From: a virus
IMG/VR virus record: IMGVR_UViG_3300030329_003676
Span: 1 to 41,002 of that record
Reading direction: 5' to 3' (one strand)
DNA: 41,002 bases
Part shown: positions 1-41,002 of the stretch, one piece after another
How the letters are laid out: every line of letters starts with the position of its first letter
Position numbering within the stretch: position 1 is the stretch's first letter
The notes under the pieces: model-generated
Databases searched by the model: none
What the model was told of the DNA's origin: nothing
The model's input: only the letters and a program-made list of their open reading frames with translations
Translations under genes and position numbers: made by a program

Positions 1-191
1 CCTCCACCGCCTCCTCCACCACCACGGAGAATGCCACCACCACCCCCGCCTCCACAGGTTAATATTTCATAGAACTTAGCTCCAGATACTTTGGAAAAAG
101 CTCCATCACTATTAACTGCTGAACGAGTAGTAGTACCATTAATAGACCTAGAAAAGTCTTGGTTATCACCATATAATCTTCTTACAACCAT
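1..191 (-). CDS. Glycine-rich tail fibre/adhesin (N-terminal part, cut by window edge)
   Basis: The gene starts at the ATG complementary to 189-191, behind a strong AAGGAG site, and runs off the left end after about 63 codons. The visible part begins MVVRRLYGDNQDFSRSI, continues through a Ser/Thr-rich stretch, then has a Cys followed by two runs of six and seven glycines split by Ile-Leu-Arg. Poly-glycine runs of this kind occur in phage distal tail adhesins, such as the T-even gp38 family, where they form a stacked glycine core, and in other fibre tips. It is the last visible gene of the late operon, where receptor-binding genes usually lie. The role is inferred from composition and position; the missing C-terminus would decide it. 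Confidence 0.6.
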   Translation of the reverse strand, partial: MVVRRLYGDNQDFSRSINGTTTRSAVNSDGAFSKVSGAKFYEILTCGGGGGGGILRGGGGGGG

Positions 192-206
192 GAAAGCTCC
201 TTAATG

Positions 207-542
207 CTATTCTGTTATTTCAACACCAAAGGCATTGAAAGATACATCTGCATCAGATGCGTATACTGATAATACATCAGTTGCTCCCAAAGTTATTCCC
301 AATGTAAGCGTAACTGTGTCATTAGCAGCTATTGTTGCATCGTAAACAAGATAGTGCTTATCAACTATACTAGCTCCTGCACCTCTTACAGCTATTCTGT
401 AAGTAGATGAACCTCCACCATGTTCATTTACGACTATTGATGAAACAATAGCCGCCTTGCCTGAACCTGGAGGACCATATAGGGTAGTCAGAGAAGCATT
501 TGCTTCTGTCTGCCCTAATAACTTGTATGCGTATGTTGCCAT
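207..542 (-). CDS. Small virion structural protein
   Basis: This 111-residue protein starts ATG behind GGAG (spacing 6). It is predicted to be all-beta, rich in Ala/Val/Thr/Gly, with the pattern SSIVV-N...YRIAV...KHYLVYDATIAANDTVTL. I recall this type from many marine phage structural genes next to tail fibres, usually reading YTVP...A-VSSIVV at the N-terminus. In this copy residues 22-29 read YGPPGSGK, which looks like a Walker A loop but lies in the beta-protein position, with no other ATPase motif. It sits between the truncated adhesin and a 62-residue gene, and is probably a fibre- or baseplate-associated virion protein. The exact role is unknown. Confidence 0.7.
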   Translation of the reverse strand: MATYAYKLLGQTEANASLTTLYGPPGSGKAAIVSSIVVNEHGGGSSTYRIAVRGAGASIVDKHYLVYDATIAANDTVTLTLGITLGATDVLSVYASDADVSFNAFGVEITE

Positions 543-551
543 ATTATTCTC

Positions 552-740
552 CTAGCTTATTGTCTTTTCCCCAAATGCTCCCATTAATAGAGGTGCTACT
601 CCATCACTTTCGGCATTAAATCTTATAAGACCTACACCTGATAATAGCAGAATTTGAAGTCCTTCTTCCATTCCTACAGAAACAGGTGTACTAGCACCGA
701 ACCCTGAAACTTGATAACCGAAAGATATAGGACCTGACAT
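552..740 (-). CDS. Small unknown protein of the tail operon
   Basis: This 62-residue protein, beginning MSGPISFGYQVSGFG, has its ATG overlapping the stop codon of the upstream gene (TAATG), so translation is probably coupled. It is predicted beta-rich, with hydrophobic segments (LQILLLSGVGLIRF) but no convincing transmembrane helix or motif. Its position within the tail gene string suggests a virion protein. I do not recognise a family. Confidence 0.6.
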   Translation of the reverse strand: MSGPISFGYQVSGFGASTPVSVGMEEGLQILLLSGVGLIRFNAESDGVAPLLMGAFGEKTIS

Positions 741-1771
741 TATGCCTCGTGTACATCATCTACTGTATAGAATAATTTTATTCCTATAAGTCTTACATCA
801 CCTGTTTGGGTATCTCCTGAAACATCTCTTGTAACTCTAAAGTAAACTAAATCATTTGCAGCAGGCGAACCTTGTATAGTAATAGCTTCACTCTCTGCTG
901 ATACCATTATGTCATTTGAAGTACCACTATGTGCTAAAGCTGTATGCTCTCCAGGAGCAGAGAAGTCAGTCCCACCAATAGCGTCATCACTTGTTTTAGC
1001 TAGACCTTCTAATGCGAACTGTACTGTTCCTGTATTAGTTCCTGTAACTGTCCAGAAAGACCTGAATGTTACAGTACTTTCATTCCAATATGAAGGCATT
1101 GCTATAGAGAACTGTGCGTATGAATCAGCACCATCTGCGAAATCTAAAACTTTTAATTCTGGTTCATTTTCAGCTATCTCTACTTGCTTCAATGCTGAAC
1201 AGCCATTTGTACTTGAAGGGTACATAGCTGCAGCAGGTATCCATATTGATTGTTTACCTATTGCATCATTAGTGAATGTTAAATCGTATGGGTCACCATC
1301 TGTTCCGTTATCTGTATCAGTCCAGTTTGTAGTAATACCTGAACCAATAAACTTAACTTCTCTTGCTGTATATACTCCTGATGCAACAGCTGGAGCAATA
1401 CTTACTTCATCACCACTGTCATCTTCTAATACAAAACCTTGTTGAACAGCATCATGTGCTTCTTCTATATGTTGTTTAACTACAGCTAATCTTACTGTTG
1501 TTCCTGAATCATGTGTTGGTGCAGTAGCAGCATCTCCTGCTGTTCCATGGTCACCATCTACATCTCTCGTAACTGTAGCTGCAGCATGAGCTGTTCCTGA
1601 TGACCAAAGGACTATCTCTCTATTGCTGTCGTTATCTGGGTCTATTACAAAATATGCAGGAGCATCTACTCCTGGGTCAACTGCTAAGTTCATAGACGTA
1701 CCACCTGCTGCTAATTGTGCAGCTAATGTGGATTCATATGCGTTAACTAAGTTTGTTTCTCTTGCTACCAT
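740..1771 (-). CDS. Tail structural protein, beta-rich, possible fibre/neck component
   Basis: This 343-residue protein starts ATG at 1771. The N-terminal 100 residues (NLVNAYESTLAAQLAAGGTS..., then FVIDPDNDSNREIV and RDVDGDHGTA) look like a small beta domain found at the start of phage fibre and tail proteins. The middle (about 100-170) links to a C-terminal beta-sandwich-like half (IWIPAAAMYPSSTNGC...FADGADSYAQFSIAMPSYW...). The C-terminal pattern is one I associate with marine phage virion proteins. There is no close Shine-Dalgarno site. A TATAAT box 8 nt upstream of the ATG suggests a leaderless internal transcript. Its exact place in the virion is unknown. Confidence 0.65.
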   Translation of the reverse strand: MVARETNLVNAYESTLAAQLAAGGTSMNLAVDPGVDAPAYFVIDPDNDSNREIVLWSSGTAHAAATVTRDVDGDHGTAGDAATAPTHDSGTTVRLAVVKQHIEEAHDAVQQGFVLEDDSGDEVSIAPAVASGVYTAREVKFIGSGITTNWTDTDNGTDGDPYDLTFTNDAIGKQSIWIPAAAMYPSSTNGCSALKQVEIAENEPELKVLDFADGADSYAQFSIAMPSYWNESTVTFRSFWTVTGTNTGTVQFALEGLAKTSDDAIGGTDFSAPGEHTALAHSGTSNDIMVSAESEAITIQGSPAANDLVYFRVTRDVSGDTQTGDVRLIGIKLFYTVDDVHEA

Positions 1772-1808
1772 TTTATTTTATTATACCTCTTTTATCCATA
1801 TCTCATAA
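1772..1808 (-). promoter_or_regulatory. Candidate internal promoter giving a leaderless transcript
   Basis: On the minus strand a perfect TATAAT (complement of 1780-1785) lies 8 nt before the ATG at 1771. About 17 nt further upstream is a weak -35 candidate, TTATGA (complement of 1803-1808). A start point 6-8 nt below the -10 box would fall at or next to the A of the ATG. The nearest purine-rich site, AGAGG, is about 15 nt away, too far to act as a normal ribosome binding site. A -10 box this close to the start codon is typical of leaderless genes in actinobacteria. The AT-rich context means chance cannot be excluded. Confidence 0.4.
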
Positions 1809-3729
1809 TACTATATGCATTTATTCCTGGAGCATTACCTGAAGTAACTGTACCATAAATTCCCTGCCTTGTCCCACGAATTGTAATTATAGCATACCTT
1901 GTAACACTACCAAAATTAGGATTACCTTGTATAGGATATTGTATTTTTTCTACAACTCCTCTTATTACTTCAGCAGGGTCATAAATTTCTAATACTACTG
2001 GTGTACCTTCTTTAGCTTTTAATGATTGATATATTGTTTCTCCTAAATTCTTTACAGTAAAAGGTTTTCTAAATGGTCTTTCTACTCTATCACTAAGATT
2101 AACTGGTATCTGTACAAGTACTAACTCTGGTCTTGCTAATGCACGATAAGCTATAGCGTTTACTTCTGGTGCAGTAGTAGAACCTTGAGACTTAAGTACA
2201 ACCTTCATAGCACCATATCTGGATATTTTATTTGTTATCTGTGTTTCTGCAGTTCCTGTACCTGATTGTGCATGAATAACTTTATCCCAACTTGAATGAG
2301 TTGAGGAAGTTATACCTGCTATGTCATCTGATACATGTAATTCTACTGTATGTCCTGATGCTATATCTGGTGTTTCTATTTGAGCTTCTACCCATTGTTT
2401 TCTCTCAGCAGTAAAGAAATCTGCGTTAGCTGTTATAAGATAACCTTCAGTTTCGTAGTTAGATGTTTCTTGCCATACACCACTACCTTGAACTGTAGCT
2501 AAGAATTTGCCATCCATTTCTCCAATTCCTTTAACAATATTGCCAGCACCAAGTTTCAAGTCTCTAGCTATACCTGCAGTAGGAAGATAATATCTCCATA
2601 AATAAGAATTATCAGCTGTTTCCTTTATACCTGTATAGACAGAATCTCTTGTTGAATACAATCTGTAAGGACTAGCATCAATAGATGCTATATTCCATTC
2701 TTTAATTAATTGTTGATTACCAAGAACATAGAGGTCATCAGCTACCACTATATCGGCACTATATAACCTACCAACAACTTTACTATCGGTCTGTGACACT
2801 TTTGTACCATAAAATATTTTTCCCTGTGTTTCAGTAATACAAGTAGCTACTTCACCTTTTAGTTCTGTAGTACCTTTTGCTGTGAATGTTCCTGCTATAT
2901 CTTTGATAGAGTATATCCTTCCATCACTAGCAACGGCTAAGATAACTGCACCTGCATCAACTACATCAGTCCAACTTTGTCCTGAAGGTAATGTCTCTAT
3001 AGCAGAACCTACAGTTGTAGCTCCATCATATTGATGTAATGTTGTACCAGCAGATACAAGCATTAATCCTTTAACAGACCAAATACCATCATAAATAGCT
3101 GCTGACATCTTTTGTGTAGATACTGGTGTTGTTACATTAGTTAATTGTTCTATCTCTCCTGCTGAACCATTGTTAGCAGCAACATAGAGTAAATCTCCAT
3201 GTGCAGTCATACCTTTAATGTTATAACCTGCAGTTAGATTAGTTGATATTGTAGTCCAAGTATCTCCTCCATCTGTTGACCTATATAAAGTAGTATCATC
3301 TGATACATAAATATTTGTTTCAACAATAGCCATAGCATTATCTCCATCAGAAGAACTTAATGCTTGTTCTAACTCTGTTTGAAATAACATCTTTAAGCTA
3401 TACGGAGTTCCCTTATTCTGAGTAAATACATCTACCCCACTACTATCCCAAAATCTTGTAGTATCATTCTCACTCATACCTCTTTTATGAGCCATATCTA
3501 AATTACTACCACCAGAGAAATTATTTCTTGAATATATACGACCTATGTTTCTAGTAAAGTCTTCAGGATTTTGATTTACATTTATATCTTGTGTCTGTAC
3601 ATCAGATGATTCTATTTGCATTGGAGCTTCATTACTTATAGCAGCTCTATATAGTTGATTATCTATTCTGAAGTCATACCCTTTTCTTTTAGGGTCATTT
3701 ACCTCTGCTTGTGTAGCTAGTCTTACCAT
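1792..3729 (-). CDS. Large tail protein with Asp-box beta-propeller segment
   Basis: This 645-residue protein has its ATG overlapping the upstream stop (TAATG). The N-terminus (about 1-120) holds conserved-looking short segments (NDPKRKGYDFRIDNQLYRAA, DFTRNIGRIYSRNNF). From about 140 there are repeated WD/BNR-like strands, including a clear Asp-box (LYRSTDGGDTWTTIS), as found in beta-propellers of sialidases, photosystem assembly factors and phage tail proteins. The C-terminal 170 residues look like a further beta domain. Size and position after a neck-type gene recall the nozzle or tubular tail proteins of podoviruses, some of which are propellers. The enzyme label sialidase is not supported. 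Function is inferred from fold signature and context. Confidence 0.65.
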   Translation of the reverse strand: MVRLATQAEVNDPKRKGYDFRIDNQLYRAAISNEAPMQIESSDVQTQDINVNQNPEDFTRNIGRIYSRNNFSGGSNLDMAHKRGMSENDTTRFWDSSGVDVFTQNKGTPYSLKMLFQTELEQALSSSDGDNAMAIVETNIYVSDDTTLYRSTDGGDTWTTISTNLTAGYNIKGMTAHGDLLYVAANNGSAGEIEQLTNVTTPVSTQKMSAAIYDGIWSVKGLMLVSAGTTLHQYDGATTVGSAIETLPSGQSWTDVVDAGAVILAVASDGRIYSIKDIAGTFTAKGTTELKGEVATCITETQGKIFYGTKVSQTDSKVVGRLYSADIVVADDLYVLGNQQLIKEWNIASIDASPYRLYSTRDSVYTGIKETADNSYLWRYYLPTAGIARDLKLGAGNIVKGIGEMDGKFLATVQGSGVWQETSNYETEGYLITANADFFTAERKQWVEAQIETPDIASGHTVELHVSDDIAGITSSTHSSWDKVIHAQSGTGTAETQITNKISRYGAMKVVLKSQGSTTAPEVNAIAYRALARPELVLVQIPVNLSDRVERPFRKPFTVKNLGETIYQSLKAKEGTPVVLEIYDPAEVIRGVVEKIQYPIQGNPNFGSVTRYAIITIRGTRQGIYGTVTSGNAPGINAYSIMRYG

Positions 3730-4733
3730 TAGCTAGGATATGTTATTTGATTAAGAGCTACTGGCTCTGGATATCTAGCCTTCAAATCTTTCTTTGCTTG
3801 GTCTAATAATGTTTGTTGATAAGAAAGTAGCCCATTTCTTATATTTGATGAAGCACCTACAGGATAACTGCCAATAGCTAACTGGTCTGTTATAAAATCT
3901 GCAGTAGCTGCAGGTATATCTCTACCAGATAACATCTGTGCAGCAGCACCAGCCATAATAATAGGTTCCCATTCGTCTTGTAAACCTATAGTTGTTAATG
4001 TATCTGTCTCTGCTGTAGGTTGTATAAACTTCTTTTTGAATGTTACATAGACTGTATGTCCTGCAGCTATACCTGAAAACTGTAAAGCATGTACTACATC
4101 TGGTCCTGTTGTATAAGTTATTGTTCTCTCTGTACTTGTTGAGTCTGTATACGTAAATGGATTAGGTAAATCAATCATTTCTACAGCAACACCTTTGAAA
4201 GTTAAACCTGTTTGGTCTGAACCAGCAGACCAATCTGTATATTGAGATAAAGCTTTTATAGGTGCTACTAAATAGTTATTAGTACCTGGAGAATCATATG
4301 TTCCTAGTAATGTATAGCCAGTACCACTAGTACTTTCTACAGTTTCTACTGCATAAAGTGATGGATAAAGATTTGCTATTTGGTCACAAACTGCATCGAA
4401 TACAGCTTTACGTGTAAAAGCAGGTGCTATTTTGATTAACTTACCAGCTACATGTTCTACTGCTGTAGTACCTCTAGTACCTCTAACTACTGTTACAGTA
4501 TTATTTACTGTATCAACATCAGTACAATACATCAATTCATGTTCACACTCAAGTATGGTTCCAGCATCCATAACATCTTCTTCTTCCTGTGTTAATAAAT
4601 CTGCATTAAAGGATACAGAAGTTGCTGAGGCATTAAAAGTTGTACTAACTGCAGTATATGATTGTAAGTCATCTGCAGGTTCTAGATATTCTCTAAAAAC
4701 TCTGTCTACTATTCCACCGATTGTTGTACTCAT
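3729..4733 (-). CDS. Putative neck/head-to-tail adaptor or tail protein
   Basis: This 334-residue protein overlaps its neighbours by TAATG on both sides. The N-terminus (MSTTIGGIVDRVFREYLEP) is followed by a beta region with a CEHELMYCTDV loop and VVRGTRGTTAVEH. Around residues 130-150 is a helical piece (FTRKAVFDAVCDQIANLYPSL), of a kind I associate with neck or adaptor proteins of marine podovirus-like phages. The C-terminal part contains HALQFSGIAAGHTVYVTFKKKFIQP and a helix-rich end. It lies between the capsid and the large tail propeller, as an adaptor should. The assignment is by position and general resemblance only. Confidence 0.5.
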   Translation of the reverse strand: MSTTIGGIVDRVFREYLEPADDLQSYTAVSTTFNASATSVSFNADLLTQEEEDVMDAGTILECEHELMYCTDVDTVNNTVTVVRGTRGTTAVEHVAGKLIKIAPAFTRKAVFDAVCDQIANLYPSLYAVETVESTSGTGYTLLGTYDSPGTNNYLVAPIKALSQYTDWSAGSDQTGLTFKGVAVEMIDLPNPFTYTDSTSTERTITYTTGPDVVHALQFSGIAAGHTVYVTFKKKFIQPTAETDTLTTIGLQDEWEPIIMAGAAAQMLSGRDIPAATADFITDQLAIGSYPVGASSNIRNGLLSYQQTLLDQAKKDLKARYPEPVALNQITYPS

Positions 4734-4909
4734 TAAGCAACCCTCTCAGTTTCTTTAGCATAAGCAGATACACCGAATAGAGCCATTGTATAACCTGCAC
4801 TCTTCTCTGATTCATCTTCAATCAAAGATACAGATGATTCAATAGCTTCGCTAATGGTAGCTTCTAGTGATAGAAGTTTACCTTCTTTAAGCATTAAGAG
4901 CATACTCAT
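4733..4909 (-). CDS. Small helical protein between capsid and neck genes
   Basis: A 58-residue reading frame starts at the ATG complementary to 4907-4909, with AGGAG five bases upstream, and ends in TAATG overlap with the next gene. The product (MSMLLMLKEGKLLSLEAT...) is predicted to be mostly helical: a hydrophobic first turn, an acidic middle (LIEDESEKS) and a GYTMALFGVSAYAKE tail. The good ribosome site, tight packing and coupling make it a real gene. Function is unknown. It could be a small head-completion or scaffolding accessory protein. Confidence 0.6.
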   Translation of the reverse strand: MSMLLMLKEGKLLSLEATISEAIESSVSLIEDESEKSAGYTMALFGVSAYAKETERVA

Positions 4910-4917
4910 TGTTGCTC

Positions 4918-5247
4918 CTAACTACTTCTTAATAAGACTTTAATTTCTGAACTAGTATCTTCTGTAGAGCCTGATATTATTTGTAAATATCCTCCTGATG
5001 CAAAAGCCCAACCACTAGGGTCAACTCTTGTAACATCATCAGCAGCTACAGTATAACTTACAGTAGAACCATCAGTTTCTTTTACATCTTTCCAGGCTGC
5101 TCCATCAGAAGACCATTTAAAAGATATACTTGTTCCGTTCCAACCTGAACCAGGTAAGAAACCACATACTAATTTAGAGTGTAAATCTATAGAAGGTGAT
5201 GCAGTAGCACTACCTGTATACTTTACATTCTGTATCTTGTTTGCCAT
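4918..5247 (-). CDS. Putative capsid decoration/head-associated beta protein
   Basis: This 109-residue protein is encoded directly downstream of the major capsid gene. It is predicted all-beta with a single immunoglobulin-like or jelly-roll-like layout: TGSATASPSIDLHSK, ISFKWSSDGAAWKDV, SYTVAADDVTRVDPSG, GGYLQIISGS. Small beta proteins in this slot are commonly head decoration or head-fibre proteins. GGAG lies 9 nt before the ATG. The call rests on position and predicted fold, and no family is recognised with certainty. Confidence 0.55.
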   Translation of the reverse strand: MANKIQNVKYTGSATASPSIDLHSKLVCGFLPGSGWNGTSISFKWSSDGAAWKDVKETDGSTVSYTVAADDVTRVDPSGWAFASGGYLQIISGSTEDTSSEIKVLLRSS

Positions 5248-5282
5248 TTAATCTTTCTCCATAATATATATTTTACTATAGC

Positions 5283-5320
5283 AGAACAATGGGAGCTGGT
5301 GGAGCAACTCCCAAAGTTCT
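5283..5320 (-). promoter_or_regulatory. Hairpin just after the capsid gene
   Basis: In the 89-nt gap between the capsid stop and the next gene, AGAAC/GTTCT (5283-5287 with 5316-5320) and GGGAG/CTCCC (5291-5295 with 5308-5312) form a two-part stem with a 3 x 3 internal loop and a 12-nt terminal loop. On the transcribed (minus) strand no U-run follows, so a full terminator is unlikely. An attenuator or RNA-processing hairpin that keeps capsid mRNA abundant over tail mRNA would fit. Confidence 0.45.
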
Positions 5321-5336
5321 AACTATTTTTACAAGA

Positions 5337-6476
5337 TTACTCTTGTGTAACGTTGTGGATAACGCAGTGGTAACCTGGGGGACCGAAGTCTATTCCCATC
5401 TCCATATACACTGCTTTTCCAACTCTTGCATAATCGTCTTGGTCTAAGTCTCTTACGAACACAGTTCCATATCCTGGGATATTTGTGAAAACTGGTTGTA
5501 TGAAAGCAAAGTCAAGCAAGAAAGCTGCACCCTTAGAGTTAGGCATTATGTTAGGGTCGATAACCATCAATCCGATAGCTCCAAAAGGAGTAACGATTGT
5601 ATCGATATCAACACCTGCGATATTTCTATCTCTTGGAAGGATAGCTGCATTCATTGCAGTTGCAGGACTTGTAGCTTCTACTAGCTCTTTGTTAAGAGAA
5701 AGAAGCTGCCCTGGAGTAACAACAAGAACTGGTTGAATCATTGGTGCCTGAGCATCATACATTCTTTTCATGACACCAGCGACTGTGTCCCAAGTCATCT
5801 TTTGTCTAGTTCCTGAATCGTCTCCATCTGTGTCGTTGTAATAAGCGTTTCCACCGTTAGCAACAGAAGCTGCAGTATTGCTAGCATTCTTGTTTAACTG
5901 TAGATACTCATACAAACCACGCATCTCTCTAGTTCCTGAACCAGGGGTTGTGTTAGCACCATCAGCAAAAGTACCGTTGAATGCAAACCATTCAACTTCT
6001 CTTGCCAACTTCTCAAGAGCTAATGTTAATTGCTCTGAGAACTCATCAACTATTGGGTTACCACCAGCTAGACCTAATTTGTCAGCTGCTGTAACTGTTC
6101 CATCACCATCTGAAGAGTTAATAATATTTGCACTCAAATCAAACGGATTTTGATGTTGAAAAGTTGCCATAGCTGTGTAAGACATTTTTACACCCTTATG
6201 GAAAACCTGAGTAACGCCTGTAAATGCAACTCTATCTCTACCTAAGTATTCTGTAGGCTGAGCTCCTTCTTGACCTTTAGTAGGTTCAGAAGAAATTGTT
6301 GCACTATCGGCTACTTGAATTTGCCAGAAAGTTGACTGTAATACCTTACCGCCATTTAAACCACCAATTGCAGAGAGGAAGGGAGTCCTTTGACCACCAA
6401 CACGAAATAACTCACCAGTAAAGTTGTTAACGTTCTGGGAGTAAATTGTACTATTTGTCAGCGATATAGCTGCCAT
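5337..6476 (-). CDS. Major capsid protein, HK97 fold, SU10/DUF5309-like
   Basis: This 379-residue protein has a strong GGAGG site 7 nt before the ATG. It follows a scaffold-like gene and precedes a decoration-like gene. Residues 1-110 hold an N-arm and E-loop-like region (NSTIYSQNVNNFTGELF..., FWQIQVADSATISSEPTKGQ, then VTQVFHKGVKMSYTAM). A long helix follows (DEFSEQLTLALEKLAREVEW). The centre has MTWDTVAGVMKRMYDAQAP and PVLVVTPGQLLSLNKEL, typical of the P-domain/A-domain of the DUF5309 (SU10 major capsid) family. The C-terminus carries beta strands (GAIGLMVIDPNIMPNSKGAAF...) as in that family. There is no protease gene nearby, so cleavage of a delta domain is not indicated. The MCP call is strong from context; the family name is from recognition, not a search. 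Confidence 0.85.
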   Translation of the reverse strand: MAAISLTNSTIYSQNVNNFTGELFRVGGQRTPFLSAIGGLNGGKVLQSTFWQIQVADSATISSEPTKGQEGAQPTEYLGRDRVAFTGVTQVFHKGVKMSYTAMATFQHQNPFDLSANIINSSDGDGTVTAADKLGLAGGNPIVDEFSEQLTLALEKLAREVEWFAFNGTFADGANTTPGSGTREMRGLYEYLQLNKNASNTAASVANGGNAYYNDTDGDDSGTRQKMTWDTVAGVMKRMYDAQAPMIQPVLVVTPGQLLSLNKELVEATSPATAMNAAILPRDRNIAGVDIDTIVTPFGAIGLMVIDPNIMPNSKGAAFLLDFAFIQPVFTNIPGYGTVFVRDLDQDDYARVGKAVYMEMGIDFGPPGYHCVIHNVTQE

Positions 6477-6514
6477 TTTATACCTCCGTATTTAGTTGTT
6501 TAGCTTGTACTTAA

Positions 6515-6988
6515 TTAATTTTTAGATGTCTTTTCGTCTTCCATCAGAGTAAGTTTTGCTCGGATACTATCTTTAGGAGTACCCTTTGCAATAATATTCT
6601 GTAAATCCTCCAGAACATCTGTTGGTACGTCACTTTGTGAATTTGCATCAAGTGCTGCAACTCTAGCTCTAGCATCATCCTGAACAGGTTGTTCCTCAAC
6701 AGGGGGTGTGACTTCCTCTTGTGCCACATTGCCTGCTTCATAACCATACTCGGCTTTTGCAAACTCGGTTACCGCTTCAACTGAAGCTTCACCTTCATAT
6801 ACTTGCTTTAGGGCCTTACCAAAACCTTTGCTTACATCAAGACCGATTTCATTAAAAATTCCATCCATCTTTTCTGCTTTAAGAGACTCTAATTCAGCTA
6901 ATAACTTAGCATTCTCGTCACTCTTTCTATCAATGGTTTCACGCATTGCCTTAGCTCCAGAACCTTCTGGTGCTTCAAATTCGTCCAT
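6515..6988 (-). CDS. Scaffold-like protein
   Basis: This 157-residue acidic, Glu/Lys/Ala-rich protein is encoded directly before the capsid gene, the standard slot for scaffolding proteins. The start is set at the ATG complementary to 6986-6988 (MDEFEAPEGSG) because an ideal AGGAGGT site lies 5 nt upstream. An upstream in-frame GTG would place that site inside the coding region. A coiled coil spans about residues 15-45 (ETIDRKSDENAKLLAELESL), followed by an alpha-helical linker, a Pro/Glu-rich hinge (EEVTPPVEEQPVQDD) and a C-terminal helical segment (LEDLQNIIAKGTPKDSIRAK), probably the capsid-binding end. The role is inferred from position, acidity and coiled coil. Confidence 0.7.
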   Translation of the reverse strand: MDEFEAPEGSGAKAMRETIDRKSDENAKLLAELESLKAEKMDGIFNEIGLDVSKGFGKALKQVYEGEASVEAVTEFAKAEYGYEAGNVAQEEVTPPVEEQPVQDDARARVAALDANSQSDVPTDVLEDLQNIIAKGTPKDSIRAKLTLMEDEKTSKN

Positions 6989-7176
6989 ATCGTACCTCCT
7001 CACAGTATTAACCTATCAGACTAAGCCTGTGGAACCTAGCCGTGGTGTTACCCCTCACACTTGACTTAAGGTTGGGTAACAAGACCCTAAGTCCTTACTC
7101 TGCGGTTTCTATACAAGCTTTCTACGCAGGCTCTGAAAGCTGATTGCAGGTCTACTAAGCGGACCACGCAACGCTA
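6989..7176 (-). ncRNA. Structured leader RNA with two tandem H-type pseudoknots
   Basis: This is a gene-free 187-nt gap that looks more G+C-rich than its surroundings. Read on the minus strand it starts with a hairpin (7168-7171 with 7144-7147, then 7162-7165 with 7149-7152). Pseudoknot 1 has stem 1 of 7 bp (7141-7135 with 7122-7116); its loop bases 7129-7125 (CTGCG) pair with 7104-7100 (CGCAG). Pseudoknot 2 has stem 1 of 10 bp with one G-U (7093-7084 with 7072-7063); loop bases 7081-7074 (TGTTACCC) pair perfectly with 7053-7046 (GGGTAACA). Loop lengths (5/2/11 and 2/1/9) suit H-type folds. A last short helix (CACAG/CTGTG, 7031-7027 with 7005-7001) touches the AGGAGG ribosome site of the scaffold gene. 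The leader is predicted to control scaffold/capsid expression or to be a separate RNA. Confidence 0.65.
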
Positions 7177-7190
7177 ATACTTATTATACA
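7177..7190 (-). promoter_or_regulatory. Candidate promoter for scaffold/capsid transcript
   Basis: On the minus strand a perfect TATAAT (complement of 7183-7188) lies just after the stop codon of the upstream gene and just before the structured leader, so transcription would begin near 7176. No good -35 box is found at the right distance: TTGTCC at 7204-7199 is only 10 nt away. It sits next to an interrupted palindrome CTGGAC-tt-GTCCAG (7197-7210), which could bind a phage activator. Confidence 0.5.
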
Positions 7191-8204
7191 CTAATCCTGG
7201 ACAAGTCCAGTATATTTTCTATCTTTTCTTGCAGCACCGACTTTACCACTAGACATAGATGCTTGCTCACTAGCTAACAAACCTAATTGTTTAGTTGCAT
7301 CTATATCTCCAGTTGCAGCTGCTTCTGCAGTTTCTATATCAAAACCTGAACCTGTTTGAACTCCCATAGTTTGATATGTTCCAGCTGATTCATATAGTTG
7401 TCTGGCATCTGCTTGTGATAAACCTGATTTTCTAAGTCTTTCAAATTTACTAAATGCCCCTGAGAAACCAGCCCTTTTTGCCTCTGCAGCTACTGAAATA
7501 GTTTGTAGGTCACCTTTTAATAACTTATCTTCTAAGTCTGGATTAATCAAAGCAGCAAATATAGTAGGTGCATCTGTTTCAATACCATATTGTGTTCTAA
7601 ATAATTCTTCTACTTCTGGAATATTATTTTTTACAGCTTCATAAACTAGGTCTATTCTTTGTTGAAACTCACTAGCAGATACTTCACCCTTAATTAATTC
7701 ATTAAATTTTCCTTCAAATTCCTCAGTATCAATAATCCCAATTTCTGCTAATGATTCTCTATATGTAGCTTTAGTTGCTAAAGACTCTAATTCAGTCATA
7801 ATTAATGAACCATCATCTCTTTCAAGATGTTGAAATTCATTTTTCCAGGCTGGAGTTTTTCTTACAACACCCATAGCTATACCATCATCTCCATATTTAG
7901 CCCATGCTTTTGAATACTCTTCCAGAATATTTTCTGGAAACATATTATATAAGGCTTGACCTACTGCATAACCTTTTTCAGTATCTAGTTCTTCACTTTC
8001 TTTAGGAAGATTTAATTGACCACCCTGACCAGCATAAGGGAGTGCTACACCTGGTTGTCCATCTGCTCCATAACCAGGATTAATTAAATCACCTATATCT
8101 AAATCTTCATCATCTGTTTCTGGTCTTGCTTTAACCTGTCCAGGTTGTAATTTGTATGGAAAATTATCACCTTCACCTGGTTGTCCCCATAAATTATATC
8201 CCAT
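7191..8204 (-). CDS. Unknown large virion/ejection-block protein
   Basis: This 337-residue acidic protein is the last gene of the block between portal and scaffold. The N-terminal 70 residues are Gly/Pro/Asp-rich and probably disordered. Residues from about 90 to 300 are helical. The stretch GEVSASEFQQRIDLVYEAV, followed by VEELFRTQYGI, DAPTIFAALINPDLEDKLL and GLSQADARQLYESAG, resembles a helical region I recall from proteins of actinobacterial phages. It has no membrane segment and no catalytic motif. AAGGATAAT precedes the ATG. It is probably a virion-internal protein; the name is not known. Confidence 0.6.
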   Translation of the reverse strand: MGYNLWGQPGEGDNFPYKLQPGQVKARPETDDEDLDIGDLINPGYGADGQPGVALPYAGQGGQLNLPKESEELDTEKGYAVGQALYNMFPENILEEYSKAWAKYGDDGIAMGVVRKTPAWKNEFQHLERDDGSLIMTELESLATKATYRESLAEIGIIDTEEFEGKFNELIKGEVSASEFQQRIDLVYEAVKNNIPEVEELFRTQYGIETDAPTIFAALINPDLEDKLLKGDLQTISVAAEAKRAGFSGAFSKFERLRKSGLSQADARQLYESAGTYQTMGVQTGSGFDIETAEAAATGDIDATKQLGLLASEQASMSSGKVGAARKDRKYTGLVQD

Positions 8205-8205
8205 A

Positions 8206-9543
8206 TTATCCTTGCTCCGTAAATCCTTGAGACCTTATTACACCTGTCCCAAAAGAAGAAGTCATTGCACGATTTAAGTCAGCAAGAACTGCTGCGTAAC
8301 CTCTATCAATACCTGCATTTCTTAACATCTCAGCCTCACCTGATGGATTATTTTCTTGTATCATCTTTAATATTATAGGGTCATCTGACTTAATATTATT
8401 CATATCTATACCCCAAACTTGTGAAGCAGATGACTTCTTTCCTGCAAGTATATTTGAAAAAGAAAGTTTTCTATCGTATTGAGGATACAAAGCAAATCTA
8501 TCATCCTTCATTTCTTCTATTAATTCATTCTTAAAATTAGGATTCTTTCTTATTTTACCTGCATATTCAGATATTTTCTCTTCATACTTTTTATGTAAAG
8601 AAGTAGGCAACCATGTATCTATTAATTCTTGAACTTCATGTTCATATAATGTTGTTTTAGCAAATCCTTCCCCACCTATAACGCCTGCAAATCCAGGGTC
8701 TTTCTCTCCATAAGCATACGGGTCAACAGCTTTAATTACTTGATTCTTAGCTTTAGATGCACTCCATCTTCCCCAAGCCCACTCTTCTGCTGCATAAGTT
8801 AATGCTTCATCAGATAAACTTCCTCCTTTTCCTTCTACAGTTCTTTGTAATTCAAGTTTATAATCTTCAACTTTTTGATAGAAAGTATCTGGATTTTTAT
8901 CAAACTCATCCCATGCATCAAGCTCTAAAGGGTCCAAACCAATACTTTTTATAAATTCATTATAAGTTTGTCCAGTTTCACTAATACCTAATGCTTTAAG
9001 TGCATCTTCAGGGTTAGCATATAAATCTCCATATTCAATATATGCTCTACCAATAGCATCTAAATATGCATCATTTCCCCATTTAGGATTCTCAGTCATC
9101 TTTTTCTCTAATAATCCTAAGAATTGAGTTATTGCATCTATACCTTGGCCTTTAACATAATCTTCATCTCCTTCATCTCCTCTTCCCATAATGTCAGAAG
9201 CTATATTTGTTATAGATGTATCAACATATAGAAATGCTCTTTCGTCTCCTCCTAATGTTGCACCTTCAAATTCTTCTTCGGTCTCAAAAATTTCTAGTTG
9301 ACCTGAATTAGCTAATTCTAATATATACTCTCTTTGTGCCATATCTTCTGCAGCTCCTGAGTCAATATCTCTACCAGAGTAATCTCTTGGGTCATAATCA
9401 GTTATTTCACTTAATCCAAGACCTTCTGGTGTATCAAATAAATAAGATATATCACCAACATCTACTCGTAAATAATATTTACCTGTTTCTTCAACCCAGA
9501 CTAAAGTTGTTCCTTCAGGACCATAAGTTACTTTAGGTTCCAT
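8206..9543 (-). CDS. Unknown large virion/ejection-block protein
   Basis: This 445-residue acidic protein sits between two similar-sized unknown genes, with one base between its stop and the next start. The N-terminal 60 residues are beta-rich (TTLVWVEETGKYYLRVDVGD, then ISYLFDTPEGLG). The remainder is largely helical with many Asp/Glu and aromatic residues. It has no signal peptide, transmembrane segment or enzymatic motif that I can see. Position suggests an inner-core or ejection protein co-packaged with the giant 2007-residue protein. Function is unknown. Confidence 0.6.
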   Translation of the reverse strand: MEPKVTYGPEGTTLVWVEETGKYYLRVDVGDISYLFDTPEGLGLSEITDYDPRDYSGRDIDSGAAEDMAQREYILELANSGQLEIFETEEEFEGATLGGDERAFLYVDTSITNIASDIMGRGDEGDEDYVKGQGIDAITQFLGLLEKKMTENPKWGNDAYLDAIGRAYIEYGDLYANPEDALKALGISETGQTYNEFIKSIGLDPLELDAWDEFDKNPDTFYQKVEDYKLELQRTVEGKGGSLSDEALTYAAEEWAWGRWSASKAKNQVIKAVDPYAYGEKDPGFAGVIGGEGFAKTTLYEHEVQELIDTWLPTSLHKKYEEKISEYAGKIRKNPNFKNELIEEMKDDRFALYPQYDRKLSFSNILAGKKSSASQVWGIDMNNIKSDDPIILKMIQENNPSGEAEMLRNAGIDRGYAAVLADLNRAMTSSFGTGVIRSQGFTEQG

Positions 9544-11021
9544 TATTGATTTACTCCTGAAATATTCATAGGATTCTCTTTAAGAGTTTTATTTATAGCT
9601 TTAAATATATCTATACCTCCCATATATTGTCTACCTGTCTTTTCAGTAAAAGCTCTTTCTCCTTTAGAGAATAAACTAAAATCACTATAAGTTTCAGCTT
9701 GTTCATAGAATTTAGTCATTAATTCTTCATCTACTTCTTGGTATATTGTTTCAGCATCTTCTTCAGAAATAAAACCACCGCCTTCTTTTAACATAGTTTC
9801 TTTTCTTTTAGAAGCTGCACCTGCTCCTTTAACTCCAAAATTTATAACATTAGCTGCAAGAACTGCACCTTCCCAAATTAGGGCTCCATAAATCAATCGA
9901 CTTAATATTGGCATTCCTAATTTATTAGCTAATCCTAGTGCTGCTACCTCTGCTGCTTCTCCAATTGGGTCTAATACTTTTGCTCCAAAATTTATCAAAG
10001 AACCTTTTGGTAGACCAGCTTTATTTTCTACTTCATTTATTGCAGAGCTTTTAATATCTTCAGCATTCGTGCCAAACTCTTCATCAAAATCATGTTCCGT
10101 ATATGGACTTGTTTGGTCCTTTGCTGTGACTCCACTTTCTTCTGCAGCTCCCTCGATATCCATTAATCTTTGTCTATCGTCACGATTATCTAACCATTCA
10201 TCAGCTCCAACTGCTTCAGCATCTGTTATATGAAGAGGACTTTCAGGGTTTCTAGGGTCATCTAATGGATTATGAAATTCAAAATCTTCTGGAATGATAT
10301 ACTTATCGTCTGGAAAATCCTTATACCTACTCTGATAAATATGTTCTAATTCCCATTGTTGAGGTTCTCTAGCAGCCATATCTGCCATCATATCGTCATA
10401 TGCTCGCTCAGCTTTATCCCAATTAATTTGTTCAGCTATTTTATCAAAGTCAGCCTCTGTCAAATCTCCTCCTCTTAAACGCTCAAGTAAATCATCTTGC
10501 ATTGCTTTATTATCTTCTGTATGACTTTTTATATATTCCTCTAATTGTTCAGGTGTAGGTTCTTTAGGGTCTACAGGTAAGTCATCAAGTTCTCCATTTA
10601 CTGGAGGTCTGCCACCAGGACCATGTCTATATGTAGTTCCTCTACCAGGACCTTTAGGAGTTTCTCCAATAGAGTCAATAGCTATCTGTCTCCATTCTTG
10701 GTCTACAACTTCTTCTACATCAGAAGTAGTTTTAGGATTTCTTTTATGTTCAGATAATTCACCTACGTTTTCAGCTCCTATATCATCTATCTCAGCTTGA
10801 AAATTGTTTTTCTGTTTTTTCCAATTATTAATACGTTCTTCATATTGCTTTTTAACTGAAGGGCTTTTAGCATCTTTAATCTTTTTTTCAGCATCTTTAA
10901 TATTATCTTCAACTTTTTTTATATCATCAAGAAGCTCTTCTTTCTTCGCTATTTCCTCAGGAGTCCAATCTTTTTCCTCTCTTTTATCAAATGATTGCGA
11001 TGGTTGTAAATTAATAGCCAT
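9543..11021 (-). CDS. Ejection-block protein with coiled coil and one hydrophobic helix
   Basis: This 492-residue protein is TAATG-coupled to its upstream neighbour and coupled downstream as well. Residues about 20-90 form a highly charged coiled coil (EEIAKKEELLDDIKKVEDN...). The middle is acidic and Pro-rich. Around 340-400 is an Ala/Leu/Gly-rich stretch (AAEVAALGLANKLGMPILS, then RLIYGALIWEGAVLAANVI) that could be a membrane-inserting helix pair. Such amphipathic or hydrophobic segments are typical of podoviral ejection proteins that form a conduit through the cell envelope. The ejection role is inferred, and no family is recognised. Confidence 0.6.
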   Translation of the reverse strand: MAINLQPSQSFDKREEKDWTPEEIAKKEELLDDIKKVEDNIKDAEKKIKDAKSPSVKKQYEERINNWKKQKNNFQAEIDDIGAENVGELSEHKRNPKTTSDVEEVVDQEWRQIAIDSIGETPKGPGRGTTYRHGPGGRPPVNGELDDLPVDPKEPTPEQLEEYIKSHTEDNKAMQDDLLERLRGGDLTEADFDKIAEQINWDKAERAYDDMMADMAAREPQQWELEHIYQSRYKDFPDDKYIIPEDFEFHNPLDDPRNPESPLHITDAEAVGADEWLDNRDDRQRLMDIEGAAEESGVTAKDQTSPYTEHDFDEEFGTNAEDIKSSAINEVENKAGLPKGSLINFGAKVLDPIGEAAEVAALGLANKLGMPILSRLIYGALIWEGAVLAANVINFGVKGAGAASKRKETMLKEGGGFISEEDAETIYQEVDEELMTKFYEQAETYSDFSLFSKGERAFTEKTGRQYMGGIDIFKAINKTLKENPMNISGVNQ

Positions 11022-12394
11022 TATGTCCCTAACATCATTTTAAGTACAGCTGTTTGCTGTTTCTTCTTAAGAGCACCCATTTCATGTGCCTTCATCTCTT
11101 TACCATATGTTTGTTCAAATTTTTCTCTACTTCTAAGATACGGGTCTTCTAATGATAGTTCATCAGATATATCTGTCATATCTTCAAAAGATTTAAGAGG
11201 AGCCTGTGGGAAATTACCTAGATAATCTTTAGCCCAACTTTCAGCTTGAACTGCTTCTTGTAAAGCTAGTAAGTTACTAGCTGTCTCCTTAAATGTAGTT
11301 GAAAGAGATACAGCTATTTCATTAGCCCAATCATTTATTTCTTCTTGAGTTCCTTTTCTACCTAGCTTTTGAAAAAACCAATCATCTACTAATTCTTTTC
11401 TTTGAATAGGACTTGCTACTCTGTAGGTCTTTTTAAGTTCATTAATTATTTCTGACTCTAAAACATTTCTTTGTTGTAAAAGCTCAGTTTCTCTTAACTT
11501 GGAAAACTCCTGGACAGCATAATTAAATAATTTAAGATTTTCTTGCTTACTTCTCCAATTAGCTTCCACTTCTGATGATAATCCATCGCCTGCTATTATA
11601 GATTGATTTATAGAATCGTAATCATAGAATTGACTTTCTGTAAAAAAAACAGGGTCAGAACTCATGATTGAGTTCCATTCATCAGTATTTTTTCCTATAT
11701 ATCTATTCTGGTCCATCCAATTCATTATCATGACAACAGCTCCCTCTAATTGAGAACTATATTGTCCCTCTGAACCAAGAAAGAATGCTGGGTCAACAAC
11801 TTTATTTTCTATCAAATAATTTTGAAAATCAATGATATCTTGTTCACCAGATAAGGAATTAATTAGATAGTGATAGTCTTCACTAAAATGACCAGCAAAA
11901 GGTTTCATCTTATATCCACCTTTTCCATCTGGAATTAGATTACCTGCTTCATCATAATCAGGAACCATCCTTCCAGCTTTTGCATCACGTGCTCTATCTT
12001 GTGCTGAAGAAACACCAACCATTTGTAATATTTCATTTATACCAAGGCTTGGATTATTTAATCCAATTGTTACAGCTTGTTCTAGTTGCTGTACTTCTAT
12101 ACCAGTTGTACCAACAGTTGAAATACTAGTTAATAATTCTTGAGCAGCCTCATAATTATAGTTTTCAGGGTCAAAATATTTTTTTAAAGCATCAACATTT
12201 GCTTTAGTTAAATTATATTTATTTAATCCTGTATCAGGGTCTACTGGTGCATTGATTACTGTATAGAAATCTACTATAGTTTCTTCATCTATACCAAAAA
12301 GTCCAGCAAACTGAGCTACTAATTGATTAAATGCTTCTTGTTGTTTAGCCGCTTCTGAAGCTTGTTGGGTTGTACCCATTGGTCCATTACTCAT
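11021..12394 (-). CDS. Unknown helical ejection-block protein
   Basis: This 457-residue protein overlaps its neighbours by TAATG on both sides. The N-terminal 60 residues (GTTQQASEAAKQQEAFNQLV...) are helical and Gln/Ala-rich. The centre has many aromatic and acidic residues (DYHYLINSLSGEQDIIDFQN), and the C-terminal third is strongly helical (LLQQRNVLESEIINELKKTY). There is no transmembrane helix, signal or catalytic motif. It lies directly downstream of the giant gene and is probably part of the same virion-internal complex. Function is unknown. Confidence 0.6.
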   Translation of the reverse strand: MSNGPMGTTQQASEAAKQQEAFNQLVAQFAGLFGIDEETIVDFYTVINAPVDPDTGLNKYNLTKANVDALKKYFDPENYNYEAAQELLTSISTVGTTGIEVQQLEQAVTIGLNNPSLGINEILQMVGVSSAQDRARDAKAGRMVPDYDEAGNLIPDGKGGYKMKPFAGHFSEDYHYLINSLSGEQDIIDFQNYLIENKVVDPAFFLGSEGQYSSQLEGAVVMIMNWMDQNRYIGKNTDEWNSIMSSDPVFFTESQFYDYDSINQSIIAGDGLSSEVEANWRSKQENLKLFNYAVQEFSKLRETELLQQRNVLESEIINELKKTYRVASPIQRKELVDDWFFQKLGRKGTQEEINDWANEIAVSLSTTFKETASNLLALQEAVQAESWAKDYLGNFPQAPLKSFEDMTDISDELSLEDPYLRSREKFEQTYGKEMKAHEMGALKKKQQTAVLKMMLGT

Positions 12395-15300
12395 TATTCA
12401 TCTGCCATATCCATTAATAATTCTTTATCGTCTCTAAATAACTTTAGCATGACAGAAGTCCATACATGATAAAATTCTGGATAATCTCTTATTATCTCTT
12501 GTGCTAATTGATTCATCATCATTCTCATAAAAACAGCTTCTTCTTTAGTACTTGTCAACCACCAGTCTTTACTCTGAGTTGGGGATAATTGCATTGAAAC
12601 TTCTTCAAATTGTACCCATTCGTTTAACATTCTCTCAAAACCCTTACCTGTATCCATAGACATTACAGTTTTATTCTTTAACCATTTTGTTCTCATTTCA
12701 TAAAACATATCTTGTGATGATACGTTTTCAGGTAATCCCCAGTCTCCTTCTTGAAATCCAGGTAGATTAAGGATTAACTCATCTCTCATAAATCTTTTTG
12801 CTACTACCATTTGTCTTGAATTTAGATTTAAGTTTTCTAATTGGTTTATCCAATTCTGGTATCTAAAGTAACCGATAGTATCATTCACATGTCTTCTAAA
12901 TTCATCTGGTGTTAATTGTGTTTTTTCAGGTTGTAAGTCCCAACTTGCTCTTAATTCAGCTGGATTCTCTGGTAGAACTAACCAAGAAGTTAGTTTTAAT
13001 TCACTAATAAGCTCTTTATTTTCTTCTTTCCACTTAAGAACTCTGTATGAATAATTTTCTCTTCCAGCTTTACTTACTTTAGCTGGAGCAGTTAACCATC
13101 CATGTTCTAAGCCATACATATTAATAAAATCTTCTGCTGCATCTGTGTCTCTATTTTCATTCTCAATGAGTATCTTTCTATATTCATCTGCTAATACTGA
13201 TGCTGCCCAATAGTTTCCAGGAACATCCTTAACATAGTAGGTCGGTGTAAATCCTGTAGGTAACATAAATTGAGCTAGAGATTGAAAGAAGAATAACTGT
13301 TTAGCTTTTCTTTTTGAATATAGAAGAAATGCTTCATCTACTTTTGCATTAATATCAGGGTCATCTTTTCTCCAGTTACGGTCTATCTCATCTAGATATA
13401 TATCCAATTCACCTGCTTCATATAGTTTTCTATTTTGTCCTGTAATCATTCCATATCTATATACCTGTATAGTTGAAGCAGCTCTCATCTGTTCAAATTC
13501 ATAATTGTAATAATCAGATTCTTCTGAATCAGGCCCTATTGCTGCAAGTATTTTCTTAAACCAAGGTGGTACTGGAATAACTCCACCAAATATTGATTTA
13601 AGACCTTCTTCTCCTTCTGGTGGTAGGAAACCACCAAATAGAGTTTCTTTTATTTCTGGTCTCCATCCTTCTGTTGGTACTAACAAATCTAAAGCAAATC
13701 CAACCATTGGGTTAGGACCAGGGACAAAACCTTGACCTAATAGGTTAACACCTGATAGATATGCTTTTGAAGCAACCATTGTCTCTGTCCATTGTTCAGG
13801 TTGATTAGGGTCTAGATTCTCTATGGCTTTTTCATTTACTCCTTGTCCTCCATAAACAAGTGATGATAAGAAACCACTAAATGGCCAGACAAACATCTTC
13901 TCATTTGGATTTTGTGGATTAGGAGCAATCCAACCTTCTCCTCTTTCTGTGCTTCCATCAGTCATCCAATTTTCCCCAGCTCTAATACCAACATGTGCTT
14001 GTCTTAACATATAAGGTTTCTCTGCAATAAGCTTGCCCCATGTAGTTGCAACCTCGAACCATATCTCAGGAAATGGAAATATATTTCTTGTTATATCAGA
14101 AATTAAATGTTTTTTAGATGTATCGTAAAGTAAGTTTTTTGTTCCAGCTAATCCAAAAGCTTTTGATGAATTATTAGCTAGCGTAAAGTCCATAGCTCCT
14201 TTATTTACTGCTACAGTATCACTTAAGTACTCTAATTCATCAATAATTTTTGAGGGAACATTAAGTTCTGTTGCTTCATCAATAAATCTTGTTCTTGCAG
14301 GTTTTTGAATATCTGCCCAGTTACTTATTAAGTATTGATATCTATATTGCTTAAATGCAACAGAACGGTTTAGATAACCAATTGGTTTAGTCATTAAATA
14401 ATTAAATGCATAATTGACAGCAGCATCATATTTCTTTCCTAAAGCTTTTGCATCTTCTATTTCGGTTGCAAATTTCAAATCTCCCATATCTAAATCTCTT
14501 CCAGTCTTAGATACATATTCACTTAACATTTCATCTAGATTTCTTTTATTACCCCAAGTACTAGGACGACCTCTTGTAAGGTCTCCTTTTGTTACATCTT
14601 CAGGGATAAAAGTTTTTAACTTACCTGTATTTACATCTCTTAAATCTCCATCTGAAATGAACCTTCTTAAATCTACATCTCCTAGTCCATCTGAATTTGT
14701 TATATTATATCTATACCTTCCTTCAATTTTAGGATTTTTGAAATACTCTGTCTTAGATAAACTACCACCAGTTTTAATTCTTATTCTTGCTTCTATTGAT
14801 TGGAGATACTGGTCAAGGAAATCTTTATCGTACATAACTGGATGCCACTTCTTACCTCCCCAATTAGCTATATCTTCAAGTATTTTTTTACCTTGTGGGG
14901 AAGAAACAAATGTATTCAACTCTTTACTACCATATCCCCATCTTGCTACTGCTCTGGAAAGAGGGTCATTTCTAAGTTGTAATAATTCAAATCTAAGAGC
15001 TTCTACATAATTATCATGACCTTTTCTTACTCTTCTAAAGTTTAATGCTCTTGCAGCTTTGCCATCTCTTCCTTGTAATCCAGCTATTGAGAAGGTTTTT
15101 TGAACTGCTTCAAAATGTTCATAGCTTTGCATTAACTTAACTGAATCTAGTTCAGCTTTACTTAATAACTTAAGTTCTCCATCCACTATTTTACCTGCAT
15201 CAATAGCTTTTTTTCTAGCTACTTTCCCTGATTGAACCCATTGTATATAATGTATTGGATGAGTAAACATACTATCAAGAGCACCAGCTGCAAATCTAGC

Positions 15301-18300
15301 TTGTTCTTCTAAGAAAACTCTTGATAGGAAAGCAATTCTTAACAATACTATTGGTTTAAAAACTCTTCTTGTATAGTAATCGCCTAGAATTGTTAATGCA
15401 TCAGAAGATAATTTCTGAGTATGTAATAATCCTGTAAACTCTGGTGTAACTAAACTATCTTGCTTCCACCATAATCTATGATAGTTACCCCAACTTCCGA
15501 AAGCTTTGAATGGAGATGCAAATGTTTTTGCTGCATTTACAAACATGCCTTTTTGAGATGCACTATTTGTATAAAGGGGTCCCAATGCTCTTCTAATTAA
15601 TCTATAATCTACAAATCCTTGAACATTCTCAGCGAACTCAGAAAGGAGATGTCCTGTCCCTGAATCAAATATCCAATCTTCTTTTCTCCCTGGTATAACA
15701 GAACGTTCAACCCCTGAAAAATGATTTCCTGGATGTGCCATAGCTTCTGCTGACTCATCACTACCACGAATAAAGTATGCTGTTAAATCTTTTAATTCAT
15801 CTTGTTTTCCAAATTGTTTAGCGACTTCCTCTGCTAATCTATCTCCAGCCTCTTTTCCTTTAATTCTTTTAACCATAGCAATATCCATCTCTGCTTGTTT
15901 TATCATAAATTCAGAAACTTTATATTTTTTTCTAAAATCAAGGTTTCTAAATTGGTGTACTCTTTTACCAATCGCATTAGCTGAATATCCAGCTACTGTC
16001 ATATGAGATACTAATTGCTCCATAGCAGTATTTTTATTTAACCCTTTAATTCCGTAATCAGGTACTGGTGATAATAAAGACCTCATATATGGATTTGTAT
16101 TACTATAAAGATTAGAAGAAAATCCAAGATATTGTTCAAAAGGAATTGAAGGCTCAACATCAAATATATTTAATTTTGCAAGCTCCTCTTTAACAACATC
16201 GTAATTAATCTTTCTTTTTACTGCTTCATCTGCATTATCTATAACTGTTACTCCAGGATTATCAGGAAGATATAATTTAAAATACTTCTTATCTATAGCT
16301 TCTATAGACTTAACTGGATGCATTAAACTACCTAAAGCCTTAGGACCAAGTCTAAGTGATGCTAATCCAAGTCCAATAGTTCTTCCTGTTACATGTTGAC
16401 CTATTCTGAGTCCTCTTCCTAAATGTCCTCCGAGACTTTTGTAAGCTGCTTTTTCATTTCCTACAGCCATTAATACTCTACTAGTTGCTCTCTGTAAAGA
16501 ATTAGGATTAGGAACATCTGCTAAACTTCTTCCTTTCTTAAACATTTCTCTTGAAAGTTTGTTTCTGAAAAATGCTGCTCCTTTAGGTAACATTTTCCCT
16601 TGAAAAGTGACTTTTGTACCTCCTGATACAGTTACTCCTGTATCTATTAATTTTCCATGTATATCTTTTAGTTTATTTATATTACCCTCTACAGCATACC
16701 TTTCTATTTTTGTCAGTACATCATCATGTAGGTTTCTTAATTGAGGATTACTCTTAATAAAACTTGTAAGTTCTGCTCTATTAAATTTCTTAGCTGCATC
16801 TACAAGGCTTTGATAGAACTCCATCTGAAAAGGAGTAGAGATTATATCATCTTTAGTTTCTCTAAATAACATAGGAACTTTTCCAAAAAAGCTATATTCT
16901 CTTCTTTCTTTAGTTGAAGTTCTATAATTTCTATGTTTAGTTCTAAGTTGTTTCCATAGTCCAGTATTAGGGTCCATAAACTCTTCGGTTATATCTCCAG
17001 GTAATCCTCCATCTACTGCATCACCAACTTCGTCGAGTACGTCATCAGCTAAACCTTCTGGATTATTTCCGATAATCTTACGTCCTCTAGAAAAATCTAT
17101 AGACTTATCTACTGCATTTAATGCAGGATTTATTCTTCTTAAGTTTTTAAATAGATTTGCAGCACCTTTAGCTCCTTTAGAACCGATAACTTCTCCTGCT
17201 ATTGAATGGTAAAAGTCTACAGTTCCAGATATATTTCTAAATGCTTTTGTACCTACTGGGGCAACAAAAGAGGCTTGATACCTCCCTGGAGAATATAATA
17301 ATAAAGGTTCTTCTCCAGAATCATAAACTGCTTTCTGCCTATTTTGATTAAAACCTAATGTGAATTTAAATCTATGTCCTCCAAATTTATGATGTCTACC
17401 TGCAAAGAAATGTATTCTTGATGGATTATCAAGACTTGTGTAATGTATTTCTCCATCTACGTCAGGAGCTTTTAATGGTCTCCCAACATATTTGTAAAAT
17501 ATTTTTCTAGCTTCCTCTGGTGTATAACCATATGATGTAACTAAATCTTGATATCTTGGGTCTTTTTCAGGTGCAAGAGTAACCATACGCATCCAATGGT
17601 CTCTATTGAAATTAATAGGTCTTCCTGCATACATTTCTTTCCACATAGCATTAAAAATTGTTTGACCACCTGCATCATGAGCTTCTTGAAACATATCAAC
17701 ATATTTTCTCAACTGTCCACCTACACTCTTAAACTCTCCTATATTATCAACCTGGGTATATCTAACATCTATAGATAGTTCATTTTGTGCTTGTTTAGGA
17801 GTTGCTCCAAACATTCGTTTAAAATCGTATAGTATTAAATCTCTTACATATGCTTGAGACCTTCCCATCTTAAATCCTGGTAAAGGAGCTAATGCTGACC
17901 ATTTACCTTGACCCCCAAAATTTTGCATTAATGCATCCCAAGCTTGTGAAGCCCATACTCCATATTGAATATCTCCAAACTTTACATTTTCTAAATTTTG
18001 TCTTCCATGTCTAGATTTATAAACACCATCTTTTCCTGGACGAGCTAATCCTCCAGTCCAAAATTCTATTGGAGCAATAGCCATATTCATTTCCCATTCA
18101 TCACCCCAAGCATTGTGTTTTTCAGATAATTCTTTCCATAATGCTGCTTCTTCTGAAACTCTTGATAAAGAGTTTTCCTCATTTAAATCTTGAACTGCTT
18201 TTGACTGTGTTGGATTATCTACATACATTCCTATATTAGTAGCTAATGTTTTTCCGAATCCTGGAAAAGCAGTAGTTGTCTCAATAATATTAAGACCTTT

Positions 18301-18417
18301 TTGTTCTCCTAAAGGTGTATTAAAGAAATCTTGATAAGATTTGAATTTTGCAGAAACTTTATCTATTGCTGCCAACATATCCCTTTCATGGAAAGGGTCA
18401 TCAAATAATATAGGCAT
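12394..18417 (-). CDS. Giant 2007-residue virion protein, probable internal/ejection protein
   Basis: This single uninterrupted 6-kb reading frame lies between portal and capsid genes, with AGGAGC 7 nt before the ATG. The composition is mixed helical, basic and aromatic-rich. Many short conserved-looking segments are seen, such as HFFAGRHHKFGGHRF, RNKLSREMFKKGRSL, ARFAAGALDSMFTHPIHY and ISDITRNIFPFPEIWFEV near residue 1430. I see no lysozyme, protease, kinase or ADP-ribosyltransferase signature. Proteins of this size near head genes are usually a tape measure, a virion RNA polymerase or an inner-core ejection protein. The position upstream of the capsid genes and the lack of a long coiled coil argue against a tape measure, and no polymerase motifs are evident. 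An ejection role is inference. Confidence 0.65.
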   Translation of the reverse strand: MPILFDDPFHERDMLAAIDKVSAKFKSYQDFFNTPLGEQKGLNIIETTTAFPGFGKTLATNIGMYVDNPTQSKAVQDLNEENSLSRVSEEAALWKELSEKHNAWGDEWEMNMAIAPIEFWTGGLARPGKDGVYKSRHGRQNLENVKFGDIQYGVWASQAWDALMQNFGGQGKWSALAPLPGFKMGRSQAYVRDLILYDFKRMFGATPKQAQNELSIDVRYTQVDNIGEFKSVGGQLRKYVDMFQEAHDAGGQTIFNAMWKEMYAGRPINFNRDHWMRMVTLAPEKDPRYQDLVTSYGYTPEEARKIFYKYVGRPLKAPDVDGEIHYTSLDNPSRIHFFAGRHHKFGGHRFKFTLGFNQNRQKAVYDSGEEPLLLYSPGRYQASFVAPVGTKAFRNISGTVDFYHSIAGEVIGSKGAKGAANLFKNLRRINPALNAVDKSIDFSRGRKIIGNNPEGLADDVLDEVGDAVDGGLPGDITEEFMDPNTGLWKQLRTKHRNYRTSTKERREYSFFGKVPMLFRETKDDIISTPFQMEFYQSLVDAAKKFNRAELTSFIKSNPQLRNLHDDVLTKIERYAVEGNINKLKDIHGKLIDTGVTVSGGTKVTFQGKMLPKGAAFFRNKLSREMFKKGRSLADVPNPNSLQRATSRVLMAVGNEKAAYKSLGGHLGRGLRIGQHVTGRTIGLGLASLRLGPKALGSLMHPVKSIEAIDKKYFKLYLPDNPGVTVIDNADEAVKRKINYDVVKEELAKLNIFDVEPSIPFEQYLGFSSNLYSNTNPYMRSLLSPVPDYGIKGLNKNTAMEQLVSHMTVAGYSANAIGKRVHQFRNLDFRKKYKVSEFMIKQAEMDIAMVKRIKGKEAGDRLAEEVAKQFGKQDELKDLTAYFIRGSDESAEAMAHPGNHFSGVERSVIPGRKEDWIFDSGTGHLLSEFAENVQGFVDYRLIRRALGPLYTNSASQKGMFVNAAKTFASPFKAFGSWGNYHRLWWKQDSLVTPEFTGLLHTQKLSSDALTILGDYYTRRVFKPIVLLRIAFLSRVFLEEQARFAAGALDSMFTHPIHYIQWVQSGKVARKKAIDAGKIVDGELKLLSKAELDSVKLMQSYEHFEAVQKTFSIAGLQGRDGKAARALNFRRVRKGHDNYVEALRFELLQLRNDPLSRAVARWGYGSKELNTFVSSPQGKKILEDIANWGGKKWHPVMYDKDFLDQYLQSIEARIRIKTGGSLSKTEYFKNPKIEGRYRYNITNSDGLGDVDLRRFISDGDLRDVNTGKLKTFIPEDVTKGDLTRGRPSTWGNKRNLDEMLSEYVSKTGRDLDMGDLKFATEIEDAKALGKKYDAAVNYAFNYLMTKPIGYLNRSVAFKQYRYQYLISNWADIQKPARTRFIDEATELNVPSKIIDELEYLSDTVAVNKGAMDFTLANNSSKAFGLAGTKNLLYDTSKKHLISDITRNIFPFPEIWFEVATTWGKLIAEKPYMLRQAHVGIRAGENWMTDGSTERGEGWIAPNPQNPNEKMFVWPFSGFLSSLVYGGQGVNEKAIENLDPNQPEQWTETMVASKAYLSGVNLLGQGFVPGPNPMVGFALDLLVPTEGWRPEIKETLFGGFLPPEGEEGLKSIFGGVIPVPPWFKKILAAIGPDSEESDYYNYEFEQMRAASTIQVYRYGMITGQNRKLYEAGELDIYLDEIDRNWRKDDPDINAKVDEAFLLYSKRKAKQLFFFQSLAQFMLPTGFTPTYYVKDVPGNYWAASVLADEYRKILIENENRDTDAAEDFINMYGLEHGWLTAPAKVSKAGRENYSYRVLKWKEENKELISELKLTSWLVLPENPAELRASWDLQPEKTQLTPDEFRRHVNDTIGYFRYQNWINQLENLNLNSRQMVVAKRFMRDELILNLPGFQEGDWGLPENVSSQDMFYEMRTKWLKNKTVMSMDTGKGFERMLNEWVQFEEVSMQLSPTQSKDWWLTSTKEEAVFMRMMMNQLAQEIIRDYPEFYHVWTSVMLKLFRDDKELLMDMADE

Positions 18418-18833
18418 TAAATGCTCCTGGTATTAATTAACTCTGCAATAACTGGATGTGGATTAACTGAATATAAAGCAGATAATAATATATCTACATC
18501 ATCATATAAATCTACTGGTGGTGGTGATTGGCCTGGTCCTACAGGTACTCCATCTGTAATAGGTTGAGCAACATTCTCTGTTGGGGCGAATAAATTAGGT
18601 GTTCCTCCAGCTGTAGATAAAGGTAATGGAGCATTAGCTCCACCACTATCTCCTAATGGAGCAGCTTGTTGCTGTTCTTCAAAAGCTTTGCTTTCACCAT
18701 ATTTTGCATCTGGTAATCGCATGACTGGTTGGTTTCCGTCAGTTCTTTGACTTAACGCACCTGGTCCACTAACTGCATTCTTTCTAGTTGGAGTAGGTTT
18801 TCTATAACCGCCTCTACCACGTTTCTTTGCCAT
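18417..18833 (-). CDS. Basic/proline-rich head protein next to portal
   Basis: This 138-residue protein has a very basic N-terminus (MAKKRGRGGYRKPTPTRK). A disordered middle is rich in Gly, Pro and Ala, with the patterns GPGALSQRTDG, PNLFAPTENVAQPITDGVP and VGPGQSPPP. A short helical C-terminus follows (DILLSALYSVNPHPVIAEL). I recall proteins with the same GPGALSQRTD...FAPTxRPxxPIT layout directly after the portal gene in actinobacterial phages. It may bind DNA or portal inside the head. Its start codon lies inside the end of the upstream 56-codon gene. The family resemblance is from memory. Confidence 0.6.
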   Translation of the reverse strand: MAKKRGRGGYRKPTPTRKNAVSGPGALSQRTDGNQPVMRLPDAKYGESKAFEEQQQAAPLGDSGGANAPLPLSTAGGTPNLFAPTENVAQPITDGVPVGPGQSPPPVDLYDDVDILLSALYSVNPHPVIAELINTRSI

Positions 18834-18984
18834 TTAAGTCCTCGTTTATTAAAATAATGATACCTGGAACTGGTTGGAACATACTAAATGCATAATTATG
18901 GAATGGACTTACACTTGGGTCAAGTGTGTCGTATACTCCATATTCATTATCTATAATATCCCAAAAGTCTTTATCTTCTTCCAT
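18814..18984 (-). CDS. Small acidic protein after the portal gene
   Basis: A 56-residue frame starts at the ATG complementary to 18982-18984, TAATG-coupled to the portal stop, and ends 20 nt inside the next gene. The product starts with an acidic helix (MEEDKDFWDIIDNEYGVYD), then has a Pro/Phe-rich segment and a hydrophobic strand (PGIIILINEDL). It fills what would otherwise be a 150-nt gap in a tightly packed operon, and the double overlap supports expression. Function is unknown. Confidence 0.55.
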   Translation of the reverse strand: MEEDKDFWDIIDNEYGVYDTLDPSVSPFHNYAFSMFQPVPGIIILINEDLNGKETW

Positions 18985-20774
18985 TAGACACCTCCAAATG
19001 CTTGTGCCATAGAAGGCGGGCCTTGTTCTGCAACCATTTGTTGTTGCTGTTGTGCAATCATTGCTTCTTCTTCAGGAGACATCTGAGGCTCCTGTGGAGT
19101 ATAGAACATTCTTAAAATCTCTGTCATCTCTGCTGGGTATTCATATATTGCTATAACAGCCATAGTTGCTGATGGGTCTCCTTGAGCACTTCTAGCAAGT
19201 ACCGATTCAAATAAAACATTCTCAGCTTTATTCTTTCTAATACGTTCTTGTACCTTAGCTATATTCTCAAGACCATCAATATTATCTTGTAGAGTTTCTA
19301 CATCTATAACTCCAGCTTGAAGTAACTGTAATCCTGTAACAATCTTCTGTGGTTCATCGAAACCAGCCATTACTCCATAAATACGTCTTGTTCTATAGTC
19401 TCCTCCGATATCATTTATTGGACTATAGTTCTCTGCGAAAGCAGTTCCTCCATAGAAACCCTGTATAGGTTTTTTACTTAATTCAGGTATCTGTATAGCA
19501 AGTAATGTATCTAGTTCTAATCTCTTTTCATCCATCTTCTGTAAACCATGTCTAATGATTTCTCTATATTCATTAATCATTAATGACATTGTGCTATTCA
19601 ATTCATTAAGTCCTGCCCCTGTAACAAAGGAGTTTGGAGATTGAGAGTCATCAGTTACTGGATAACCACCAACCATTCTAAGTTGTCTCTCTAATCTATC
19701 TACTTGTTGAAAGAGCTGGTAAGGAATATTGTTTTGTGGCTTACTTACTTGAGTACCAGGAGCAAGATAGTTAATTGCAAATCTACCTTTTCTATACTGA
19801 CCTGATTCAAGTTCACCAGATATGTTAGTCTCAGTAAATACTGAGTCTTCCATAGCTATAGCTGACATAATATTAATCTTCGCCATCATAGCCATTAAAC
19901 CAATCACATGGTCATACTGTCCTTTGAGTTCATCAAAGGAAACTCTCTTCATAAAAACAAATGGTGGAGTACTTAAGAAGTTAGGTATAAAATCAAGAAT
20001 CATATTCTTTTCAGGGAATACAATATAAGTTCCACCTAAGTCATAGTATTCAATTATTCTTACACCCTGACCTGTATTATCTTCCCAGTTATTTTGTTTT
20101 TCATTCTCATAAGTCTGCCCAAGACCACCTGCACCAAAAGCTGCTTCTTGTTGATTATCATCTTCATCTACCTTCAAAATCTCTTTAGCGAACTCTGGAT
20201 AGATTTGAGCTAGTTTATATCTAGGTACTCTTCTAAGTACAGCTAGTTCCCTTGGTTCTTGGTCTGGTCCAAAGTTTCCAGGAAATGTATCATAAGGGTC
20301 TCTTAGTTCTGCTGTAGGATATATATAACCATTTTTGTCAGTATTAGTTGTTATAATCCAAGCAGCATATCCATAACCAGGTAACCATCTAGCAACCTGT
20401 GCTAATTGTAAATTAAGATTTTGTTTCTCATCATAACTAGTAACAATACGTTCTAATCTCTCTGCTCTTACCTTTGCTCTATCAGAAGTATTATGATTTA
20501 ATATATCTACTTTTACTTGAGGTACTCCTGATATCTTTTGAGCTAATCTATCTATACCAGACTGAAGCATATTAGGTGCTGGTAAAAGGTCTGCATCTGT
20601 AGTCTCCATCTTGTTTCCAAGTAAAGCCTTCATACCATCAGCACCACCATTGAGTATTGCTTTTATCCTAGCTTTCTGTACTTGCCTATGTTTAGTAGGC
20701 TTGCCTGTTACAAGTTGAGTTGCATTGTCAACTATCTCTTTATAGTTCTTTATATCTAGGTTCTCTATCCCCAC
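18984..20774 (-). CDS. Portal protein
   Basis: This 596-residue protein is encoded directly after the terminase, overlapping it by 10 nt and starting with GTG (GAGG 6 nt upstream). Features of portal proteins visible here are an N-terminal helical region with many Lys/Arg, the pattern RAERLERIVTSYDEKQNLN followed by WLPGYGYAAWIITTN (wing strand region), a DPYDTFPG loop, and a long helical stem region (LNSTMSLMINEYREIIRHGL, MDEKRLELDTLLAIQ). The C-terminus is Gln/Met-rich (EEEAMIAQQQQQMVAEQ), as in many portal barrels. It should form the dodecameric DNA gate at one capsid vertex. The call is firm on gene order and size; the precise portal family is not assigned. Confidence 0.8.
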   Translation of the reverse strand: MGIENLDIKNYKEIVDNATQLVTGKPTKHRQVQKARIKAILNGGADGMKALLGNKMETTDADLLPAPNMLQSGIDRLAQKISGVPQVKVDILNHNTSDRAKVRAERLERIVTSYDEKQNLNLQLAQVARWLPGYGYAAWIITTNTDKNGYIYPTAELRDPYDTFPGNFGPDQEPRELAVLRRVPRYKLAQIYPEFAKEILKVDEDDNQQEAAFGAGGLGQTYENEKQNNWEDNTGQGVRIIEYYDLGGTYIVFPEKNMILDFIPNFLSTPPFVFMKRVSFDELKGQYDHVIGLMAMMAKINIMSAIAMEDSVFTETNISGELESGQYRKGRFAINYLAPGTQVSKPQNNIPYQLFQQVDRLERQLRMVGGYPVTDDSQSPNSFVTGAGLNELNSTMSLMINEYREIIRHGLQKMDEKRLELDTLLAIQIPELSKKPIQGFYGGTAFAENYSPINDIGGDYRTRRIYGVMAGFDEPQKIVTGLQLLQAGVIDVETLQDNIDGLENIAKVQERIRKNKAENVLFESVLARSAQGDPSATMAVIAIYEYPAEMTEILRMFYTPQEPQMSPEEEAMIAQQQQQMVAEQGPPSMAQAFGGV

Positions 20775-22672
20775 GGTGCCTCATTTGTCATATCGTAATC
20801 ATACTCCTGGAAGCTAGCGTCATAGTCTAGACCCATGTTCGCAGCTTGCTCTTTATTCATTCTTCTAAAAACTTTCATTGGAAACCATCCTGCCATAACT
20901 ATATCAGTTTTTTCCTTATTTCGCTGAGAAACAGGCTTTCCATCAAAATACAATAATTGTGTTCTATAAGCATTAACTTTAGCAAGACTTTCAGAATTTC
21001 CTGTAGGTAAATAGATTTTATTATTTTCAAAGAGATTAGCCATAGAACCTACACCATACATAGGGTCGTGTTTATTTTTTCCAGTAACATGCCCCTGCAT
21101 AGTTATTCCACTTCTTAAAACAAATTCTTTTATCTTATCATCTTGTCGTATAGCAGATTGAAATCCATTCTCTTCAATAACCCAATGTTGTAAATCATAT
21201 TTATGATACCAGTCAGACATAATCTGTAGTGCATGCTTCACTCCCCCACCCTGCCTATTCTCTAGGTCTATAAGGAATAACTCACCTCTATAGGCATTTA
21301 TTCCCCATAGTACTGCAGCTTGATATCCAGAACTAGCTGGGTCAAGTCCTGCAACTAAATGTAAGCTGCCTGGTATCTGCCCAATTACTAGGTCTGGTCT
21401 CATACACTTATCAATCATGTCAATAGAAAAGATTTGTGTGCCTTCTACAAAGGCTTGGTTGTAATAAACCATTTCGTATATCTGCCTACCACCTGTTGTC
21501 TCTGCTGCCTGTTGCCTAGACATTAACCATCTCATAGTTCTCTTAGAAGGCCAGAGTAAACAATCTTGATGTTCATCAACTAAGTGGTCAGGGATAGTAC
21601 ATTCTACTTTATGTGCTGTCTCAACAATAGATTCGAAACTATCGTTTGCTAATAAGTGATGATATAAATCATCTGAGTGTTGTCTTGAACCTATAACTAC
21701 TACTGCCGTATGTTCCTCTTTACGGCTCGATAGAGTAGTCGTCCACCATTGCCTAGTGTTCTCCCTAGCACCAGGTTGCATAGTCGTTTGATGGTCTTCA
21801 ATGTCGTCTGCAATAATAAGGTCACAATCTCTCGATAAGATTTTGCCACCTTTCCCAACAGCCACCATTGTAGGAGACTTAATCCCTGGGACGGTTCTTG
21901 TGCCAACAGTGAATTGATTCTGCGACCAGTTCTTACCAGACCTGTTATCGGGTTTAAAGTTCTTCCCTGGAGCACAAAAGTCTTCTTGTAGTCTTTCATT
22001 CTGTTCAAGATGGTCAAGTACTGAACTGACAGCATTCTTCGCAATGTCTTCATTCCCACCTACCCACATAATTCGGATGTTTGGATTTAACATTATCTGG
22101 TAGACAGCAAAGTGTATTAATAGTTCTGTCTTTCCATGTCTTGGGGGACTTAATATTAATAATTCGTTTCCTTCATCTATTGCTTTAAGTATACTACTAA
22201 TCCAGTTTTCGTGAAAATCTGCAGTTTCATACTTCTCCCCAGTCTCTGTCGCGAAATACTTAGAGCGAAAGCTAGAAAAATTTTCTAAATTTGATTTAGT
22301 ATCATCAGATAACTCCCAGCCTTCGGCTGCAACTTCCGTTTGAATATCTATCTTGTATGCAGCGAGCATGCGAGAGACAGTTGCTGAACTGGTGTCCAAC
22401 ACTGCTGCTACCCCCGCAACGTTTATATCTCCGTTAGCTAGGGATTCTGCATATAAAGCTCTAAATTCGTCATAGTGTTTGCCTCTACGTACACTTGCGT
22501 AGTCGCCTTCTTCAGCTTTGAAGTCTTGATTGATAGGTTTCTCCTCAACCTTCTGGTTATGTCTCTTGGTTTGAGCCCAGGTTCTTTTATTACATTGTTC
22601 AGAACAGAACTTACGTTGCTTCCCTGTTAAGCGTTTCCTACAATTAGGAGCTGTACATATCAAATTTGGCAT
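20765..22672 (-). CDS. terL: Terminase large subunit with N-terminal zinc finger and HTH
   Basis: This 635-residue protein is the ATP-driven DNA packaging motor and headful/cos nuclease. Residues 6-27 carry Cys6, Cys11, Cys23 and Cys27, a treble-clef-like zinc finger. Residues 83-105 form a helix-turn-helix (VAAVLDTSSATVSRMLAAYK). The ATPase domain has a Walker A at 175-183 (SPPRHGKTE) and Walker B at 284-290 with D289/D290 followed by E292. The C-terminal nuclease domain begins near residue 430 (VAGLDPASSGYQAAVLWG), with a further acidic motif (WVIEENGFQSAI). No separate small terminase is seen, so the N-terminal DNA-binding modules may supply site recognition. It is the first gene of the late operon, behind a good promoter. 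Confidence 0.92.
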   Translation of the reverse strand: MPNLICTAPNCRKRLTGKQRKFCSEQCNKRTWAQTKRHNQKVEEKPINQDFKAEEGDYASVRRGKHYDEFRALYAESLANGDINVAGVAAVLDTSSATVSRMLAAYKIDIQTEVAAEGWELSDDTKSNLENFSSFRSKYFATETGEKYETADFHENWISSILKAIDEGNELLILSPPRHGKTELLIHFAVYQIMLNPNIRIMWVGGNEDIAKNAVSSVLDHLEQNERLQEDFCAPGKNFKPDNRSGKNWSQNQFTVGTRTVPGIKSPTMVAVGKGGKILSRDCDLIIADDIEDHQTTMQPGARENTRQWWTTTLSSRKEEHTAVVVIGSRQHSDDLYHHLLANDSFESIVETAHKVECTIPDHLVDEHQDCLLWPSKRTMRWLMSRQQAAETTGGRQIYEMVYYNQAFVEGTQIFSIDMIDKCMRPDLVIGQIPGSLHLVAGLDPASSGYQAAVLWGINAYRGELFLIDLENRQGGGVKHALQIMSDWYHKYDLQHWVIEENGFQSAIRQDDKIKEFVLRSGITMQGHVTGKNKHDPMYGVGSMANLFENNKIYLPTGNSESLAKVNAYRTQLLYFDGKPVSQRNKEKTDIVMAGWFPMKVFRRMNKEQAANMGLDYDASFQEYDYDMTNEAPWG

Positions 22673-22701
22673 AAAGTCTAAACCTTCGTAGATTGTTGCG
22701 T

Positions 22702-22738
22702 AGATTTTATTATAGTGCTATTGTACTCTATATTACAA
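22702..22738 (-). promoter_or_regulatory. Promoter for terminase/late operon
   Basis: On the minus strand TTGTAA (complement of 22733-22738) and a perfect TATAAT (complement of 22709-22714) are spaced by 18 nt, placing the start near 22702, about 30 nt before the terminase ATG at 22672. This is a sigma-70-like promoter directed into the late operon. The same gap also separates it from the oppositely directed early genes. Confidence 0.55.
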
Positions 22739-22888
22739 ATATTAGGAGTCATTAAACAGTCACAGGTAAAGGGGCCATCGGGGGGCCAAAAGCTTAGAAT
22801 CGGTAGTACGATACAGCAGTAACACAAACTAAGTACCCAAGAACTGTCCAAAATTCTTAATCAACCTTCTCTATATAGGTAGCCCGCT
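22739..22888. other. Gene-free divergent region with a G+C-rich tract (candidate packaging site)
   Basis: No reading frame is supported here. The notable content is a 17-base G+C-rich tract at 22771-22787 (GGGGCCATCGGGGGGCC), which contains GGCC inverted around ATCGGGG and stands out in very AT-rich DNA. Cohesive-end and packaging sites often lie beside the terminase gene and are G+C-rich in actinophages, so this is a candidate cos/pac site. Nothing in the sequence proves it. The rest contains only short repeats. Confidence 0.3.
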
Positions 22889-23074
22889 ATGTCCAAGAAA
22901 GCCAATCCCTACTTACGTTATATAGAATTACCATCATATTTTTTTCTACATACGTTATATATACTTGACACTCAGATTGATATAGGTAAGTCAAAGAAAC
23001 CAGCAGAGCTGGAACCAGACAAGCTGGTTACTTACCTAATCAAAGCCAAGCAGAGCTTGTCTAATATGGAATAG
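22889..23074 (+). CDS. Possible small early protein
   Basis: This 61-codon frame (MSKKANPYLRYIELPSY...) is the first plus-strand frame right of the terminase. The N-terminal part is aromatic-rich and hydrophobic (FFLHTLYILD). The C-terminal half is charged and helical (KKPAELEPDKLVTYLIKAKQ), resembling a protein-protein helix. The only upstream ribosome-like site is AGGTAG, 7-9 nt before the ATG. Its stop lies in the left arm of a 13-bp inverted repeat. Coding is plausible from composition, but the weak start site leaves doubt. Confidence 0.45.
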   Translation: MSKKANPYLRYIELPSYFFLHTLYILDTQIDIGKSKKPAELEPDKLVTYLIKAKQSLSNME

Positions 23075-23144
23075 AAAGGAATGGTTAAAATATACCATGG
23101 TATAAATTAAAATAGACACCATATAGTTTAATTCTATTCCATAT
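23064..23144 (+). promoter_or_regulatory. 13-bp stem enclosing a 14-base palindrome
   Basis: ATATGGAATAGAA (23064-23076) is perfectly complementary to 23132-23144. The enclosed segment contains the perfect palindrome TATACCATGGTATA (23091-23104). As RNA this is a long stem with an internal hairpin. As DNA, the palindrome is a possible operator for a dimeric repressor. It lies just downstream of the first early frame. Confidence 0.4.
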
Positions 23145-23274
23145 ATCTGAGTATGTAACAATATACTAATACACTATTCATAGTGTCTTATCCTGAATAA
23201 GTTGATACTTATAAGTTGTACCAGTCTCATTAATTTCCTCAACTGTATGTTTGATACAGTCCTTTTAAGTAATT
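23145..23274 (+). other. Gene-free AT-rich spacer with small hairpins
   Basis: No gene is supported. A 7-bp hairpin ACTGTAT-gtttg-ATACAGT at 23242-23260 is followed by CCTTTTAAG, a weak terminator-like arrangement. CACTAT-tc-ATAGTG near 23190 is a short near-palindrome. Confidence 0.3.
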
Positions 23275-23333
23275 ATATATTGTTGGATTTCATAATCCCC
23301 TCAGGGATTTAAGAATGAAATCCTAACAATATA
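23275..23333 (+). promoter_or_regulatory. Nested hairpin upstream of zinc-ribbon gene
   Basis: A long outer stem (TATATTGTTGGATTTC against GAAATCCTAACAATATA, one bulged T) encloses an inner hairpin AATCCC-ctca-GGGATT. It ends 17 nt before the AGGAGG site of the next gene. It is the first of a series of nested hairpins with a CCC/GGG inner core that precede small early genes. It is probably an RNA-processing or translation-control element. Confidence 0.5.
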
Positions 23334-23362
23334 AGAATAATTACATAAAAAGGAGGTGTATC

Positions 23363-23533
23363 TTGGCTGAAGCCAAAACATACACTTGTCGGAAATGTAA
23401 TTCCACTAAAAAGCTAGGTACAAACTTTAAGTATCTAACTTCTTTCTTTAGCAAGAAGTTTCAGGACTTCGACACTATTGAAAAGTGGAGTTCCGACTTG
23501 TGTTCCCCTTGCGGGGAAAAACTAGTAGCATAA
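23363..23533 (+). CDS. Tiny zinc-ribbon protein
   Basis: A 56-residue frame starts with TTG (23363-23365) five nt after a perfect AGGAGGT, the strongest ribosome site of the early region. Cys9-x2-Cys12 and Cys47-x2-Cys50 are spaced as in a zinc ribbon. Between them is an aromatic/lysine-rich segment (KYLTSFFSKKFQDFDTIEKW). Small phage zinc ribbons often bind host RNA polymerase or nucleic acid; which applies here is unknown. A TTCCCC-ttgc-GGGGAA hairpin lies inside the 3' part of the coding region, across the second CxxC. Confidence 0.65.
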   Translation: MAEAKTYTCRKCNSTKKLGTNFKYLTSFFSKKFQDFDTIEKWSSDLCSPCGEKLVA

Positions 23534-23606
23534 ACTACTAGTTCAAGTCTATTGAATAAGTTCGGAGTTGGTGTAACTTGGCAACAGAATACACAGCTTA
23601 CCTAGT

Positions 23607-23655
23607 CAGTATTGTTCCCCTTATTCAGGGGAACATACTGCTTTTTTTAATTTTA
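23607..23655 (+). terminator. Intrinsic terminator
   Basis: CAGTAT-t-GTTCCCC (23607-23620) pairs with GGGGAAC-ATACTG (23628-23640), a 13-bp stem with one bulge and a 7-nt loop. It is followed directly by CTTTTTTTAATTTT. This is a classical rho-independent terminator for the plus-strand transcript that carries the zinc-ribbon gene, and the clearest terminator in the window. Confidence 0.8.
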
Positions 23656-23710
23656 GTAAGATGTAATAAATAACAAACGAATAAACTGTATAACGACATA
23701 GTCACGCTAT

Positions 23711-23750
23711 ATAATTGGGGCTTTCCCTCTGGGGAAAGTTCCCCAATTAT
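23711..23750 (+). promoter_or_regulatory. TTTCCC/GGGAAA-core hairpin, copy 1
   Basis: ATAATTGGGG (23711-23720) pairs perfectly with 23741-23750. Inside it CTTTCCC pairs with GGGAAAG around a TCTG loop, a 17-bp two-part stem. It ends 16 nt before an ATG with AAGGAG between. The inner core is shared with the copies at 23914, 24062 and 24423, while the outer arms are different yet still complementary. Confidence 0.6.
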
Positions 23751-23766
23751 ACTAAGGAGCGTGATT

Positions 23767-23907
23767 ATGGATACTGTAGTCGACGATTGTGATTGTAAGG
23801 TATTGGATAAGAAATACCAAATACGATTTGCGACTGAACGAAACGGAGTTCAAGGATACATATGTGACTTTGACACATTTCATTCTTGGGACTTTTACGA
23901 TAAATAA
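23767..23907 (+). CDS. Small unknown protein
   Basis: This 46-residue protein (MDTVVDDCDCKVLDKKYQIR...) has AAGGAG 8 nt before the ATG and is flanked on both sides by core hairpins. It contains a Cys-x-Cys pair near the start and a third Cys in YICDFDTF, so metal binding is possible but unproven. It ends FHSWDFYDK. The strong ribosome site supports expression. Function is unknown. Confidence 0.6.
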   Translation: MDTVVDDCDCKVLDKKYQIRFATERNGVQGYICDFDTFHSWDFYDK

Positions 23908-23913
23908 TATTAT

Positions 23914-23953
23914 TTAAAGAGGGATTTCCCTTAGGGGAAATTTCCCTCTTTAA
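23914..23953 (+). promoter_or_regulatory. TTTCCC/GGGAAA-core hairpin, copy 2
   Basis: TTAAAGAGGGA (23914-23924) pairs with 23943-23953 (11 bp). TTTCCC (23925-23930) pairs with GGGAAA (23935-23940) around TTAG. The stem ends 11 nt before the ATG at 23965. The outer arm differs in sequence from the neighbouring copies but is fully compensated. Confidence 0.6.
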
Positions 23954-23964
23954 GAAAGGTTATT

Positions 23965-24060
23965 ATGAAATTAAAAGATGTACGAAAAGGTAAAAAATTA
24001 AGTTATATTTATTATATTTATATATATAAATATCTATGGAGAATAATAGATAAAATTTGA
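23965..24060 (+). CDS. Tiny lysine/tyrosine-rich peptide
   Basis: This 31-residue frame (MKLKDVRKGKKLSYIYYIY...) has AAGAAAGG 6 nt before the ATG. A basic N-terminal half is followed by a Tyr/Ile-rich run that could be a strand or a short membrane-seeking helix, ending WRIIDKI. It sits between two core hairpins, like its neighbours. A real gene is plausible because the hairpin/ribosome-site/ORF layout repeats, but the codon content is extremely AT-rich. Function is unknown. Confidence 0.45.
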   Translation: MKLKDVRKGKKLSYIYYIYIYKYLWRIIDKI

Positions 24061-24061
24061 T

Positions 24062-24092
24062 GTCGGCCTTTCCCTTTGGGAAGTTAGCCGAC
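24062..24092 (+). promoter_or_regulatory. TTTCCC/GGGAAG-core hairpin, copy 3
   Basis: GTCGGC (24062-24067) pairs with GCCGAC (24087-24092), enclosing CTTTCCC and GGGAAG around a TTT loop. It follows directly on the stop codon of the 31-codon gene. Unlike the other copies, no convincing gene starts after it; the next ATG opens only five codons. Confidence 0.55.
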
Positions 24093-24177
24093 TTTAATGA
24101 AAGATAATATATAAAACAGTTCCTAGTAGAGTACACACTATAAAATCGGCACGAACAGAACAATATCCAATTATATA

Positions 24178-24260
24178 GTATATATTAGCTAGCACTTAGG
24201 CGGACACCATTAGTTAAACTAAGGTAATTAAAGTTCCAGTAAGTGCTTGCTAATATGTAT
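24178..24260 (+). ncRNA. Long-stem RNA element 1
   Basis: The arms 24178-24198 and 24240-24260 form a 21-bp stem with a single T-T mismatch and two G-U pairs. Inside, ACC-a-TTAGT-taa-ACTAA-GGT (24206-24225) forms a hairpin and GGA/TCC a helper helix. The 5' arm carries TAGCTAGCACTTAGG, similar in layout to the 5' arms of the elements at 25901, 26027 and 27097. It precedes the small gene at 24274 by 13 nt. It could be a leader element of that gene or a processed small RNA. Confidence 0.55.
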
Positions 24261-24273
24261 AAGAAAGGAAAAA

Positions 24274-24420
24274 ATGAAACAAAAACCATTTAATGAATAT
24301 TATTTTGTTTTTATTAATGGACAATTTAAGAAATCCTATGCGAAAGACAACGCAGATAAAAATAAAATAATTAAAACTTATACTTATTTGTATCCTAAAG
24401 AAAAGGTTACAGTTAAATGA
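24274..24420 (+). CDS. Small unknown protein
   Basis: This 48-residue basic protein (MKQKPFNEYYFVFINGQFKK...) has AAAGGAAAAA before the ATG. The pattern of a short strand with aromatic residues, a turn (INGQ), then a Lys/Asp-rich helix (SYAKDNADKNKIIKTY) and a final strand (KEKVTVK) is compact enough to be a folded mini-domain. It is framed by RNA element 1 and a core hairpin. Function is unknown. Confidence 0.55.
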   Translation: MKQKPFNEYYFVFINGQFKKSYAKDNADKNKIIKTYTYLYPKEKVTVK

Positions 24421-24422
24421 AT

Positions 24423-24462
24423 AATATGGGGGATTTCCCCTTGGGAAATCTTCCCCCATATT
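24423..24462 (+). promoter_or_regulatory. TTTCCC/GGGAAA-core hairpin, copy 4
   Basis: AATATGGGGGA (24423-24433) pairs perfectly with 24452-24462, 11 bp. TTTCCC pairs with GGGAAA (24434-24439 with 24443-24448) around a CTT loop. It begins 2 nt after the preceding stop codon and is followed by A-rich, not U-rich, sequence, so it is not a standard terminator on this strand. It precedes the gene starting at 24513. Confidence 0.6.
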
Positions 24463-24512
24463 AAAAAAGATAAAAAATTAAAAATGTCTAACGACAAGAA
24501 AGGAGCAATCCA

Positions 24513-24929
24513 TTGCTTAAACAATACACAGGTACACTTCAAAATGTAAATGAAGTGATATTAACAGGTGCATTGACAACAGTCACTAAGGACGGAAGTC
24601 CTAGAACTGGTGTATCACCTAAAACAGGAAACAAATATATTAATGGAATAAAATTTGTTTTCGACGGTAGAGAAAATAAGCAAGCAAGTGAGACTTGTGT
24701 TGCATATGGTAATGAATTGGTTGAGGAAATTGAAGAATTTCTTAAAGCTAATCATAAACCAGAACAACCAAGACCATTTGGTAGGCTTATGATTAGAGCT
24801 AGAATACAATCTAATAACTATGAAAAGAATGGACAAATTCAATATAAAAATGAATTAAACATTCTTGACATATGGAAAGCACCAGTCAAGGTTGACAATA
24901 GCTTTGAATATTCTTCTGAAGAAGAGTAG
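24513..24929 (+). CDS. Putative single-stranded DNA-binding (OB-fold-like) protein
   Basis: This 138-residue protein starts at TTG with AGGAG 7 nt upstream. The pattern resembles OB-fold single-strand binding proteins: an early strand pair (YTGTLQNVNEVILTGALTTV), a loop, GIKFVFDGRENKQASETCVA (strands), then RLMIRARIQSNNYEKNGQIQ and ELNILDIW, ending in an acidic tail (SFEYSSEEE). An early-region location beside recombination genes fits. It lacks the DDDIPF-like tip of bacterial SSB. The call is based on strand pattern and tail acidity only; other nucleic-acid binding roles are possible. Confidence 0.4.
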   Translation: MLKQYTGTLQNVNEVILTGALTTVTKDGSPRTGVSPKTGNKYINGIKFVFDGRENKQASETCVAYGNELVEEIEEFLKANHKPEQPRPFGRLMIRARIQSNNYEKNGQIQYKNELNILDIWKAPVKVDNSFEYSSEEE

Positions 24930-24945
24930 CTCATAATAGTAGATT

Positions 24946-25003
24946 AGGTAGTAAGTTTCGTATAGGAAAATGCCCGATTTAAGACGGTGTTGGCTTACTA
25001 CCT
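24946..25003 (+). ncRNA. Long-stem RNA element 2
   Basis: AGGTAGTAAG (24946-24955) pairs perfectly with CTTACTACCT (24994-25003) around a 38-nt interior holding possible CCG/CGG and GCC/GGC helices. A pyrimidine-rich tail TTTTCTATTTTCTC follows, so it may also terminate transcription. The 5' arm starts with AGGTAG, like the elements at 25901, 26027 and 27097. Confidence 0.55.
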
Positions 25004-25019
25004 TTTCTATTTTCTCAAC

Positions 25020-25049
25020 ATATGGTATCAGTAAGCACTGATATCATAT
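25020..25049 (+). promoter_or_regulatory. 13-bp hairpin upstream of gene
   Basis: ATATGGTATCAGT (25020-25032), loop AAGC, then ACTGATATCATAT (25037-25049): 13 consecutive pairs with one G-U. It lies 42 nt before the next ATG and is too stable to be accidental. It could be an operator (dyad) or an mRNA-stabilising hairpin. Confidence 0.55.
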
Positions 25050-25091
25050 ATCTTAAGTGTTTCGAAAATATAAAAATAGAAAGGAAAAAAC

Positions 25092-25472
25092 ATGAAATTT
25101 GAAACTAATACTAGTTCAGCTGGAGCAATTCTAGATTACATGCCGACGATAATGAGAGACGACATGATAAAAGATTTAGTTATAATACCAGAACATGATG
25201 ATACAAAGCATCATGGGGGAGTTAAATTTGTTTTACATGCAAACGGAAAAAGTGCAACTTGGGAAATAATACATAACTTCAATGATTACTTTGATATTAA
25301 ATGTGTAGATAACAATGACGGAAGAGTTGTCCAAGATAAAGATATAGACGCAAATGTATTAATTACTGCATTTACTGATATATTAGACGGACATTTTGAA
25401 AGTATTGTAAATACTATAAAAGAAGAAATATCAGAAAACGATAAAGATTTCTTTAATGAAAGTCAATTATAA
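25092..25472 (+). CDS. Unknown early protein
   Basis: This 126-residue acidic protein has AAAGGAAAAAAC before the ATG. The predicted layout is an N-terminal helix (SAGAILDYMPTIMRDDMIK), a beta sheet (DLVIIPEHDD, GVKFVLHANGKSATWEIIH, YFDIKCVD) and a C-terminal helix (VLITAFTDILDGHFESIVNT) with an acidic tail. An HDDTKHH cluster near residues 35-41 could bind metal, but I recognise no enzyme family. It is the first of a pair with the 58-codon gene downstream. Confidence 0.6.
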   Translation: MKFETNTSSAGAILDYMPTIMRDDMIKDLVIIPEHDDTKHHGGVKFVLHANGKSATWEIIHNFNDYFDIKCVDNNDGRVVQDKDIDANVLITAFTDILDGHFESIVNTIKEEISENDKDFFNESQL

Positions 25473-25485
25473 ATAAGGAGAAACA

Positions 25486-25662
25486 ATGGCATCTCAAAGA
25501 GATAGATATATGTATGAGCAACATGAAGTTAATCTACATGTATTGGAAGGTATCAAAAATCTAGCAAAAGGAGTAGAGGCATTACACAAAATGCTTATAA
25601 CTCTTACTGAGTTAGTACTAGGCATAGATGATATCGAAAAAATCCTAAACGAAGAGGAATAA
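25486..25662 (+). CDS. Small helical early protein
   Basis: This 58-residue protein (MASQRDRYMYEQHEVNLH...) has AAGGAG 6 nt before the ATG, 13 nt after the previous stop. Apart from the first few residues it is one long amphipathic helix with leucine/isoleucine heptads (LEGIKNLAKGVEALHKMLIT, then LTELVLGIDDIEKIL), so it is probably a coiled-coil dimer. Such small phage proteins often act as inhibitors or adaptors. Function is unknown. Confidence 0.6.
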   Translation: MASQRDRYMYEQHEVNLHVLEGIKNLAKGVEALHKMLITLTELVLGIDDIEKILNEEE

Positions 25663-25682
25663 ATTCTCTAGAGTGAAAGGAT

Positions 25683-25794
25683 ACACTAACTAGCGATAGT
25701 TAGTGTGTAACATATTAATTGCTGACACAATTAAAAGAAAAGAGCTTAGCATAGCGTGCTATATTAAGCGACAGACTTAGTATGTTACACACTA
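25683..25794 (+). ncRNA. Multibranched RNA element A with two exclusive folds
   Basis: A perfect 14-bp stem joins 25701-25714 (TAGTGTGTAACATA) and 25781-25794, enclosing two hairpins: TTAATTG-ctgaca-CAATTAA (25715-25734) and GCTTA...TAAGC (25744-25769) with an inner ATAG-cgtg-CTAT. Alternatively, 25683-25692 (ACACTAACTA) pairs with 25697-25706 around a GCGA (GNRA) loop, using six bases of the long stem's 5' arm, so the two folds cannot coexist. The right arm ends ACTACCTATT, the complement-like form of the AGGTAG motif in neighbouring elements. There is no coding frame here. Confidence 0.55.
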
Positions 25795-25848
25795 CCTATT
25801 ATATCACAAAAGAGTCTACTAATTAACATGTTATTAGGAACGCTAAAA

Positions 25849-25886
25849 TATAAGGTTAATGTCGTAATAAATTGCAAGTCCTTATA
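25849..25886 (+). ncRNA. RNA element B (short stem, shared loop)
   Basis: TATAAGG (25849-25855) pairs with CCTTATA (25880-25886) around a 24-nt loop that is identical, except for its last base, to the loop of element C. The 28-base direct repeat between B and C spans 25851-25878 and 25920-25947. The conserved loop and altered closing stem suggest the loop sequence is functional. Confidence 0.5.
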
Positions 25887-25900
25887 AACTCAGTGATATT

Positions 25901-25972
25901 GTAGGTAGCTTGTAGCACATAAGGTTAATGTCGTAATAAATTGCAAGCCCTTGTGTGTTACAAGCTATTTAC
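25901..25972 (+). ncRNA. RNA element C (24-bp stem)
   Basis: 25901-25924 pairs with 25949-25972 over 24 consecutive positions including four G-U pairs, closing the same 24-nt loop as element B. G-U pairs such as the two in AGG/TTT indicate an RNA-level structure, since a DNA inverted repeat would be expected to be perfect. The CTTG in the 5' arm can also pair with loop CAAG, an alternative pairing. Confidence 0.6.
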
Positions 25973-26028
25973 TATGCTTGGTAAGTCAGTTAAGTCTGAA
26001 TTAATATTGAAAAATATTAATACATAGT
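25971..26028 (+). ncRNA. Linker hairpin with GAAA tetraloop between elements C and D
   Basis: ATTAATATT (26000-26008) and its partner at 26013-26021 form nine pairs capped by a GAAA tetraloop. ACTATG/CATAGT (25971-25976 with 26023-26028) closes the linker and overlaps the feet of the stems of C and D. A TAAGTC direct repeat lies in the linker. The whole 25683-26148 stretch is therefore almost continuous RNA helix. Confidence 0.5.
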
Positions 26029-26148
26029 AGGTAGCTTGTAGCACATAAGGTTTGAGAGGTAAAAATTGTGAGGATAATATTTCCAGTTAATCATAGACTG
26101 GCTCCTTATGCCGATATCAATTTCCCTTGTGTGTTACAAGCTATTTAT
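26027..26148 (+). ncRNA. RNA element D (same stem as C, larger interior)
   Basis: The 24-base 5' arm (26027-26050) is identical to that of element C, and the 3' arm (26125-26148) differs in one base. The interior is 74 nt instead of 24 and unrelated in sequence. It contains AAATTG/CAATTT (26062-26067 with 26118-26123) and the hairpin CCAGT-taatcatag-ACTGG. The element ends 28 nt before the next gene's ATG. Confidence 0.6.
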
Positions 26149-26175
26149 AAAAATAGTTAGAAAAGAAAGGAAAAA

Positions 26176-26397
26176 ATGAAATCTGAACTTAAATTCGATT
26201 TAGATGAAAATCTAGAAATGCTTAATAGAGAAGATTTAATAGGAGTTATTAAATGGACACTAAACGACTTAGATAGTTGGAGCAATGCACAAAAAGCAAC
26301 TGAACAAGTTGCAGGATTTGCATCAATGCTATACGAAGCTATAGAATATCAAATAAGTAAAGCTGTAGCTAGACATAATAGAAGCGAGGAACAATAA
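26176..26397 (+). CDS. Small early protein, first of a chain of coupled mini-genes
   Basis: This 73-residue acidic helical protein (MKSELKFDLDENLEMLNRED...) has AAAGGAAAAA before the ATG. Two helices are predicted (LIGVIKWTLNDLDSWSNAQ, VAGFASMLYEAIEYQISKA). Its stop overlaps the next start (TAATGG), the first of six such junctions in a run of mini-genes ending at 27033. No family is recognised. Confidence 0.6.
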   Translation: MKSELKFDLDENLEMLNREDLIGVIKWTLNDLDSWSNAQKATEQVAGFASMLYEAIEYQISKAVARHNRSEEQ

Positions 26398-26630
26398 TGG
26401 AAGAAGTTTTATCAGAACATATTGTTAGTTATTTACATTGTAAATTATGTGTTGAAGAACTACCAAAGGAAACTTCGCCTCGTGATTATATAAATATAGA
26501 AATAGCTATAAATTTAGACAATCAAATGTTATTAGGTTGTGTAAGACACGGCGAACATGTAGGAGCTTTTACACTCAAAGAAGATTATACTCCTGAACTC
26601 ATAGGACAAGGTTGTGATTGTCATGAATGA
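26397..26630 (+). CDS. Small cysteine/histidine-rich protein
   Basis: This 77-residue protein starts within the previous stop (TAATG). Cys15-x2-Cys18 (CKLC), a further LGCVRHGEHVG segment and a terminal CDCHE could form a zinc site. The middle (DYINIEIAINLDNQMLLGCV) looks like strands. It is probably a small zinc-binding or nucleic-acid-binding protein; its partner is unknown. Confidence 0.55.
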   Translation: MEEVLSEHIVSYLHCKLCVEELPKETSPRDYINIEIAINLDNQMLLGCVRHGEHVGAFTLKEDYTPELIGQGCDCHE

Positions 26631-26700
26631 CGGAGTATCTTATACATCTGATGGTTCAATTATACATAATTCATGGCTAGAAAAAGAAGAAGAAGAATAA
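26623..26700 (+). CDS. 25-residue acidic micro-protein
   Basis: The frame starts at an ATG eight bases before the previous stop ends, and itself ends TAATG with the next gene. The product (MNDGVSYTSDGSIIHNSWLE...) closes with a run of glutamates. Its support is the unbroken chain of coupled starts and stops; there is no separate ribosome site. Function is unknown. Confidence 0.4.
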   Translation: MNDGVSYTSDGSIIHNSWLEKEEEE

Positions 26701-26807
26701 TGAAAACATTTAATATCTATGAGATTAGTAAAGAAGATATTTGTTGCACAATAGGTGTAGATTATCCACCATACACATTACCAATAGAATGCGATTGTGA
26801 GAAATAA
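26700..26807 (+). CDS. 35-residue cysteine-containing micro-protein
   Basis: The start codon overlaps the previous stop (TAATG). The product (MKTFNIYEISKEDICCTIGV...) contains Cys-Cys and ends PIECDCEK, four cysteines in 35 residues, so a small metal site or redox peptide is possible. It is supported by translational coupling on both sides. Confidence 0.45.
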   Translation: MKTFNIYEISKEDICCTIGVDYPPYTLPIECDCEK

Positions 26808-26893
26808 TGGAAACTATTTATTACTATACAAATGAAGACTGGGCTAATTTAGAACTATTTGAAAAGCGTAGAGGAAAGTTAGAGGAAGAATAA
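26807..26893 (+). CDS. 28-residue micro-protein
   Basis: The start overlaps the previous stop and the stop overlaps the next start (TAATG twice). The product (METIYYYTNEDWANLELFEK...) has an aromatic first half and a charged helical end (KRRGKLEEE). It is believed real mainly because it keeps the coupled chain intact. Function is unknown. Confidence 0.4.
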   Translation: METIYYYTNEDWANLELFEKRRGKLEEE

Positions 26894-27033
26894 TGACATT
26901 TTATAAAGAGTTTCAACTTAAATGTAATTGTGAAAAGAAAAAAGATTTAAGATGGGATAGTATAAATTCTTTTTACTTTTGTGATGAATGTAATAAATCA
27001 TTTAATGAAGATGATTTTAACAACCATCTATAG
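26893..27033 (+). CDS. 46-residue zinc-binding mini-protein
   Basis: This is the last gene of the coupled chain. Cys-x-Cys (LKCNCEKKKD) and Cys-x2-Cys (FYFCDECNKSF) with a following His (NNHL) resemble a small zinc ribbon or finger. The spacing of about 18 residues between pairs suits a single Zn knuckle fold. It probably binds nucleic acid or a host protein; this is inference. Confidence 0.5.
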   Translation: MTFYKEFQLKCNCEKKKDLRWDSINSFYFCDECNKSFNEDDFNNHL

Positions 27034-27050
27034 CTGTTATAATAGTGCTA
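27020..27050 (+). promoter_or_regulatory. Extended -10 promoter
   Basis: TGTTATAAT (27036-27043, TG-n plus perfect TATAAT) lies just after the stop of the mini-gene chain, with a weak -35 (TTTAAC) about 16 nt upstream. Transcription from about 27050 would first produce RNA element E and the tRNA-like element, then enter the MoxR operon. Confidence 0.5.
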
Positions 27051-27063
27051 TCTATAAGTAAGA

Positions 27064-27088
27064 ACTAGTTAACTGCCCTGTGAACTAG
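27064..27088 (+). promoter_or_regulatory. Inverted repeat near the predicted transcript start
   Basis: ACTAGTT (27064-27070) and AACTAGT (27082-27088) flank a 11-nt loop. It lies just below the extended -10 promoter and could be an operator or the first hairpin of the transcript. Confidence 0.35.
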
Positions 27089-27096
27089 TCACTGAA

Positions 27097-27200
27097 AATA
27101 GGTAGCACGCAGCATATAGGTTCTTGTATATTGATGAAAAAAATACAAGTGGGTTAATGGAACTTCCCTTATAAAATTTATATGTTGCGTGCTATTTATT
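27097..27200 (+). ncRNA. Long-stem RNA element E
   Basis: 27097-27117 pairs with 27180-27200 over 21 positions with three G-U pairs. Inside, CTTGTAT/ATACAAG (27123-27129 with 27143-27149) and GTTC/GAAC form secondary helices. The arms are analogous to those of C and D (both start TAGGTAGC and lead to TA-AGG). Where C has GCTTGTA/TACAAGC, E has GCACGCA/TGCGTGC, so the sequence has changed on both sides while pairing is kept. This is the best evidence that the structure itself is selected. Confidence 0.6.
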
Positions 27201-27213
27201 TAATTAATAGTAT

Positions 27214-27290
27214 GGGGGTGTCCAGGTATGCATAGATTTGTTAATCCCTTTTCAAATCTATATACGGGGGTTCGATTCCCCCCACCTCCA
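27214..27290 (+). tRNA. tRNA-like/tmRNA-like element without an anticodon arm
   Basis: This 77-nt element has a 7-bp acceptor stem (GGGGGTG, 27214-27220, with CACCTCC, 27283-27289) in which the third pair is G-U, followed by discriminator A at 27290. It has a perfect T-arm (five G-C pairs, 27266-27270 with 27278-27282, loop TTCGATT). In place of D and anticodon arms there is an 11-nt single strand containing AGGTA, then a 9-bp stem (27232-27240 with 27253-27261) with a 12-nt loop that cannot present a normal anticodon. G3:U70 plus A73 is the alanyl-tRNA synthetase signature shared by tRNA-Ala and tmRNA, and the 3' half closely resembles tmRNA ends. It could be a charged tRNA mimic, a decayed tmRNA, or an attachment-site remnant; no integrase is seen. 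CCA is not fully encoded. Confidence 0.5.
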
Positions 27291-27314
27291 CAATTTCTTA
27301 TAGAAAGGAGAAAT

Positions 27315-27848
27315 ATGAATAAGGAAGATGAAGGAAACGAACTACATGAATTGATTCATGTTAGTCCGAGGAACTTAAGAACATACTACGTTACACTTGT
27401 ATGGTTTACTGAAGATACAATGAATAATCTATTTAAAGGTCAAGTAGTAGATTTTCCAGATGATACTGAATTAGTATCTACAAAATACGAAGTAGAGGCT
27501 ATGACTATTATGGACGCAATAAGCCAAGCTAAATTAATAGATTCAGCTAGAAAGATGGAATTATTAACTGGTTTTCATCAGGTAATTAATATGGCATCAA
27601 AAGAAGATAAACTAGATAGATACGATTATGAAACAGTTGAGAGTTTCAGGGAGTATCTAATAGACCAAGGTGCATTTACAGACTTCTTCTTTAATGACCC
27701 AACTTCAATCTCTGCATATCTAAAAGATAATGAAGTTACTGTTAGAGATAAAGTTATTAATAACGTTATGGAAGACGCAGATAGTATAGGAGATAATGTA
27801 GAAAATTGGTTAAACAATCATGACAATAAAGAAGACAAAGATAGTTAG
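27315..27848 (+). CDS. Unknown acidic protein heading the MoxR/VWA operon
   Basis: This 177-residue acidic protein starts at 27315, where AAAGGAG lies 5 nt upstream. An in-frame ATG at 27228 lies inside the tRNA-like element and lacks a ribosome site. It has an N-terminal beta region (NLRTYYVTLVWFTEDTMNN, LFKGQVVDFPDDTELV) and a helical C-terminal half with repeated acidic patches. There are no motifs of known enzymes. It overlaps the next gene by 29 nt and is probably co-expressed with the MoxR ATPase. A substrate or adaptor role would be guesswork. Confidence 0.6.
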   Translation: MNKEDEGNELHELIHVSPRNLRTYYVTLVWFTEDTMNNLFKGQVVDFPDDTELVSTKYEVEAMTIMDAISQAKLIDSARKMELLTGFHQVINMASKEDKLDRYDYETVESFREYLIDQGAFTDFFFNDPTSISAYLKDNEVTVRDKVINNVMEDADSIGDNVENWLNNHDNKEDKDS

Positions 27849-28128
27849 AGCTATACCACCATTAGCTGGTGTTAATAGAAGTGGTAAACAACCAACAATA
27901 TTAACTGATAATAAAGTAAAAACTTTATTATCTACACCAACAGAATGGTACATAATAGCTACAACAGACAATTGGATATCAGGTGTCAAATCCAATATAG
28001 AAAATATGACACAAACAAACATTCGACATCTAGCTGATAAAGGTAGATTCGAAATTAAACAAAGAAAGAACGATGATGGAGAGATAGATATCTATTGTCG
28101 TTATATACCCAACGAAAGGAGCATTTAA
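27820..28128 (+). CDS. Small basic protein upstream of MoxR gene
   Basis: This 102-residue basic protein overlaps the preceding gene by 29 nt and ends TAATG with the ATPase gene. It opens with a Lys-rich strand (MTIKKTKIVRAIPPL) and contains TPTEWYIIATTDNWISGV, followed by NIRHLADKGRFEIKQRKND and a final strand (IDIYCRYIP). The C-terminal half looks like a winged-helix DNA-binding fold (helix IRHLADKG, then two strands). It could be an operon regulator, though this is inferred from pattern only. Confidence 0.5.
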   Translation: MTIKKTKIVRAIPPLAGVNRSGKQPTILTDNKVKTLLSTPTEWYIIATTDNWISGVKSNIENMTQTNIRHLADKGRFEIKQRKNDDGEIDIYCRYIPNERSI

Positions 28129-28868
28129 TGGATTGTTGGAAATTAGTAGCTGCAGCTATTGGAAATGCAGATAGGATATTGCTATATGGTCCTCCAGGAA
28201 CTGGAAAAACATATGCAGCAGCCACAAATAATATAGGATATAACATGGACGGAGACCCTAATGTATATCAAATAACCATGACTGAAGATACAGCTTCAGC
28301 TAACTTGGAAGGTTTCTATAAACCAAGTTCAGATGGTGGTTTTGAATGGCATGATGGTATTGCTATTCAGGCATGGCGTAATGGTGGAAGGTTAGTTATT
28401 AACGAGATTGACCACGCATCTCCAGACGCAATGACATTCTTACATGCTATATTAGATGACAAAGACATTGCACAATTAACATTGAACAATGACAATAAAG
28501 AAACTGTAAAACCAGCAGAAGGATTTACTGTTATAGCTACTACAAACTCTCTACCTGAGAGCTTACCAATGGCACTTAAAGATAGGTTCCCTGTTAAGAT
28601 TAATGTAGATACTGTACATCCAAAAGCCTTAGAAATATTTCCAGATAGTTGGAAAAAGATAGTTGAAGATACTTCCTTATCACAAGATACAGAGGAAAGA
28701 TTATCTGTAAGAGCTTGGAGAGAATTCTTTGAACTAATAGCTAAAGGTGTAGATAAAGAGGAAGCTGGCTTATTAATATTTGGAGAAAGGTCCGATGATT
28801 TATTAGACGCAATAATGTTATCTGATGATATAGATGAATCAGATTTAATTACTGAAGAAGATGAATAA
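28128..28868 (+). CDS. MoxR-type AAA+ ATPase
   Basis: This 246-residue protein starts at 28128 (AAAGGAGC 7 nt upstream); an in-frame ATG 33 nt earlier lacks a ribosome site. Walker A is at 21-28 (GPPGTGKT), Walker B at 88-95 ending NEID (typical of the MoxR branch), sensor 1 near Asn140 (VIATTNS) and the arginine finger at R153 (ALKDRF). The C-terminal lid is present but short (LSVRAWREFFELIAKGVD). MoxR ATPases work as hexamers with VWA-domain partners to insert metals or remodel proteins. The VWA partner is the next gene, overlapping by 8 nt. The target in the infected cell is unknown. Confidence 0.85.
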   Translation: MDCWKLVAAAIGNADRILLYGPPGTGKTYAAATNNIGYNMDGDPNVYQITMTEDTASANLEGFYKPSSDGGFEWHDGIAIQAWRNGGRLVINEIDHASPDAMTFLHAILDDKDIAQLTLNNDNKETVKPAEGFTVIATTNSLPESLPMALKDRFPVKINVDTVHPKALEIFPDSWKKIVEDTSLSQDTEERLSVRAWREFFELIAKGVDKEEAGLLIFGERSDDLLDAIMLSDDIDESDLITEEDE

Positions 28869-30399
28869 AAGATATCCATTTCCAGAAATAGTATCAGGAG
28901 AAGGTGGTTGGAAAGTATTTGAAGATACTGACCGACCACGAACTTCTAACTTATCAAAAGAAATGTATATTCCTGTTGGAAATAAATGTATGTTATGTGG
29001 CTGTTATCATGATAAACAAATAAGAAGACATGAACTTGGACACGTTAAATGGAGTCCAAAAACTATGGGTAAATTAGGAGAAGATGAATCAGAAGTAGCT
29101 GTCGAAGTTGTTGAAGAGGCAAGGATAGGTTTCTTACTTGCTCAAAAAGGTATGGGTATAGAAGACTGGGTTATGTGTCCAGATAAAGCTAATGCCTTAG
29201 CTTTACAAATAATCTATACAGCTAGTCAATTTGAAATAATATGTTATTTATTAGCTTCAACATGGAAAGTAGAGCAATTCTCACAAACATGGTACAAAAG
29301 AGATGAACCTGATAATCCTGAGTATTTGCAATTCCTAGATTTGTACGATGAATTAAAACCAATTTTAACAAGGTTAAGAATAGACCAAATAGATTGGTGT
29401 ATATCTAAATACAAAAAATTCTATAATAGGCTAGTTAGAAAAGGTAAGAGTAGTACTGCATCTTATAATTACAAACCTAGTTATAGAAAAACTAGAATTG
29501 TAGCTAAAGAATTAAATTTTCTTAGAGATGATTTTAGTGAACGTCCTAAACCTGAAGAGGTACTTGAAGAAGAAAGACAAAAGAAACTAGCTCAACAAGC
29601 TAAGAGTAACTCTTTTGCTAATATATCTAAAAGTAAATCTAGATGTTCAGATAAAAGTTGTGAAGACCCAGAGTGTGATGGAGATGATTATAATTCACAT
29701 AAACAAGATACATTAGAAGCTTCATTACAAAGAACTAAACAAGAACTCGCTGATAGAATAGAGCGAGCAGGTTCTAGGGGAAAAATAAACTATTCAAACG
29801 CAGATGGTTATAAAGGTAGGTGGGGCAATATGGATATTATTGAAGGACCACGAGAGGTTAATTTACAAGGACAAATTAAACAAGGTAGAAAATATAGACC
29901 TCAAGATTATGGAACTAATCCTAAGTATATGAATAGGTGGTGTGTAGATAAGAAGGTATTTAAACAGAACCAAAGAGTATATGGTGGAACAATATTAATT
30001 GACGCATCAGGTTCAATGAATTTTTCTGGAGAAGATATTCTTGAAATTATGCAACAATTACCAGCTGTAACTATAGCTATGTATAACCATAAAGGTTTTC
30101 GTAGAAATTCTGGTACTTTAAGAATAATAGGTAAGAATGGTAAAAGAGTTACACAAGAATATCTAGAAGAACATTCTGGTGGTGGAAACTTAGTAGATGG
30201 ACCAGCACTTCGATGGTTAGCTAATATGCCTCCTAAAAGAATATGGGTATCAGATATGTATGTATTTGGATTAGGAAATAATAATGAAATTAACTTATTA
30301 CAAGAATGTCAACAGATTATGAAGCAAAATGGAATAACTAGATTAGCTGATATAGATGAAGTTAAAAGGTTTGCATTAGAATTAAATCGACTACAATAG
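28861..30399 (+). CDS. VWA-domain protein with HExxH metallopeptidase-like N-terminus
   Basis: This 512-residue protein is the partner of the MoxR ATPase. Residues 43-48 have CMLCGC, and 57-61 HELGH with a downstream glutamate pair at 85-86 (VVEEAR), the layout of zinc metallopeptidases fused to VWA domains. A central charged linker (about 215-300) holds a Cys cluster (CSDKSCEDPECDG). The VWA domain starts near residue 375 with the MIDAS D381-x-S383-x-S385 (LIDASGSMN). Later acidic residues (WVSDMYV) could complete the metal site. The family resembles CobT/ViaA-type partners of MoxR proteins. Whether the HELGH is proteolytic is not known. It overlaps the ATPase gene, so the two are translated together. 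Confidence 0.8.
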   Translation: MNKRYPFPEIVSGEGGWKVFEDTDRPRTSNLSKEMYIPVGNKCMLCGCYHDKQIRRHELGHVKWSPKTMGKLGEDESEVAVEVVEEARIGFLLAQKGMGIEDWVMCPDKANALALQIIYTASQFEIICYLLASTWKVEQFSQTWYKRDEPDNPEYLQFLDLYDELKPILTRLRIDQIDWCISKYKKFYNRLVRKGKSSTASYNYKPSYRKTRIVAKELNFLRDDFSERPKPEEVLEEERQKKLAQQAKSNSFANISKSKSRCSDKSCEDPECDGDDYNSHKQDTLEASLQRTKQELADRIERAGSRGKINYSNADGYKGRWGNMDIIEGPREVNLQGQIKQGRKYRPQDYGTNPKYMNRWCVDKKVFKQNQRVYGGTILIDASGSMNFSGEDILEIMQQLPAVTIAMYNHKGFRRNSGTLRIIGKNGKRVTQEYLEEHSGGGNLVDGPALRWLANMPPKRIWVSDMYVFGLGNNNEINLLQECQQIMKQNGITRLADIDEVKRFALELNRLQ

Positions 30400-30403
30400 G
30401 AGT

Positions 30404-30476
30404 AAGGAAGAGCGTCGTAAGTACTGGCAACAGTATGGGTGGTTCTCCTTTCTCACCTTAAGCGACGTTCTTTCTT
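30404..30476 (+). ncRNA. Three-way-junction RNA after the VWA gene
   Basis: Five nt after the VWA stop, 30404-30417 pairs with 30463-30476 (14 bp, two G-U), continued by TAAG/CTTA (30418-30421 with 30457-30460). Two hairpins branch inside: TACTG-GCAA-CAGTA (30422-30435, a GNRA tetraloop) and GGTG...CACC (30438-30441 with 30454-30457, sharing one base with the CTTA helix). A pyrimidine-rich stretch follows (CTTCTAATC), so it may also end the MoxR transcript. The GNRA loop and junction suggest a defined tertiary fold rather than a simple terminator. Confidence 0.55.
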
Positions 30477-30500
30477 CTAATCTATATTCTTTCTAAAACG

Positions 30501-30535
30501 TTTACACTCATTTATATTCTGCTAATATCTTTTAT
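30501..30535 (+). promoter_or_regulatory. Promoter giving a leaderless transcript
   Basis: TTTACA (30501-30506) and TAATAT (30523-30528) are spaced by 16 nt, and the ATG at 30536 lies exactly 7 nt after the -10 box, so the start codon is at or next to +1. There is no Shine-Dalgarno sequence between them. Leaderless starts of this geometry are common in actinobacteria. Confidence 0.55.
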
Positions 30536-30769
30536 ATGGATATAGATGATATGCTAAAAGAAGCAGAGCATGGAAAGAAAGGAAACTATGTGGAGATGCA
30601 AATAACTCCAGAAGCACAACCTTTCTGGATTGCTCTTAAAGACAGGGTAATTAAAGACAAAGTAAGTATGAAACCATTTGTTGTATGCAGATTGTTAGAA
30701 GAAAACTTTGGTATAAAGGTATCAGAAAGTGCTATGAGACGTTACTTAAATAGGTTAGATGATGAGTAA
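30536..30769 (+). CDS. Small HTH-like protein, leaderless gene
   Basis: This 77-residue protein (MDIDDMLKEAEHGKKGNYVE...) is predicted helical with a central QFWIALKDRVI-type helix. The C-terminal segment (FVVCRLLEENFGIKVSESAM, RRYLNRLDDE) looks like a helix-turn-helix with a recognition helix SESAMRRYLNRL. It overlaps the metallophosphoesterase gene by 11 nt. The pair is often seen together in phages of actinobacteria, as far as I recall. It is probably a DNA-binding partner of the phosphoesterase. Confidence 0.6.
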   Translation: MDIDDMLKEAEHGKKGNYVEMQITPEAQPFWIALKDRVIKDKVSMKPFVVCRLLEENFGIKVSESAMRRYLNRLDDE

Positions 30770-31817
30770 AAACATAGACGATATCTTGGCAGAGGCAGAA
30801 AGTAAACAAATACAAGACCTTAAAGCTGACAATATAAAGCTACTTAAGCAACTTGACAAAGCAAAGAATCGTAAAGAAGATATGATTGACGCTGTTTATG
30901 AAGCTGTATCTGTTAACTTAAAGCTTTGGGATAAGCCTAAAATCCCTAAACCAAACAGGGTAAAGAAGACAAAGAACGAAGAAATAGCTATAGCTGTACT
31001 ATCTGATATACAATTAGCAAAGGTAACACCAGATTATAACTCAGAAGTAGCAGAGAAACGTGTAATAGCATACGCTAATAAGATAGTAGAGCTGACCAAT
31101 ATACAGCGACAAGCTCATCCTATCTCTAAAATAGCTGTATTCGGGGCTGGGGACATAATAGAGGGCGAACTTATATTCCCTGGTCAATCACACTTAATCG
31201 ATAGTTCTTTGTATAAGCAAGTAACATTAGATGGTCCAAGAATAATGACACAATTCTTTGACATATTACTTGCTAACTTTAATGAAGTAGATGTTCATTG
31301 GGTAATTGGTAACCACGGACACTTAGGTGGACGTAGTAGAAAAGACTATCACCCAGATTCTAATGCTGACAGAATGTTAGGAAGCATTATGTCATTGATA
31401 TATGACAAGGAAGAAAGAATAAAATGGACAATACCAGACAGTACTGGCGATAATCATTGGTTTGATATAGCTAATTTAGGTAAGAAATGTAGGTTTCTTA
31501 TATGGCACGGAGACAATGTAAGAGGATTTCAAGGATTTCCTTGGTATGGATTCGGTAAAAAGCTACAAGGTTGGAAGACATTAGCAGCTAATAAGCTAAT
31601 GCCTGACTTTGACTACGCAGTTTGTGGTCATTTTCATACTCCAACTACTATGTATATCAATGATATAAGGCTTTGGGCTAATGGAAGTACTGAAAGTTAT
31701 AATACATATGCATTAGAACAGCTAGCTAGTATGGGAAGACCATGCCAATGGTTGTTATTTTGTAAGCCAGGTACTGGTGTAACAGCAGAATATCTGGTAA
31801 AATTAGATGATGTATAG
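30759..31817 (+). CDS. Calcineurin-like metallophosphoesterase
   Basis: This 352-residue protein opens with a charged helix/coiled coil (about 1-60). The phosphoesterase motifs follow in order: AVLSDIQLAK (motif I, with the metal-binding His of the usual D-x-H replaced by Gln), FGAGDIIEGE (GD), WVIGNHGHLGG (GNH), WHGDNVRGF (H-x) and VCGHFHTPT (GHxH). This is the two-metal catalytic core shared by Mre11/SbcD nucleases and related DNA end-processing enzymes. Its place next to an HTH protein and upstream of a Rad52-like gene supports a role in DNA recombination or degradation. It lacks a visible SbcC partner. Confidence 0.8.
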   Translation: MMSKNIDDILAEAESKQIQDLKADNIKLLKQLDKAKNRKEDMIDAVYEAVSVNLKLWDKPKIPKPNRVKKTKNEEIAIAVLSDIQLAKVTPDYNSEVAEKRVIAYANKIVELTNIQRQAHPISKIAVFGAGDIIEGELIFPGQSHLIDSSLYKQVTLDGPRIMTQFFDILLANFNEVDVHWVIGNHGHLGGRSRKDYHPDSNADRMLGSIMSLIYDKEERIKWTIPDSTGDNHWFDIANLGKKCRFLIWHGDNVRGFQGFPWYGFGKKLQGWKTLAANKLMPDFDYAVCGHFHTPTTMYINDIRLWANGSTESYNTYALEQLASMGRPCQWLLFCKPGTGVTAEYLVKLDDV

Positions 31818-31833
31818 AACAATTGGATAGGAT

Positions 31834-31977
31834 ATGTCAATTAACTATGACAAGAATCTTATTGCAATAGAATACTATGGAGATAAAGTTTATCTAGTGT
31901 ACGAATATAAAGGCGAAACCTTTAAGAAAGTACTAGTTAGAGGAACTCATCGCATAGAGACATTGTCAAGAAGATAA
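31834..31977 (+). CDS. Small unknown protein
   Basis: This 47-residue protein (MSINYDKNLIAIEYYGDKVY...) has GGATAGGAT before the ATG. Alternating strands (LIAIEYYGDKVYLVYEYKG, KKVLVRGTHRIETL) suggest a small three-stranded sheet, similar to KTSC-like or SH3-like mini-domains. It ends in Arg-Arg. A core hairpin follows at once. Function is unknown. Confidence 0.55.
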   Translation: MSINYDKNLIAIEYYGDKVYLVYEYKGETFKKVLVRGTHRIETLSRR

Positions 31978-31978
31978 C

Positions 31979-32019
31979 GGACAGATTTTTTCCCCCTTCG
32001 GGATTGGATAATCTGTCCT
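31979..32019 (+). promoter_or_regulatory. Nested hairpin upstream of the Rad52-like gene
   Basis: GGACAGATT (31979-31987) pairs perfectly with AATCTGTCC, enclosing a TCCC/GGGA core. It starts 2 nt after the previous stop and precedes the next gene, matching the layout of the hairpins in the 23.2-24.5 kb region and extending that family 7 kb to the right. Confidence 0.5.
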
Positions 32020-32051
32020 ACTAATAGATTAGAATATGAAGAGGAGATATT

Positions 32052-32516
32052 ATGAATGAAAAATTCAAGAAATTGCTAGCTCCATTTCCAAAGGAGTTAG
32101 TTCGAAAAGCTCCAGCTGGAAAGTTTGGAGACTATGTACCTCACGCACATTATGTAGAAAGACTACGTGATAGTGGGGTTGTATATAGCTGGGAATGTGA
32201 ACCTATTGTTGGTAGACATGAAGGCGAATCAAGAATAGTTGGTGCCAAAGGTACTATAACCATAGAAGGTATGGGAACATACCAAGGATTTGGAGATATA
32301 GATACCTTTAAGTTAAACAATAAAAAGTTTAATGATGGTACTAATCTAAAAGACGCTGAATCAGACGCATTCAAAAGAGCATGCATGAGATTCGGATTAG
32401 GAGTAGAACTCTGGTCTGGTAGTAAACAATCAGAAGAAGAGGCTACAGTTGCTGCAGCATTAGATGGTAACGGTAAAACAATCGATGATTATTCAGACGA
32501 TGAAGCACCATTCTAA
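32052..32516 (+). CDS. Rad52-like single-strand annealing protein
   Basis: This 154-residue protein has GAGGAG 8 nt before the ATG. The sequence follows the Rad52/22 annealase pattern: YVPHAHYVERLRDSGVVYSW near the N-terminus, a central beta sheet (RIVGAKGTITIEGMGTYQGF) and the typical DAESDAFKRACMRFGLGVEL helix. These proteins form rings and anneal complementary single strands in phage recombination. The C-terminus is acidic and ends DYSDDEAPF, much like the DDDIPF tip of bacterial SSB that docks repair proteins. It overlaps the next gene by TAATG. Confidence 0.75.
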   Translation: MNEKFKKLLAPFPKELVRKAPAGKFGDYVPHAHYVERLRDSGVVYSWECEPIVGRHEGESRIVGAKGTITIEGMGTYQGFGDIDTFKLNNKKFNDGTNLKDAESDAFKRACMRFGLGVELWSGSKQSEEEATVAAALDGNGKTIDDYSDDEAPF

Positions 32517-33037
32517 TGAGTAATAAAGAAACATTAACTAATCTTGTTCTTAAGATGGTGGAAGGCTTATCTAAAGAACATATAGATAAAGTAATTGGAA
32601 CAGCTAATAAGTACGCAACATTCAAAAACTATCCAACGGATAAAGATAGTTGGAATGATAAACAAGTAGATTCTTTCTTAAATTGTATAGAAAGAACTTT
32701 AGAAATAGGAGTAGAACATGAACAACAAGACTTATTCACAAAGGTCTCTGCTATAATGGGAGAAGTAAATGATATTACTCCTGGCGTAGAAAATGCTGGC
32801 AGTATTGTAGATAAGGTGGTAGAGAAAGTGGAACAACAGAATAAGTATCGTGAGGATTTAACATGTCCTTGGTGTAAATCAAAGGTATACGACAATCGGA
32901 ACAATAAAAAGTCCGAAAGAAGTCCTGACTTTGTATGTTCAACTAATGACCCTGCTGTTTGTGGCGGACATACTGGAAAGTGGCGTAAATCGTGGTGGCT
33001 TAATTCTTCTGATATTCCAGAAGAGTGGGGGATTTGA
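32516..33037 (+). CDS. Zinc-ribbon protein of the recombination operon
   Basis: This 173-residue protein is TAATG-coupled to the annealase gene. The N-terminal 80 residues are helical. The C-terminal domain carries CPWCKSKVYDN, then VCSTNDPAVCGGHTGKWRKS, a four-Cys (plus His) zinc ribbon ending in WW residues. It resembles small phage zinc ribbons that accompany recombinases. It probably binds DNA or the annealase; there is no enzyme motif. Confidence 0.6.
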   Translation: MSNKETLTNLVLKMVEGLSKEHIDKVIGTANKYATFKNYPTDKDSWNDKQVDSFLNCIERTLEIGVEHEQQDLFTKVSAIMGEVNDITPGVENAGSIVDKVVEKVEQQNKYREDLTCPWCKSKVYDNRNNKKSERSPDFVCSTNDPAVCGGHTGKWRKSWWLNSSDIPEEWGI

Positions 33038-33183
33038 TAGATAGACGCTGTAAACAGTGTAAAAGTCCATTAAGTAAATGGACATCAACAGACAAAAAGA
33101 AAGGTATTGCATGTTTGAACATGGGTTGTCCAAAATATGCAATCATTATTAAAAGAAAGAGAGTAACAAAAAATGATAGTTAA
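33034..33183 (+). CDS. 49-residue zinc-binding protein
   Basis: A frame starts with TTG (33034-33036) overlapping the previous stop, with GAGTGGGGG upstream, and runs 11 nt into the next gene. Cys6-x2-Cys9 (RRCKQCKSPL) and Cys-x4-Cys (IACLNMGCPK), with a basic tail (IIIKRKRVTKND), give a zinc-ribbon-like layout. It fills the gap between two coupled genes and is therefore likely real. It is probably a nucleic-acid-binding mini-protein. Confidence 0.5.
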   Translation: MIDRRCKQCKSPLSKWTSTDKKKGIACLNMGCPKYAIIIKRKRVTKNDS

Positions 33184-33490
33184 TACATTTAGAGGAAAGA
33201 AAATTCCTAGTCATGTTAAAAACAAGACACAACTAATTAAATATGTACTAATTACTGAAAGAGAAGAAGAACCTATTAGTAATGGAGAGTTTGTATTTGA
33301 TTTATTATGTACGAGATTTGGTGGAGTACTTCACGACTTAAGAGCAGAAGGTTGGGATATATGTACATTACCTGCAAAACAAAAAGGTCATTTCTTGTAC
33401 TACTTAATTAGTAAACCTGATGATAATAAGATGACTAAAAGACGTGGTAATAATAGACACAACAAAAGAGAAAAGTTAGCTAAGAACTAA
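33173..33490 (+). CDS. Winged-helix-like DNA-binding protein candidate
   Basis: This 105-residue basic protein overlaps both neighbours. The sequence LIKYVLITEREEEPISNGEF followed by VFDLLCTRFGGVLHDLRAEG and WDICTLPAKQKGHFLYYL fits a helix-turn-helix with a short wing, as in phage HTH proteins that read start-helix-RxLRxxGW-I. The tail is very basic (KMTKRRGNNRHNKREKL). It may regulate this operon or bind phage DNA. Confidence 0.55.
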   Translation: MIVNTFRGKKIPSHVKNKTQLIKYVLITEREEEPISNGEFVFDLLCTRFGGVLHDLRAEGWDICTLPAKQKGHFLYYLISKPDDNKMTKRRGNNRHNKREKLAKN

Positions 33491-33903
33491 TGTTTGGGAT
33501 ACTAGTTAGCTGTGTTTTAATAGTGCCGCCTACTACTAATGACATAGCTAACTATATCCAGTGTTTAGATACACGATATAAAGTAGAGCAAGTAAAAGAA
33601 TGGGAGCCTTTAGTTAGTAAATATTTTAAGGAAGAAGATACAATCAAAGCCTTGAAAATAATTTATTGCGAAAGCCGAGGTAAGTCATGGGCTGTTGGTA
33701 AGAATAGAAACGGTACACGTGATGTCGGTCTTTGGCAATTTAATGACGATACATGGTTATGGTTAACTCCGAAACTAAAAATAAAAACTAATAGATATAA
33801 TCCTGAAGAATCGACTGCAGTAGCTGCGTGGCTAGTCTATAATGATGGTTGGTACCATTGGAATAGCAGCAAGCACTGCTGGAAAGGACATCATGAAAGA
33901 TAA
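33490..33903 (+). CDS. Lysozyme-like transglycosylase with signal-type N-terminus
   Basis: This 137-residue protein has a hydrophobic start (MFGILVSCVLIVPP) that may act as a short export or anchor signal. The lysozyme-fold signature is clear: catalytic Glu61 in IIYCESRGKSW, the GLWQFND motif at 80-86, and the closing helix with AAWLVYNDGWYHWNSSKHCW. Such proteins cut the MurNAc-GlcNAc bond. It lies in the plus-strand early/middle operon, far from the holin-containing lysis arm, so it could serve envelope modification or be exported rather than be the main endolysin. Confidence 0.7.
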   Translation: MFGILVSCVLIVPPTTNDIANYIQCLDTRYKVEQVKEWEPLVSKYFKEEDTIKALKIIYCESRGKSWAVGKNRNGTRDVGLWQFNDDTWLWLTPKLKIKTNRYNPEESTAVAAWLVYNDGWYHWNSSKHCWKGHHER

Positions 33904-34105
33904 AGAGAAAGAAAATACACCAGAAAATATATTTAACCAGCCTATGTTATTAAGAAACTGGGCAGTAAATCTTATAGGTGTATTAGGTAATCCTGCATTA
34001 CAACAAGTACCTAATGTAGAGAAAGTTGATGAGTTAATAACTCAATTTGTACATGATTACAACACACAATGGGAAGAAGTGCATCAAAAAAGTGAAGAGG
34101 AGTAA
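33893..34105 (+). CDS. Small acidic protein
   Basis: This 70-residue protein starts at 33893 (AAAGGACATC before the ATG), 11 nt before the stop of the lysozyme-like gene; an upstream in-frame ATG would lie deep in that gene. The product (MKDKEKENTPENIFNQPMLL...) is helical, with LRNWAVNLIGVLGNPALQQV and LITQFVHDYNTQWEEV. It has no membrane segment strong enough for a holin. Function is unknown. Confidence 0.55.
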   Translation: MKDKEKENTPENIFNQPMLLRNWAVNLIGVLGNPALQQVPNVEKVDELITQFVHDYNTQWEEVHQKSEEE

Positions 34106-34107
34106 TA

Positions 34108-34746
34108 ATGCAATCAACAATACATACAAGTGGTGTTAATACACGATTTGTACCTAGAAGTGTAAGAAATGCGACTGTAGCAACTTACGATACAACTAAT
34201 GAAGATAGAAGAAAAGAGATGGAGCAATCTTTATTATACGATAATACAGACAAACTTAGTGAATTTGGGGGCAAGCGTTTTCTAGGCTTGACACCAAAGG
34301 GTAAAGAAGTCTTTGCCAAATATGTTGTAAATAGAGATGACTTAAGTATGACAGTACTATTTACACATTCACCATCTATCCTTCTCAAGGAAGGGTCATT
34401 GTTAGCTAATGACCACTATAGTTGGGGACTACATGAACAAATGAATAAGACTGGCTTGTTTATGGTACGTAAATTAAAGAAGTCAAGACCACAAGAAGTG
34501 ACAATACAAACTTTAAGATGGATAAAAAGACTTCAATTGTTAACTGAAGTAAAATACTTCAAAGCATTCAACAAAAATAAAGTTACATACAACTTTGTAA
34601 GAAGTGTAGGAAGTATGATACATCATGGATTTGGAGAAGGAAATACTAAACCAGACTTGTCAAGTATAGCTGAAGTATGGAAATGGCCTAAGAATGGACC
34701 ATACTTTAATCCTGAAGAAGCTTGGTCATATCCTGATGAGTTATAA
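34108..34746 (+). CDS. Unknown basic protein
   Basis: This 212-residue protein has GAGGAG before the ATG and a 2-nt gap from the previous gene. It begins with an extended basic part (NTRFVPRSVRNATVATYDTT). A middle domain contains FTHSPSILLKEGSLLANDHYS, followed by a helical region with KTGLFMVRKLKKSRPQEVTI. It ends with WKWPKNGPYFNPEEAWSYP. No family is recognised. Its 3' end overlaps the SET-domain gene. Confidence 0.6.
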   Translation: MQSTIHTSGVNTRFVPRSVRNATVATYDTTNEDRRKEMEQSLLYDNTDKLSEFGGKRFLGLTPKGKEVFAKYVVNRDDLSMTVLFTHSPSILLKEGSLLANDHYSWGLHEQMNKTGLFMVRKLKKSRPQEVTIQTLRWIKRLQLLTEVKYFKAFNKNKVTYNFVRSVGSMIHHGFGEGNTKPDLSSIAEVWKWPKNGPYFNPEEAWSYPDEL

Positions 34747-35035
34747 ACCATTACCAACTTATCTTAAAATAAAATCATCAAAAATAAATGGACAAGGACT
34801 CTTTACTGAAAAAGACATAAAAAAATCTAAAGTATTGGGTATTACTCATGTCAAAAATAAAAGTAAAGCCTTTGAGAATGGTGTAATTAGAACACCATTA
34901 GGTGGTTTTATTAATCATAGCGATAAACCTAATTGCAAACTATACGAAACAGATATGGGTTTCTATTTATCTACAACAAAAGATATTAAAACTGGAGACG
35001 AACTTACAGTTACCTATGAATGGTATTCTGTTTAG
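34736..35035 (+). CDS. SET-domain protein (putative lysine methyltransferase)
   Basis: The start is taken at 34736 (MSYKPLPTYLKIKSS), overlapping the previous stop; an in-frame ATG 42 nt upstream is also possible. The 99-residue product has the SET layout: INGQGLFTEKDI (GxG, residues 17-28), GGFINHSDKPNCKL with the N60-H61-S62 knot and PN66, and GDELTVTYEW with Tyr94. These residues form the SAM/lysine pocket in SET methyltransferases, including small viral ones. There is no pre- or post-SET cysteine cluster. It ends overlapping, tail to tail, a gene for a lysine-rich peptide. Methylation of a phage or host protein is inferred. Confidence 0.7.
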   Translation: MSYKPLPTYLKIKSSKINGQGLFTEKDIKKSKVLGITHVKNKSKAFENGVIRTPLGGFINHSDKPNCKLYETDMGFYLSTTKDIKTGDELTVTYEWYSV

Positions 35036-35094
35036 TATCTACGTTTCTTTTTTACTTTATATGCTTTCTTCTTACCTTTTTTAGTAATTGGCAT
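35032..35094 (-). CDS. 20-residue lysine/arginine-rich peptide
   Basis: A frame starts at the ATG complementary to 35092-35094, inside the stop of the upstream gene (TAATG), and ends 4 nt inside the opposite-strand SET gene. The peptide (MPITKKGKKKAYKVKKKRRY) has 12 basic residues in 20 and no acidic ones, like a histone tail or protamine fragment. Its coupling to the upstream gene supports expression. It could bind DNA, pack with the genome, or be a substrate of the neighbouring SET protein; all of this is inference. Confidence 0.5.
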   Translation of the reverse strand: MPITKKGKKKAYKVKKKRRY

Positions 35095-35648
35095 TAGTAA
35101 TCAACTCCATATTTTCCTGTTTTATTAACACTTAAGTCTAAGTAACCACCACCAGTAAATCCATGTTTCTTTTTAGATTTTGAATACCATTCTGTTCCAG
35201 TATTATAAACGTATCCTATAGGGTTTTCAATTTTTCTAATAGTTTTAGCTAACTGTCTATTAAAAAAATCAGTAGGTTTAGTAGGTTTTTTATACCCTCC
35301 AACTATTGGTCCGAGTTTTTTTCTTTCCTTAGTTCCTCTAACTACTGGCGACCCCTGTTCAAAAGAACCAGCTGTATCCCACATTTTTTTTGCTTCACTT
35401 CTTAATTGGTCACGAACAATCCAAGGATTTGATTGATGTGTAGATACCCAATCATACATTTTTCTTCCCTTTAAATCATATTGTAAAGATTGTTCATGCT
35501 TCTTAGTAGCTAGAATCTCATGTTGATAAGTTCTACGTACCATTTCATTACGACCTAATCCTTGAGTAGTAGCATCAAATGGGTTCCTTTGGTTTTTCCA
35601 TCTTTCTCGTGGAGGGCTAGGTGGTATAGGTTTTTTTCTCCTAGGCAT
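35094..35648 (-). CDS. Basic protein ending in GKYGVDY
   Basis: This 184-residue basic protein is TAATG-coupled to its neighbours on both sides. The N-terminus is Arg/Pro-rich (MPRRKKPIPPSPPRERWKNQ). The rest mixes helices with Lys/Gly-rich stretches and ends NKTGKYGVDY. The final seven residues are shared with the C-terminus of the next protein upstream and, with small changes, the one beyond. The shared tail may be a docking or targeting tag, for example for packaging into the virion. Function is otherwise unknown. Confidence 0.6.
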   Translation of the reverse strand: MPRRKKPIPPSPPRERWKNQRNPFDATTQGLGRNEMVRRTYQHEILATKKHEQSLQYDLKGRKMYDWVSTHQSNPWIVRDQLRSEAKKMWDTAGSFEQGSPVVRGTKERKKLGPIVGGYKKPTKPTDFFNRQLAKTIRKIENPIGYVYNTGTEWYSKSKKKHGFTGGGYLDLSVNKTGKYGVDY

Positions 35649-36550
35649 TAGTAATCAACGCCATATTTACCAGCACTACCTGGTTGAAACTTTGCTTCCT
35701 CTTTTAGTTTAAGAACAGCTCCTGGATTTTCTTCATGCCATTGTTGAGCCCATTTTATAGCATCATATGCAGCCCATGCAGTACCTACTCCAGACAATCC
35801 AGTACCAACTTTACCTACTGCTTTTAATACAGGTTTAGCTTTTCTAACCATTTTAGCTACCTCAGGTGTACCTCTACTTGTAATAGCTTGTCCTAACCTA
35901 CTACCTTGAGGTACATGTTGTGTACCTATCCATTTTTTTCTCCATTTAGTGTCTGGATACGGCAGTTCATTTGTAGCTACAAATGCCCAATCTTTATGCA
36001 CAGATACTACAGGTCTTTTAAGCGAACCTAAATGACCACCTATTGGTCTACCAGGTTTTAATTCAGGATATTTTTTACCCCCACCAATCACAACATTAGT
36101 AAATTTATATTTAGATTTTATTCTTGGTTTTGCTGGTATTTTATAACCACCCATTATATCCTCATAAGCATCAAGTCTTTTCCAGTAATCATCAATTTGC
36201 TTAATAGTTGCAGAACCTTGTTCCTTAAATATTAAAGACTTACCACCAACAAGTTTATGCCCAAGAGTCCCCTGTTTAAAGTTAAAAGTAGTTGCCCTTA
36301 ATCCTTTAGGATTACCTGCTTCTTTAATCATATCAACACTTCTAACCCATGTTTTTCCAAAAGTTTTAGAACCAGTCTTAAATGCATAAGAACCTCCATG
36401 CGGCATTCTAGAATACGGTTTTGGACGTTTTGTAATTTTATCAACTACATCAAAATAACTAGAAGTACGTGACGCAGCTGTACCACTAGCTATTAAACCA
36501 GCTTGTTTTTTCTTATTCTTTTTCTTCTTAGGTGGGTCAGCTTTAGCCAT
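35648..36550 (-). CDS. Basic protein ending in GKYGVDY, second of three
   Basis: This 300-residue protein begins with a lysine-rich stretch (MAKADPPKKKKNKKKQAGL). The central part is Gly/Lys/Arg-rich without a known motif. The last 60 residues contain a hydrophobic stretch (VGTGLSGVGTAWAAYDAIKW), then EENPGAVLKLKEEAKF and GSAGKYGVDY. The same order (hydrophobic helix, ENPGA/DNPGA, basic helix, GK-YGVD end) occurs in the next protein upstream, so the two share a C-terminal domain. It is probably a virion-associated or membrane-interacting protein. Confidence 0.6.
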   Translation of the reverse strand: MAKADPPKKKKNKKKQAGLIASGTAASRTSSYFDVVDKITKRPKPYSRMPHGGSYAFKTGSKTFGKTWVRSVDMIKEAGNPKGLRATTFNFKQGTLGHKLVGGKSLIFKEQGSATIKQIDDYWKRLDAYEDIMGGYKIPAKPRIKSKYKFTNVVIGGGKKYPELKPGRPIGGHLGSLKRPVVSVHKDWAFVATNELPYPDTKWRKKWIGTQHVPQGSRLGQAITSRGTPEVAKMVRKAKPVLKAVGKVGTGLSGVGTAWAAYDAIKWAQQWHEENPGAVLKLKEEAKFQPGSAGKYGVDY

Positions 36551-37395
36551 TAAATATCAACACCCCATTTACCAGGGCTACCTGCTTTTAAGTTCTTTCT
36601 ATGTAATGCTTCTTTATGTCCTGCTAGAGCTCCAGGATTATCTCTATTGTAATCCCATGCCCATTTAGCAGCAAGACCAATGTCTACTGCTGCACCTATT
36701 CCAGTTGCATAACCAATAGCTCTACCTACTCCTCTTTTAATACCAGCCTCAACTACTTCTTTTCCAACTTTTTCTGAAGCTTCACTCACTAGTTTATGCC
36801 GAGCTTTGTCTCTTAATTCTTCGTCAAGGATAATCCTACCACGTCTACCCTGACGGAATCCTTCAAGTGGGGAGTCCCAATTACGACCAGTCACTCCTCC
36901 TTGTCGAAGCAAATCAGTTAACTCTCTTGAAGCTTTTTTTAATCCTTTACGAGCTTTTTCAAAACCTATACCTTGCATACCTCCACCTGGTTGTGTTGTT
37001 AAATCATATTGTCTAACCATATAGTTATAGTCTCTACCTACAATATTTAATTTCGTAGCAAAATTACTTGCAATATCTCCTACTGCACTATGGTATCCTG
37101 GAAAATGCCTTGCTGCACCAACAACTCCTCTTGTAATATCATCACCTATATTTTGTAAACCTTTAGCAACTGCTGAGCCTGCACCTGCACCTGTATATGC
37201 ACCTAATACACCTGAAGTATCTCTAGCAGAAACACCTGACGGTCTTCTACCTCCTGAAGTAACATGCTTATGCATATTTGCAACAGAAGTTTGCCTCATA
37301 TCTTCAGCAGCTTGTATGTCTTTTCTTTCATCAATAGGAGTTACGCCACCTTCAGGTTTGTATCTTCCACCATATTGATATTTTTTACTGGCCAT
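36550..37395 (-). CDS. Protein with the same C-terminal domain, ending GKWGVDI
   Basis: This 281-residue basic protein starts MASKKYQYGGRYKPEGG. It has a Gly/Ala-rich segment (SGVLGAYTGAGAGSAVAKGL) and helical stretches rich in Arg/Lys. Its C-terminal 55 residues (GYATGIGAAVDIGLAAKWAW, DNPGALAGHKEALHRKNLKA, GSPGKWGVDI) match the layout of the neighbouring 300-residue protein. It lies directly downstream of the holin-like gene in the same operon. Function is unknown. Confidence 0.6.
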   Translation of the reverse strand: MASKKYQYGGRYKPEGGVTPIDERKDIQAAEDMRQTSVANMHKHVTSGGRRPSGVSARDTSGVLGAYTGAGAGSAVAKGLQNIGDDITRGVVGAARHFPGYHSAVGDIASNFATKLNIVGRDYNYMVRQYDLTTQPGGGMQGIGFEKARKGLKKASRELTDLLRQGGVTGRNWDSPLEGFRQGRRGRIILDEELRDKARHKLVSEASEKVGKEVVEAGIKRGVGRAIGYATGIGAAVDIGLAAKWAWDYNRDNPGALAGHKEALHRKNLKAGSPGKWGVDI

Positions 37396-37400
37396 TATTC

Positions 37401-37682
37401 CTACTTACTAATTTGTTTCTTAGCGTATGCTTTTACTACTGCAAGAGCGGCTGCTCCACCAGAAAGTAATGCAAGCTGAACGACTTCTGCATCAACACCG
37501 ACTAATGGTGCGATAGTCAAGGAAGCAATAAATGCCTCCAAGAAAGTCCATATGACACGTTCTAACATGTCTTTAAGTTCATCACTCATTTTATAACTCC
37601 ATGCTTCATTCCAAGGGGTCCACACCACATCCTTCTTGAATGTCCCATCAGAGTTTCTTGTTCTTTTAAACTTCTCTAACAT
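37401..37682 (-). CDS. Holin-like membrane protein (r1t-type candidate)
   Basis: This protein has up to 93 residues. The longest start (37682) lacks a ribosome site; an internal ATG at 37589 (MSDELKDMLERVIWTF) has GGAG 9 nt upstream and gives 62 residues, close to r1t-type holins. Two hydrophobic helices are seen (VIWTFLEAFIASLTIAPLVG and VVQLALLSGGAAALAVVKAY) separated by an acidic turn, with a basic C-terminus (KKQISK). Holins time lysis by opening the inner membrane. Position near a DUF5675-type gene supports a lysis cassette. The choice of start is uncertain. Confidence 0.65.
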   Translation of the reverse strand: MLEKFKRTRNSDGTFKKDVVWTPWNEAWSYKMSDELKDMLERVIWTFLEAFIASLTIAPLVGVDAEVVQLALLSGGAAALAVVKAYAKKQISK

Positions 37683-37688
37683 AGTATA

Positions 37689-39266
37689 CTACTTTTTAAG
37701 TCCACTTCCACCACCAGAAACAATTCTTGATAAACCAGCCATACCTGCAATGGCACCTTTAATATTAATTTCAAAGTCTTTTGGTTTAGGAAGTTCTATA
37801 TTTGCTGCTTTATAATTTTCTCCACCATAATGAGTACCTGCTTTTTTTCTTTCTGCATATGTTTGAAATATAGGTGACCCAGTTTCTGTTTTAAGTTCTC
37901 CTACTTTGACACCTTCAAAAGTGTTTTCAAATTTAGCTCTTGCTATAGCTTCTCTTTCAATATCTTTAAATCTAGCAAAAGTAGTCTGCCATTTAACATC
38001 ACTCATATCAGGACGTTTTAAACCACTTTCATCTACAATAAATTTATAACCTCTTTTTTCAGCATGTGACATATCTTCTAAAAGTTTTATATGTTCATCA
38101 GCTCCTGGTCCTAATAAACTTTTTGCTTGTTTAGTATAATCATCTAAATTATAAGGAATCTTTTCTATTTCTGTATCACCACTAATTTGAGTTACTACTT
38201 CAGGACGAAATACTCTTCCCAATAATTGAGCATCTTTAGCACCTGCTCCATATATATAACCTTTACCTAATTCTTTAGGTTCTCCATATTGAATATCTGC
38301 TTGTCCTCCAGTCCTTCCTAAATTAGTATGTACTCTCTCTGCACTAGTTCTTTCTTCAATAGATAACCTAGTCCCATGCATGTGACCTATAGCTCTATAT
38401 ATATTCAAATCTCTTCCTGGATTAGCACCTTTTGGAAAATCTTTTGAACCTTGTTCATATACAGAATAATCATATTTATAATCTTGTATAATTTCAGCCA
38501 TTGCTTTCCCTTCTTTCTTTTTGATTGTAATATAATCAGCAACACCGCTTAATTTATTTAAATCTTCAGAGTTGTAATCTTTTATAATTCCTTGTCGTAA
38601 AGCAAAACTTCTTATTTCTCTTTCAGTAGTCAAATCAATAACGACATTTTTATCTGTTGGAGATATTCCACTTAGTTTATTTATTTCTTCAATAGTTGAA
38701 TGTTTAACTTCTTTTAATATTTTTAATTCTTTTTGTATTGCTTTTGCAGTACCAGCATCAACTCTTGTACCTTTACTTGAACCCTTAAAATCACTTGTAC
38801 CTTCAGGAATCTTTTTGCCTTTATAAGTTTCTCTTATACCAGATTTGTATTCCTCCATACCTACACCTCCAGCTTCATAAAAACCTTCTCTAAAAGATTT
38901 CCCTCCACCTACAATTGACTCACGAAGTTCTATAGCTTCATCAAGTTGGGATAAATTAATTTCTTTATAAGTGGTATCGCCAGGACTTACTAAGTTATGT
39001 ACTTTCTTAAGGTCACTCTTACTAACTTTTACATATTTTGAATATTCTGGACTCGCAGGTCTGTCATCTCCAGTAAATTGTTTACTAGGCATACCCTCTC
39101 TATCATAATCTGGAAGCACATCACCACCTTCAGCAACTTTTTCTTCCAGAGCTCTTAGTTTTTCCTCTTTAGATTGAGTATATTTATGTTCATCTGATTC
39201 TGGTGAAAAGTCTTCGTCATCAAACCCAAACTTTCTACTTTTTGTAAATTGTACATATTTTGGCAT
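37689..39266 (-). CDS. Large unknown charged protein in lysis/tail arm
   Basis: The start is set at 39266 (MPKYVQFTKSRKFGF), where GGAG lies 11 nt upstream; an in-frame ATG 33 nt earlier lies inside the end of the previous gene. The 525-residue product is highly charged and helical. It contains YKGKKIPEGTSDFKGSSKG and a stretch IYRAIGHMHGTRLSIEERTS followed by GKGYIYGAGAKDAQLLGRVF. The latter recalls a family A polymerase finger sequence, but the rest of that domain is absent. It ends in a Gly/Ser-rich hydrophobic tail (AGMAGLSRIVSGGGSGLKK). It is probably a virion or injected protein; function is unknown. Confidence 0.55.
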   Translation of the reverse strand: MPKYVQFTKSRKFGFDDEDFSPESDEHKYTQSKEEKLRALEEKVAEGGDVLPDYDREGMPSKQFTGDDRPASPEYSKYVKVSKSDLKKVHNLVSPGDTTYKEINLSQLDEAIELRESIVGGGKSFREGFYEAGGVGMEEYKSGIRETYKGKKIPEGTSDFKGSSKGTRVDAGTAKAIQKELKILKEVKHSTIEEINKLSGISPTDKNVVIDLTTEREIRSFALRQGIIKDYNSEDLNKLSGVADYITIKKKEGKAMAEIIQDYKYDYSVYEQGSKDFPKGANPGRDLNIYRAIGHMHGTRLSIEERTSAERVHTNLGRTGGQADIQYGEPKELGKGYIYGAGAKDAQLLGRVFRPEVVTQISGDTEIEKIPYNLDDYTKQAKSLLGPGADEHIKLLEDMSHAEKRGYKFIVDESGLKRPDMSDVKWQTTFARFKDIEREAIARAKFENTFEGVKVGELKTETGSPIFQTYAERKKAGTHYGGENYKAANIELPKPKDFEINIKGAIAGMAGLSRIVSGGGSGLKK

Positions 39267-39267
39267 A

Positions 39268-39852
39268 TTAAAAAAATCTCCTACCAGATAGTTTACCATC
39301 TATTGCAATAATTTTTCCACTAATATCGCTTAACTTTTCTAATATGTCATTAGTATTTATACTGCTATTGTCACTAGTATTAATATCTCCATCGTAATCT
39401 ATATATGTCACTTCTACATGTCCATTCTCTATGGCAGCAGCTACATAAGGATAAACAGCTTTATATGCATTAACAGATGAGCCTACAAAACCATCCTTTT
39501 GTACAAGATTACTTGTTTGAGAGTCTCCTAGCAGCAAACAACCTGCCGTCGATTCATCGGTATTGCCTGTATGCCATAGTATATACTCAAATCCTGGTAC
39601 ATCCATAACCCATATCATACCTTTGTGCATATTTCCATATTTAGCTGTATATTTATTATGAAATCCACCAGAAGTTCTTAACGACAATGTATAAGTTCCT
39701 GGGGGTATTCTAGTTTCTCCATATACTTTTACATCTCTCTGTTCATCTTCAAGTGTATAACAAAGAAATTTACGCTGTCCATTAGTAACATCAAATAGTA
39801 TTCCTGATGTTGAATCATGTTGGCTACTTATTCTTAATACTTCTAATTCCAT
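39268..39852 (-). CDS. DUF5675-type protein, probable cell-wall-related
   Basis: This 194-residue protein has GGAGGAATA before the ATG. The core (about 1-150) reads like the DUF5675 family: SGILFDVTNGQRKFLCYTLE, RIPPGTYTLSLRTSGGFHNK, then GFEYILWHTGNTDESTAGCL with the conserved H-x-GN...T-x-GC(L/I)L-x-G pattern. The family is related in layout to L,D-transpeptidase-like proteins (His and Cys in the final motif) and is common in phage lysis regions. The last 40 residues form an acidic linker and a helix (NTNDILEKLSDISGKIIAID). It could be an endolysin-like or wall-remodelling protein. Confidence 0.65.
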   Translation of the reverse strand: MELEVLRISSQHDSTSGILFDVTNGQRKFLCYTLEDEQRDVKVYGETRIPPGTYTLSLRTSGGFHNKYTAKYGNMHKGMIWVMDVPGFEYILWHTGNTDESTAGCLLLGDSQTSNLVQKDGFVGSSVNAYKAVYPYVAAAIENGHVEVTYIDYDGDINTSDNSSINTNDILEKLSDISGKIIAIDGKLSGRRFF

Positions 39853-39932
39853 TATTCCTCCAATATATATTTTATTATCTTACCAAATATTAATCCTACC
39901 ACACCGAATAGAGCTATAGCTAAAATTTCCAC
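39852..39932 (-). CDS. 26-residue membrane micro-protein
   Basis: A frame starts with GTG (complement of 39930-39932) behind AGGTG and ends TAATG with the DUF5675 gene. The peptide is one hydrophobic helix (VEILAIALFGVVGLIFGKII) followed by a short charged end (KYILEE). A single-helix protein next to a lysis gene could be a small holin, antiholin or pinholin. Its size and weak start leave some doubt. Confidence 0.4.
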   Translation of the reverse strand: MEILAIALFGVVGLIFGKIIKYILEE

Positions 39933-39934
39933 TA

Positions 39935-40039
39935 CTATTCACCTACAATACAAGTCGGACACAAAAAACTTTTATCGTAGTCTTGCCAATATGGTGTAAG
40001 ACATCTCTCGCAGTAAGCAGTTAGGATATATTCTGACAT
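39935..40039 (-). CDS. 34-residue zinc-ribbon micro-protein
   Basis: The start (complement of 40037-40039) lies in the stop of the nuclease gene (TAATG). The product (MSEYILTAYCERCLTPYWQD...) has Cys10-x2-Cys13 and a CPTC pair near the end, 16 residues apart: a minimal zinc ribbon. It is supported by coupling and motif. Function is unknown. Confidence 0.5.
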   Translation of the reverse strand: MSEYILTAYCERCLTPYWQDYDKSFLCPTCIVGE

Positions 40040-40380
40040 TATCTCTTACCCCCATCGTAAGATACTGCATGTCCTACTTCTATCATCTCTTGATTAATAT
40101 TTGTTTCATCTATATAAAGTTCTCCAAGTACTCTACCATACTTACCTTTTCCTTGAGAATGTAACTCAACTGATTCATCATCTAATCTATCAATAAGCCA
40201 CTGTTTCGCAGCCAACCCTCGTTCTTTCTCCTCTTTATCTCTGGTTCGAGACTCAGGAGCGTTGATGCCCACAAGTCGTACACGACATTTATGCCACACA
40301 TCAAAACCCAAATCAATTCTAACATCTACTGTATCTCCATCTACTACTCTAAGTATCTCAACTCCATAATAATATTTCAT
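40039..40380 (-). CDS. Thermonuclease (SNase-like)
   Basis: This 113-residue protein carries the staphylococcal-nuclease OB-fold signature: VVDGDTVDVRID at 12-23 (calcium-binding Asp), CRVRLVGINAPES at 32-44 with Arg35 and Glu43, and GKYGRVLGEL with Arg83, the three catalytic positions. It ends soon after, without the C-terminal helix of long forms. These enzymes cut DNA and RNA with calcium. No signal peptide is seen, so it acts in the cell or after lysis. It sits between a ferredoxin gene and a zinc-ribbon micro-gene, overlapping the latter. Confidence 0.85.
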   Translation of the reverse strand: MKYYYGVEILRVVDGDTVDVRIDLGFDVWHKCRVRLVGINAPESRTRDKEEKERGLAAKQWLIDRLDDESVELHSQGKGKYGRVLGELYIDETNINQEMIEVGHAVSYDGGKR

Positions 40381-40632
40381 TTATTCTCCTGGTTCTATCA
40401 TTATACATTCTCCAGGACATTCTTCTGCTGATTCAATAACATCTGGGAGTAATCCTTCAGGAATTGTGGCAATACCTTTAGCACCTTCTTTATTACCCTC
40501 TGATTCTGCATAAATATGGTCACCGTCTTTAACATAAAAAAGTCCATCATCCAACCCAACAAATACATCAGGAGCTATCTCTTCACAGATACCATCTCCT
40601 GTACAGATGTGCTGGTCTATCCATACCTTCAT
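40381..40632 (-). CDS. Single-cluster ferredoxin
   Basis: This 83-residue acidic protein has the layout of the small actinobacterial/archaeal ferredoxins: MKVWIDQHICTGDGICEEIA with Cys10, Asp13 and Cys16, APDVF, and ECPGEC with Cys72 and Cys76. Asp13 in the place of the second cysteine gives a 3Fe-4S cluster, or a 4Fe-4S cluster with Asp as ligand. In actinobacteria such ferredoxins feed electrons to P450s and other oxygenases. In a phage it is an auxiliary metabolic gene, perhaps supporting host redox reactions. It abuts the nuclease gene and overlaps the upstream membrane gene. Confidence 0.85.
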   Translation of the reverse strand: MKVWIDQHICTGDGICEEIAPDVFVGLDDGLFYVKDGDHIYAESEGNKEGAKGIATIPEGLLPDVIESAEECPGECIMIEPGE

Positions 40633-40919
40633 CTACTAGTAGATTGTTCTTTTGGTTTCTTTTCTTTTCTAAGTCCTATAGTAATAAGCCATAAAGTAAT
40701 AGAACCTAATATAGCTACACCCACTATGTCTTTAGCAGTACCAGTTAAAGTTAGCCAAGCGATGAAGAAGCCCAAAAGTGTAAATGTCTGTGCGATTGTT
40801 TCTTTTATTGCTTCTATGAACCACTTAGCAAATGCTTTAACTGCTCTGGGTATATTCACAACTATGTGATATGGCAGAGCAAATATATTAAATACTATGT
40901 CTATTATTTTCTTTATCAT
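40629..40919 (-). CDS. Membrane protein, two hydrophobic segments
   Basis: This 96-residue basic protein starts with an amphipathic segment (MIKKIIDIVFNIFALPYHIV). One membrane helix follows at about 44-60 (TFTLLGFFIAWLTLTG) and another at about 64-82 (IVGVAILGSITLWLITIGL), then a basic Lys-rich tail (RKEKKPKEQSTSR). It overlaps the ferredoxin start by 4 nt. It could be a second holin or a membrane accessory protein; the family is not recognised. Confidence 0.6.
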   Translation of the reverse strand: MIKKIIDIVFNIFALPYHIVVNIPRAVKAFAKWFIEAIKETIAQTFTLLGFFIAWLTLTGTAKDIVGVAILGSITLWLITIGLRKEKKPKEQSTSR

Positions 40920-41002
40920 CTTATTCTTCTAATAGGTATTATAGAGCTTGTTGCTATAATTTGCGAGACTATGATAACAGGTACTACAACCTCTTGAGCT
41001 TT
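40916..41002 (-). CDS. C-terminal end of a gene cut by the window edge
   Basis: The minus strand is open from the right edge for 28 codons, to a TGA that overlaps the ATG of the next gene (ATGA). The visible end is hydrophobic then basic (VVVPVIIVSQIIATSSIIPI, then RRIR), like the last membrane helix and cytoplasmic tail of a small membrane protein. Coupling to the downstream gene supports it. Nothing more can be said without the rest. Confidence 0.45.
   Translation of the reverse strand, partial: KAQEVVVPVIIVSQIIATSSIIPIRRIR

Follow-up and report, generated by a model that had tools for sequence, protein, structure and literature searches.

Four consecutive H-type pseudoknots (PK0 to PK3) occupy positions 7175-7001 on the minus strand of the window, the whole 41,002-nt stretch of IMG/VR record IMGVR_UViG_3300030329_003676 that was analysed, and fill the predicted 5' untranslated region (UTR) of the scaffold/major-capsid mRNA of a marine phage. 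The array opens at the predicted transcription start and its last member ends one base before the Shine-Dalgarno (SD) sequence (Table 1). Comparison of homologous leaders shows that the pseudoknots are real, conserved and positioned in cis. An initial annotation of the region had described a tandem of two, the present PK1 and PK2; both are present base for base when every pair is checked, and they do lie between the TATAAT box and the scaffold SD. The tandem arrangement therefore holds, but two was too few: PK0 and PK3 had been missed, and the four together take up the whole leader.

Organization of the leader

We infer that the array begins at about +1 of the transcript because the core of the first stem is found 7-10 nt past the -10 hexamer in most leaders of types A, AB, B and C (see below for types), with up to 11 nt in ten of type C; the few apparent distances of 3-4 nt involve alternative TATA choices. 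In the window, which carries a type A leader, the first stem of PK0 opens at the eighth base after TATAAT, and no good match to a -35 element is found upstream of this -10 box. The G+C content of the leader is 46%, compared with 35% for the window, as had been expected from its appearance. Loop lengths from PK0 to PK3, counted from the sequence, are 1/5/2/3 nt for L1, 0/2/1/1 nt for L2 and 5/11/9/13 nt for L3, and the modules are separated by linkers of 3, 6 and 4 nt; the loop lengths are compatible with H-type geometry, in agreement with the earlier reading. A protein-coding leader is ruled out by the stop codons in all three frames and by the lengths of homologous leaders (197-206 nt), which are spread over 0, 1 and 2 mod 3.

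Table 1. Coordinates of the leader elements and downstream genes in the window
Feature	Position	Strand	Remarks
-10 box TATAAT, leader promoter	7183-7188	minus	nearly invariant among 43 type A leaders
PK0, first pseudoknot	7145-7175	minus	S1 7175-7172/7161-7158; S2 7170-7168+7165-7162 with 7152-7149+7147-7145
PK1, second pseudoknot (first in the initial annotation)	7100-7141	minus	S1 7141-7135/7122-7116; S2 7129-7125/7104-7100
PK2, third pseudoknot (second in the initial annotation)	7046-7093	minus	S1 7093-7084/7072-7063; S2 7081-7074/7053-7046
PK3, fourth pseudoknot	7001-7041	minus	S1 7041-7035/7025-7019; S2 7031-7027/7005-7001
Shine-Dalgarno GGAGG	6995-6999	minus	one base past PK3; outside every conserved stem
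Scaffold start codon ATG	6988	minus	
Scaffold-type gene, 157 aa	6515-6988	minus	first gene of the transcript; phrog_7813, unknown function
Major capsid protein gene	5337-6476	minus	phrog_1328; PF17236 SU10_MCP 6e-43

The best pseudoknot-like match when both strands of the 41-kb window are scanned is PK2, whose S1 has 10 bp (one G-U) and whose S2 (UGUUACCC/GGGUAACA) has 8 bp, 18 bp altogether; no pseudoknot of at least 17 bp arose in 2000 dinucleotide shuffles of the leader. PK1, with AGCUUUC/GAAAGCU (7 bp) as S1 and CUGCG/CGCAG (5 bp) as S2, is not rare by itself, since at least 12 bp were reached in 257 of the 2000 shuffles. Minimum-energy folding restricted to nested structures, which is blind to pseudoknots, assigns the leader no unusual stability (z -0.28), and single-sequence energy was for this reason left out of the evidence; it is covariation that carries the case.

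Covariation among type A leaders

Related viral contigs were collected with capsid and scaffold queries, and IMG/VR leaders were also retrieved with three DNA patterns, independently of any protein. The alignment of 43 distinct type A leaders, with the window as its first row, pairs in 92.0% of cells under the four-pseudoknot structure, compared with 31-40% when the partners are slid by 1-3 columns, although such percentages are biased upward because the structure was partly chosen from reading the same sequences. Repeated double changes constitute stronger evidence: 27 of the 53 pairs change on both sides, and the covariation that the initial annotation had proposed to look for reaches 0.197 compared with 0.086 in shuffled alignments, with none of 500 shuffles as high. 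These shuffles are uncorrected for relatedness, for which the column slides and the counts of state changes on a tree built from the capsid proteins of 56 type A phages correct in part.

The signal is distributed unevenly among the modules. PK3 is paired in 100% of cells, with both sides changed in 10 of its 12 pairs, and its pairs undergo three to nine state changes on the capsid tree, pairing never being lost. Twelve pairs of PK2 are changed on both sides; some of its pairs, in inner S1 and outer S2, are specific to the lineage of the window which, together with alignment gaps, accounts for its imperfect pairing figures. PK1 is paired in 99-100% of cells, and one of its S2 pairs switches six times between A-U and G-C on the capsid tree with all 56 rows paired. 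The two stems of PK0 are paired in 91% and 99% of cells, and compensatory changes are seen as GACG/CGTC in L013 and, read by eye outside the alignment, as UUGA/UCAA in L021, AGUC/GACU in L480 and GUG/CAC in L494. Covariation support is thinner for S2 of PK0 and much of PK1 because both vary little in the alignment. Stems thus mutate with compensating changes, and all related marine phages examined that have this gene order retain a pseudoknot array; the region being non-coding as well, none of the refuting outcomes named by the initial annotation was observed. Invariance also extends to many unpaired bases within a type: examples are the GUAGwGU that flanks PK1 and, in type C, the central pseudoknot in its entirety.

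Array types and module exchange

Further arrays with different sequences occupy the same position in phages that share the gene order upstream gene, scaffold, capsid. Type C (28 leaders) consists of three pseudoknots paired in 96.1% of cells, with a covariation of 0.264 compared with 0.112 and none of 500 shuffles as high, to which its invariant central pseudoknot contributes no information. Type B (25 leaders) also has three, paired in 97.9% of cells (0.283 compared with 0.140, 0/500 shuffles). Type AB, known from six capsid variants, combines the type A modules PK0 and PK1 with a final pseudoknot that resembles the one of type B; the hybrids L107, L111, L123 and L144 show this junction of type A first modules with a type B-like end. 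Pseudoknot modules have therefore been exchanged between types. Type D, a single sequence (L496) read by eye, has a central CUACG/CGUAG and a last pseudoknot formed by CAAAUUA/UAAUUUG with CACAC/GUGUG before GGAG. After merging variants that the first patterns missed, one of these arrays is present in all 157 distinct capsid-plus-upstream loci except two cultured actinophages.

The central pseudoknots of types A, AB, C and D have CCUAC[G/U]...GUAG[A/U]GU in common, a loop/S2 motif for which the window itself has CUGCG/CGCAG, and this similarity suggests common descent; type B is related to the others by layout only. That divergent arrays and a hybrid preserve one layout suggests that fold and position matter more than any single sequence-specific site. 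A descriptor of the central pseudoknot run over 498 loci returned leaders together with scattered unrelated or reverse-strand sites; being blind to the CUGCG version, it is uninformative on a second copy in the window.

Genomic context

A capsid gene lies downstream of the leader in all 217 loci with at least 1500 nt of downstream sequence (107/107 of type A, 59/59 of type C and 51/51 of type B) and a recognisable scaffold homologue in 216 of them, counts that include overlapping loci from the same contigs. The scaffold label derives from Mycobacterium phage Mendokysei, in which the gene at the same pre-capsid position is annotated as head scaffolding protein. From the last stem to the end of the AUG there are 14-16 nt in 56 type A leaders, and the distance is similarly narrow in B, AB and C. 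A non-coding gap at the leader position was present in 9 of 10 loci examined, other gaps being inconsistent between loci. In the window, a 184-nt gap at 4734-4917 was considered as a second non-coding element near the capsid gene and rejected, as it contains a short ORF (about 58 aa; 4734-4909, minus strand) that has its own SD, overlaps the start of the next gene and had escaped the 60-aa limit.

The initial annotation had foreseen a structured RNA before scaffold and capsid genes, as found here, and had left the choice between cis-acting control and a stand-alone RNA. The constant capsid context and the narrow start-codon spacing argue for the first. A phage RNA processed from the leader and acting in trans would suit a compact, highly structured element with its own promoter, yet it is most improbable given those invariable downstream genes and an SD one base away in type A. 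Likewise, a position in cis of the capsid genes agrees with the suggested control of capsid synthesis; how such control would be exerted, we infer below.

Position also bears on a polymerase-modifying, put-like RNA that would allow read-through of the structural operon. In HK022, put RNAs located in leaders act in cis, and the array does start at a promoter with a long operon downstream. However, the narrow start-codon spacing would have no reason in such a model, the upstream genes of the same operon are devoid of the element and put RNAs are hairpins, not known as pseudoknot arrays, so that antitermination deserves little weight.

Leader type changes four times on the scaffold tree, which is the minimum, five times on the upstream-gene tree and 16 times on the capsid tree. 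Judging from these trees, the capsid gene recombines between leader types and the scaffold gene does not. The movement of the capsid gene between leader types makes its product an unlikely type-specific ligand. The coupling of scaffold to leader type cannot be told from physical linkage. Capsid genes were surveyed across L002-L497, and in one locus (L008) a capsid close to that of the window (85%) is associated with a leader of type C. Another contig, IMGVR_UViG_3300032087_000824 (61944 bases; L422 and L471), bears two different capsid genes of this capsid family about 39 kb apart and may be a chimera, a concatemer or two joined phages.

These patterns are relevant to the main rival explanation, an autogenous translational operator, which we regard as possible though unlikely. 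Free scaffold, or another RNA-binding protein of the phage or its host, would nucleate at a pseudoknot and repress scaffold/capsid translation until assembly removes it. The scaffold of P22 autoregulates post-transcriptionally, the perfect agreement between leader type and the scaffold tree would be expected of such a ligand, and the conserved unpaired bases suggest a partner. T4 offers a further precedent, in that gp32 represses translation and binds a pseudoknot situated in the leader, 67 nt ahead of the start codon (PMC3014915). Nevertheless, the upstream gene tracks the leader almost equally, so linkage alone could explain the agreement; the swapping of capsid genes speaks against their product as a type-specific ligand; the scaffold is acidic (pI about 4.6 in all types); and no conserved stem includes the SD, for which no alternative pairing is visible either.

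Relation to known RNAs

No class covering this arrangement was known to the initial annotation, and none has emerged since. The Rfam 15 covariance models, largely pseudoknot-free, gave no match to leader types A, AB, B, C or D at E up to 1, and the best score of the window's leader was 9.2 bits against a gathering score of 53.5. No description of such an element was found in the open-access literature, which makes for weak evidence of absence. Nucleotide comparison with cultured phage records returned chance matches only, and the leaders of the cultured capsid relatives Mendokysei, Dulem virus 32 and B22 (23-30% identity) are GC-rich with no comparable array by eye.

The preQ1 and SAM-II riboswitch aptamers are small pseudoknots, and the invariance of loop bases within types would fit a sensor of host state in which the binding of a small molecule, an ion or a ribosomal component to at least one pseudoknot gates translation. 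We nonetheless consider a riboswitch-like sensor quite unlikely: no Rfam riboswitch matches, the gene context is always capsid and never metabolism, little sequence from which a single pocket might form is common to types A, B and C, and no conserved SD-sequestering alternative fold was seen, no conserved stem touching the SD.

Among characterized systems, the gene 32 leader of T4, T2 and RB69 is similar in being an H-type pseudoknot with coaxial stems in the 5' leader of a phage mRNA (PMC3014915). It differs in having one pseudoknot and an unstructured A+U-rich region, whereas here three to four are packed up to the SD, and in encoding a single-strand DNA-binding protein. Such an A+U-rich stretch is absent before the start codon of the phage leader, where the short interval after the last stem is filled by the SD. 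Leaders of the rpsO type contain a single pseudoknot involving the ribosome site, in a bacterial gene with a ribosomal protein as ligand; the phage array, by contrast, leaves the SD outside its conserved stems. The likeness to E. coli rpsO (S15) and other ribosomal-protein leaders is that of an mRNA-leader pseudoknot serving as translational operator (rpsO: PMC3014915), a role that is here only a rival. The tobamovirus upstream pseudoknot domain is likewise a run of pseudoknots, one that takes part in replication and translation of the virus (PMC4683447); it lies in the 3' UTR of a plant RNA virus, and the likeness is one of layout.

A row of H-type pseudoknots, PK2-PK4, is carried by tmRNA as well, but the phage leader sits in an mRNA and has no tRNA-like domain, tag ORF or Rfam tmRNA match. 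Elsewhere in the window, an 80-nt stretch (27214-27293, plus strand) matched the Rfam tmRNA model at 52 bits and reached from the model's first position to its last, with the acceptor stem GGGGGTG...CACCTCCACA and the T arm present and everything between missing. ARAGORN made no tmRNA call, and the match was not reproduced when a 301-nt piece was scanned again; the stretch may represent an attachment site or a decoy resembling tmRNA, and host assignment through it gave T-arm matches only, which are uninformative.

Host setting

The capsid protein is SU10-like (PF17236) and its nearest annotated relatives are mostly from actinophages. Two contigs, with type A and type B leaders, are binned in a Red Sea Actinomycetota metagenome-assembled genome (MAG) that encodes RNase E; co-binning points only weakly to this organism as host. 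In the 42 genomes (G001-G042) of the order of this MAG (RS345), streamlined marine actinobacteria that are possibly represented by incomplete genomes, no RNase J above the family cut-off was found, and one strong below-cut-off match contains a stop. Single-cell work has yielded phages of Ca. Actinomarinales (PMC7771536).

A proposed folded 5' armour for the capsid message

Our tentative proposal is that the array acts as a cis-acting folded 5' armour that would protect the capsid-operon mRNA and leave its ribosome site open. A dedicated promoter inside the structural operon would produce a scaffold-capsid mRNA with the array as its complete 5' UTR. The paired 5' end would withhold a single-stranded foothold from RppH and 5'-end-dependent RNase E, the tight packing of four pseudoknots would leave no long single-stranded stretch available for cleavage, and the last pseudoknot would hold the SD free, at a fixed distance, for ribosome loading, making the message long-lived and well translated. 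Both protection and the effect on translation are read from the architecture: the start at about +1, the gap-free packing, the free SD and a layout that is constant while the sequence changes, along with the fact that RppH and RNase E require the 5' terminus to be single-stranded, the reason for mRNA stabilisation by 5' structures (PMC3997798). Also in favour of the armour are the covariation across helices, the near-constant distance of the SD, the independence of the leader from any particular capsid protein and the acidity of scaffold and capsid proteins (median pI 4.6), unlike that of usual RNA-binding repressors. On the other side, four pseudoknots look excessive for armour since a single 5' hairpin is enough for mRNA protection in E. 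coli, and the invariant unpaired bases within types hint at a specific partner, which passive protection does not explain.

Flavivirus xrRNAs are likewise tandem pseudoknotted protective RNAs (protection being only proposed for the phage leader), and one of them blocks bacterial RNase J1 in vitro (PMC5760640). Their fold is ring-like whereas the phage leader is a series of simple H-type modules, no Rfam xrRNA family matches it, and RNase J is for the most part lacking in the putative host's order, which weakens an xrRNA-like block as mechanism if the order of the MAG is that of the host.

Significance

Leader pseudoknots in phage mRNAs and tandem pseudoknots elsewhere are already familiar. Structured RNAs before phage capsid genes are, to our knowledge, hardly known, and we know of no other DNA phages in which a chain of pseudoknots, existing in several interchangeable versions, forms the complete leader of a capsid mRNA. 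The array probably represents a new class of viral cis RNA, a modular and exchangeable H-type chain that makes up the entire capsid-mRNA 5' UTR in a large clade of uncultured marine phages and would act as a folded 5' armour or by coupling translation to assembly, in a manner undescribed for DNA phages. The novelty concerns the RNA class, and the function may prove to be of a known kind. Searches restricted to nested RNA structures overlook such elements, as the folding energy of this leader is no better than that of shuffled sequence. The leaders offer ready reporters for mRNA stabilisation, and their interchangeable modules a comparative system for studying how much capsid is made, and when, under the control of RNA folds. 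Because it is conserved across diverse uncultured marine phages in at least four architectures, the element must matter for virion production, and it probably protects or modulates the mRNA that the virus uses most heavily.

Follow-up and report, generated by a model that had tools for sequence, protein, structure and literature searches.

An alternating-arm array of covarying RNA cassettes in the early region of a marine phage genome

Structured elements of the early region

Here we analyzed a window of 41,002 nucleotides of virus DNA (IMGVR_UViG_3300030329_003676, positions 1 to 41,002, one strand). An initial annotation had described five long stems, A to E, in the plus-strand early region and had read them as one RNA family. 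All five are real, with positions as described or off by a few bases. A further member of the long-stem frame, element X, and two short-stem modules had been overlooked. The arms of these elements alternate between two mutually complementary sequences, Q (GCTAYYTA; RNA GCUAYYUA) and R (TAGGTAGC; RNA UAGGUAGC), with stems of 19-23 bp in R-to-Q modules and 8-11 bp in Q-to-R modules. The features are as follows.

24178..24260, plus strand: element A, a predicted leader RNA with a stem of about 20 bp, a conserved core, and a CCAUN-stem-AUGG hairpin
24938..25011, plus strand: element B, a hairpin 9 nt past the stop of the gene at 24513-24929, then TTTTCTATTTT
25695..25800, plus strand: element X, an R-to-Q long-stem module with a diverged outer arm, TAGTTAGTGTGTAACATA...TATGTTACACACTACCTA (stem score 45.6)
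25849..25889, plus strand: additional copy of the C cargo (AAGGTTAATGTCGTAATAAATTGCAAGTCCTT), with its own short stem, outside the long frame
25898..25975, plus strand: element C, an R-to-Q module with long stem GTAGGTAGCTTGTAGCACATA / TGTGTGTTACAAGCTATTTA and cargo AAGGTTAATGTCGTAATAAATTGCAAGCCCTT
25964..26035, plus strand: Q-to-R short-stem module in the C-D gap, built from the 3' arm of C and the 5' arm of D
26023..26149, plus strand: element D, an R-to-Q module with a large cargo of a second type, GGTTTGAGAGGTAAAAATTGTGAGG...CAATTTCCCTT
27045..27108, plus strand: Q-to-R type I module with an 11-bp stem, GTGCTATCTAT / ATAGGTAGCAC, reusing the 5' arm of E
27096..27201, plus strand: element E, an R-to-Q module with stem AATAGGTAGCACGCAGCATATA / TATATGTTGCGTGCTATTTATT

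We scored the long-stem frame with a covariance model of the R-to-Q frame, which gave bits and an E-value for each element. Elements C, D, and E reached 60.0, 58.7, and 56.7 bits (E-values about 1e-9) and element X 37.4 bits (E-value 3e-5). Element A scored 19.2 bits (E-value 0.1) and element B 13.1 bits (E-value 1.5, not significant), so the single family proposed for the five stems holds for C, D, and E and leaves out A and B. Element A is located directly 5' of a small gene starting at 24274. Its core and pairing are kept in the relatives L003, L016, L022, L024, and L010, where the stem sequence is wholly different. A is a separate conserved leader whose membership in the GTAGGTAGC family is unproven; a gene-specific leader function is retained for it. 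Element B is terminator-like and outside the family, matching the intrinsic terminators of relatives: in L016, L022, L024, and L010 its counterparts are short hairpins, each with a T run behind it. No intrinsic terminator (a GC-rich hairpin leading directly into a T run) was called at C, D, E, or X, and intrinsic termination was rejected for these four and kept for B only.

The cargos of the window also occur elsewhere. The X cargo (CTGACACAATTAAAAGAAAAGAGCTT..AAGCGACAGA) is common to X and a standard-frame module of L022 (7007-7099), and the C cargo recurs in an identical frame in L070, L078, and L095. Cargos related to that of D are found in L003, L012, L020, and L026, and the E cargo is kept in L002, L003, and L004. 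Within the window, the copy at 25849..25889 forms direct repeat D2 with the C cargo (34 nt, 97% identical). The 3' arm of C and the 5' arm of D are also able to pair with each other over 28 nt (inverted repeat I1, 86%), and the short-stem module at 25964..26035 is picked in the minimum-energy fold of the array. The second short-stem module, at 27045..27108, scores 59.1 bits with the type I model R1 (E-value 7e-14) and folds at -23.4 kcal/mol. Slightly less than 30 nt separate the end of element D from the start codon at 26176. The elements are parts of alternating-arm arrays, which corrects the earlier view of single stems.

Across genomes, the usual arrays read Q-R-Q or Q-R-Q-R-Q, and most begin and finish with Q. 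Arms are 20 nt long and enclose spacers of 6-92 nt (median 44); each genome has 1-5 long modules, found in the early region in the same sense as the genes. No -10-like position is enriched before the arrays, and sigma-70-like sites in the window occur at chance level only; independent array promoters were rejected on these grounds. Because no array promoter is seen, the array is probably co-transcribed as part of the polycistronic early mRNA.

Selection on RNA pairing in the arms

The covarying RNA cassette array in the early region is close to certain. Among 36 arm pairs, 12 of 12 inner pairs vary on both sides, with a covariation of 0.796 compared with 0.266 in shuffled pairs, and some arm pairs share descent, the cell counts exceeding the number of independent events. 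In slid controls the covariation of the frame collapses. On average 11.17 of 12 positions are paired in 82 distinct arm pairs, against 8.18 after shuffling and 8.76 in the highest of 1000 shuffles. Block-shuffled sequence never contained the frame, and in 118 of 127 database pattern matches all eight of eight further bases are paired. A chance origin of the frame is excluded.

Compensation is also seen inside the window. As had been noted earlier, GCTTGTA...TACAAGC in C and D is replaced by GCACGCA...TGCGTGC in E, an exact compensation. The upstream and the downstream Q both carry changes that compensate the R arm of E, each reading GTGC to match GCAC. The G-U pairs reported for the window stems are indeed common and sit at fixed positions. 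G-U combinations outnumber A-C combinations 145 to 22 in the arm pairs, and therefore the plus-strand RNA is what is selected. In the frame model the plus strand beats the antisense strand by about 19-30 bits for C, D, and E (for E, 56.7 bits against 37.6 bits on the opposite strand). RNA pairing as the target of selection, which the initial annotation had inferred from a few arms, is thus borne out by covariation far above both shuffles and slid controls and by the excess of G-U over A-C.

The same data bear on a DNA-level element, in which operators, replication signals, or MITE-like or attC-like sites would carry arms that pair only as DNA or through palindrome correction. Conserved arm sequences do flank swapped segments, as in mobile cassettes. 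The position-fixed excess of G-U over A-C would be maintained neither by a DNA palindrome nor by palindrome correction, and the cargo shows RNA covariation of its own, leaving this reading very improbable. DNA-only repeats were rejected on both counts, in agreement with the earlier proposal of a phage RNA family distinct from ordinary DNA repeats. The arrays resemble integron arrays and their attC sites in that the ends are conserved, the folded middle of 50-130 nt varies, and cassettes are exchanged. Integron attC sites have RYYYAAC and GTTRRRY core boxes at their ends; these were found in 0 of 175 modules. Selection here acts on RNA pairing with G-U, and RNA domains, in place of genes, are what is exchanged.

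A different question is whether the function lies in the exchange between stems. As a bistable switch, each R would pair with the preceding or the following Q, and a co-transcriptional change from short to long stem would serve timing, antitermination, or exposure of the last Q beside the ribosome-binding site, with cargos as sensors. The Q-R-Q alternation is strict, with Q at both ends of most arrays, and the bases 5' of the first Q covary with the bases 3' of R, the window included (shuffles reaching as much: 0 of 500 at position 1 and 10 of 500 at position 2). Median stabilities of -20 kcal/mol for Q-to-R modules and -36 kcal/mol for R-to-Q modules are also consistent with two states. However, covariation of the short Q-R stems is weak past the fixed 8-9 bp, outward covariation of internal Q arms is not above shuffles, and the energy gap is so large that the long stem should win nearly always. 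We consider a switch unlikely as the main function.

Exchange of cargos and distribution of the family

The 327 modules group into about 125 cargo sequence clusters, 14 of which occur in both frames. The commonest cargo, type I, has the pattern AGUAAG-stem-CCCUGU-stem-CUGAA and covaries on 10 of 11 pairs, with AGUA and GAA invariant and the CCCUGUU loop near-invariant. It is followed by 24 different next modules and lies upstream of 20 unrelated protein clusters. Conversely, 12 different last modules occur in front of members of the gene family represented at 27307 in the window. Cargo identity does not follow the downstream gene, so cargos as gene-specific riboswitches or leaders are unsupported. 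The data show cargos to be compact RNA domains, some of them with their own covariation and invariant motifs, that have been exchanged among arrays, frames, and phages.

Further copies of the family are present in many related marine phage contigs. The family was found in 133 fetched loci, mostly from one terL/MoxR/VWA phage lineage. No isolate relative was detected among 50,697 phage records by DNA, VWA-like protein, or element sequence, and the array RNA family was not found in bacterial genomes outside phage contigs. With Rfam 15 (4227 models), none of the array elements in the window matched a family at gathering score; the sole match in the window to pass a curated score is a tmRNA-like domain at 27214-27293. 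Permissive Rfam scans of the window elements and 13 array loci gave matches far under curated scores, mainly to microRNA precursor models. One stem design carries about 125 domain clusters in one marine phage group, none of them recognized by Rfam in the loci scanned.

A search of 150 Actinomycetota genomes with the type I model gave nothing except three matches in one bin. Two contigs of this bin, C30 and C36, encode homologues of the phage MoxR, and in C30 the loci occur twice at a spacing of about 43.9 kb; both therefore appear to be phage contigs. Since type I is absent from the 150-genome sample outside this bin, it does not obviously mimic any cellular RNA, and a copy of a cellular RNA was rejected because the only Actinomycetota matches lie in phage-like contigs. 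Phage contigs inside an Actinomycetota metagenome bin give a weak hint of the host. WhiB, sought for host assignment, was absent from 22 phage records.

Proposed roles and related systems

The reading we prefer is that the cargos are processed to trans-acting effectors, to which we give slightly less than an even chance. The short Q-R hairpin would form first and be invaded by the longer R-Q stem once this has emerged, and the long stems may shield individual cargos. A double-strand RNase would probably cut the long stems to leave stable small RNAs, and the cargos would work chiefly in trans, with binding and titration of host factors at an early stage of infection as the most plausible mode. 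Diversification may proceed by recombination at the conserved arms. Against this reading, the dominant arm sequence is conserved far beyond the needs of pairing or RNase III, and therefore a sequence-specific partner is likely; the lack of obvious cellular mimicry by type I and the position of many last modules near start codons also count against it. If the cargos do act in trans, they form a large, so far untapped collection of RNA inhibitors or sponges that arose naturally against bacterial targets. Taken furthest, the arrays could be a combinatorial library in which more than 100 phage RNA effector domains use one strand-exchanging stem scaffold. Such a library would parallel, at the RNA level, the anti-defence islands that encode proteins: every domain would titrate or inhibit its own host factor, and recombination at the arms would bring in new domains. 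We offer this only tentatively.

The arrays could instead be cis-acting elements, with cargos as interchangeable nuclease-resistant or protein-binding folds. They would stay in the polycistronic early mRNA and govern how stable the message of neighbouring genes is, how RNases process it, or how it is translated, as RNase III sites do in T7 and as has been proposed for the ESAS repeats of mycobacteriophages. Modules share the direction of the early genes, many arrays stop with only 12-34 nt left to a ribosome-binding site and start codon, one conserved gene clearly has element A as its leader, and 19-23 bp is close to the duplex length used by RNase III. Against this, cargo identity is independent of the downstream gene, 100-400 nt separate many modules from the next start codon, and about 125 cargo clusters, some with internal motifs, exceed the needs of a generic cut or stability site. 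We regard a cis role as a serious candidate that nevertheless falls well short of even chances; if correct, it would constitute a general and so far unknown mechanism organizing early phage mRNA.

The phage RNAs known so far belong to single families, among them riboswitches, tRNAs, and individual sRNAs. Among the compact structured RNAs of marine phage genomes, we know of no shared frame with swapped domains, and we found no description of marine phage structured RNAs, RNA decoys, or stem-loop arrays of this kind in the open-access literature of PubMed Central. In the early region of T7, RNase III sites are long hairpins between genes on a polycistronic early transcript, and RNase III uses duplexes of about 19-23 bp. 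The R-Q stems, at 19-23 bp and between early genes, share with these sites a duplex of about 20 bp or more, with cleavage here only putative. To our knowledge, no account of T7 RNase III sites describes a set of conserved, interchangeable domains on them.

The ESAS elements of Cluster K mycobacteriophages are 17-bp imperfect inverted repeats with spacers mostly of 4-13 bp, tied to the 13-bp SAS motif GGGATAGGAGCCC and to fixed gene families (PMC3203893). In these actinobacteriophages they lie just 5' of non-structural gene starts (PMC3203893). A cis role in the mRNA has been proposed for them. The arrays are similar in being repeated imperfect inverted repeats with a spacer near gene starts. 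The SAS motif had 0 matches in the window with up to three mismatches allowed. Unlike ESAS, the arrays have alternating 20-nt arms and their spacers, at 6-92 nt, are structured cargos; up to 12 different last modules precede a single downstream protein cluster, and one cargo is found before 20 protein clusters.

Genome setting and extent of the long-stem family

The window is a 41-kb IMG/VR virus record, and a search of the annotated phage collection turned up no isolate relative. Its reference features are as follows.

20765-22672, minus strand: terminase large subunit
From ~22.7 kb, plus strand: early region with numerous small genes
28095, plus-strand early region: MoxR-type AAA ATPase, beyond the small genes
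28861, plus-strand early region: 512-aa protein with a DASGSM motif

This motif suggests a VWA domain in the 512-aa protein, which as a query returned 28 related loci in viral contigs; a protein encoded nearer the elements returned four very close loci. The early region also encodes a Rad52-like protein (32052-32516) and a SET-domain protein (34694-35035).

The initial annotation had grouped five stems of the early region (A, 24178-24260; B, 24946-25003; C, 25901-25972; D, 26027-26148; E, 27097-27200) into one probable phage RNA family. All five are present in the window sequence, and the reported change between the C/D and E arms, from GCTTGTA/TACAAGC to GCACGCA/TGCGTGC, is exactly compensated. 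Family membership held for C, D, and E, which score 60.0, 58.7, and 56.7 bits under a long-frame covariance model trained on 20 elements from related phages, but not for A (19.2 bits, E-value 0.1) or B (13.1 bits, E-value 1.5). An additional long stem, at 25695-25800, scores 37.4 bits under the same model. A is a conserved RNA separate from the C/D/E family. In the relatives at the fetched loci L003, L016, L022, L024, and L010 the core is kept, the stem is paired though its sequence differs, and the element lies just before a start codon. In the window this conserved leader precedes a single small gene, and it is a candidate for a separate RNA family. B comes immediately after a stop codon; most of its counterparts in relatives, a hairpin and then a T run, are terminators. 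Within 23500-24460, TTTCCCCTTGGGGAAA hairpins carried by longer stems recur after genes (at 23607, 23697, 23903, and 24422) and may be terminators of a kind that lacks a long T run.

Further copies, as the family proposal implied, occur in viral contigs, where at least 120 stretches fit TAGGTAGCTT-N44-74-AAGCTATCTA. Among the 127 pattern matches listed, 118 pair at 8/8 additional bases and six are chance-like at 4/8. Across 84,980 genomes of bacteria and archaea the same pattern matched twice: one match lacks a stem, and the other sits on a phage contig that had been assigned to an Actinomycetota MAG. The long-stem module is present in 133 fetched loci, some of which overlap on a shared contig, so that the number of contigs is somewhat smaller. 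The 22 records tested have between 1 and 5 long-module matches apiece, with antisense matches at the same place counted too. The window's terminase lineage is found in 14 of the 17 element-bearing records tested; two records, of 72 kb and 52 kb, have neither this terminase nor the window's MoxR, so other lineages may carry arrays as well.

Alternating arms and selection on RNA pairing

The elements form arrays on the sense strand of the early region, in which two mutually complementary arms, Q (GCTAYYTA) and R (TAGGTAGC), alternate, most commonly as Q-R-Q (39 arrays) or Q-R-Q-R-Q (29 arrays). R-to-Q modules make the long stems and Q-to-R modules stems of ~8-11 bp, with median folding energies of -36 and -20 kcal/mol, respectively. 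Since Q and R alternate and both module types form stems, each R can pair with the preceding or the following Q. The 5' arm of E, ATAGGTAGCAC, fits both GTGCTATCTAT upstream (27045) and GTGCTATTTAT downstream (27189), and both partners match its change of the usual TT to AC. A refolding role for the shared arms is a serious possibility, ranking third among the functional readings considered here. At the first Q of an array, the nucleotide that flanks Q on its outer side covaries with the one immediately following R (shuffles as good in 0/500 at position 1 and 10/500 at position 2); the same outward covariation, tested for internal Qs, was not seen. Beyond 9 bp, covariation in the short stems is weak.

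The earlier proposal that selection acts on RNA pairing is borne out. In 82 distinct arm pairs, a mean of 11.17 of 12 positions are paired, against 8.18 with shuffled partners (maximum 8.76 in 1000 shuffles); the 8 outer pairs, which the search motif itself dictates, are left out of this count. Long-stem covariation across 36 arm pairs exceeds background (0.796 vs 0.266), with double-sided changes at 12/12 inner pairs, although cell counts in such tests overstate independent events, as related sequences share history. A one-column slide of the partner arm abolishes it. Safer evidence for pairing comes from how many arms are fully paired and differ widely in sequence. G-U pairs outnumber A-C by 145 to 22, and by 56 to 14 once the two most frequent wobble positions are set aside. 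A G-U pair read on the reverse complement is A-C, so the plus-strand RNA is what is maintained; this asymmetry argues against palindrome correction of DNA. Under the long-frame model, sense exceeds antisense by ~25, ~30, and ~19 bits for C, D, and E.

In L035, L044, L049, L063, L068, L077, L085, and other loci, the first Q is closely preceded by further sequences that resemble hairpins and bear an AACGCA motif, and more kinds of RNA module probably exist beside the arrays. The block at 22678-22956, which separates the terminase gene from the divergently oriented early genes, is conserved in almost every relative at a nucleotide identity of ~70-78%; most of it has no open frame, and it contains GGGGCCATCGGGGGGCC and one TAGGTAGC arm.

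Cargo exchange and possible roles of the arrays

With a similarity cutoff higher than any of 8000 shuffled comparisons, the 327 unique modules group into 125 sequence clusters, of which 65 have a single member and 14 are found in the long frame as well as the short one. Type I, the commonest cargo, or RNA domain enclosed by an arm pair, takes in window 27053-27101 (59 bits). It has a near-invariant CCCUGUU loop and, on either side of a variable stem, invariant AGUA and GAA, presumably the signature of a bulged-G (sarcin-ricin) motif. Ten of its 11 pairs changed on both sides (covariation score 0.613 vs 0.256), figures that apply to type I, the remaining clusters being defined by sequence similarity. 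Type I is followed by 24 different modules and has 20 different protein clusters downstream, and 12 different last modules stand ahead of the window's gene family at 27307. Cargos are therefore exchanged, without being bound to any particular gene. Among the first Q-to-R modules of many loci, a C-rich stretch such as CCCCUUU or CCCUUU occurs in many non-type-I short-frame cargos.

No common promoter signal was found at array fronts, which suggests that the arrays would be carried within early polycistronic mRNA. Long stems would insulate each cargo; they are long enough for RNase III, and are probably cleaved. As cargo is so diverse and uncoupled from the downstream gene, we favor cargos as candidate trans-acting RNA effectors over gene-specific leaders. 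A general cis role of the arrays in mRNA processing or stability is nearly as likely.

Known systems, host, and a tmRNA-like domain

No Rfam family covers the modules in the loci scanned. The closest described arrangement is ESAS, with a SAS motif, its own arm and spacer lengths, and a fixed gene association, each of which the arrays lack or differ in (PMC3203893); identity with ESAS was rejected. Integron attC sites were likewise rejected, the array modules having no attC boxes. A search of the open literature turned up no account of arrays like these.

Among 150 Actinomycetota genomes, type I occurs in a single bin only, on phage-like contigs. G001, the MAG of locus L155, is an Actinomycetota bin with two distinct contigs that belong to this phage family (C30 and C36), one of which carries the same loci twice, ~43.9 kb apart. 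Phage contigs in an Actinomycetota MAG bin hint at a marine actinobacterium as host.

The plus strand at 27214-27293 holds a tmRNA-like domain (Rfam tmRNA, 52.4 bits) that lacks tag and pseudoknots. Its acceptor is complete, a T arm is present, and a long closed stem stands where the model has ~300 further positions. The domain could be a trans-translation decoy. Short tmRNA-like matches are present in 8/24 related phage records, and the domains of the window and of the related locus L004 differ in pairing-preserving ways.
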